In this document: one piece after another, positions 1 through 40,894 of the stretch
Layout of the letters: every line of letters starts with the position of its first letter
How positions within the stretch are numbered: position 1 is the stretch's first letter
Assembly (NCBI GenBank): GCA_902538185.1
Contig: CACBED010000003.1
Span: forward strand, 1-40,894
Direction: 5' to 3'
Source: an uncultured OCS116 cluster bacterium
GTDB taxonomy: Bacteria; Pseudomonadota; Alphaproteobacteria; Rhizobiales; TMED25
Length of the DNA: 40,894 bases
Made by a program: the position numbers and the translations under genes
The notes under the pieces: generated by a model
Databases searched by the model: none
What the model saw: only the letters and a program-made list of their open reading frames with translations
What the model was told of the DNA's origin: nothing

Positions 1-288
1 CAGCTTTGTTTGAAACTGCCTATGACCGATTGTTCTTCGAGAATTTTGTCTCCTTCTTTTTTTGAAGACTATAATTTTTTTTCCTCTATCTTGTTCAACT
101 ATTTCCGCAGTCACGGTTGCGTTCTCAATATATGGAGTTCCAACTATTGTTTTATCACCCTCTGTAATCATTAGGATTTCAGTAAATATAACCTCCTTAC
201 CTTTTTCATTTGGAAGTTTTTCTGTAATAATTACATCACCTTTTTTTACAGAGTATTGTTTCCCGCCAGTTTTTATAACCGCTGTCAT
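1..288 (-). CDS. rplU: 50S ribosomal protein L21 (bL21), 3' end truncated by left window edge
   Basis: Reverse-complement translation from the ATG at 288: MTAVIKTGGKQYSVKKGDVIITEKLPNEKGKEVIFTEILMITEGDKTIVGTPYIENATVTAEIVEQDRGKKIIVFKKRRRQNSRRTIGHRQFQTKL... This is a typical L21, including the IKTGGKQY start and KKRRRxNSRR..GHRQ..T end. Not in the ORF track because no stop occurs in the window. Confidence 0.96.
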   Translation of the reverse strand, partial: MTAVIKTGGKQYSVKKGDVIITEKLPNEKGKEVIFTEILMITEGDKTIVGTPYIENATVTAEIVEQDRGKKIIVFKKRRRQNSRRTIGHRQFQTKL

Positions 289-447
289 GAGAGCTCTTTC
301 AATTAAAAATTTAGTTAATGATTATTTTTAAATTAATACCACTATTTAATATTTTAAATAAGCTAAGTCAACTTTTCTTTGTTAAATCTCAAAAAAATTT
401 GCTACTTTATAAGGCTGCATAAAATAAGTTATGAATGAGGAGTAATT

Positions 448-1437
448 ATGAGGAAAACAAAAGCTGTGGTATTACACAAAAATGGTGATGCAGATCAAAT
501 GATATGGGAAGAAATTAACCTACCGGATCCTAACCATGGTCAGGTTTTATTAAAACATGAATTTGTTGGATTTAACATGATTGATGTTTATCATCGCTCA
601 GGTATTTACCCAACCCCATCTAAGCCGTGTTTCCTTGGAACAGAGGCATCGGGGGTTATCGAACAAGTTGGCCCTGGTGTAAAGAATTTAAATATTGGAG
701 ATAGGGTTGCATATGCCGGTAGTAGCAGCGGTCTCGGCTCCTATTCTTACTCACGGTTAATGAATGCAGATGATTTAATCATAATTCCAGACTGGATGAG
801 ATCAGAAGTTGCTGCGGCTATCTTAACTAAAGGAAGAACCGTAGAATATTTATTCAATAGGACGTATAAACTGCAAAAAGGGGACAGATTATTATTTAAT
901 GCTGCTGCAGGAGGTGTTGGCCAGATAGCAGGTCAGTGGGCAGACTCTATTGGCGCGATAGCAATTGGGATAGTTGGTAACATGGATAAAGAGAAGTTTG
1001 CCCGTAATTCAGGCTACAAGCATGTGTTTAATATGCAAGATCATGACATAGTTAAAGAAGTTATGGCTATCACTGAGGGTACTGGTGTCGATGTTGTTTA
1101 TGACTCAATTGGTAAGACAACCTGGGATATTTCACTTTCTGTAGTGAAGAAGTTAGGACTTGTTGTTAGTTTTGGCAGTGCATCTGGTAATCCCCCATTA
1201 TATGATGTTGCAAAGGATGGAGTAAAGAATTCTGCATATATTCACAGAGCAACAATGGTCAACTATATGACCTCACCAGAAATTGGTAAAAAGAGTGCTG
1301 AAAGCGTTTTTGAAATGATCAAAAATGGTAGCATCAACCTCAATCTGAATATGGATTATCATCTGGATGATATTGTCACCGTTCACCAAGATGCCGAAGC
1401 TAGGAAAACGATCGGACAAATTGTGATGAAAGTTTAG
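448..1437 (+). CDS. Zinc-less alcohol dehydrogenase / quinone oxidoreductase family (MDR superfamily)
   Basis: Full ORF with an RBS-like GAGGAG upstream; GxEASGVIEQVG and AAAGGVGQIAGQWA nucleotide-binding motif. Confidence 0.88.
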   Translation: MRKTKAVVLHKNGDADQMIWEEINLPDPNHGQVLLKHEFVGFNMIDVYHRSGIYPTPSKPCFLGTEASGVIEQVGPGVKNLNIGDRVAYAGSSSGLGSYSYSRLMNADDLIIIPDWMRSEVAAAILTKGRTVEYLFNRTYKLQKGDRLLFNAAAGGVGQIAGQWADSIGAIAIGIVGNMDKEKFARNSGYKHVFNMQDHDIVKEVMAITEGTGVDVVYDSIGKTTWDISLSVVKKLGLVVSFGSASGNPPLYDVAKDGVKNSAYIHRATMVNYMTSPEIGKKSAESVFEMIKNGSINLNLNMDYHLDDIVTVHQDAEARKTIGQIVMKV

Positions 1438-2462
1438 AAATATTTTTTTAAAATACTCAAATTATCTGTAGATGGAGACCGTCTACCAGCATGGATATCT
1501 CTTGTAAGGTTCACTATTTCCTGATTGATAGGAGTATCAATACCATATTCTTTTCCCAAATCTGCTACTAATCCATTGATTTCATCAACCTCACTGTACC
1601 TTCCCTTTATGTGATCGTGTAAAACTGCATCTCTGGCATTTGGACCAATATCCTTAATTAATTTATCCAGCATAAGTTCAATTGGATTATTAGAATTATT
1701 AATTTGTTCTTCTGATAAGCCAAATATTGGAACAATCTTGTATCCATGTTTTTGACCAACCATGAGAGCCTCTGTACCAATTTTCATGATAAGTTCTTTT
1801 ATGCCCGGGATCCTAAATCCATCATAAAGATTAGATCCGAGTGAGGCGAATGGACCCATACACATTGCATTTATTATTAGTTTCATCCACTTTGCAGATA
1901 TTATGTCATCTATGATATCGACATTACCAACTGCAGTTAATATTTCCGCAACTTCTTCCAATCTATCACTTACTGTATCTTTTTCAGCCCCGATACCAAA
2001 CCAAGTTTTTTCATTTGGTGTATCCCTCTGTATGATGCCTGGTATGAATAATTCAGAAGAGCATTCTACAACACACGCTATTGTTCTTTCTGCGCCAACA
2101 ATTTTTGATATACGTTCGGCTGTCATAGCATTTTGAACGCCAACTAAAATACCGTCATTCGCAAGGTACGGCTCAATTAGTCTTGTGATCCATTGCGTAT
2201 CATAGGCTTTCACGAATAAAAATATGAAGTCAAAACTTTGTTTCAATTCTGCCAGATTACACAGATGATAGGCATTGACATTGGTATTTCTTGTCTCATC
2301 TGGCAGGTTTATTGTCAATCCATTGGTATTCATTGCATTTACATGCTCTGGCCATTGATCGAATAGTGTTACATCATATCCTGCGGTGGTAATATCCGCA
2401 GCTGCACAGGAACCGTTAGCGCCCGTTCCTAATATGGCTATTTTTTTATTTTTTAATTTCAT
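1434..2462 (-). CDS. Ketopantoate reductase (ApbA/PanE) family oxidoreductase
   Basis: N-terminal Rossmann motif KIAILGTGANGSCAAADITTAGYDVTLFDQWPEHV and the KWMKLIINAMCMGP region typical of the family. Confidence 0.8.
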   Translation of the reverse strand: MKLKNKKIAILGTGANGSCAAADITTAGYDVTLFDQWPEHVNAMNTNGLTINLPDETRNTNVNAYHLCNLAELKQSFDFIFLFVKAYDTQWITRLIEPYLANDGILVGVQNAMTAERISKIVGAERTIACVVECSSELFIPGIIQRDTPNEKTWFGIGAEKDTVSDRLEEVAEILTAVGNVDIIDDIISAKWMKLIINAMCMGPFASLGSNLYDGFRIPGIKELIMKIGTEALMVGQKHGYKIVPIFGLSEEQINNSNNPIELMLDKLIKDIGPNARDAVLHDHIKGRYSEVDEINGLVADLGKEYGIDTPINQEIVNLTRDIHAGRRSPSTDNLSILKKYF

Positions 2463-2494
2463 TGTAAGTTGATATACCTATTCCGATCATAGAT

Positions 2495-3232
2495 TTAGTG
2501 TGGAACAGCTTCACCACGCCAGTCAATAATATTACCAGTATCGTTGTGATCAATATTGTTAAGCGCTTTAATTAAGTACTCTGCCGCCTCTTCTTTTGTG
2601 AAGACTTTTTTATTCTTTATTTTCTGAGTAAATGGTTTCGATAACTGAGTATCAACCGTGCCGGGGTGCAGTCCTACACAAATTGCATTCTTATTGCTAT
2701 ATGAAAGTTCGATTGACAGAGTCTTGATGAGCATATTTAGTGCAGTCTTTGAAGATCTGTAACTGTACCAGCCCCCGAGTTTATTATCTGATATACTACC
2801 TAACCTTGCTGACATGAAAGCGATAATTGAAGCACTTTCTTTTGTGAGTATGGGCGCAAAATACTTAGAGACTAAAAATGGAATATAGGTATTAACCTGG
2901 AATACCTCTTGTAAATAATCAAGATTAATTTCTCTAAAGGTTCTTTCTGGCGAGTAATTTTTTGTATGAAGCAATCCCGTCGTGTTCAATACGACATCTA
3001 AACTACCATATTTATTTCTAATCTCCTCTGCACATTTTGCTACTGAATGCTCGTCTAGCATATCCATTTCGAATTGACTCTTTCTTGACTTATGTCGGAC
3101 AATTTCGATAATTGTATTTTCACGATCCAATGCTCGAATTTGTTTAGATATTGTTGAACCTATGCCCCCACTTGCACCAATAATGGCAACTCTTGCTTTG
3201 CTAAAAATGTTTTTATTTTCAATATTTATCAT
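2495..3232 (-). CDS. Short-chain dehydrogenase/reductase (SDR) family
   Basis: VAIIGASGGIGSTISKQI cofactor motif; YRSSKTALNMLIKTLSIEL (YxxxK active site). Confidence 0.88.
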   Translation of the reverse strand: MINIENKNIFSKARVAIIGASGGIGSTISKQIRALDRENTIIEIVRHKSRKSQFEMDMLDEHSVAKCAEEIRNKYGSLDVVLNTTGLLHTKNYSPERTFREINLDYLQEVFQVNTYIPFLVSKYFAPILTKESASIIAFMSARLGSISDNKLGGWYSYRSSKTALNMLIKTLSIELSYSNKNAICVGLHPGTVDTQLSKPFTQKIKNKKVFTKEEAAEYLIKALNNIDHNDTGNIIDWRGEAVPH

Positions 3233-3255
3233 GATTTACTAATATCTTACTATAA

Positions 3256-3270
3256 TGATTATAATAATCA
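3256..3270. promoter_or_regulatory. 15-bp palindrome TGATTAT-A-ATAATCA in the divergent SDR/ECF sigma intergenic region
   Basis: Perfect 7-bp inverted arms around one base, read directly from the sequence. AT-rich, so chance is possible. Confidence 0.35.
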
Positions 3271-3319
3271 GTAAAAAAATATAAAACTTTAAACTATTTA
3301 CTAGAGGTGCACGTTTAAT

Positions 3320-3907
3320 ATGTGTTACATTGATTCATGTGCAAAGAAATATGTAACAATGGTTGAAATAAACAAGGATTTTATCAAGAAGTTTAAAGCT
3401 GAGAAGAAAAAGAAAGACTTTGAGATTATTTTTAACTTCTATGCACCTAAAATCAAGTCATTATTGGTGAGAAATGGTGCGGATGTTACACTTGCGGAGG
3501 ATATAATGCACGACACAATGATTAACATTTGGGATAAAATCCACTTGTATAATCCAGAAAAAGGATCCTTCAGCTCTTGGATCTATACAATTGCAAGAAA
3601 TAACAGAATTGATTTACTAAGAAAAAAATCGTCACAACCCTATACTGACATTTCAGAAATTGATATTCCGTCTGATAGTGAGAATAGCCAAGACATAGTC
3701 GAACGTAAATCTCTAACTGAACAGGTGAAAAACGCAATTAATTTATTGCCTGAAAAACAAAAAAAAGTGATAGAACTCTCATTTATAAATGACATGACGC
3801 AAGACGAAATTGCTGTTGAATTGAATATTCCAATTGGAACAGTAAAGTCAAGAATGAGGCTAGCTTATCAGAAAATGAAAGATAATTTAAAGGACATAAC
3901 CGCATGA
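3320..3907 (+). CDS. rpoE: ECF RNA polymerase sigma factor, RpoE/ECF11-like (ChrR-paired)
   Basis: Region 2 (HDTMINIWDKIHLYNPEKGSFSSWIYTIARNNRIDLLRK) and region 4 (LPEKQKKVIELSFINDMTQDEIAVELNIPIGTVKSRMRLAYQKMK). ATGA stop/start overlap with a ChrR-like anti-sigma. Confidence 0.92.
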   Translation: MCYIDSCAKKYVTMVEINKDFIKKFKAEKKKKDFEIIFNFYAPKIKSLLVRNGADVTLAEDIMHDTMINIWDKIHLYNPEKGSFSSWIYTIARNNRIDLLRKKSSQPYTDISEIDIPSDSENSQDIVERKSLTEQVKNAINLLPEKQKKVIELSFINDMTQDEIAVELNIPIGTVKSRMRLAYQKMKDNLKDITA

Positions 3908-4560
3908 AGAACTGCCCCGATCTCGCAACAATAATCTCATACTCTAGTGGTGCACTCAGTAAATCGTTTGCATTGCTTGTATCATCACACATTGAAAAGT
4001 GTAGTCATTGTAAAAAAAATATCGATCGGTGTCATGAAATGGGCGGGAGTTTTTTAGAGGAAACAGAAAATACAGACCTTGATACTAATTCTTACGCTCT
4101 GTTTTTAGATAAACTTGAAGCGTCGAAAAATAAAGAAACGCAAATTAGTGAAAAAGATATTTTTGACAAAAGCAGTGAAATTCCTGTCTCCCTGCAAAGG
4201 TACATAGGCAGAGATTTGAGCAGTCTGAAGTGGTCGTTTTTAGCGCCGGGAATAAAAAAATGCTCTGTAAAAATAGATCAAAAAGAAAACAAACATCTAA
4301 CATTTCTAAAAATCAAATCTAAAAAGAAGATTCCTGAGCATAGTCACCTTGGTAGCGAGTTAACACTCGTTCTCAAAGGTTCCTTTGATGATGAAAACGG
4401 TAGATATATGGCCGGCGATATTGCAGACCACGATCACACCTCAAAACACGAGCCAATTGTGACATCACACGAAGATTGTGTTTGTGTAATTGCAACTGAT
4501 GGTCCGTTAATTTTCAATAGCTTCATTGCAAATATATTTCAGTCTATCGCACGTATATAG
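3904..4560 (+). CDS. chrR: ChrR-type zinc-binding cupin anti-sigma factor
   Basis: ZAS-like HIEKCSHC (H-x3-C-x2-C) plus C-terminal cupin HSHLGSELTLVLKGSFDDENGRYMAGDIADHDHTSKHEP (HxHxxxE...H). Confidence 0.92.
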   Translation: MKNCPDLATIISYSSGALSKSFALLVSSHIEKCSHCKKNIDRCHEMGGSFLEETENTDLDTNSYALFLDKLEASKNKETQISEKDIFDKSSEIPVSLQRYIGRDLSSLKWSFLAPGIKKCSVKIDQKENKHLTFLKIKSKKKIPEHSHLGSELTLVLKGSFDDENGRYMAGDIADHDHTSKHEPIVTSHEDCVCVIATDGPLIFNSFIANIFQSIARI

Positions 4561-5322
4561 ATGTCTCTTCCTTGGAAGAAAGCATGGATAACTGGTGCCA
4601 GTTCTGGCATCGGTCGCGAGATAGCGTTACAATTAGCAGGTCAGAATGTAGAGATTTATGCATCAGCAAGGCGTTCTGATGAACTTCAAATTTTAAGCGG
4701 TACAAATAACAATATACACTCGATTAATTTGGACGTATCAAAAATCAAAGACGTACGGAAAAAAACTAAATTCTTTTTTGAGGATGATAATTTTCCTGAT
4801 CTTGTAATACTTAATGCTGGAGTTAGTCGTCTGTTTACGCTTGATAAAATCGATGAAAAGCATCAGGATATCATAGATTCAATGGATACCAATTATTTTG
4901 GCGTGATTAATTGCCTTTCAGCAATTCTACCGCGAATGATAGAGAGAAAAAAAGGCCATATTGCCATAATGTCATCTGTTGCAGGGTATAGGGGCCTTCC
5001 AAATTCCGTTGCTTATAGCCCAACTAAGGCAGCATTGATTAACCTTGTTGAAATTATGAGATCAGAGTTAAGCCCCCTTGGTATCAATGTATCTATTATC
5101 AATCCTGGATTCGTTGATACTGATGCCACTAAGGTGAACAAATTTCCAATGCCCAGTATGGTCTCTGTTGAGTTCGCTGCTAGGAAGATAATAAGAGATC
5201 TTGTAAAATTAAAATATGAAGTTGCTTTTCCATTTATGTTTACATTTTTTATAAAATTGCTGAGGATACTGCCAAACACTTTATATTTCTACATTATAAG
5301 AAAGCTTGTTTGGAAAAGTTAG
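4561..5322 (+). CDS. Short-chain dehydrogenase/reductase
   Basis: AWITGASSGIGREIALQLA, NAGV, YSPTKAALINLVEIMRSEL. Begins immediately after the anti-sigma stop codon. Confidence 0.9.
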   Translation: MSLPWKKAWITGASSGIGREIALQLAGQNVEIYASARRSDELQILSGTNNNIHSINLDVSKIKDVRKKTKFFFEDDNFPDLVILNAGVSRLFTLDKIDEKHQDIIDSMDTNYFGVINCLSAILPRMIERKKGHIAIMSSVAGYRGLPNSVAYSPTKAALINLVEIMRSELSPLGINVSIINPGFVDTDATKVNKFPMPSMVSVEFAARKIIRDLVKLKYEVAFPFMFTFFIKLLRILPNTLYFYIIRKLVWKS

Positions 5323-5325
5323 GCC

Positions 5326-6486
5326 TTACTTCATATGACTTAATTTAAATATACTGATTTGAATTGAGTCTTCACAAAAGCCAGCTTCGCAATATGATAG
5401 ATAGTAATTCCAAATTCTCTTAAATCTATCGTCATAACCTAAACTTTTAATACGGGGCCATTTTTTATTAAATTTCTCCCTCCACATGGATAACGTTTTT
5501 ACATAAGATTGATTGAAGTCCTCAAGAACTTCGATTTGAAGTTGTTTTGTTTCTGCAATTTTTTCTAGTAGTTTCTTACTTGGTAAGAAACCTCCGGGAA
5601 AGATATATTTTTGAATAAAATCAACTTGCCGACTATATTCAGTGAATTTTTCGTCGGCGATTGTTATACCCTGTATTATTGCATGACCATCTGTTTGAAG
5701 GCATTTCTTGATTGTTTCAATATAAATTGGAAGATATTTACTTCCAACTGCTTCAATCATTTCGACGGATACAATCTTATTATATTTACTATTTGTTTTT
5801 CTGTAATCTTCAAGTTTGAAATTACAATCTGCTAATTTTTTTGTGATGTTTAAGTCTCTTGCATATTTTAGTTGTTCTTCGGATATCGTAATTGCGTCAA
5901 TATTAATGGTATTATTCTCAAATAAATATTGAGATAAAGTACCCCAACCACAGCCAATTTCCAGTACTTTCTCATTACTCTTGATATCTAAATATGAATT
6001 TATTTTCTTGAATTTATTTTCTTGTGCTTGCTCTAGTGTAATTTGTTTACTATCAAAATGCGCGCTTGAGTACTGCATTTTGTCATCAAGCCATTCACTA
6101 AAAAAATTATTTCCCATATCATAGTGGGCTCTTATATTCTTTCTTGCCCCCCTTAAACTGTTCCATCTAAATAAATGCAAAATATAAGAAATATTAAATC
6201 TAAATATTTTGAGGGGAGTCATTTTATCGAATTTTTCTTTATTTCTCAGATAAAAGATAAAAAATTCTGTCAGATCAGAGCACTCAATATCTCCATTTAC
6301 ATAACAATCACCGAAAGCATTTGGTCCGCTTGTAAAGTAGTTCCATATAATCCTGTAGTTATTCAATTTAATCGTTAGATCGGAATTAATGGATCCAATT
6401 ACGTAATCTGTATTATCTGGAAAAATAATTTTTAGAGAACCATTTGGTTCCCAGTTAAATAATTTTTTAAAGTAATTTTTTAGCAT
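5326..6486 (-). CDS. cfa: Cyclopropane-fatty-acyl-phospholipid synthase family SAM methyltransferase
   Basis: HYDMGNNFFSEWLDDKMQYSSAHF; VLEIGCGWGTLSQYLFEN; SVEMIEAVGSKYLPIY; QKYIFPGGFLPS, all hallmark CFA synthase motifs. Confidence 0.93.
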   Translation of the reverse strand: MLKNYFKKLFNWEPNGSLKIIFPDNTDYVIGSINSDLTIKLNNYRIIWNYFTSGPNAFGDCYVNGDIECSDLTEFFIFYLRNKEKFDKMTPLKIFRFNISYILHLFRWNSLRGARKNIRAHYDMGNNFFSEWLDDKMQYSSAHFDSKQITLEQAQENKFKKINSYLDIKSNEKVLEIGCGWGTLSQYLFENNTINIDAITISEEQLKYARDLNITKKLADCNFKLEDYRKTNSKYNKIVSVEMIEAVGSKYLPIYIETIKKCLQTDGHAIIQGITIADEKFTEYSRQVDFIQKYIFPGGFLPSKKLLEKIAETKQLQIEVLEDFNQSYVKTLSMWREKFNKKWPRIKSLGYDDRFKRIWNYYLSYCEAGFCEDSIQISIFKLSHMK

Positions 6487-6493
6487 TGCACAT

Positions 6494-7270
6494 CTAGTTA
6501 GTATCGTTATTTTTTATGTAGCATATCTGTAATTTAGGGGCTTCTGGCTTCTTTTTAAAGCTCATTCCTTTAAAAAACAGTTTTAGTGCCTCATAGTGTA
6601 TTGCAAGTATGACTTTTAATGTCAGGAATAAATTCTTTGCGAGGCTTTTTAGCAGGTTGTAATTTGTATACTCAAGTTTTTCTCCTGTAAAATGAGCGAT
6701 AAGTATTGGCTGACCTCTCGCATGGAGATTTATCCCGATTTGAAATAAATTTGAATTATTCCTGATATGGAATGAATACATTCCATCCCCATCATTGAAC
6801 GGTGAAATAAATAATTTCTTATCACACTTCTGATAGATAATTTCTCCTGTTTTAAGTGCCGTTGGTATGACATAAATGACCCTTTGACCAAAAGTATTAT
6901 TTACCTCGTAAATTACTAACTCTATTTGTTTTTCTTTATTGTATCCAAGATATACCGTTATCGGGTTAAATACATAACCAAAGACACGGGGATAGGCAAT
7001 CATAGAGAAGCGAACTACTGGTTTTTTTGTGATCACATTATTTTTGATCTCCCGAAGAAAATCTTTAATGGGTCCACCATTGCCATGATCTTTGTCGTAA
7101 ATACTAAATAAATTAAATTTGTTATAGGAAAGTAAATTTGTTTTTTTACTCAAGTTACTGAAATCATCACAATCAAGCATTAGTGCAAAAACACTATATG
7201 CGAGCTTATGTCTTATGGGACTAAGGCGTTTGTGGACTACTTTACCTATTAATATATTATTTTTAATCAT
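6494..7270 (-). CDS. DUF1365 family protein
   Basis: GKVVHKRLSPIRHKLAYSVFALMLDCDDF...PRVFGYVFNPITVYLGY...EVNNTFGQRVIYVI matches the DUF1365 pattern. Located next to CFA synthase. Confidence 0.88.
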   Translation of the reverse strand: MIKNNILIGKVVHKRLSPIRHKLAYSVFALMLDCDDFSNLSKKTNLLSYNKFNLFSIYDKDHGNGGPIKDFLREIKNNVITKKPVVRFSMIAYPRVFGYVFNPITVYLGYNKEKQIELVIYEVNNTFGQRVIYVIPTALKTGEIIYQKCDKKLFISPFNDGDGMYSFHIRNNSNLFQIGINLHARGQPILIAHFTGEKLEYTNYNLLKSLAKNLFLTLKVILAIHYEALKLFFKGMSFKKKPEAPKLQICYIKNNDTN

Positions 7271-7291
7271 TAAATTAGATCATATGATTAA

Positions 7292-8590
7292 TTACACCGC
7301 TATCCTATTCCAGCTTTTCTCTATTGTCCACGGTCTGTCCTCTTTTGTGATATTTTCGGCAACGGACAGACCGCTTTGTATGCCATCTTCATGAAATCCA
7401 TACCCAAGAAAACTTCCGCAAACCCATATATTATTTTGTCCTTGCCTCGCCAATATCTGTTTTTTTATCTCCTTATTATTAAGATTAAATATTGGATGCG
7501 TAAAGATTATCTCCTTATGCATTTCTCTGTCGGATATTTTTTTTTCAGGATTTAATGTTAGGAAAAAATTTGTTTCAGTATTCAGTTTTTGTATACTATT
7601 TAGCCAATAAGTCATTGAGAGTTTCATACTATTCGTTTTTATTTTACGAGTATAATTCCAACTTGACCACAATTTTATATTACGTGGCATTTGACTCGGA
7701 TCAGAGTGCAGATAGGCAATATTTTGTTGGTATTTAAAGTTATCCAAAAGCTTTGCGAGTTGTTTATCACAGCTCTCTATCAATTTTTTGCTTTCCTGAG
7801 CTTGGTTTGCAAGAACGATTTTATCAAACTCTAAACTTTCACCGTCATCATTTGTGATTCTAAAACCATTACCCACTTTTTCAATTTTCTTAATGTCTGA
7901 CTTCATTTTTTTTTGAAAGATTGATGATTTAATAATCGCCTCTACATATTTTTTACTACCACCATCAACAGATGACCAAACAGGTCGATTTGATAATTTA
8001 AATAGCCCGTGGTTAATAAAGAAATTTACAAAGTCATGCGCTGGGTACTCCAGCATATTTTTGGGATCACAAGACCAAATCGCACTGCACATTGGAATAA
8101 TATGATTGTGAATAAAGAAGGTTGGGTAATTCTCGTACATAAGAAAATCTCTCAGTGAAGTTGATTTTGCATACCTTCTTATTGATTTTTTAGCATTTGA
8201 GTAGAATTTAATAATTGCGAATAATTGCTGCCAGTGTTGTTTACTTATGAGATTAGATCTTTGCCCAAAATAACCACTTAATCCAGAGCCTGAATATTCA
8301 TAATTTAAAATTTCATCTGACATTGAAAAGCTCATGTCAGATTGATGTTTATTAACACCAAGTAGATCAAAAAATTTAATTAAGTTAGGATAATTAGCTT
8401 CATTAAAAACCATAAACCCAACATCTAATGATACATCAAGCTTATTAGTGTCTTTTAGTGTAACAGTGTGAGCGTGACCACCAAAATGGCTATTTTTTTC
8501 GTATAGTGTTACCTCTTCATATTTGGATAAGTGCCATGCCGCAGACAAACCTGATATGCCACCTCCAATTACCGCTATTTTTTCTGACAA
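7292..8590 (-). CDS. FAD-dependent oxidoreductase, amine-oxidase-like (NAD(P)-binding Rossmann)
   Basis: IAVIGGGISGLSAAWHLSKYEEVTLYEKNSHFGGHAHTV; C-terminal WVCGSFLGYGFHEDGIQSGLSVAE. Confidence 0.9.
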   Translation of the reverse strand: MSEKIAVIGGGISGLSAAWHLSKYEEVTLYEKNSHFGGHAHTVTLKDTNKLDVSLDVGFMVFNEANYPNLIKFFDLLGVNKHQSDMSFSMSDEILNYEYSGSGLSGYFGQRSNLISKQHWQQLFAIIKFYSNAKKSIRRYAKSTSLRDFLMYENYPTFFIHNHIIPMCSAIWSCDPKNMLEYPAHDFVNFFINHGLFKLSNRPVWSSVDGGSKKYVEAIIKSSIFQKKMKSDIKKIEKVGNGFRITNDDGESLEFDKIVLANQAQESKKLIESCDKQLAKLLDNFKYQQNIAYLHSDPSQMPRNIKLWSSWNYTRKIKTNSMKLSMTYWLNSIQKLNTETNFFLTLNPEKKISDREMHKEIIFTHPIFNLNNKEIKKQILARQGQNNIWVCGSFLGYGFHEDGIQSGLSVAENITKEDRPWTIEKSWNRIAV

Positions 8591-8616
8591 TGTTATACTT
8601 TCGATTTATGAAAAAA

Positions 8617-8646
8617 TGATCTCAACGGTAGTTGTATACGTTAAAT
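8617..8646 (+). promoter_or_regulatory. Candidate ECF sigma promoter TGATCT-N18-TTAAAT upstream of the DUF2177 gene
   Basis: TGATCT at 8617-8622, 18-nt spacer, TTAAAT at 8641-8646, about 25 nt before the ATG at 8671. Resembles the TGATC-type -35 element reported for RpoE/ChrR-controlled promoters. Not statistically tested. Confidence 0.35.
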
Positions 8647-8670
8647 TTTTAGATTACAATTGATATTAAA

Positions 8671-9078
8671 ATGACTAAGTACTTTCTAACATATTTTATT
8701 GTTTTGGTGATATTCCTCACCATTGATGCTGTATGGCTTGGGTTCATTGCCCGAAAATTCTATGTGAACAATATTGGCTTTATCTTAGCAGAGAAACCAA
8801 ATTTCCTGGCCGCTGCAATATTCTATTCAATTTATGTCATCGGAATTATTATATTTTCCACAATTCCTGCGTTAAAAGATGGTCTTGGTACAACAGCCTT
8901 AATATACGGGGCCCTTTTTGGGTTTTTTGCATATCTGACATACGATATGACCAACTACAGTACATTGAAGGATTGGCCACTTCAAGTCTCGCTCATCGAC
9001 ACAGCATGGGGAACATTTCTGACTGGCATTTCTTCCTACCTTGGATATCATATTGCAAAATCTTGGGTTACCTTCTAA
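8671..9078 (+). CDS. DUF2177 family integral membrane protein
   Basis: LTIDAVWLGFIARKFYVNNIGF...YGALFGFFAYLTYDMTNYSTLKDWPLQVSLIDTAWGTFLTG is characteristic of DUF2177. Confidence 0.9.
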   Translation: MTKYFLTYFIVLVIFLTIDAVWLGFIARKFYVNNIGFILAEKPNFLAAAIFYSIYVIGIIIFSTIPALKDGLGTTALIYGALFGFFAYLTYDMTNYSTLKDWPLQVSLIDTAWGTFLTGISSYLGYHIAKSWVTF

Positions 9079-9226
9079 CTCAAAGTTGCTTTCGCTGCAA
9101 TAATTTCAAGCGTTGATGTCTCGCATTATTATCTTAAATCTGTGAAATAATATTTAAAGTAAATGTATAATGCTGTATTATTTGAGGTGTAGAAATAAAA
9201 ATTTTGCATATCAAGGGAGATTTTGA

Positions 9227-10315
9227 ATGGATTATGATATACCAATGAAGCCATATGGTCCGACGGCAGGTAGGGATCACATTGAGGATAAGCCAAGACC
9301 GAAAACAAAAACGGTAGATTTTCATATTCATATGCGAATTCAAGATGCTGATAAATTGATTGGTGATAGAATTCCAGATGACTCAAAAGTACAATATAGA
9401 TTTGCGAGCAAAGCCTCAAAAGAGCAAACACTCAAACATCATTCTGAGAGAATGCCATACCTGACGGATATGAATTATAGATTGCCAGATATGGAAAAAA
9501 TGCAAGTAGATATAGCGGCACTATCGTGTGCCCCAAGACAATTTTACTATTCCACAGAGCCAACACTTGGGCATGAATCAAGTCAAGTCGTCAATGATGG
9601 AATATATAAAGCGGTCAAAGAAAATAATACAACACATGTTGGATTAGGAACGGTTCCTCTTCAAGATACAGATTTAGCGATAAAAGAGCTCAAAAGGTGT
9701 GTTAATGAATTAGGCTTCAAAGGACTTCAAATCGGTGCTAGAATCAAAGAAGATGAAGAGCTTTCTTCCGAACGGTTGTATCCATTTTGGGAAGCTGCAC
9801 AGGAACTAAATGTGCCAATGCTCATACACCCTTCATCATTTTCAAGTCCAAGACTATCCGCATATCATATGATGAATATAATAGGAAACCCACTAGATAC
9901 GACAGTCGGTGTCCATTATCTTATTTTTGGAGGGGTATTAGAAAAATTTCCAAATTTGAAATTTGTTTTGAGCCATGGTGGCGCATTCACATCCCATTAT
10001 TTTGCAAGGATGGACCACGCTTATGGAGCAAGACCAGATTGTCGCGAAGACATCCATCGTAAGCCAAGCTATTACCTATCAAAGTTCTATTTTGATACGC
10101 TTGTATTTTCAGTAGAACAGTTATCTTATTTAATTAGTAATTTTGGCTCGGATCGTATTTTATTAGGTACCGATTATCCATTCGATATGGCTGAATTTAA
10201 TCCTGTTGAACATGTCTACCAAGTACCTGAACTCAGCGAGAGCGATAGAGAAAAAATCTGTGGTTTAAACGCACTAAACCTTATGGGAATTGATGAAGCT
10301 TACTTTAGTGAGTAA
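9227..10315 (+). CDS. Amidohydrolase family (ACMSD-like metal-dependent hydrolase)
   Basis: VDFHIHMRI metal-binding start; MLIHPSSF; KFVLSHGGA; RILLGTDYPFD. Confidence 0.9.
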   Translation: MDYDIPMKPYGPTAGRDHIEDKPRPKTKTVDFHIHMRIQDADKLIGDRIPDDSKVQYRFASKASKEQTLKHHSERMPYLTDMNYRLPDMEKMQVDIAALSCAPRQFYYSTEPTLGHESSQVVNDGIYKAVKENNTTHVGLGTVPLQDTDLAIKELKRCVNELGFKGLQIGARIKEDEELSSERLYPFWEAAQELNVPMLIHPSSFSSPRLSAYHMMNIIGNPLDTTVGVHYLIFGGVLEKFPNLKFVLSHGGAFTSHYFARMDHAYGARPDCREDIHRKPSYYLSKFYFDTLVFSVEQLSYLISNFGSDRILLGTDYPFDMAEFNPVEHVYQVPELSESDREKICGLNALNLMGIDEAYFSE

Positions 10316-10334
10316 ATAATATTGAGTTTGGTTG

Positions 10335-10616
10335 TTAGAGCCAATCCATATCAAATATTTTTTCACCATTCTCGTCTATTATGATCCTAGCTTTCCTCTC
10401 AATACATTCTATGGCATCATCTTTTTTGCTAAAAGTATCCGTTCTTATAAAGTAGGCGCTCATTTTTACACCCCCAATTTCTTTGAATATTTTTCCTTCT
10501 GTTGTATACGCTCCGCTATTTTTTTTAGGAGTCGGTACAATCTGAAAATCTTTATAGTCAGATACACCGACGGCACTAGAATTACTATTAAATAAATTTT
10601 TTAATTTGCTGAACAT
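10335..10616 (-). CDS. HlyU family protein (putative transcriptional regulator)
   Basis: 93 aa; YKDFQIVPTPKKNSGAYTTEGKIFKEIGGVKMSAYFIRTDTFSKKDDAIECIERKARIIIDENGEKIF matches the HlyU family pattern. Confidence 0.75.
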   Translation of the reverse strand: MFSKLKNLFNSNSSAVGVSDYKDFQIVPTPKKNSGAYTTEGKIFKEIGGVKMSAYFIRTDTFSKKDDAIECIERKARIIIDENGEKIFDMDWL

Positions 10617-10687
10617 GTATTAGTACCCACATTGATTATTTTTTAATTATTTTCAAAAAATGTTATTATCTATAATATAGACATAAT

Positions 10688-12142
10688 TTGGAGAAAAATT
10701 TAATGCAAGGAAATAATATTTTATTTATCATGGCTGATGAGCATAATTATAACTGCATTAACCAATTAGGTAATGATTTTATTATCACTCCAAATATTGA
10801 TAGCCTTGTCAAAGAGGGTACCACATTTACAAGTGCTTATACGCCTTCACCACTTTGTGTTCCCGCAAGGGCATCATTAGCTACAGGAACATACGTCCAC
10901 AAGAATAAGTATTGGGATGGAGCGCATGCATACGATGCTAGGGTACCTGGCTGGCAGCACGTCTTACGCGATAACAATGTGAATGTTACTTCCATAGGAA
11001 AATTACATTATAAGGACCGAACAATTGATACTGGATTCACAGAGACTATCGAGCCTATGCATTTGAAAGATGGGCTTGGTGATTTATTCGGGCTCTTGAG
11101 AGAAGAGATGCCGCCAAAAGATGCTTGCAAAAGATTATCCGAAGAGCTTGGAAGGGGTGATTGTGAGTACTTGGAATATGATCGCCTAATTACAAATAAA
11201 GCTATTGAATGGATTAGAAAACAAAAGAAAAGAGAGAAGCCAGACAGCCCGTGGGTATTATTTGTATCTTTTGTGTCGCCTCACTATCCCCTTATTGCAC
11301 CACCTGATTTTTATGACTTATATAATGATGCAAACCTGCCCTATGATAATTACCAGAATTTATCAAAAAATAAGCTGCATTCATGGGTTAAGGGTATACG
11401 AGAAAGTTGGCCATACGATGATTATATGGATGAGGAAAAAAGAAAAATTGCAGTACAAGCTTATTACGGTATGTGTAGTTTTATGGACTCAAATGTGGGT
11501 AAACTGCTCACGGAACTTAAACAATGTGATATATATGATGACACTACAATTATTTATGCAAGTGATCACGGAGAGTCACTTGGTAATAGAGGGCTTTGGG
11601 GAAAGATGACAATGTACGAAGACTCAGCATCAATACCCTTAATCATAAAGGGGCCCAACTTTAAAAAAAATCAGATGTGTAAAACACCTGTCACCTTGAT
11701 TGATCTATATCCAACAATATTCGATATTTTATCACTTGATCACGTTGCAAGTGAGGCGAATATAGATGGCGAGTCACTCAGGGCTATAGCAAACAACACT
11801 TACGATAAAAATAGATGTGTTTTAAGTGAGTATCATGGAGCTGGATCATATGGCGGCGCCTTCATGCTTAGAATGGGAGATTATAAGTATATATATTATG
11901 TAGGACATCAACCAGAGGTTTTTGACATTAAAAGTGATCCAAATGAGAAGCAAAATCTTGCAAATGACCCATCATTTAGAAGTTTGGTTGATATGCTGGA
12001 TAATGCATTAAGGTCAATTATTAATCCTGAAAGCGTCGATGAAGCAGCGCGTAGCGATCAAAAAAAGATGCTTAAGGATGTTGGGGGTATTGATTTTGTT
12101 TTGAATAGAGGAAACTATGCTGGTACGCCGGTAGGTTCATGA
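10688..12142 (+). CDS. Type I sulfatase (arylsulfatase/choline-sulfatase-like)
   Basis: MADEHNYNC...; formylglycine motif LCVPARASLATG (C-x-P-x-R); IIYASDHGESLGNRGLWGK. True start probably the ATG at 10703. Confidence 0.93.
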   Translation: MEKNLMQGNNILFIMADEHNYNCINQLGNDFIITPNIDSLVKEGTTFTSAYTPSPLCVPARASLATGTYVHKNKYWDGAHAYDARVPGWQHVLRDNNVNVTSIGKLHYKDRTIDTGFTETIEPMHLKDGLGDLFGLLREEMPPKDACKRLSEELGRGDCEYLEYDRLITNKAIEWIRKQKKREKPDSPWVLFVSFVSPHYPLIAPPDFYDLYNDANLPYDNYQNLSKNKLHSWVKGIRESWPYDDYMDEEKRKIAVQAYYGMCSFMDSNVGKLLTELKQCDIYDDTTIIYASDHGESLGNRGLWGKMTMYEDSASIPLIIKGPNFKKNQMCKTPVTLIDLYPTIFDILSLDHVASEANIDGESLRAIANNTYDKNRCVLSEYHGAGSYGGAFMLRMGDYKYIYYVGHQPEVFDIKSDPNEKQNLANDPSFRSLVDMLDNALRSIINPESVDEAARSDQKKMLKDVGGIDFVLNRGNYAGTPVGS

Positions 12143-12191
12143 ACTTAATCAAATTTAATGTTTAAGAACAATAATTTATAAGGAGATTAAT

Positions 12192-12380
12192 ATGGGTATT
12201 TCAGGATTTTGGCAATGGGTTGTAATTGGCTTAATTGTATTATTATTATTTTCACGGCCAGGTAAAATATCAAAGCTACTTGGTGATCTCGGTGTCGGGC
12301 TTAAAAGTTTCCGTGATGGTGTTAAGGGCGATATCGAAGACTCTGATGAGGATGAAAACGACTCAAAAAAAGATAAATAG
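12192..12380 (+). CDS. tatA: Sec-independent protein translocase TatA
   Basis: 62 aa; single N-terminal TM, then LFSRPGKISKLLGDLGVGLKSFRDGVKGD amphipathic helix; upstream of tatB and tatC. Confidence 0.93.
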   Translation: MGISGFWQWVVIGLIVLLLFSRPGKISKLLGDLGVGLKSFRDGVKGDIEDSDEDENDSKKDK

Positions 12381-12392
12381 AAAAAATCCAAG

Positions 12393-12662
12393 ATGTTTAA
12401 CATAGGTTGGCAAGAGATACTGATAATTTCAGTAGTTGTTATTTTAATTCTAGGTCCAAAAGAGTTACCTGCGGCTCTCAAAACTTTTTTGGGTGTAACC
12501 AGAAAAATCAGACATTTGTCTTCTGAATTCCTGAAGGAAGCAGAGAATGTTATCAGTAAAGAGGATCTGCACAAAGTTAAAGAATCGATGGACAACATTG
12601 AATATGACGAAAATCTCTCAAATAAAATTAATGAGTCTATCAGTAAAAAAAATAAAAAGTGA
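12393..12662 (+). CDS. tatB: Sec-independent protein translocase TatB
   Basis: MFNIGWQEILIISVVVILILGPKELPAALKTF is the canonical TatB start; between tatA and tatC. Confidence 0.95.
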   Translation: MFNIGWQEILIISVVVILILGPKELPAALKTFLGVTRKIRHLSSEFLKEAENVISKEDLHKVKESMDNIEYDENLSNKINESISKKNKK

Positions 12663-13480
12663 GAGTAGCTTTGGTAAAGAAGAATACAACAGATCCAACG
12701 AATTCAAGTGAAAAAAAAATGACCATGCTCGAGCACTTGGCTGAATTGAGAACACGGCTAATCTATTCGTTTATATTCTTCATATTTATTTTCTTTCTTT
12801 CTTTGATTAATTTTAAGATAGGGAGTTTTCACGGAAGCATATCGGAGTTAGTCTATATTTTTCTCCAAAATCCACTTGCCCAGATTATCAATGAAAGAGG
12901 TGGTAGGATGATTTTTACAGCACTACATGAAGGCTTCTTTACACAAATCAAAGTTGGATTTTACCTGGCATTGTTTATTTCATTACCGATAATGCTCATC
13001 CAGATCTGGAAGTATGTCTCGCCGGGTTTGTACGAGAATGAAAAAAATATTTTTTTGCCATTCATGATAGCAACACCGTTTCTTTTTCTATTGAGTTTTT
13101 TAATGGTTTATCTCATTGTAATGCCAATCGCTTGGAATTTCTTTTTGTCTTTTGAAATCCCTTCAACCTCAATGGGCCTTCCAATTGAAGTTGAACCACG
13201 GATATCTGAGTATTTATCACTTGTGTTAAGACTTATATTGGCTTTTGGGCTATGCTTCCAGCTACCCATTTTAATCTTATTATTAGTCAGAATTGGAATT
13301 ATTGATGTCTTATGGTTAACCAGAAGACGTAAATATTGTATATTATTCTCATTCATTACCGCTGCGATCTTAACACCACCCGATGTGATCAGCCAATTTC
13401 TATTAGCACTACCACTTATTTTTCTGTACGAAATATCAATTATTATCTCAAAATTTATTAAAAAAAGAGACTCGGATTAA
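12659..13480 (+). CDS. tatC: Sec-independent protein translocase TatC
   Basis: MLEHLAELRTRLIYS; ISLPIMLIQIWKYVSPGLYENEK; TPPDVISQFLLALPLIFLYE. GTG start overlaps the tatB stop. Confidence 0.97.
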   Translation: MRVALVKKNTTDPTNSSEKKMTMLEHLAELRTRLIYSFIFFIFIFFLSLINFKIGSFHGSISELVYIFLQNPLAQIINERGGRMIFTALHEGFFTQIKVGFYLALFISLPIMLIQIWKYVSPGLYENEKNIFLPFMIATPFLFLLSFLMVYLIVMPIAWNFFLSFEIPSTSMGLPIEVEPRISEYLSLVLRLILAFGLCFQLPILILLLVRIGIIDVLWLTRRRKYCILFSFITAAILTPPDVISQFLLALPLIFLYEISIIISKFIKKRDSD

Positions 13481-13549
13481 TATATCATTTGAATTAATCC
13501 CATATGCAAATTATATTTAAAGTATACGCAACGAAACAGTGATAAATAT

Positions 13550-13840
13550 ATGATTCTTTTAAACACCCTGATGCTTCTACAATGGATTGCAGGTCTTATT
13601 GTATGGCTGTTGATATTAAATGTCGTGATAGAGTGGCTTCTGCATTTTGGAATTTTAAACCCCAGACATTATCTTGTATCTGTGATTGGTGAGTTTTTGA
13701 ATAAAATGACAAACCCCATCCTCACCCCAATAAGACGTTATATACCAACTTATAATGGATTAGATTTTAGTCCATTAATTGCAATTTTCATTCTATTCAT
13801 CATCAAGGACCTTATTAATATACTCATCATAAGCAGCTAA
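13550..13840 (+). CDS. YggT family membrane protein
   Basis: 96 aa; LNPRHYLVSVIGEFLNKMTNPILTPIRRYIPTYNGLDFSPLIAIFIL is a typical YggT signature. Confidence 0.9.
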   Translation: MILLNTLMLLQWIAGLIVWLLILNVVIEWLLHFGILNPRHYLVSVIGEFLNKMTNPILTPIRRYIPTYNGLDFSPLIAIFILFIIKDLINILIISS

Positions 13841-13854
13841 AATATGGGGGTATT

Positions 13855-14748
13855 ATGCCTATAAAAGAAGAATTAAAACATAAAATCATTGATGGTAAAA
13901 TAATTTCAGGACTTCTAGTTGAAAAGGTGTCAACTGGCATTTTTGAGCTCACCAAGAAGGATATTAAGCCAACTCTCGCAGTTGTTTTGATTGGAGATGA
14001 TCCCGCAAGCCAAGTATATGTTCGCAATAAAAAGATAATGTGTGAAAAAGTTGGCATTCAGTCTGTGGAGTATAAGTTTGCAGTGGATATTAAAGAGTCA
14101 GAATTATTGAGCTTAATCGACTCACTTAATAGAGATAAAGGGATCAATGGTATACTTGTACAATTTCCAATTCCTCCTCATATAAGCAAACAAAAAACAA
14201 TAAACGCTATATCACCTGATAAAGATGTCGATGGTTTACATCCAATCAATGCAGGCAAGTTAATGAATAATATCGAATGTCTCACTCCATGCACGCCCCA
14301 AGGTTCTATGATTATGATTAATTCTATTGCTGAAGATACGTCCGGAATGAATGCAGTTGTTCTTGGAAGATCGAATCTAGTTGGTAAACCAATGTCTCAA
14401 TTATTAATAAACGCAAATTGTACAGTTACCCAAGTACACTCAAAGACTAAGGATATACAATCATTCACATCACAGGCAGATATTTTAGTTGCAGCAATTG
14501 GCATACCAAATTTTGTAAAATCTGATTGGGTAAAAAAAGATGCCATTGTAATTGATGTTGGTATTAATCGAGTCGAGTCAGATCAAAACGCAACATCTAA
14601 AACAAAACTTGTTGGGGATGTTGATTTTGAAGACGTTTTTGATAAAGTATCTGCAATAACTCCCGTACCTGGTGGCGTTGGTCTCATGACTGTTGCTTGT
14701 TTAATGAATAACACCTTGATAGCAACAAAAGCCCAGCATAGCTTGTAA
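13855..14748 (+). CDS. folD: Bifunctional methylenetetrahydrofolate dehydrogenase/methenyltetrahydrofolate cyclohydrolase
   Basis: VGDDPASQVYVRNK-like VLIGDDPASQVYVRNKKIMCEKVGI; VQFPIPPHI; DVDGLHPINAGKL; PVPGGVGLMTVACLMNNT. Confidence 0.98.
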   Translation: MPIKEELKHKIIDGKIISGLLVEKVSTGIFELTKKDIKPTLAVVLIGDDPASQVYVRNKKIMCEKVGIQSVEYKFAVDIKESELLSLIDSLNRDKGINGILVQFPIPPHISKQKTINAISPDKDVDGLHPINAGKLMNNIECLTPCTPQGSMIMINSIAEDTSGMNAVVLGRSNLVGKPMSQLLINANCTVTQVHSKTKDIQSFTSQADILVAAIGIPNFVKSDWVKKDAIVIDVGINRVESDQNATSKTKLVGDVDFEDVFDKVSAITPVPGGVGLMTVACLMNNTLIATKAQHSL

Positions 14749-14751
14749 GAT

Positions 14752-15963
14752 TTATTTTTTTCTGTTCGATAAGAGCTTTAATCTGAGAGAGTTAATTTTT
14801 ATAAATCCACCAGCATCATTCTGATTGTAGTCAGTATCAGTATCCTCGAAGCTGACCAGATCGGCGTTGTAAAGTGAATAATCACTTTTCCTGTTCATTA
14901 CTATTATGTTACCTTTATGGAGTTTTAGTGAAATTTCCCCGGTTACATATACTTGGGATTGGTCAATTGCTTTTTGAAGCATTTCTCTTTCAGGTGAAAA
15001 CCACAACCCATTATAAATTAACGATGCGTATTTTGGCATTAGTTCATCTTTTAAGTGCATTGAGCCCGAGTCTAAAGTAAGCTCTTCAATTGCTCTATGT
15101 GCTTTGAGAAGGATAGTGCCACCCGGTGTTTCATATATTCCTCGGCTCTTCATCCCAACATATCTATTTTCAATTAGATCAAGCCTTCCAATGCCATTTT
15201 GTTTACCAATTTCGTTTAATTTTTCAAATAGTTTAACTGGAGTCATAGAATTACCATTAATTGAAATTGGATCACCTTTTTCGAAACCTATAGACATTTC
15301 GGTGGGTATGTCATTTGATTCATCAATTGATAGCGTTCTTTGATAAATATATTCAGGAGGTTCATTTTCAGGATTTTCAATTAGCTTACCCTCTGACGAG
15401 GTATGTAAAATATTGGCATCTATTGAAAATGGAGCCTCACCTTTTTTATCTTTTGGAATTGGTATTTGATTTTCTTCAGCAAATTCGATTAATTTTGTTC
15501 TCGATTTTAGATCCCAGTCTCTCCAGGGGGAAATTACCTTTATGTTTGGTTTAAGAGCATAATAGCCCAGCTCGAACCTGACCTGATCATTACCTTTACC
15601 AGTGGCCCCATGACAAACTGCATCAGCGCCTGTTTCGTTTGCAATTTCTATTTGCCTTTTAGCAATTAATGGTCTTGCAATGGCTGTTCCTAGTAAATAC
15701 TGACCTTCATATAGAGTGTTTGCTCTAAACATTGGAAATATATAGTTAGATACGAAATCCTCTCTTAAATCCTCAATATATATCTCTTTGACGCCCAACA
15801 TCTCAGCTTTTTTTCTTGCTGGCTCTATTTCATCACCCTGTCCGAGGTCAGCAGTAAATGTTACCACCTCACAATCGTATGTAGACTGGAGCCACTTTAA
15901 TATTATAGAGGTATCAAGACCGCCCGAATATGCTAGTACTACTTTCTTTATTTTATTTGTCAT
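14752..15963 (-). CDS. argG: Argininosuccinate synthase
   Basis: [69 protein letters not shown]. Confidence 0.98.
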
Positions 15964-15999
15964 GGTTACAGATATAAAATATTAATTAATCAAAGTATA

Positions 16000-17145
16000 T
16001 TATTTTTTACTTTTAAGCCTTATTGTTTCAGATCTTAATTGACCACATGCAGCCAAAATATCCTGACCACGCGGTTTTCTGATCGGAGATGAAAAACCTG
16101 CATCCAAAAGTACTTTTGCAAATTCTCTAATTCGCTTCATATCTGAACATATGTAATTACTGCCTGGCCATGGATTAAATGGAATTAGGTTAATCTTTGA
16201 GGGTATATTACTTAGTATCTTAATTAAGTCTCTTGCGTCTTGAAGGCTGTCATTGACATCTTTTAACATGACGTACTCAAATGTAATTTTACTCGAGTTT
16301 TTAATCTTTGGATAGTTTTCGCAGGCTTTTATAAGCTCTTTTAGTGGGTATTTCTTATTGATGGGAACAAGGATATCACGAATTTCATCTTTTGCTGCAT
16401 GTAGGGATACTGCAAGAGAGACACCAATCTCATTACCTACTCGCTCGATGTACGGAACAATACCAGACGTTGAGAGTGTAACACGGCGTTTCGATAGCGC
16501 TATACCGTCGCAATCTGTTATAATCAGCAGTGCTTTTTTTACAGCTTCAAAGTTGTATAATGGTTCGCCCATACCCATCATTACAACATTTGTGATCTTT
16601 CTCACATTATTTGGATTATTTTTATGCCAATCATCAAGTCTATCTTTTGCAATAAGTAACTGTGACACTATTTCATCACTAGTCAGATTTCTCACAAGTC
16701 TCTGAGTACCTGTATGACAAAATGAGCAGTTTAATGTACAGCCTATTTGGCTCGAAATACACAATGTACCTCTATTTTCCTCCGGTATAAAAACTGTCTC
16801 AATTTGGTTGTTAGTTGAGTTATTTTTGCTCGCAAGATCTACTAGCCATTTAATTGTTCCATCATTTGATTTTTGTTCACTCGCAATCGAATTTCTGGAT
16901 AAAGTATAATTTTTTGATAATTGATTTAATAACTCTTTAGGCATATTTTTTATCTCAGACAATTCTGTTACACCACCTAAAAAAGTCCAATTCCAGAGTT
17001 GCTTTGTTCGCATAGAATTTTGTTTGCTAGGAACATGACACTTCTCTAACGCTTCAGAAATCTCCGATTTTAACTGACCATAAATTTTTTTTAAGTTCTG
17101 ATTATCTTGATTTGTGGATGGTAATTCTATTGAAGTATCCAGCAT
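16000..17145 (-). CDS. rlmN: Dual-specificity 23S rRNA/tRNA adenine-C2 methyltransferase (radical SAM)
   Basis: [20 protein letters not shown] radical-SAM CxxxCxx[30 protein letters not shown]. Confidence 0.97.
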
Positions 17146-17174
17146 TTTATATCTTTAAATTTAATTTTTTGTGT

Positions 17175-17702
17175 TCAAGAGCAAACTGAGTCGAGTTCTT
17201 GAAGACTTCTAATTACACCTTTTAATGAATAGTGATCAGTTGTGCTTGTTCCAAATTCGGATGTACCTTTTACAATCATCTGATAACCTTTTTTCATTGC
17301 CTCAACTAATTTTTTTTCTTCATCTTCAGTCATGAGCCATGCATTTACGCCATTCTTATTTGAGGTCATTGCGAATGTGCTGTTAAGGATCTTTACAGAA
17401 ATTGAGGTTCCATCCTTGAGCTTATAACCAATATTTAGGCTGGGTTGATTATAATTCATGTCAATCCTTGAAATGAAAAAATTTGGACTCCAATTTTTAT
17501 CTTTTGGGTCCTGTTTTATTGGGGTACTTGCTATGTAGCATATATTTCTATCCCCTTCGGAGTGAGTGAAAACACTCCAATCACCAAATCTACTTTTTAG
17601 CTGTGGTTGCTGAGTATTGGCAAGAACGTGAAATTCGGGTACCAGAAAAGTTAGCAACAGAAATATGCATGTAAATCTGAAATATTTTGTTAGTGCTTTC
17701 AT
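17175..17702 (-). CDS. Invasion-associated locus B (IalB) family secreted protein
   Basis: Signal-peptide-like N-terminus; FGDWSVFTHSEGDRNICYIASTPIKQDP; NAWLMTEDEEKKLVEAMKKGYQMIVKGTS. Confidence 0.85.
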   Translation of the reverse strand: MKALTKYFRFTCIFLLLTFLVPEFHVLANTQQPQLKSRFGDWSVFTHSEGDRNICYIASTPIKQDPKDKNWSPNFFISRIDMNYNQPSLNIGYKLKDGTSISVKILNSTFAMTSNKNGVNAWLMTEDEEKKLVEAMKKGYQMIVKGTSEFGTSTTDHYSLKGVIRSLQELDSVCS

Positions 17703-17778
17703 AGATGTATCAACTTAATTCCAAATTCAAAATAAAAAAAAATAATTTATTTTTCGTAAACAAAGACTAAATATGTTT

Positions 17779-18264
17779 TTACCTTGTTTTTATACCAAGG
17801 GTTTTGACACGATCATACATAACAATTGCTCCGGCAATGGCAACATTTAATGAAAAACTTGTTGGAATTTTTACAATATGATCTGCTCTTGATAATGTTT
17901 CTGATGATAGTGAACCCTTTTCGGGACCAAGTATATACATGGCTTGTAAAGGATGAACAAAATTTTGTAAATCTTCGGCATCTTCAGTTATTTCAACTCC
18001 TATTACTTTACAACCTCTTGGTATCGAGATATCATTGATTTTATCCCACTCATAATAAGGCAAATGATTTACCGATTTTGAGGTATCTGATTTATTAATT
18101 TTATCCTTATTTTCTACAACTCTCTTGTGAGGACTTATGGTAAATACAGAATTAGCCCCAAAGGCATGGGCAGACCTAATTAAGTTTCCAAGATTCATGG
18201 GTTTTGAAATATTTTCAACGCCAATTGAGAAATAACCTCTGGGAATTTGTTTTGATTTTCGCAT
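17779..18264 (-). CDS. TrmH/SpoU family RNA methyltransferase
   Basis: NISKPMNLGNLIRSAHAFGANSVF; YILGPEKGSLSSETLSRADHIVKIPTSFSLNVAIAGAIVMYD, SpoU motifs 1-3. Confidence 0.9.
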   Translation of the reverse strand: MRKSKQIPRGYFSIGVENISKPMNLGNLIRSAHAFGANSVFTISPHKRVVENKDKINKSDTSKSVNHLPYYEWDKINDISIPRGCKVIGVEITEDAEDLQNFVHPLQAMYILGPEKGSLSSETLSRADHIVKIPTSFSLNVAIAGAIVMYDRVKTLGIKTR

Positions 18265-18269
18265 TTCTG

Positions 18270-18536
18270 CTAAGATTTGAATTTAGCTTCTATTAAGTCA
18301 ATACGTAGCGCGAGCTCTGTGTCTTTTTCAGTTACCTTACCTTCATCATGCGTACATAGCGTGATGTTTACTTTGTTGTAGACATTTGACCAATCGGGAT
18401 GATGATCTAATTGGTTTGCAATTTTTGCAACCTCATTCATAAAAGCCCAAGCTACATCAAAATTTTCAAAAATAAATTCCTTTGTTATTCCTTTATTATC
18501 GGCTGTAGGTGGCCATGGTAATACTCTATCAATCAT
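18270..18536 (-). CDS. phhB: 4a-hydroxytetrahydrobiopterin dehydratase (pterin-4a-carbinolamine dehydratase)
   Basis: FENFDVAWAFMNEVAKIANQLDHHPDWSNVYNKVNITLCTHDEGKVTEKDTELA, a canonical PCD motif. Confidence 0.94.
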   Translation of the reverse strand: MIDRVLPWPPTADNKGITKEFIFENFDVAWAFMNEVAKIANQLDHHPDWSNVYNKVNITLCTHDEGKVTEKDTELALRIDLIEAKFKS

Positions 18537-18661
18537 GATTATCTCACTTTCTTTTTGTTGTTTAGTAAAATCTACTGCATGTGTGCATATATAAATAAAT
18601 CATATTATCTACTTGATTTCCAGTTCTAGAATAATTTAATATAAAGTATAACTTTTTATTT

Positions 18662-19375
18662 ATGGAGATAAAAATGGAACCAAACATTTATAAAAATTCA
18701 TCGTATGCCTCAGCAGAAATTGATCAGGGCTTGCGCACATATATGTTACGTGTATACAACTATATGGCAATCGGTCTTTTCATAACGGCAATTATTGCGT
18801 ATTTTGCTGCAGCGTCAGGTTTGTATCTCGCATTGGCACAAACACCTCTAATTTGGGTTGTAATGCTCGCACCATTAGGGATGGTTTTCTATCTAAGTGC
18901 ACGTATTACTCGAATGTCATTCACGTCGGCGCAGGCTTCTTTTTGGATTTTTTCAGGCCTCATGGGATTGTCTCTATCATACATCTTCTTGGCGTATACT
19001 GGCACTAGCATAGCTCGCGTTTTTCTCATTACATCTGGCTCATTTGGAGCGCTCAGTTTGTTCGGATACACTACAAAGAAAGATTTATCTGCTTGGGGTT
19101 CATTCCTCTTCATGGGTTTGATTGGCATAATATTGGCATCAATTGTAAATATTTTTATTGGTTCAAGTGGAATGCAGTTTGGGATTTCTGTTTTGGGTGT
19201 ACTGATATTTGCAGGATTTACAGCTTACGACACACAGCAGATTAAACAGATATATTATCAAGGTGATAGTGCTGATGTATCAGGGCGTAAAGCGATTATG
19301 GGTGCGTTAAGACTATATCTCGACTTTATTAATCTATTTATTTTACTTATACAATTATTTGGTTCGCGGAGATAA
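18662..19375 (+). CDS. Bax inhibitor-1/YccA family integral membrane protein
   Basis: Multiple TMs; VYNYMAIGLFITAIIAY; FAGFTAYDTQQIKQIYYQGD...GALRLYLDFINLFILLIQLFG. Confidence 0.93.
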   Translation: MEIKMEPNIYKNSSYASAEIDQGLRTYMLRVYNYMAIGLFITAIIAYFAAASGLYLALAQTPLIWVVMLAPLGMVFYLSARITRMSFTSAQASFWIFSGLMGLSLSYIFLAYTGTSIARVFLITSGSFGALSLFGYTTKKDLSAWGSFLFMGLIGIILASIVNIFIGSSGMQFGISVLGVLIFAGFTAYDTQQIKQIYYQGDSADVSGRKAIMGALRLYLDFINLFILLIQLFGSRR

Positions 19376-19378
19376 GCT

Positions 19379-19777
19379 TTAAATAATTTTATATTTGTTC
19401 TTATCTTTATCTAAAACTCTTAAAATGAGAGGGAGTTCACTCCCTCTTTTTAAGATCTTACCATCTGTTCCTTTTACCTGGTACATTTTTTGACTATTCT
19501 TAAGTTTAGGCAATTTATGTATTGTATATTGTGGCATTTCATTGCTTTTTTTAAAGATTGAAAAGATTGCTTGGTCTTTGAGTGTGTCTATTGCATAGTC
19601 TTTCCATTGACCAGAGACTACTTTTCTTCCATATAGCGCGAGTATGTGGTTGAGTTCCTCTCTGGAAAAAGATGTAATTCTACCATCTTTCGGATCACTA
19701 TGTTTTTTGTCTGATTGCGTCCAATTTTTACTATTTGGAGTGTTCCCATATTTATTTAAATTTAAAATATTATTCAT
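19379..19777 (-). CDS. DUF2794 family protein
   Basis: SFSREELNHILALYGRKVVSGQWKDYAIDTLKDQAIFSIFKKSNEMPQYTIHKLPKL matches alphaproteobacterial DUF2794. Confidence 0.85.
   Translation of the reverse strand: MNNILNLNKYGNTPNSKNWTQSDKKHSDPKDGRITSFSREELNHILALYGRKVVSGQWKDYAIDTLKDQAIFSIFKKSNEMPQYTIHKLPKLKNSQKMYQVKGTDGKILKRGSELPLILRVLDKDKNKYKII
19427..19451 (+). terminator. Intrinsic terminator for the BI-1 gene, embedded in the 3' end of the convergent DUF2794 CDS
   Basis: GAGGGAG-TTCA-CTCCCTC stem-loop followed by TTTTT on the + strand, ~50 nt after the BI-1 stop (19375). Confidence 0.7.
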
Positions 19778-19911
19778 GATTTATCCATTACTGGTTTAGC
19801 ATAATTAAGAATATGGAGAATTTAAAGTCAAAATATGTGGAAATTAATAAAAATTACATTATATAAACAATGTAGGGTAAAAAAATCACAGAAATAACTT
19901 CCAGAGGTAAC

Positions 19912-21777
19912 ATGTCTAAGGGAGATAACAATATGAAGTTCACAGCAGAGGTCAATCGTCTGCTACAGATTCTAACACACTCAATTTATTCAAACAAAGA
20001 AGTTTTTTTAAGAGAGCTGATATCAAATGCATCAGATGCATGTGATAAATTAAGGTATATATCTATTTCTCAATCGGATGTGACAATTGATGAATTAAAA
20101 ATAAAAATAACGGTAGATAGCAGCAAAAAGACCATTTCAATCTCTGATAATGGCATTGGTATGAGTCGGGAAGAAATGATCGAAAATCTTGGGACTATTG
20201 CAAGATCAGGCACTAAAACATTTATCGAAAATATGTCAAAAGATGATGATGCAACCTCCCAAATTGGTCAATTTGGAATTGGTTTTTATTCAGCTTTTAT
20301 TGTTTCAAAAGATGTTACCGTATTGTCGAAAAAATTCGACTCTGAAGAGGTTTACTTATGGAGTTCAGATGGAACCGGTACCTATAATGTTCAGCAAATT
20401 AAAGATAAAAATATTAGTGGTACAGAAATAACCATTAATTTAGCAAAAGATGCTCATGATTTTGCGGATAAGCAGATAGTTCAGGATACAATAAAAAAAT
20501 ATTCAGATAATATTAATTTTCCCATATATCTATCTGAGAACTTGTCTAGTGACGAAGAACAAATAAATACAGCTGGTGCTATTTGGGCCAAACCAAAGAC
20601 TGAGATTACCGAAGACCAGTATCATGAACATTATAACTTATTAAGTAGAAATTTTGATCAGCCACTTTCTACGATCCACTATAAGGCTGAAGGTCGTTTC
20701 GAATATGATGTTTTACTATATATACCAACAACACGCCCGTTTGATCTATTTGACCAACAAAGAAAAGCAAAGTTGAAATTATATGTCAAAAGAGTTCTTA
20801 TAAGTGATGATACGGATATTATTCCACCTTATTTGAGATTCATAAGTGGTGTTATTGATTGCGCTGATATACCGCTAACTGTTAGTAGAGAAATTTTACA
20901 AGAAAACAAGGTTGTCTTATCTATAAAGAAAGCTATCAAAAATAGAATAATTTCAACTTTAAATAAATTAGCAAAGGATGATAAAGATAAATTTGATATA
21001 TTTTGGGAAGCGTTCGGGCCTGTAATTAAAGAGGGTATTTATGAGGATCACGAAAAAAAAGATGATTTACTTAAGTTAATAAGGTTCAAATCATCTAATA
21101 CAAAAGACGGATACAGATCATTAGAGGAATATATTGGTGATATGAAGCCAAATCAAAAATCAATATATTTTATTACATCAGAAGATTATCAGTCTGCACT
21201 GGCAAACCCGTTATTGGAGGGTTATGTCGCGAGGGAAGTCGAGATTATAATACTGACTGATCCTATCGATAGCTTCTGGACAGCAACAGGTATAAGGTTT
21301 GAAGATAAAGAGTTGAAGCATGTATCGCATGGCACTGAAGAATTAACTGATATTTCTGTGACCCAAAAGGCAAAGAAAAAGAAATCAAAAGCTAAAATCA
21401 CTGACTCTGACTTGAAGAAATTAATAGCTGAAATGACCAGAGTTTTGGGTGATCATGTTAGTGAGGTAAAAATAAATTCAAGCCTGATTGATAGCCCTGT
21501 TTGTATTTCAATTGGTGAAAATGGGTATGATAAAACAATGCAAAAAATACTCCAACAAAGGCAAGGGATGTCTTTATCGAAGCCTGTTTTAGAGGTAAAT
21601 CCAAACCATGATGTGATGATCAAACTAAGTGATATGTTTAAGAATAAACAGACAAAAAATATCAATACAACAGCCCATATATTACTAGATTATGCTCTTA
21701 TTATGGATGGTGAAAAACCTCTCAATATTGAAGAGTTTGGAAAAAATATGCAGGACCTGATCGGCAAATTCAACTAA
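19912..21777 (+). CDS. htpG: Molecular chaperone HtpG (Hsp90)
   Basis: FTAEVNRLLQILTHSIYSNKEVFLRELISNASDACDKLRY; ISDNGIGMSREEMIENLGTIARSGT; GQFGIGFYSAF. Start may be the downstream ATG at 19933. Confidence 0.98.
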   Translation: MSKGDNNMKFTAEVNRLLQILTHSIYSNKEVFLRELISNASDACDKLRYISISQSDVTIDELKIKITVDSSKKTISISDNGIGMSREEMIENLGTIARSGTKTFIENMSKDDDATSQIGQFGIGFYSAFIVSKDVTVLSKKFDSEEVYLWSSDGTGTYNVQQIKDKNISGTEITINLAKDAHDFADKQIVQDTIKKYSDNINFPIYLSENLSSDEEQINTAGAIWAKPKTEITEDQYHEHYNLLSRNFDQPLSTIHYKAEGRFEYDVLLYIPTTRPFDLFDQQRKAKLKLYVKRVLISDDTDIIPPYLRFISGVIDCADIPLTVSREILQENKVVLSIKKAIKNRIISTLNKLAKDDKDKFDIFWEAFGPVIKEGIYEDHEKKDDLLKLIRFKSSNTKDGYRSLEEYIGDMKPNQKSIYFITSEDYQSALANPLLEGYVAREVEIIILTDPIDSFWTATGIRFEDKELKHVSHGTEELTDISVTQKAKKKKSKAKITDSDLKKLIAEMTRVLGDHVSEVKINSSLIDSPVCISIGENGYDKTMQKILQQRQGMSLSKPVLEVNPNHDVMIKLSDMFKNKQTKNINTTAHILLDYALIMDGEKPLNIEEFGKNMQDLIGKFN

Positions 21778-21810
21778 TAATTTTTGTTGTAATTTGTGGC
21801 GGGAATTTGA

Positions 21811-24606
21811 TTAAAAGTGCACAGATTGAGTATCTTTTACCAACCTGCTATTTGGTGGAATAAACTTCGTAAGATTAATTCCCTCGACCGCGGATTTATA
21901 TTCTTCAATGTTTGGAGTTCGCCCTAATATTGCTGATAGAACAACGACCGGAGTTGAAGCAAGAAGTGACTCCCCTTTTTTTTCTTTTGAGTCTTCGACA
22001 ACTCGGCCCTTAAATAGCCTTGTTGATGTTGCTAGCACAGTATCACCTTTTTCTGCCTTTTCCTGATTACCCATACATAAATTACAACCGGGCCTTTCAA
22101 GATACAATATATTATCGTAATCTAATCGTGCCGTATCCTTCGGTTTATCGTCATCAAACTCGAAACCAGAGTATTTTTGTAAGATTGCCCAATCACCCTC
22201 TTCAATAAGTTCGTCAATAATATTATATGTTGGCGCAGCCACAACGAGTGGAGCCTTAAACTTTACATCTCCATTTGATTTTTCAAGGTTTTTTAGCATT
22301 TTTGCTACAATCTTTATGTCACCCTTGTGCACCATACAAGAACCAACAAAACCTAAATCAACTTTTTTTTCAGATTTGTAGTAGGAGATTGGCCGAATTG
22401 TATCGTGGGTATATCTTTTTGATACATCGATATTATTCACATCTGGATCTGCTATCATTGGTTCTACTATTGCATCTAGGTCCACAATCACCTCTGCATA
22501 GTATTTTGCATTTTCATCAGGTTGTAATGCTTCAACTTTTTTATTTTCAATTTCACCAATTCTTCTGTCGGCAATAGATATAAGGTTTTCTAGCATGTTA
22601 TTCTCATTATCCATCCCCTTTTCGATCATAATTCTGATGCGGTCTTTTGCTATGTTAAGGGACTCAATAAGTGTTTTATCTTGAGATATGCAAATTGCCG
22701 CTTTTGCTTTCATTTCAGCGGTCCAATCTGTAAATGTGAAAGCTTGATCTGATAACAGTGTCCCTATGTGTACTTCTATAATTCTTCCTTGAAATACATT
22801 TTCATTATGTTGCTGCAGCATCTGAGCCTGTGTTGCGTGAACTACATCCCTGAAGTCCATATGATCTGCCATTTTCCCCCTGAATGTAACCTTGACTGTT
22901 TCAGGGATCGGCATTGTTGCTTCTCCGGTTGCGAGCGCCAGAGCTACCGTGCCTGAGTCCGCTCCAAATGCCACTCCTTTTGACATGCGGGTATGCGAGT
23001 CCCCTCCAATGACTATTGACCAGTCATCTACAGTTATATCATTAAGAACTTTATGAATTACATCTGTCATGGGGTGATATTTATCTTTTGGGTCGCGCCC
23101 AGTAATTAAGCCAAATTCATGCATAAACTGCATCAATTTTGGAGTATTTTGTTGCGCTTTTATATCCCACACTGATGCTGTATGACAACCTGATTGGTAT
23201 GCCCCATCAATTGAAGGAGATATTGTAGTGGCTGCCATTGCTTCGAGTTCTTGAACAGTCATTGGGCCAGTCGTATCTTGAGAACCCACAATATTTACTT
23301 TTACTCGTGCATCAGATCCAGCGTGCATAATTGTATCTTCAGGCACACCAACTGCGTTTTTATTAAATATTTTTTCTACGGCTGTCAGACCTTGGTTTTG
23401 ATGAGAAATTATTTTTGTTTTAGCGTAAGGTGAAACTACCTCAACACCTAGTATTTCACACGCTTGATTTTGAAGTTTTTTTCCAAAAACAACAGCATAT
23501 GAACCGCCAGCACGAATAAAATCGATATCCTGTTGTGTAAAAGAATTGGAGATATCAACCAACTCTTTGGTGCCATTAGCATTATAAAGTTTTTTAGTTT
23601 TTGTATTTATTTTAAGTAAAGTACCTGTGTCGACATTATAGGTTTGTGTCAAGACGGGGCTTCCGTCATTATTTAAAATTGGTTCTTTATTTTCATCTAA
23701 AGCTTTAACCCAGTTTCTTAGATCAATTCCAATACCACCGGTTACACCAATTGTAGTTTGGAATATTGGCGAAACTCCATAAGATCCTGCAACAATTGGC
23801 GCAATATTTACAAATGGTACGTATGGACTTGCGCTCTTTCCAGTCCAAAGTGCAACATTGTTAACGCCAGACATTCGAGAGGATCCAACTCCCATCGTAC
23901 CTTTCTCAGCAATCAGCATAACACGCCTGTTTGGATGCGCCTCTCTCAATTCTAGAATTTTTCTTTGAGCATCCTCGGATATGAAGCATTTACCATGTAA
24001 TTCTCTATCTGATCTTGAATGAGCTTGATTACCCGGCGAGAGTAGATCCGTTGAAATATCTCCTTCAGCAGCTACATAAGTGACTACGTCAATCTCTTCC
24101 TCAATTTCTGGAAGGTTTGTGAAGAATTCTGCTTTTGAATAACTAGTTAGGATCTCTTTTGCAATACTATTCCCATTTTTATAGCCTTCTCTAATACGAT
24201 CAATATCTGCCTCGTATAAAAAAATTTGTTCCATTAATATTTTTGCCGCTTGCCCAGCAATTTCTGAGTCTACTCCAAGGGCAAGATCAATCAATACTTC
24301 TATCGATGGCCCACCTTTCATATGTGAAAGTAATGTAAATGCAAATTCAGGAGATATTTCTTCCAATTTAAATTTACCGGTAATTATTTCTTTTAATAGT
24401 TTCGCTTTTTCAGCGGCAGCGCTTGTGGTTCCCGGTAACGTATTATAAATGAGGAAGTCTATGCAATTGCCTCTTTCATTGCTTGTAGGATTTTTGATAT
24501 GGGTAATAAGTTCTTTTAAAAGCTTGCCATCATCAATAGGTTTTGGTTGCAATCCTTCGGATTTTCTATTTTCTATTTCTGTTAAATAGGTTCTGTAGAG
24601 GTCCAT
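21811..24606 (-). CDS. acnB: Bifunctional aconitate hydratase 2 / 2-methylisocitrate dehydratase
   Basis: AcnB signatures: NTLPGTTSAAAEKAKLL, AAEGDISTDLLSPGNQAHSRSDRELHGKC, IGGDSHTRMSKGVAFGADSGTVALALATGE, YLERPGCNLCMGNQEKA. The track ORF starts at 24633; MDLYRTYLTEIENRK at 24606 is the more natural start. Confidence 0.97.
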   Translation of the reverse strand: MDLYRTYLTEIENRKSEGLQPKPIDDGKLLKELITHIKNPTSNERGNCIDFLIYNTLPGTTSAAAEKAKLLKEIITGKFKLEEISPEFAFTLLSHMKGGPSIEVLIDLALGVDSEIAGQAAKILMEQIFLYEADIDRIREGYKNGNSIAKEILTSYSKAEFFTNLPEIEEEIDVVTYVAAEGDISTDLLSPGNQAHSRSDRELHGKCFISEDAQRKILELREAHPNRRVMLIAEKGTMGVGSSRMSGVNNVALWTGKSASPYVPFVNIAPIVAGSYGVSPIFQTTIGVTGGIGIDLRNWVKALDENKEPILNNDGSPVLTQTYNVDTGTLLKINTKTKKLYNANGTKELVDISNSFTQQDIDFIRAGGSYAVVFGKKLQNQACEILGVEVVSPYAKTKIISHQNQGLTAVEKIFNKNAVGVPEDTIMHAGSDARVKVNIVGSQDTTGPMTVQELEAMAATTISPSIDGAYQSGCHTASVWDIKAQQNTPKLMQFMHEFGLITGRDPKDKYHPMTDVIHKVLNDITVDDWSIVIGGDSHTRMSKGVAFGADSGTVALALATGEATMPIPETVKVTFRGKMADHMDFRDVVHATQAQMLQQHNENVFQGRIIEVHIGTLLSDQAFTFTDWTAEMKAKAAICISQDKTLIESLNIAKDRIRIMIEKGMDNENNMLENLISIADRRIGEIENKKVEALQPDENAKYYAEVIVDLDAIVEPMIADPDVNNIDVSKRYTHDTIRPISYYKSEKKVDLGFVGSCMVHKGDIKIVAKMLKNLEKSNGDVKFKAPLVVAAPTYNIIDELIEEGDWAILQKYSGFEFDDDKPKDTARLDYDNILYLERPGCNLCMGNQEKAEKGDTVLATSTRLFKGRVVEDSKEKKGESLLASTPVVVLSAILGRTPNIEEYKSAVEGINLTKFIPPNSRLVKDTQSVHF

Positions 24607-24746
24607 TTTAAACACTATATCTAAAGTACGCAATCATGTTTCACTATTAAGTTTTACCACGATAGAATAGACATTCAAGTATATTTTGATAGTATGAGAA
24701 TTTAAAGGTAAATTTGAAATTTTAAATATAATTATCAAAAAAAGAA

Positions 24747-25349
24747 ATGAAATTAAGCATAAATGAGCTGAGTTTCTCATATGAAGACAAAATAATCTTT
24801 GATGGGCTATCTCTAAATTTTTCATCTGAAAAAATATCAGTACTAATTGGACAAAATGGGGTTGGCAAATCAACGTTACTGAGAATAATTGCAGGATTAG
24901 AAGAGCAAGATAAAGGTAAGATTACTCTCAGTAATAATTCTAATGACCAAATTCTTATTAGAGGAAACATCTCATATTTGGGGCATAAGCTTGCACTGAA
25001 AGAGAACCTCTCAGTTCACGAGAATATTAATTTTTGGGAAAAATTTTATAACTGTGTAATACCTCATAATCTTCACAAAGAACTTGGGATCGACAAGTTA
25101 CACAATCAAAAAATCAGAGATTTATCGCAAGGTCAGAAAAAAAAAGTCGCTTTATTAAGGATTGTAATGTCCGACAAAAAAATCTGGCTACTTGATGAGC
25201 CACTTTCAAATTTGGATGAGCAGGCAACGAATTATTTTAAAAATACTTTTATGTCCAAAGTTTCCGATCATAAGCTGATATTAATCACATCTCATACCAA
25301 ACTTAATATGAAAAATGAGTCTAGTATTTATATTGGGGAGGATGTATGA
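24747..25349 (+). CDS. ccmA: Cytochrome c biogenesis heme exporter ATP-binding protein CcmA
   Basis: Walker A IGQNGVGKSTLLRIIAGL; LSQGQKKKVALLRIV; LLDEPLSNLDE; followed by ccmB and ccmC. Confidence 0.95.
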   Translation: MKLSINELSFSYEDKIIFDGLSLNFSSEKISVLIGQNGVGKSTLLRIIAGLEEQDKGKITLSNNSNDQILIRGNISYLGHKLALKENLSVHENINFWEKFYNCVIPHNLHKELGIDKLHNQKIRDLSQGQKKKVALLRIVMSDKKIWLLDEPLSNLDEQATNYFKNTFMSKVSDHKLILITSHTKLNMKNESSIYIGEDV

Positions 25350-26014
25350 GGCAATTTATTTCAGTTATTCGTCGTGATCTATCTGTTTATCTTGAGAATA
25401 AATCGACTTTAGTAATGGCAATAGCTTTTTTTCTTATAATATCTGCGTTATTACCAATTGGCATAGGACCAAATCTAGATTTATTAGAACTTATATCTCC
25501 AGGGCTATTGTGGATTGCTTTTTTATTGTCAATTTTATTGAATATCTCACATGTGTATGAGGGTGATTATAGGGATGGCTCACTTGATCTACTAATTCTG
25601 GAGTCTGATTTACCAGAGCTTATGCTTATTAGTAAAATTATTAGTTTTTGGTTATTAATAATTCTACCTGTGATTATTTTTTTGCCAATTGGAGGTATTA
25701 TGTTGAATATGAAACCAAACGACTTAATCAAAATAATTTTTTTAATCATCGTCAGTAGCCCTTATATGATTTTGATTGCCTCTATTGGCTCGGCAATTGC
25801 GATTAAAATCAATAATTCAGGATTACTCGTGACACTTTTGGTCACCCCCTTTTACGTTCCAATCTTAATAATTGGTACACTGCCATTTGTAGAAAATGAT
25901 ATTTTAGACTTTACTTTTTTTAGATCATCTTTGTTACTTGGTGCTGCAACTCTATTTACACTTGCAATTATTCCCTTTTTAGTGACGTATATACTCAGAG
26001 TAAATAGTGAATAA
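25346..26014 (+). CDS. ccmB: Heme exporter protein CcmB
   Basis: FISVIRRDLSVYLENKSTLVMAIAFFLIISALLPIGIGPNLDLLELISPGLLWIAFLLS; YEGDYRDGSLDLLIL; overlaps ccmA. Confidence 0.95.
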   Translation: MRQFISVIRRDLSVYLENKSTLVMAIAFFLIISALLPIGIGPNLDLLELISPGLLWIAFLLSILLNISHVYEGDYRDGSLDLLILESDLPELMLISKIISFWLLIILPVIIFLPIGGIMLNMKPNDLIKIIFLIIVSSPYMILIASIGSAIAIKINNSGLLVTLLVTPFYVPILIIGTLPFVENDILDFTFFRSSLLLGAATLFTLAIIPFLVTYILRVNSE

Positions 26015-26747
26015 AGGAATGGGAGATTTTACCTTGAACTTATTTAACCCAAATCAATTGCTGAGAAATATAAATAGATTTTCACATATAGTATTCTTTA
26101 TAGGAATAACTGTGCTTACGATTGGATTCTATTTTGCTCTTATTGTTGCTCCAAATGATTATCAACAAGGTGTAATGGTTAAAATCATGTATCTACATGT
26201 ACCATCTGCGTGGCTTAGCCTCGGCATATATTCGTCAATAGCAGTTATGAGCTTAGTATATCTTATAACAAAGACGCCCATTTGTGCTGTGATTAGTAAG
26301 TCATTAGCGCCAATTGGTATTATTTTTACATCAATTGTGCTGATATCGGGCATTCTTTGGGGGCGACCAATGTGGGGTGTTTGGTGGGTTTGGGACGCAA
26401 GGTTGACCTCGGTTTTGCTACTTTTTTTTATATATCTTGGGCTTATTCTAATATACCGAATTGATGGTAAAAGAAATAGCTATTTTAAAATCGCATCTGT
26501 CTATGCACTATTGGGTTTTATAAATATACCAATCGTAAAATATTCTGTTGACTGGTGGAACACCCTACATCAACCAGCAAGTGTAATCCGGATGGATGGA
26601 CCAACGATACATTATTCAATGCTTTATCCATTATTATTTGTATTTTTTGGGTTTTGTTTAATTTCTCTATATTTTTTATCACAAGCATTGAAGTTAGAAA
26701 TATTAAATAATAAATTCAAAGCACGTCGCATTAAAGAGAAATTTTGA
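26007..26747 (+). CDS. ccmC: Heme exporter protein CcmC
   Basis: MYLHVPSAWLSLGIYSSIAVMSL; GRPMWGVWWVWDARLTSVLLLFFIYLG; VKYSVDWWNTLHQPASV, the WWD motif. Confidence 0.97.
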   Translation: MNKGMGDFTLNLFNPNQLLRNINRFSHIVFFIGITVLTIGFYFALIVAPNDYQQGVMVKIMYLHVPSAWLSLGIYSSIAVMSLVYLITKTPICAVISKSLAPIGIIFTSIVLISGILWGRPMWGVWWVWDARLTSVLLLFFIYLGLILIYRIDGKRNSYFKIASVYALLGFINIPIVKYSVDWWNTLHQPASVIRMDGPTIHYSMLYPLLFVFFGFCLISLYFLSQALKLEILNNKFKARRIKEKF

Positions 26748-26753
26748 ATATAA

Positions 26754-26897
26754 ATGGAAGAATTATATATCTATTTTATCCTAGCTTCCTTCGGGTCAGC
26801 AGCCATTATAATCTTTAGCTATTATATCTATTTAAAAATATCGCTGAGAGATATACAGGAAAAAATGAGTCAGAAGGACGATGATCTTGACCTATAA
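26754..26897 (+). CDS. ccmD: Heme exporter protein CcmD (47 aa), missed by ORF track
   Basis: MEELYIYFILASFGSAAIIIFSYYIYLKISLRDIQEKMSQKDDDLDL*: single TM small protein between ccmC and ccmG, overlapping the ccmG start. Confidence 0.85.
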   Translation: MEELYIYFILASFGSAAIIIFSYYIYLKISLRDIQEKMSQKDDDLDL

Positions 26898-27435
26898 TCG
26901 TAAAAGTCTGTTATATTCGATACTTCTTTTAATATTCCTATTTGTGATATTTTTTTTCTATTATTCACTTCAAAAACAAGATCAAAATAGCATAAGGGTC
27001 ACAGCACCAATAGCCGTTGGTAAGCAGCTGCCCGTAATTGAATATGCAGATACGGTCTATAATGGAGCCGTTTTTAGCGGCTTTGCGAAATCAGATTTAC
27101 AACTAAATGAAATTTCCGTCTTAAACATCTGGGCATCCTGGTGTACGCCATGCAGAGCAGAACATGAGATTTTAATGAAAATTAAAGATCTAGACATACC
27201 ATTATATGGAATAAACTATAGAGATAAACTTGAGAATGCTGTTAAATTCCTTGATGAGTTAGGTAATCCTTTCACAGGCATAGGATTTGATTTTGATGGA
27301 GTGTCAGCGATCACACTGGGTGTTTATGGTATACCAGAGACTTATGTAATTGATAGCAATGGTGTTGTACTAAAAAGACATATTGGTCCCCTCACTACAA
27401 AAGAATTGGAAGAGATCAATTCATACTTAAAATAG
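26881..27435 (+). CDS. ccmG: Thiol:disulfide interchange protein DsbE/CcmG
   Basis: N-terminal TM; ISVLNIWASWCTPCRAEHEIL (WCxxC thioredoxin fold); YGINYRDK; GVYGIPETYVIDSNG. Confidence 0.96.
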   Translation: MILTYNRKSLLYSILLLIFLFVIFFFYYSLQKQDQNSIRVTAPIAVGKQLPVIEYADTVYNGAVFSGFAKSDLQLNEISVLNIWASWCTPCRAEHEILMKIKDLDIPLYGINYRDKLENAVKFLDELGNPFTGIGFDFDGVSAITLGVYGIPETYVIDSNGVVLKRHIGPLTTKELEEINSYLK

Positions 27436-27463
27436 ATGAGAAATAAGATGTATCATTTCTCAT
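27436..27463 (+). terminator. Stem-loop downstream of the ccm operon (weak terminator candidate)
   Basis: Perfect 9-bp inverted repeat ATGAGAAAT-N10-ATTTCTCAT directly after the ccmG stop; no strong U-tract. Confidence 0.4.
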
Positions 27464-27498
27464 AATCAATTATAATTATATTTATTTTAAAAAATAGG

Positions 27499-27834
27499 AT
27501 GAGTGAAATGATATATGAATTGAGAATTTACCATTGCACGCCAGGCTGCCTTCCAAAAGTCTTGGATAGATTTCAAAATATTGTATTTGGATTTTGGGAA
27601 AAATACGAAATAAAACAGGTTGGTTTTTGGACAACATTGATAGGAGAGTCAAATATGGATGTTACATATTTGCTCGAGTGGGACTCGCTTGCAGAAAGAG
27701 AAGAGAAGTGGAATGCATTTCAAGCAGACCCCGAATGGATTAAGAGGAGGGCCGAGACAGAGCCAAATGGTCCATTAGTCTCATCATATTCTAATCAGAT
27801 TTTACAGCCAACGGCTTTTTCAAATCTAAAATAA
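27499..27834 (+). CDS. NIPSNAP family protein
   Basis: MIYELRIYHCTPGCLPKVLDRFQNIVFGFWEKYEIKQVGFWTTLIGESN...YLLEWDSLAEREEKWNAFQADPEW. Confidence 0.92.
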   Translation: MSEMIYELRIYHCTPGCLPKVLDRFQNIVFGFWEKYEIKQVGFWTTLIGESNMDVTYLLEWDSLAEREEKWNAFQADPEWIKRRAETEPNGPLVSSYSNQILQPTAFSNLK

Positions 27835-27861
27835 ATATAGCAGTCAAATTTAGGAGGGTTA

Positions 27862-28191
27862 ATGTCAACAAAATTAGATAAAAAAACAAGTGATTTAGCA
27901 GCAGAAAGGAATATTGCATCACACAAAATATTACTTGAAAATGATGAGATGATTGTAACGCATTGGGTTTTTAAACCGGGTGAACAAACTGGATGGCATC
28001 TGCATGAGATGGATTATATGCCAATTCAATTATCAGAAGGTAAGTTGATGTTCGAATTTCCAGATGGTTCAACAAAAGAAATAGACTATGTTCCAAGAAC
28101 CGCCTCGATTATCAAGGCTCCACTCGAACACAACGCAATAAATACAAGTGACATGGATGTCATTGCACTGGAAATTGAATTTAAAAAGTAA
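27862..28191 (+). CDS. Cupin domain protein
   Basis: VTHWVFKPGEQTGWHLHEMDYMPIQLSEGKLMFEFPDG: cupin motif 1 and beta-barrel pattern. Confidence 0.85.
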   Translation: MSTKLDKKTSDLAAERNIASHKILLENDEMIVTHWVFKPGEQTGWHLHEMDYMPIQLSEGKLMFEFPDGSTKEIDYVPRTASIIKAPLEHNAINTSDMDVIALEIEFKK

Positions 28192-28208
28192 TTAATCAGC
28201 AATTCTCA

Positions 28209-28979
28209 ATGCCAGATACAGAAAAACTGAAAGACAAAGTTGCAATTGTAACGGGGGCCGCTCAAGGCCTTGGTAAAGAGATCGCAATTGAGTTCGCTAG
28301 ACAGGGAGCGCATATTGTCCTAATTGACATCAATCAAAAAGAGGCAAAAAGAGTTGAAAATTTACTTCATAAAAAAAAATTTTATGTTGATTTGATCACT
28401 ACCGATGTTTGTGACTCAAAAGATGTAAACAAAGCAATTAATGTCATTGTTAAAAAATACAAGAAAATAGATATTTTGGTTAATGCCGTTGGAGGTTTCG
28501 ATAAATTAGACTCTATTGAAGATATAAACGATCAAGAGTGGCTTAAGGTAATTGATTTAAATTTAAATTCAGCATTTTATTGCACGCGAGCCGTTTTTCC
28601 CATTATGAAAAAAAATAGGTTTGGACGAATTATTAATATTTCATCAGGAGCTGGCCTTGCTCCAAATCCGCATGCGCCATCATACATCCCATATGGTGCT
28701 GCTAAGGCTGGTTTACTAGGGATGACAAGGTTATTAGCCAGAGATGCCGGAGAATTTGGGATTACTGTCAATGCGCTAGCTCCCGGTACGGCATTAACCC
28801 CGCGCGTAAAAAAAGTTAGAGATGCAAAGAGTATTGAGAATATTGCCAAAATGAACCCAATGAGGAACTTAATAGATCCTATTGACTGTGCAAAGGCTGC
28901 ACTTTTTCTTGCGTCCGAAGACGCCAGATATATCACTGGGGTCACGATGATGGTAAATGCAGGAAATTTAATTTTTTAA
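28209..28979 (+). CDS. Short-chain dehydrogenase/reductase
   Basis: AIVTGAAQGLGKEIAIEFARQGA; NISSGAG; YIPYGAAKAGLLGMTRLLARDAGEFGITVNALAPG. Confidence 0.94.
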   Translation: MPDTEKLKDKVAIVTGAAQGLGKEIAIEFARQGAHIVLIDINQKEAKRVENLLHKKKFYVDLITTDVCDSKDVNKAINVIVKKYKKIDILVNAVGGFDKLDSIEDINDQEWLKVIDLNLNSAFYCTRAVFPIMKKNRFGRIINISSGAGLAPNPHAPSYIPYGAAKAGLLGMTRLLARDAGEFGITVNALAPGTALTPRVKKVRDAKSIENIAKMNPMRNLIDPIDCAKAALFLASEDARYITGVTMMVNAGNLIF

Positions 28980-29972
28980 TTAGATCTTTACCCATTTTTG
29001 GTCTTTTATCGATTTGTCCATCGCTTCCAGGATAGCCACATTTTCAATTTTCTCCTGATTTGTGAATCTGTAATCTGCTTCACCCTGAATTGCCATTGCC
29101 CACTCTTCCAAGTTAGACTTAATAATATCTGTTGCTGGGAATAGATCTTTTATTGGCTCCGCCCCAATTTCGCAAAATGATAATTCTGTTTCTGCTTTAA
29201 ACATCGGATGCTTTAAATCTCTTACCTCAGCCCACATTTTATCACCAAATGCGGTTAATCTGCAGTAATATGGTGTCTTTGATATGACTGATAATTGGCC
29301 TGTTGCACCGTTTTTGAATTTCATTTGTACTGTGGATAGATCACCAGTCTCAAAGCCTAAAACTCGATTTGAGGATTGTGCAAAAAGTCCTTCAACGCTG
29401 CCAAACATTGATAAAAAAAGATCCGTCATATGCACGCCAGTTCCCGTCATTCCACCAGCAGGTGCTTCAAATGAAGAGCCCCGCCAGTTATCATTCTCAA
29501 GTGATGCTAAAATATCGTGTGACCAATTAGCTTCTATATGCATCTTCTCACCAAATGAGTCGTGATCAATGATAGATTTTAGTTTTTCGATCGCGGGGTC
29601 ATATCTTCTTTCGTGCCCTATGCCGATGATAAAGTTGCTTTCATCCGCAATTCGTATCATTTTTTCTGCCGAACTTCTGCTAAGAGCCATTGGCTTTTCG
29701 CAAAAGACTTGTTTTTTTGCTTTAATAGCCGACTTTAGTTGATCTTCATGTTGCGAATTCGGCGTGCAGATAATTATTGCGTCAATATTATTTTCTTCAA
29801 GCATTTGGTCATAGGTTGGAAAGGCATTAATTTTATTTTCTTCCAAGTATTCTTTATGTTTTGCCATCGTTCTTGAAGAAGCAGAAGTAACTCTTATTTT
29901 GTCGCTATCTCTTAAAGTATCTATGATTAGTTTTCCCCACCATCCTAATCCAAGCAGGCCTGCATTTATCAT
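28980..29972 (-). CDS. Gfo/Idh/MocA family oxidoreductase
   Basis: GLLGLGWWGKLIIDTLRDS; AIIICTPNSQHEDQ; VFCEKPMALSRSSAEKM. Confidence 0.93.
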   Translation of the reverse strand: MINAGLLGLGWWGKLIIDTLRDSDKIRVTSASSRTMAKHKEYLEENKINAFPTYDQMLEENNIDAIIICTPNSQHEDQLKSAIKAKKQVFCEKPMALSRSSAEKMIRIADESNFIIGIGHERRYDPAIEKLKSIIDHDSFGEKMHIEANWSHDILASLENDNWRGSSFEAPAGGMTGTGVHMTDLFLSMFGSVEGLFAQSSNRVLGFETGDLSTVQMKFKNGATGQLSVISKTPYYCRLTAFGDKMWAEVRDLKHPMFKAETELSFCEIGAEPIKDLFPATDIIKSNLEEWAMAIQGEADYRFTNQEKIENVAILEAMDKSIKDQKWVKI

Positions 29973-30052
29973 TTTTAACTCACTTATTTAATTCCATTAT
30001 TGTTATTAAGCATACTTGATATTATAGTAAGATTTAATAATTATCAATTAAG

Positions 30053-31102
30053 TTGGAGACAGCGATGAAGGCATTAGTTTTGGAGTCAAAGGGTACACCA
30101 TTTGTATATAAAGACGTCAAAGATCCTGTGCCAAGTGATAACGAGGCCGTCGCAAGGATTATTGCCTGTGGCTCTGGGCTTACAATCCAACATGTTCGTG
30201 CTGGACGTATAGAAGTAGATTACCCAAGAATTATTGGGCATGAAATAACTGCAGTAATTGAAGAGGTCGGGAAGGGTGTAAGAAATCTCAAGGTTGGTGA
30301 CGCCGTAACGGCTTATTTCTATTTGACTTGTGGATATTGTAAATGGTGTAACAATAATAGAGAGACACTATGTGAAAATTTTGGGGGTTATGTTGGTAGA
30401 GAGATTGATGGGGCCTACGCAGAGTACATGAAGCTTCCAGCAGAAAATTTTCTAAAAATACCCGAAGCACTCGATTGGAAGAAAAATCCTGCAGAGATTG
30501 CTGTGATATGTGACGCTATTGCCACACCATTTAAAGTAATCCGACATGCATCCATAAAAACACAAGATACAGTCGCAATAATTGGAGCGGGAGGTGGTCT
30601 TGGTATTCATATGATTATGATGGCTAAATGGGCAAATAGCAAAGTTATTGCTGTTGATATAGCTAGTGATAAATTTGACGCATGCAAACAAGTTGGCGCT
30701 GATGTATGTATTAACCCAAGAGACCATAACGACAATCAGGCATTTTATGACTATACAAAAGGGATGGGGGTTGATGTTGTCATAGATTTTGTTTCAAGCA
30801 ACGAGTCATTAAATCTAGGCTTTTCGATTTTAGCTCGGGGAGGAAGGCTTGTTACCCTAGGCGGAGGCGGGCCACAAAATGCTGTTACGGCATTTGCAGG
30901 TGATTTATTAAATAAAGAGGCTATTGTAATGGGTAGTCGCTATGCAACAAAGCAAGAAGTAATTGACTCTTTGGATCTTGTTGCAAGAGGCGACGTCTGG
31001 CCATTAGTGACAGATGTTAGAGATATGTCACAGGCAGAAGAGTTGCATGCCTTGGTTGAGGATGCAAAAGTAACGGGTCGTGCAGCCTTATTAATTAAAT
31101 AA
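30053..31102 (+). CDS. Zinc-binding alcohol dehydrogenase (MDR family)
   Basis: IIGHEITAVIEEVGKGVRNLKVGDAV; CGYCKWCNNNRETLCENF structural zinc motif; VAIIGAGGGLGIHMIMMA. Start probably the ATG at 30065. Confidence 0.92.
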   Translation: METAMKALVLESKGTPFVYKDVKDPVPSDNEAVARIIACGSGLTIQHVRAGRIEVDYPRIIGHEITAVIEEVGKGVRNLKVGDAVTAYFYLTCGYCKWCNNNRETLCENFGGYVGREIDGAYAEYMKLPAENFLKIPEALDWKKNPAEIAVICDAIATPFKVIRHASIKTQDTVAIIGAGGGLGIHMIMMAKWANSKVIAVDIASDKFDACKQVGADVCINPRDHNDNQAFYDYTKGMGVDVVIDFVSSNESLNLGFSILARGGRLVTLGGGGPQNAVTAFAGDLLNKEAIVMGSRYATKQEVIDSLDLVARGDVWPLVTDVRDMSQAEELHALVEDAKVTGRAALLIK

Positions 31103-31130
31103 AATTAAAAGGATATTGTGAGGGAAAGAA

Positions 31131-31586
31131 ATGAAAGAACTTAATGTCTACTTATCAGGAGAGATACATACAGATTGGAGAGATCAGATTGTCTCAATGA
31201 CGGAAAAAAAGGGATTAAATGTTCAATTCACAAGCCCAGTTACAATACATGAAAATAGCGATGATTGTGGTGTAAACATACTCGGTAGTGAAGAGCAGTC
31301 ATTCTGGCATGATCATAAAGGGGCTAAAATAAATGCCATAAGGACAAGGAATCTGATCCAGAAGGCTGATCTAGTTATTGTACGATTTGGTGAAAAATAC
31401 AAGCAGTGGAACGCTGCATTCGATGCAGGATATGCACATGGTCTAAATAAGCCCCTAATTATTATGCATGATGATCAACACGCACACGCACTCAAAGAAG
31501 TAGATGCAGCGAGCCTTGCTGTAACTCAAACTCCTGAGCAAGTTGTAAAAATAATCGATTATGTTATGAATGGGAAGTTAGATTAA
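31131..31586 (+). CDS. YtoQ family protein
   Basis: LNVYLSGEIHTDWRDQIV...FTSPVTIHENSDDCGVNILGSEEQSFWHDHKGAKINAIRTRNLIQKADLVIVRFGEKYKQWNAAFDAGYA matches YtoQ. Confidence 0.9.
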   Translation: MKELNVYLSGEIHTDWRDQIVSMTEKKGLNVQFTSPVTIHENSDDCGVNILGSEEQSFWHDHKGAKINAIRTRNLIQKADLVIVRFGEKYKQWNAAFDAGYAHGLNKPLIIMHDDQHAHALKEVDAASLAVTQTPEQVVKIIDYVMNGKLD

Positions 31587-31599
31587 ATAGCGCGTGTAA

Positions 31600-32376
31600 C
31601 TAATTGTATCTACTAAGCGCCATCTGAGCTGTAATCTCAATTAATTTATGAAATAATATACCAATTACAGCTAAAAGAAGTAAGCATGCAAACATCCTTG
31701 ATATATTGAGACGATATCCTGCTTCAAGAATCCTAAAAGCCAATCCAGAGTTTGAACCACCTGCACCTGCTGCAAATTCTGCAACAATCGCGCCAATTAG
31801 TGATAATCCTGCTGACACTTTGAGGCCAGCGACGACACTTGGTATTGAGTTCGGGATCTTTAAATGCAGCAAAGTTTTGAATTTTGAGGCCTTATATAAT
31901 CTAAATAAATCGAGGAGATCTGGATTTGCGGAATTTAAACCAAATAATGTGTTCGTTAGGATAGGAAAAAAGGCAACAAGCCAGACACAAATTAGGAGGG
32001 CCAAATATGTGCTATCCACATAGATTATAATAATGGGTGCAATGGCAACAATCGGTGTAACCTGCAATATAATTGCAAGTGGTAAGAGGGTATCTTGAAC
32101 TGAGCGCGAATAGCTCATTAATAATGCAATCAGAATTCCACCGCTACTTGCAAGTAAGAAACCAAGAAGAGCAATTTGAAGTGTGTTTAACATAGCAGGC
32201 AAAAGAATAGGCCAGTCTTCTAACAGTGTTATAACTACAAAAGATGGAGCTGGTAAAATATAATGAGGGACCTCGCCAAGTGTAACATACAGTTCCCACG
32301 TAAAAAATATAGAAATTATTAATATAATTGATGGGAGTTTAGAGAAATAGGATATCTTACTTTTGAATAAGTTCAT
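31600..32376 (-). CDS. ABC transporter permease (SsuC/ThiX-like)
   Basis: Multiple TMs; PAMLNTLQIALLGFLLASSGGILIALLMSYS; SVVAGLKVSAGLSLIGAIVAEFAAGAGGSNSGLAF. Confidence 0.9.
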   Translation of the reverse strand: MNLFKSKISYFSKLPSIILIISIFFTWELYVTLGEVPHYILPAPSFVVITLLEDWPILLPAMLNTLQIALLGFLLASSGGILIALLMSYSRSVQDTLLPLAIILQVTPIVAIAPIIIIYVDSTYLALLICVWLVAFFPILTNTLFGLNSANPDLLDLFRLYKASKFKTLLHLKIPNSIPSVVAGLKVSAGLSLIGAIVAEFAAGAGGSNSGLAFRILEAGYRLNISRMFACLLLLAVIGILFHKLIEITAQMALSRYN

Positions 32377-32400
32377 CGATATCTTTTCTAACGATTTTGG

Positions 32401-33363
32401 CTATTTTTGGATGAACTCTTCGGTATAAATTTCATTTATATCATCCAGTTCCTTTACAACATCATATTTTAACATTTGCTTATAAAACTTTTGGATCTTT
32501 TCTGAAGAAAAATATCCAATGCCATACTTTTGTGTATCATTGGTTTCAACAATACCATATTCTTTTAATTTATTCATAGAATATTTTATTTTGGCATCAG
32601 TTATGTCAGGGTTTTCCTTTTTTATTAGTTCGTTTGTTTTTGATGCGTCACCATGAAGATAGTTTTCCCATCCGATTTTAGATGCATCAACAAAACATCT
32701 TAATTCATCTTTGCGATTAGTTATCGTACTTTCCATCGCTTCTATGGTGGTTGAGTATGTATCAAAACCGTAGTCTGCTAATAGAAAAACATTCGGTTCA
32801 ACTCCGATTTCTTTAGAGATAGAGTAAGGCTCAGACGTCAGGTAACCTTGCTGTGCTGAGTTTTTGTTAGCAAGAAATGGCGCTGAATTGAAGAGGTAAG
32901 GTCGTCTTTTTTCTGCATCAAAATTATGCTCTCTCTCCATCCATCTGAAAAAAGTAACCAAGCCCATATCACTAATATAGATGGGATCTGCATTCCGAAG
33001 ATCTTCCCAAGATCTAAGATTTCCTTCCGGATGAGATATAACTATCTGAGGGTCTTTCTGAAAGAATGCTGCAATCGTTTTAATTGGTACACCTTCAGCA
33101 CGGGAGTTTATTAACTGAATAAGATTGCCGCCCATATACACATCTATTTTATTTGTAATTAGTTTTGCTCTATTATTGCTGCCTGGTCCACCTTGAATTA
33201 TTTCTAAGTCTAGGCCACATTTTTTGTATTCACCATCTGACAGCGCTTGATAGAAACCCCCATGTTCTGGTTGAGCTACCCAGTTTGTTGCAAATATAAA
33301 ATTACTGTTCGCACTGGCTGATATTGGAAAAAATAAGATAAAGATAAAGATAAAATGACGCAT
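32401..33363 (-). CDS. NMT1/THI5-like ABC substrate-binding protein
   Basis: Signal peptide; FATNWVAQPEHGGFYQALSDGEYKKCGLDLEIIQGGPGSNNRAKLITNKIDVYMGG is the NMT1/ThiY-type pattern. Confidence 0.9.
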   Translation of the reverse strand: MRHFIFIFILFFPISASANSNFIFATNWVAQPEHGGFYQALSDGEYKKCGLDLEIIQGGPGSNNRAKLITNKIDVYMGGNLIQLINSRAEGVPIKTIAAFFQKDPQIVISHPEGNLRSWEDLRNADPIYISDMGLVTFFRWMEREHNFDAEKRRPYLFNSAPFLANKNSAQQGYLTSEPYSISKEIGVEPNVFLLADYGFDTYSTTIEAMESTITNRKDELRCFVDASKIGWENYLHGDASKTNELIKKENPDITDAKIKYSMNKLKEYGIVETNDTQKYGIGYFSSEKIQKFYKQMLKYDVVKELDDINEIYTEEFIQK

Positions 33364-33525
33364 GTTATTTCCGTTTATTTTGCATTCTGTTAAGAATTAT
33401 GAATTACAATTTAATTAAATTTAATTATAAGATCAAAAAGTTTCTATATTGATTTTGATTTTATTACTATATATTGAACGTCTTCAGAGGGCAAAATAGA
33501 TCAACTTACTGGCGCATAAGATTAT

Positions 33526-34446
33526 ATGTATATTTATCTCCCCATAGCCGAGGTTTCAGTAAACTTAATCATTTTATTTGGAATGGGTGGTGCTGTGGGT
33601 ATTCTGTCGGGTATGTTTGGCGTTGGTGGCGGATTTTTGATGACACCTTTACTCATTTTTTATGGAATACCCCCAATAGTTGCTGTGGCTACTGAGGCAA
33701 ACCAAATTGTAGCATCCTCAATATCTGGAGTTGTTGCGCATTGGCGTAGAAGGGCTGTAGATTTCAAGATGGGCACTGTCCTATTGATTGGGGGGGTAAT
33801 TGGATCTTTTTTGGGCATTGAATTATTCGCGCTACTCAAAAATGTTGGACAAATAGACTTGATGATTTCACTAGCATATGTCTTATTGCTTGGGTCAATT
33901 GGTTCGCTTATTTTCGTCGAGGGTATCAGTGCAATTATAAACAAAAGAAATGACAAAATAGCTCAAATTCGAAAAAGAAAAGAGAGAACGTGGGTATACA
34001 GCCTACCATTCAGGGTTCGTTTCAAAAAATCTGGTTTATACATAAGTGTCATACCTCCAATTACTATAGGAATATTTGTTGGGATTCTTGCTTCAATCAT
34101 GGGAGTCGGTGGAGGATTTGTAATGGTTCCAGCAATGATTTACTTATTAAGGATGCCAACTAATATTGTTATAGGAACATCCTTATATCAAATTATTTTT
34201 GTTACAAGTCTTGTCACGATACTGCATGCGTATGAGAATCAGACTGTTGATGTTATGTTAGCAATAATACTTATGGGTGGGGGTGTTGTGGGCGCGCAAA
34301 TTGGTGCATTTCTGGGGCATAGATTAAAAGCTGAGCAATTGAGGTTTCTGTTGGGCGTGCTCATACTTGCAGTTTGTGCAAAGATGTTGATTGAGCTTAT
34401 TGCTAAACCACAAAATATCTACGTGATCGCTGATGTACTATTATAG
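33526..34446 (+). CDS. TauE/SafE family sulfite/anion exporter-like membrane protein
   Basis: LFGMGGAVGILSGMFGVGGGFLMTPLLIFYGIPPIVAVATEANQIVASSISG; repeat FVGILASIMGVGGGFVMVPAMIYLLRMPTNIVIGTSLYQIIF. Confidence 0.93.
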   Translation: MYIYLPIAEVSVNLIILFGMGGAVGILSGMFGVGGGFLMTPLLIFYGIPPIVAVATEANQIVASSISGVVAHWRRRAVDFKMGTVLLIGGVIGSFLGIELFALLKNVGQIDLMISLAYVLLLGSIGSLIFVEGISAIINKRNDKIAQIRKRKERTWVYSLPFRVRFKKSGLYISVIPPITIGIFVGILASIMGVGGGFVMVPAMIYLLRMPTNIVIGTSLYQIIFVTSLVTILHAYENQTVDVMLAIILMGGGVVGAQIGAFLGHRLKAEQLRFLLGVLILAVCAKMLIELIAKPQNIYVIADVLL

Positions 34447-35203
34447 TTTTATTAAAACACTCATAGTTGCACTATTTTGTGTCGGGTTTTCATTTACAAA
34501 TTATGCTTCTGCAAATGAAGTAGAGGCTGACCTTGTAGTGCAACTTGACGATCCACATATACAGATAGGTTCAAATTTTTTCGGGGAAGAGCTTCTTATT
34601 TTTGGAGCATTCAACAGCGGTGACTTATCAAAATCAGATATTATTATTAAAGTAAGAGGAACCAGCAAATCTATTTCGGTTAGAGAAAAAGTAAAGAAAT
34701 ATGGAATTTGGGTAAATAGTGACGATACTATTATAGATAATGTCCCTAGTTATTATGCAATTTATAGCAATCGAAATATTCAGCGAATTACAACTCAAGA
34801 TTTTCTCAAAGAAAATCAGATCGGTCTCGGGTATTTAAAATTTGTATCAAATGAGAAAAATCAAACCCCAAATATCTATAAAGAAATAATAAAAAAGAAC
34901 AAGGAAGAGGGTATTTTCATAGAGAGGTATACCGGTGTTAGAATTGTTGGTGACAAACTTTTTCGTGCGTCAGTACAGTTACCGAAAGATATAAATGAAG
35001 GAAGTTATGACGTTACTATTTATTTTTTTGATGATCAAAAATTAGTGGATAGGGATACCTCAAGAGTATTTGTTAACAAAACACTTGCTGGAAAATATAT
35101 ATACACCCAAGCAAATGAGAGACCACTATTATATGGTATAATCTGCGTTGTTATTGCCTGGATTGCTGGGTTGTCAGTTGCAGGACTTTCAAGAGCCAGA
35201 TGA
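34433..35203 (+). CDS. TIGR02186-like conserved membrane-anchored protein, partner of TauE/SafE
   Basis: Signal peptide; ADLVVQLDDPHIQIGSNFFGEELLIFGAF...DIIIKVRGTSKSISVREKVKKYGIWVN; C-terminal TM. Overlaps the TauE/SafE stop. Confidence 0.82.
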   Translation: MYYYSFIKTLIVALFCVGFSFTNYASANEVEADLVVQLDDPHIQIGSNFFGEELLIFGAFNSGDLSKSDIIIKVRGTSKSISVREKVKKYGIWVNSDDTIIDNVPSYYAIYSNRNIQRITTQDFLKENQIGLGYLKFVSNEKNQTPNIYKEIIKKNKEEGIFIERYTGVRIVGDKLFRASVQLPKDINEGSYDVTIYFFDDQKLVDRDTSRVFVNKTLAGKYIYTQANERPLLYGIICVVIAWIAGLSVAGLSRAR

Positions 35204-35213
35204 TGGCATACTA

Positions 35214-36257
35214 TTATTTTATATCTGAGCCAATAAGTTCGCTTATCGATTTAACTCCATATCGCTTGACCTCATATATTAATTCTTTTTTTAATTTACT
35301 TATCAGAGTTGGTCCCTCATAAACAATTGCTGTATAAAGCTGTATCAGTGACGCGCCATTCCGTATCTTCTCAATAATGTCCTGACCTGTGAATATGCCC
35401 CCAACTCCAATAAGGGGTATCTTTCCCTCTGATATTTTATAGGTATCTCTCAACATTTTTGTTGATTTTTGCATCAATGGTCTACCTGAAAGACCACCCT
35501 CTTCGTTAACGAACTTCATATTCATAATATCTTTTCGTTCAACTGTAGTATTTGATAGGATCAAGCCATCAATGCCACCCTCTATTGAGTGGTTTACAAT
35601 TATTTCTAGCTCCTTTTTTGTTAAGTCAGGGGCTAACTTAATCAAAATTGGAGTTTTGAGGCCATCTATCTTATAGTTCTTAATTAATTTTATTAATTCT
35701 TGGAAATGATGACCTGACTGAAGATCTCTGAGACCTGGGGTATTTGGTGATGAGATATTAATTGTAATATAATCAGCAACTGTAGAAAATTTTTTAATTC
35801 CAATCTGATAATCGCTTAATTTATCTTTCGTATCCTTGTTTGCCCCAATATTTATTCCAACTGGACCTCTTTTTTTAGTTTTGCATAGCCTATCATAAAT
35901 AATTTCCATTCCATCGTTGTTGAAGCCAAGCCTATTTATCAAGGCATCATCTTCTGGCAGGCGAAAAACTCTCGGTGGCGCGTTTCCTGCTTGTCCTAAT
36001 GGTGTTACAGTTCCGACTTCAGTGAATCCAAAGCCTGATAAAATTATTTCATTCGGTACTTCAGCATTTTTATCAAAGCCTGCTGCTAAACCAATTGGGT
36101 TATTAAATGTTAAACCAAATACTTCCTGTTTTAATAATTCAGAATTATTATTCGAGGGTATATGAATCCCTGTCTTGAGGGCAGAAATTGCCAATTTATG
36201 TGCCTTTTCTGGTTCGATTAAAAAAGCAATATTTCTAATTTTTTTATAAAAGCTCAT
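35214..36257 (-). CDS. pyrD: Dihydroorotate dehydrogenase (quinone), class 2
   Basis: FNNPIGLAAGFDKNAEVPNEIILSGFGFTEVGTVTPLGQAGNAPPRVFRLPEDDALINRLGFNNDG; VNISSPNTPGLRDLQ; IPLIGVGGIFTGQD. Confidence 0.98.
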   Translation of the reverse strand: MSFYKKIRNIAFLIEPEKAHKLAISALKTGIHIPSNNNSELLKQEVFGLTFNNPIGLAAGFDKNAEVPNEIILSGFGFTEVGTVTPLGQAGNAPPRVFRLPEDDALINRLGFNNDGMEIIYDRLCKTKKRGPVGINIGANKDTKDKLSDYQIGIKKFSTVADYITINISSPNTPGLRDLQSGHHFQELIKLIKNYKIDGLKTPILIKLAPDLTKKELEIIVNHSIEGGIDGLILSNTTVERKDIMNMKFVNEEGGLSGRPLMQKSTKMLRDTYKISEGKIPLIGVGGIFTGQDIIEKIRNGASLIQLYTAIVYEGPTLISKLKKELIYEVKRYGVKSISELIGSDIK

Positions 36258-37846
36258 TTATTTCTGACATAGTTTCCGGCTAGTGCCTCCATTATTAATT
36301 TTTGGGTATTCTCCACCCCATAGATCAATACAAATGATCCAAATCGAGGTCCATCTTTTTGGCCAAGAAGAACTTCATAAATCGAGCAAAACCAGTCACG
36401 CATTGGTTCAAATTGATACTCTCTTCCTATTCGGTAAATTTCTGATTGTATTATTTCGGGATCTGTCACATCCATAAAATTATTTAATGTCTCTGATAAT
36501 TCACGCAAAGCTGCCTCTTCGTTTTGACTTGCTTTCCTATATTGCTTTTTCGGTTTAACGAATTGGTTGAAGTAATTAATTGCAAAGCCAATCATATTAT
36601 CAATAGCGTCTCGATTTTCATTCAAAGTATTACTATCGTAATAACTATTCAGAAATCCCCACAGTATCTCTTTACTTTCTGAATTTGAAGCACTAACAAG
36701 ATTCAGAAGCAATGAATACTGTATTTCCGGGAATTTTTTAAGGTCTTTGCCACTATGAATATGCCAAACTGGATTATCATAAATTGATGGATCAGAATTG
36801 CTATTTAGTTTTGTATAATTTTTTAAGTGGGACGCATATTCATCCATATTCTTGGGTATTACATCGAAATATAACCTTTTTGCTTTTCTCGGTGACTGGT
36901 ACATAAATAGAGATAAACTCTCTTGAGAGCCGTATTGAAGCCACTCATCTATTGACAGACCATTCCCGCGTGACTTCGATATCTTCTCTCCATTTTCATC
37001 GAGAAACAGTTCATAGTTAAATCCTTCAGGGGGAATACCATTTATGACTTTACATATTTGCCCACTAAGCTTCACGGAGTCAATCAGGTCTTTCCCAGAC
37101 ATTTCATAGTGAATATTAAGCGCTTTCCATCTCATTGCCCAATCAGCTCTCCATTGGAGCTTCACTTTTCCATCTTGAATTTCAGTTTCAGTCTCTTTAT
37201 TTGTTAGAGGGTTGGTATAAAATATTTTTTTAGAATTTCGATTTAGTCCATTTATTTTTACTTGAAATACTTGACCAGTATCTGGGCAAATCGGAAGGAA
37301 AGGGCTGTACGTCTTGCGCCTTTCGCTTCCAAGAATTGGTTTTACAATATCTATAATCCTTTCATGACTCTCTAATACGTCTAATAGGGTCTTATTGAAA
37401 AAACCATTTTTATAATAGTCTGTTGAACTAATGAACTCATACTCAAACTTAAATTGATCAAGAAAACTCTTTAATTTATTATTATTATGTTCACCAAAAC
37501 TCGCATACTCCCCAAAGGGATCAGGTACCTCTGTTAGAGGTTTTCCTAAATGCTTGGATATTTCGGCTTGGTTTGGGATATTATCCGGTACCTTCCTCAG
37601 TGCATCCATATCATCTGAAAAACAAATTAATTTTGTTTTTTTTGAGTTATTTGTTATTTCTTCAAATGCATTTTTTACCATTATAGTTCGGGCAACTTCA
37701 CCAAATGTACCAATATGAGGAAGTCCTGAAGGACCATACCCTGTTTCAAATACAACAGGTTCGTTATCATCTATCTTATCAATTTTTTCTAATAATTTTT
37801 TGGCCTCTACAAAAGGCCACGCTTTTATATTCTGAAAGTGATCCAT
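36254..37846 (-). CDS. lysS: Lysine--tRNA ligase, class I
   Basis: FETGYGPSGLPHIGTFGEVARTIMV (HIGH-like), KISKSRGNGLSIDEWLQYG (KMSKS-like): class I LysRS rather than class II. Confidence 0.95.
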   Translation of the reverse strand: MDHFQNIKAWPFVEAKKLLEKIDKIDDNEPVVFETGYGPSGLPHIGTFGEVARTIMVKNAFEEITNNSKKTKLICFSDDMDALRKVPDNIPNQAEISKHLGKPLTEVPDPFGEYASFGEHNNNKLKSFLDQFKFEYEFISSTDYYKNGFFNKTLLDVLESHERIIDIVKPILGSERRKTYSPFLPICPDTGQVFQVKINGLNRNSKKIFYTNPLTNKETETEIQDGKVKLQWRADWAMRWKALNIHYEMSGKDLIDSVKLSGQICKVINGIPPEGFNYELFLDENGEKISKSRGNGLSIDEWLQYGSQESLSLFMYQSPRKAKRLYFDVIPKNMDEYASHLKNYTKLNSNSDPSIYDNPVWHIHSGKDLKKFPEIQYSLLLNLVSASNSESKEILWGFLNSYYDSNTLNENRDAIDNMIGFAINYFNQFVKPKKQYRKASQNEEAALRELSETLNNFMDVTDPEIIQSEIYRIGREYQFEPMRDWFCSIYEVLLGQKDGPRFGSFVLIYGVENTQKLIMEALAGNYVRNK

Positions 37847-37874
37847 GTTGGTGTACTGCTTAAATAATACTGTT

Positions 37875-39062
37875 TTAATCTATAAAGTGCTTTGAAAGTT
37901 TTAGACCTTGCGATTGATATGTAGAACCAATATCCACACCATATAGTTTTGATGGTGTTTCTGCAAGTTTTTCATATTTCAATCTTGCTATAATTTGCCT
38001 GTCCTCAATATAGAATGGCACATCTAAGCTTCTAACCTCAAGCACCCCCTTACTGGCTCTCGATAAATCGTTCGTATCTCCAAAGCCGGGGTCAAAAAAA
38101 CCTGCATAATGAACTCGTAATTCGCCCATCGTTGGGTCTATGGGAACCATTTCAGCAGCATATTCTGGAGGTATCCTGACGAATTCGCTTGATGCAAGAA
38201 TATAAAATTCATTTGGGTCCAAAACCAACCTTTTTTTTTCAGTTTCATGAATTGGATCCCAATATTCACTCACTTTATAATGACCAATTTTGTCTACATC
38301 TATAGGGGCTGTATAGTGCTTTGCTTTGAAACCAATTAAGCCATTGTGCGAGCTTAAAGATACGCCTAATTGTAGTCCGTCTGCGATCCTAGCTTCACCA
38401 TTGACCAGTCCAAAGCCACCCGAAATTTTTGATAGCTTATTGTGCAATCTTTTTAGGTCCCGGTCTGAGATAATTGACCTTTGTTGTTCAGATTGTGTCG
38501 AACTTTTTCTTATAAAACGTAATTGGCTGAGACGTGAATTTTCGTGTATCATTATAGAATATTTATGCGGCGATATTTCAGCATACAGTGCGCCTGCATA
38601 CCCAATCGGAATTTTATCAAATGACTGTGTATAGTCAGCAATCACTCGCGTAAAAACATCTAACCGACCCGTCGAACTCTTTGGGTTAGCGATTGCCCAT
38701 ATACTCTCAGGAAGCTCAAGGAATTCTTTTAGCTCGACAAGATAAACACAGTTCCGCTCAAGAACCGCTCCATCTTCAATACTGAATTCATGGTCGATGA
38801 GATCCGTTGCGCATTCTAAAACTTTCTTATTCTCGCTTGGGATAAAACTTGCTCTAATACGATATGCTTTTTTACCAAGGCGCAAGTCTAGACTTGCGGG
38901 CTGGATTTGTTGATCAGTAATTTCGTCCAAAGACTGTATTTTTTTTCTTGCTAAAAGTTTCTTGATCAGGCTATCAGGCAAAATACCACTAGCACCCGTC
39001 AAATTTAGATTTTTGTTTTCTTCCGGGTTTGTTTGCTGTATATTTGCGCTCAGTAGATTCAT
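37875..39062 (-). CDS. dcd: 2'-deoxycytidine 5'-triphosphate deaminase (long alphaproteobacterial type)
   Basis: SGILPDSLIKKLL...QIQPASLDLRLGKKAYRI; NPKSSTGRLDVFTRVIAD; second lobe LVLDPNEFYILASSEFVRIPPEYAAEMVPIDPTMGELRVHYAGFFDPGFGD. Likely start MNLLSANIQQ at 39062 rather than 39107. Confidence 0.92.
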   Translation of the reverse strand: MNLLSANIQQTNPEENKNLNLTGASGILPDSLIKKLLARKKIQSLDEITDQQIQPASLDLRLGKKAYRIRASFIPSENKKVLECATDLIDHEFSIEDGAVLERNCVYLVELKEFLELPESIWAIANPKSSTGRLDVFTRVIADYTQSFDKIPIGYAGALYAEISPHKYSIMIHENSRLSQLRFIRKSSTQSEQQRSIISDRDLKRLHNKLSKISGGFGLVNGEARIADGLQLGVSLSSHNGLIGFKAKHYTAPIDVDKIGHYKVSEYWDPIHETEKKRLVLDPNEFYILASSEFVRIPPEYAAEMVPIDPTMGELRVHYAGFFDPGFGDTNDLSRASKGVLEVRSLDVPFYIEDRQIIARLKYEKLAETPSKLYGVDIGSTYQSQGLKLSKHFID

Positions 39063-39212
39063 TTTTTCTATTTTATTATACATAAAAATGATTATATAAA
39101 TAGTCAATTATGTATGAATTAAACAAGATTCAATCTACTTTATAAACGCACGCATTAGATACAAAAGTTTAATAATATACAAAAAGAGTACTTAAATTAT
39201 TGCAAACGAAAA

Positions 39213-39231
39213 CTCAGTATTATTGGCTGAG
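39213..39231 (+). promoter_or_regulatory. Potential Shine-Dalgarno-sequestering hairpin upstream of metZ
   Basis: CTCAG (39213-39217) complementary to CTGAG (39227-39231), which overlaps the GAGG ribosome-binding site before the ATG at 39238. Confidence 0.3.
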
Positions 39232-39237
39232 GAAAAA

Positions 39238-40425
39238 ATGCCAAAAAATAGATCAAAAGACAAACATAATATACAGACAAAGCTTATCCATTCTGGTTCT
39301 CAGCGTTCACAAAATAATGAAACTTCTGAAGCTATATATCTTACTTCTGGATACATATATAATTCCGCCGAGGAAGCCGAGGCGAGATTCAAGGGCGAAA
39401 TAGATGGATATATTTACAGTAGGTACTCAAATCCAAATCTTACAATGCTAGAAAAGAAATTATGTGAAATGGAAGGTGCTGAAGCCGCTAGACTGACATC
39501 ATCTGGGATGGCTGCTGTATTTTGGGCAATCTTCACAAATGTGCAGTCGGGAGATCACATTGTCGCCGCAGACGCATTATTTGGTTCATGTTTGTCAATT
39601 TTGAAAGATATCCTTCCAAATTATGGGATAGAGGTAACAATTGTAAGGGCTAATAAAATTGACGAGTGGGAGAAATCAATAAAGAAAAATACCAAAGTAT
39701 TTTTCTTTGAAACTCCTACAAATCCAATGCTTGAAATAATTGATATTGAGAAACTATCTCAGATTGCAAAAGCAAATAACATCAAAGTGATCATTGATAA
39801 TGTCTTTGCTACACCTTTAAGACAAAGACCAATGGAATTTGGAGCTGATATCGTAATTTATTCTGCAACAAAGCATATTGACGGACAAGGTAGATGTTTG
39901 GGGGGTGTAATTTTGGGTGACTCTGAATTTATTGAAAATAAATTACATGACTATCTAAAGCATACTGGGCCAGCATTGAGCCCGTTTAATGCTTGGATAA
40001 TGATGAAAGGTCTGGAAACGCTCTCGTTAAGAACTGACAGGCAAATTGAAAGCGCAAAAAAAATTGCAGATTATTTGGTTGATCTAGCGAACGTCAAAGA
40101 AGTTATTTATCCGGGTCACAAATCCCATCCAGAATACAATATTGCTCAAAAACAAATGACCGGAGGCGGTCCTATTGTTACATTCAAAGTTGATGGCGGT
40201 AAAAAGGAAGCATTTGATTTCCTAAATAAACTTGACCTTATAAAGATATCTAACAACCTTGGTGATGCAAGGACTTTAATCACTCACCCAAAAACTACAA
40301 CGCATCGAAATTTATCAGATACTGAATGCATGAATTTGGGAATAACCGAAACTACATTAAGAATGTCTCTTGGTCTTGAAGATATTGATGATATTATGAT
40401 CGATATTGGTAAATCTATCAAATAA
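39238..40425 (+). CDS. metZ: O-succinylhomoserine sulfhydrylase
   Basis: YSRYSNPNLTMLEKKLCEMEGAEAARLTSSGMAAVFWAIF; FFETPTNPMLEIIDI; YSATKHIDGQGRCLGGVILG (PLP lysine). Next to dcd as in other alphaproteobacteria. Confidence 0.95.
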   Translation: MPKNRSKDKHNIQTKLIHSGSQRSQNNETSEAIYLTSGYIYNSAEEAEARFKGEIDGYIYSRYSNPNLTMLEKKLCEMEGAEAARLTSSGMAAVFWAIFTNVQSGDHIVAADALFGSCLSILKDILPNYGIEVTIVRANKIDEWEKSIKKNTKVFFFETPTNPMLEIIDIEKLSQIAKANNIKVIIDNVFATPLRQRPMEFGADIVIYSATKHIDGQGRCLGGVILGDSEFIENKLHDYLKHTGPALSPFNAWIMMKGLETLSLRTDRQIESAKKIADYLVDLANVKEVIYPGHKSHPEYNIAQKQMTGGGPIVTFKVDGGKKEAFDFLNKLDLIKISNNLGDARTLITHPKTTTHRNLSDTECMNLGITETTLRMSLGLEDIDDIMIDIGKSIK

Positions 40426-40442
40426 TACAGGTATAATACAGG

Positions 40443-40799
40443 ATGGGCGAAAAAAAGATTGATAAAAAATCAAATCAATATAATTCAAGACCAGTGGATT
40501 TGAGCAAAGATTGTGAACGAAATATACTACATAGAGACATGACGTGTTTTGCATATTTAGTATTTTCGGATAGGTTGATTTCTGTAAATGATAAACTTCA
40601 AATCACTACAGATTTGGAAAATGCATACGAAGCAGTCATTTTGTATGATACATATCAAATAGAAGATGGTTACGATACATTTATACTTCCATCGTTGTTA
40701 TATGGTATTAATATTGATAGCAAAGTTGAGACGAAAGAATATGAGATGAGTTTGTTAAATTCTACAGAATATCAGCAGCATATATTTACTGAGCTATAA
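40443..40799 (+). CDS. Hypothetical protein (118 aa), family not recognised
   Basis: Intact ORF collinear with metZ and trkH with short spacers. No motif I recognise. Confidence 0.65.
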   Translation: MGEKKIDKKSNQYNSRPVDLSKDCERNILHRDMTCFAYLVFSDRLISVNDKLQITTDLENAYEAVILYDTYQIEDGYDTFILPSLLYGINIDSKVETKEYEMSLLNSTEYQQHIFTEL

Positions 40800-40816
40800 A
40801 CCAAATCACAATAAGA

Positions 40817-40894
40817 ATGAGATTTTACCCAATCATAAAAATAATAGGAATATTCCTCATAATATTAGGAATATTTATGCTAATTCCTGCTTTA
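40817..40894 (+). CDS. trkH: TrkH-type potassium uptake protein, N-terminal fragment at right window edge
   Basis: MRFYPIIKIIGIFLIILGIFMLIPAL... resembles the first TM of TrkH. Open to the window end (26 codons). Confidence 0.55.
   Translation, partial: MRFYPIIKIIGIFLIILGIFMLIPAL

Follow-up and report, generated by a model that had tools for sequence, protein, structure and literature searches.

A predicted RpoE-ChrR singlet-oxygen response linked to a complete set of furan fatty acid genes in an uncultured OCS116 cluster bacterium

Furan fatty acid (FuFA) genes lie within the core RpoE-ChrR (ECF11) regulon, and in Rhodobacter (Cereibacter) sphaeroides the turnover of ChrR also requires furan fatty acids; this is one of two published roles of these lipids, the other being scavenging (PMC6852236). 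The products of the pathway are 11Me-12t-18:1, 11Me-10t,12t-18:2 and 9M5-FuFA. In R. sphaeroides, the RSP1091-1087 operon holds ufaD and ufaO, while ufaM (RSP2144) is unlinked (PMC12089945), and in related genomes rpoE-chrR is divergent from ufaD-ufaO, with back-to-back promoters. Rhodopseudomonas palustris has the order ufaD-ufaO-ufaM (RPA2571-RPA2570-RPA2569), UfaO being a DUF1365 protein (PMC7380195), and an additional FufM, for dimethyl-furan lipids. The three genes are also consecutive in the marine gammaproteobacterium Halomonas sp. YLGW01, which has a separate Cfa and whose UfaM, when placed in E. coli, produces a FuFA intermediate (PMC12089945). The Shewanella/Vibrio RpoE2-ChrR regulon includes TGATC-N-CGTA promoters, a cfa-type gene, a short-chain dehydrogenase/reductase (SDR) gene and a photolyase operon.

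Here we analyzed a window of 40,894 nucleotides from an uncultured OCS116 cluster bacterium (contig CACBED010000003.1). It very likely carries an ECF11 RpoE-ChrR singlet-oxygen response together with the core FuFA genes. Open reading frame calls and family profile matches confirmed seven genes at their reported positions (Table 1). The gene placements of a first-pass annotation hold for all but the start of the sigma factor, and so do its ATGA coupling of the sigma factor and chrR genes (overlap 3904-3907), the convergence of the SDR and methyltransferase genes 3 bp apart, and the divergence of the DUF2177 gene from the FAD gene. It had also recognized the minus-strand genes as a DUF1365/"CFA-like" cluster, missing that DUF1365 is UfaO itself (PMC7380195), so that this operon is a complete ufaD-ufaO-ufaM set, identical in content and order to that of R. 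palustris. All three pathway homologues are thus present and linked in the window, whereas in R. sphaeroides ufaM lies apart; here they also converge with the sigma factor operon. Shared with R. sphaeroides are the regulator pair, the neighbouring ufaD and ufaO genes and the type of UfaM.

Table 1. Positions of genes and promoters of the island within the window.
Feature	Position	Strand	Evidence or remark
SDR, divergent from rpoE	2495..3232	-	possible further island member
Putative rpoE autoregulatory promoter, degenerate ECF11	3290..3316	+	TAAAC (3290-3294)-N17-CGTTT (3312-3316)
ECF11-type sigma factor RpoE	3359..3907 (ORF opens 3320)	+	Sigma70_r2 + Sigma70_r4
ChrR anti-sigma factor, zinc and cupin domains	3904..4560	+	TIGR02451
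SDR oxidoreductase, third gene of sigma operon	4561..5322 (stop 5322)	+	PF00106, E 2e-40
UfaM-type SAM-dependent fatty acyl methyltransferase	5326..6486 (stop 5326)	-	PF02353, E 3e-73
UfaO family (DUF1365), proposed furan-ring-forming oxygenase	6494..7270	-	PF07103, E 3e-64
UfaD-type FAD-dependent acyl desaturase, first operon gene	7292..8590	-	PF01593/PF13450; TTG start
ECF11 (RpoE) promoter, 5' of DUF2177	8617..8643	+	TGATC-N17-CGTTA; conserved in congeners
DUF2177 membrane protein, predicted RpoE target	8671..9078	+	PF09945, E 8e-43

Of the 12 genomes of the genus, the organism's own among them, 11 have the same block, as do both sister-genus genomes, which argues that the arrangement is not due to chance. 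The outlying SDR keeps its place in all 13 loci examined in the genus and sister genus, and resembles PRK09009 at 218 bits, under the cut-off of 330. Among 62 full-length named ufaO loci, the operon SDR was matched in 33 and DUF2177 in 38. The layout is common in Pseudomonadota: a metagenome-assembled locus of Rhodobacteraceae bacterium HF-Dia03 (L072) reproduces it gene for gene (DUF2177 / ufaD ufaO ufaM / SDR chrR rpoE), although its UfaO has about 42% identity to that of the window and its genome is larger, with no rhodopsin match. Given this distribution and the presence of FuFA genes in the published core regulon, we regard the locus as a well-preserved example of a described response, not a new system. 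An Rfam search of the island region gave no match, and scans for sigma-70 promoters and terminators showed no excess over shuffled sequence.

Judged by sequence, the regulator pair is an ECF11 RpoE-ChrR, with the sigma factor predicted to be translationally coupled to a two-domain ChrR. The best PDB matches of the pair are 2q1z and 2z2s, R. sphaeroides RpoE for the sigma factor (2q1z_A, E 1.3e-33) and 2z2s_B for ChrR (E 9e-33), and ChrR scores 176.9 bits against a TIGR02451 cut-off of 124.5. The first-pass annotation identified the sigma factor correctly but started it at 3320; ATG 3359 is conserved where ATG 3320 is not, and a -10-like CGT lies just 5' of it, so RpoE probably begins at 3359 (MVEINKDF...).

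To identify promoters, we took TGATC-N16-18-CGTA at the rpoE operon and its targets as the ECF11 criterion. A search of the window with the strict form TGATC-N15-20-CGTAW returned nothing, and only the alignment of relatives brought out a promoter. At the DUF2177 promoter, all 10 motif columns are invariant across 11 congeners, while over the intergenic region as a whole this holds for 30 of 97 columns (P 2e-6); this is the only canonical ECF11 promoter seen in the island, of the type found in R. sphaeroides. The site at rpoE aligns with TGATC-N17-CGTT/CGTA in five other loci (L038, L039, L041, L043 and L044), and TAAAC stands as its -35 element in 8 of 13 relatives, the window included. No canonical site lies 5' of ufaD in the 11 congeners, while the sister genus has canonical sites at both rpoE and ufaD, and ECF11 promoters were recovered in Rhodobacteraceae-like loci as a positive control. 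A minus-strand AGATC-N18-AGTAT was considered for ufaD and rejected, having two mismatches and no conservation. Across genome G000, the motif count of 7 did not exceed the control count of 9, and no wider regulon is proposed.

By analogy, RpoE would induce the lipid genes in this organism, a prediction weakened by the lack of a canonical ufaD site and the degenerate -35 element of rpoE. It is possible, if on the doubtful side, that the FuFA genes are constitutive and that only DUF2177, and perhaps the sigma factor operon, responds to RpoE. The ufaD site missing from the 11 congeners and present in the sister genus fits such an arrangement, as do the SAR11 genomes with ufaDOM, 10 of 11 of which have no ChrR. 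However, the linkage of the ufa genes to the regulator is retained in 13 of 13 loci, and the intergenic region is compact with a palindromic GATC core, so a degenerate, overlapping ufaD site is conceivable. In this streamlined, rhodopsin-bearing lineage, whose only full-length CFA-type lipid modifiers are the FuFA enzymes, the weakened rpoE and ufaD promoters also allow a related, rather unlikely reading: furan lipids would act as a standing membrane sensor or quencher of singlet oxygen, and RpoE-ChrR would drive only what is left of its regulon, DUF2177 for example. SAR11, with ufaDOM kept and ChrR lost, would be the end point.

With respect to the signal, what sets off ChrR systems in other species can be cadmium, an organic hydroperoxide or superoxide (PMC6852236, PMC11832516), which lends some support to a sensor answering mainly organic hydroperoxides, superoxide or metals instead of singlet oxygen. 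We consider this improbable: every cupin ligand on which the singlet-oxygen branch depends is present, and the organism's own genome encodes a rhodopsin. Alignment places the zinc domain residues at C4, H29, C33 and C36 and the invariant cupin ligands at H146, H148, E152 and H182. The R. sphaeroides counterparts, which we take from the 2Z2S work to be His6, His31, Cys35 and Cys38 for zinc and His141, His143, Glu147 and His177 for the cupin, are matched in position, but Cys4 stands where the first zinc ligand, His6, would be, plausibly as a substitute ligand.

The methyltransferase has Ser141, Glu245, Gln272 and Tyr328 in its active site. Of the bicarbonate ligands of E. coli Cfa (Glu239, His266 and Tyr317), it keeps Glu and Tyr and has Gln for His266; Cys139 is replaced by Ser. 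Cfa is less active when bicarbonate is withheld or the residues that bind it are mutated (PMC11387697). The Ser/Ala plus Gln signature occurs in 85 of 85 ufaO-adjacent methyltransferases and 11 of 11 unlinked Rhodobacteraceae-like homologues, whereas free-standing Cfa enzymes have Cys plus His (28/28) and never the furan-type signature (0/28). In a tree built without the signature columns, the window enzyme is placed on the side of the Ufa enzymes (SH-aLRT 94; the program's star is at 95), this side being anchored on synteny and on Rhodobacteraceae-like relatives at the family level, not on RSP2144 itself; the genomes standing in for R. sphaeroides and R. palustris are likewise family-level proxies, with ChrR identity of at most 71%. 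Wherever genomes of the genus carry this methyltransferase, it is their sole strong CMAS match, and the genus, unlike Halomonas, has no separate Cfa. A CFA stress cluster, in which the methyltransferase makes cyclopropane lipids and the FAD and DUF1365 proteins are accessory, is highly improbable: the protein does match PF02353 and the NCBIfam cfa model, and Vibrio and Shewanella papers call the homologous gene a CFA synthase, but the cfa score of 260 bits lies below the equivalog cut-off of 400, and the ligand changes, the bicarbonate dependence of Cfa and the tree all indicate that, by its sequence, the enzyme is not a cyclopropane synthase.

The FAD protein carries the family labels Amino_oxidase/NAD_binding_8 and matches, over its full length, the FAD protein whose gene neighbours ufaO and rpoE-chrR in genomes of the Rhodobacteraceae-like group (E ~1e-73 to 1e-86). 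Among the outcomes that would speak against its reading of RpoE-ChrR with furan fatty acids, the first-pass annotation named a grouping with generic Cfa enzymes and amine oxidases; the methyltransferase groups instead with Ufa-linked enzymes, and this placement, the FAD homology and the complete ufaDOM set support that reading.

For UfaO, the predicted structure has a pLDDT of 89. By sequence it has no noteworthy match in the PDB, the best (E 0.004) being to dihydroorotate dehydrogenases over only about 85 residues. The model shows weak beta-barrel likenesses to the lipid-binding-like protein Ycf58 (E 1.4e-3) and to nitrobindin (E 0.025), offered as a lead only.

Chemistry, induction and feedback are taken from characterized relatives. 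The zinc domain of ChrR would keep RpoE inactive until the cupin domain senses singlet oxygen or lipid oxidation products, leading to ChrR turnover, and the freed RpoE would transcribe its regulon. UfaM would methylate a cis-unsaturated phospholipid acyl chain, shifting the double bond without cyclopropane closure; UfaD would desaturate this product to a methylated diene, which UfaO would turn into a furan by inserting oxygen derived from O2. The resulting lipids may serve as quenchers or reporters of singlet oxygen and contribute to the loss of ChrR.

The window contains no photolyase, as the earlier annotation had stated, in contrast to the Shewanella/Vibrio regulon; congeners have 2-4 photolyase-type matches, and genome G000 is only 53% complete. 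Congener genomes are about 1.3 Mb, and together with the rhodopsin gene this size agrees with the pelagic lifestyle guessed at in the first-pass annotation.

By these results, the full gene set for furan fatty acids occurs in rhodopsin-bearing genomes of very small size, where photo-oxidation of membranes is plausible. Gln for His266 together with Ser/Ala for Cys139 provides a sequence test separating furan-pathway methyltransferases from true cyclopropane synthases; we found no statement of it among open-licence papers, and many genes annotated "cfa" could be re-read by it. SAR11 single cells, too, can have ufaDOM and no ChrR; if lipid work bears this out, furan lipids would become relevant to abundant ocean bacteria.

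ORF calls, Pfam and NCBIfam confirmed the gene list that the first-pass annotation gave for positions 3320-9078. The ECF sigma factor, ChrR and SDR genes are followed, 3 bp past the SDR stop, by a tight convergent operon that is headed by the FAD protein and continues with DUF1365 and the CFA-family methyltransferase, and DUF2177 is divergent from this operon. The sigma gene probably starts at ATG 3359, which is aligned and conserved; more distant congeners lack the ATG at 3320. Divergent from rpoE lies a second SDR, its place kept in all 13 relatives examined; the nearest model, PRK09009, scores below its cut-off. Further downstream, an amidohydrolase precedes a sulfatase (PF00884 with SGSH_C), in what is a small genome.

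Features of the locus and its surroundings (window coordinates)
Feature	Position	Strand	Basis
SDR divergent from rpoE	2495-3232	-	
Presumed rpoE promoter	3290-3316		
ECF sigma	3359 (probable start)	+	ORF calls, Pfam, NCBIfam
ChrR		+	ORF calls, Pfam, NCBIfam
SDR		+	ORF calls, Pfam, NCBIfam
CFA-family methyltransferase		-	ORF calls, Pfam, NCBIfam
DUF1365 (UfaO family)	6494-7270	-	ORF calls, Pfam, NCBIfam
FAD protein	8590 (TTG start)	-	ORF calls, Pfam, NCBIfam
TGATC-N17-CGTTA upstream of DUF2177	8617-8643		intergenic alignment of congeners
Amidohydrolase	9227-10315		
Sulfatase	10688-12142	+	

In the FAD/DUF1365/CFA cluster the genes had been recognized correctly, and it was the reading of DUF1365 that required correction, as this family is UfaO. 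The R. sphaeroides proteins are UfaD (RSP1091, an FAD protein), UfaO (RSP1090, which contains DUF1365) and UfaM (RSP2144), and R. palustris RPA2571-2570-2569 are ufaD-ufaO-ufaM (PMC7380195). Because DUF1365 corresponds to UfaO, the window carries the full ufaD-ufaO-ufaM set, in the R. palustris order. The three ufa genes of Halomonas sp. YLGW01 are likewise consecutive, and the UfaM among them gave rise in E. coli to an intermediate of furan fatty acids (PMC12089945). The window FAD protein matches, over nearly its whole length, the FAD protein adjoining ufaO in f56, a genome family used as a Rhodobacteraceae-like proxy (E ~1e-73 to 1e-86); among solved structures it comes closest to the amine oxidase LkcE. 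The AlphaFold model of UfaO is confident (pLDDT 89) and matches only weakly to lipid- and heme-binding beta-barrels (Ycf58, nitrobindin). Across 59 sequences, H13, R15, H21, Y25, Y133, K151, Y165 and K234 are invariant, with H225 and E227 nearly so. The invariant residues offer a lead for the active site, and H13, H21, H225 and E227 could form a putative metal or heme site.

To classify the methyltransferase as furan or cyclopropane type, we extracted CFA-family proteins from the loci, sorted them by the presence of a neighboring ufaO, and compared the residues aligned with Cys139, Glu239, His266, Ile268 and Tyr317 of E. coli Cfa. All 85 ufa-linked proteins read S/A-E-Q-I-Y and the window protein S-E-Q-I-Y; in 28 free-standing Cfa and in two Cfa of solved structure the residues are C-E-H-I-Y. 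In Cfa, His266, Glu239 and Tyr317 bind bicarbonate, the presumed acceptor of the proton whose loss closes the cyclopropane ring (PMC11387697). With this base lost, the carbocation would shed a chain proton, leaving the methylated product with a double bond, as is known for UfaM. Independently of adjacency, S-E-Q-I-Y was also found in 11 f56 genomes whose methyltransferase does not adjoin ufaO (the ChrR proteins of f56 are 48-71% identical to that of R. sphaeroides, from which we infer that the family is Rhodobacteraceae). In G147, which carries both kinds, the ufa-linked protein has Gln and its two others have His. In a tree built without the two diagnostic columns, a branch with SH-aLRT 94 has all 45 Ufa-type proteins, the window's among them, on the same side. 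Block-carrying genomes of the genus each have a single strong CFA-family match, other matches being weak (near E 1e-11).

Another family of CFA-like methyltransferases, deeply separate, carries the motif HVF, with His266 kept and Ile268 replaced by Phe. It lies a few kb from ufaO, apart from ufaM, in loci L079, L083, L106, L111, L115, L122, L129, L144 and L145, and may be a further lipid methylase in the regulon.

The best solved match of the window sigma factor is R. sphaeroides RpoE (2q1z_A, E 1.3e-33), and ChrR clears the TIGR02451 cut-off and matches 2z2s_B (E 9e-33). At the positions we take, from published ChrR structures, to be metal ligands, alignment with the R. sphaeroides protein shows cupin ligands H146, H148, E152 and H182 to be invariant; of the zinc ligands, H29, C33 and C36 are retained, and the first (His6) is replaced by Cys4.

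The promoter pattern of ECF11, the RpoE-ChrR sigma type, is TGATC-N-CGTA. As a positive control, rpoE-chrR and ufaD-ufaO are divergent in f56 genomes, and most of these loci have back-to-back TGATCC-N17-CGTA sites. At the DUF2177 site, the motif is invariant in all of its 10 columns across 11 congeners, versus 30/97 intergenic columns overall (P 2e-6, uncorrected for kinship). In the sister genus, DUF2177, ufaD and rpoE each have a canonical site. The presumed rpoE promoter occupies the same place in loci of the genus and sister genus (L032-L044); its -35 is TAAAC in 8 of 13, the window included, with CGT and the N17 spacing kept, and TGATC in the remaining five. This could mean either weaker autoregulation or a site that is not the same in the two sub-lineages. 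Intergenic alignment revealed no canonical ECF11 site for ufaD in the window or its relatives of the genus. RpoE control thus has good support at DUF2177 and is plausible at the sigma operon; at the ufa operon it is unproven.

Eleven of 12 genomes of the genus retain the whole block, as do both sister-genus genomes. Among 62 full-length named DUF1365 loci, 61 have a ufaD match, 48 ufaM, 45 the sigma factor, 45 ChrR and 38 DUF2177, and by these counts the ufa/RpoE-ChrR association is common in Pseudomonadota. A Rhodobacteraceae bacterium HF-Dia03 MAG locus (L072) matches the window layout gene for gene. According to a review, the RpoE-ChrR regulon has a core across species that includes the genes for furan fatty acids (PMC6852236).

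ufaD-ufaO-ufaM operons also occur in SAR11/Pelagibacterales single cells (L099, L101, L103, L124, L125, L132, L136, L139, L151). A ChrR match was absent from 10 of the 11 ufaDOM-bearing SAR11 genomes searched, the eleventh giving a weak partial match; in SAR11 the furan lipid genes apparently lack an accompanying regulator.

The window's own genome (870 kb, 53% complete; congeners ~1.3 Mb) has a rhodopsin gene outside the window (G000:C1:53784-54422), as do 11 of the 12 genomes of the genus, this one included; none was found in the two sister-genus genomes searched. The gene supports probable light exposure, not habitat. Because f56 falls in the same class as this genome, the window is alphaproteobacterial.

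The locus most likely works by the R. sphaeroides scheme, in which singlet oxygen would cause ChrR turnover, RpoE would then act, and furan lipids would act both as quenchers of the oxidant and as promoters of ChrR turnover. The analysis shows what the genes are, the outcome of the enzyme-type test and one promoter; chemistry, induction and feedback are inferred from relatives. The reported island is real and was for the most part correctly interpreted, although the RpoE-ChrR/furan fatty acid system itself is already known; its interest comes from the lineage, from the clean sequence test and from what was seen in SAR11.
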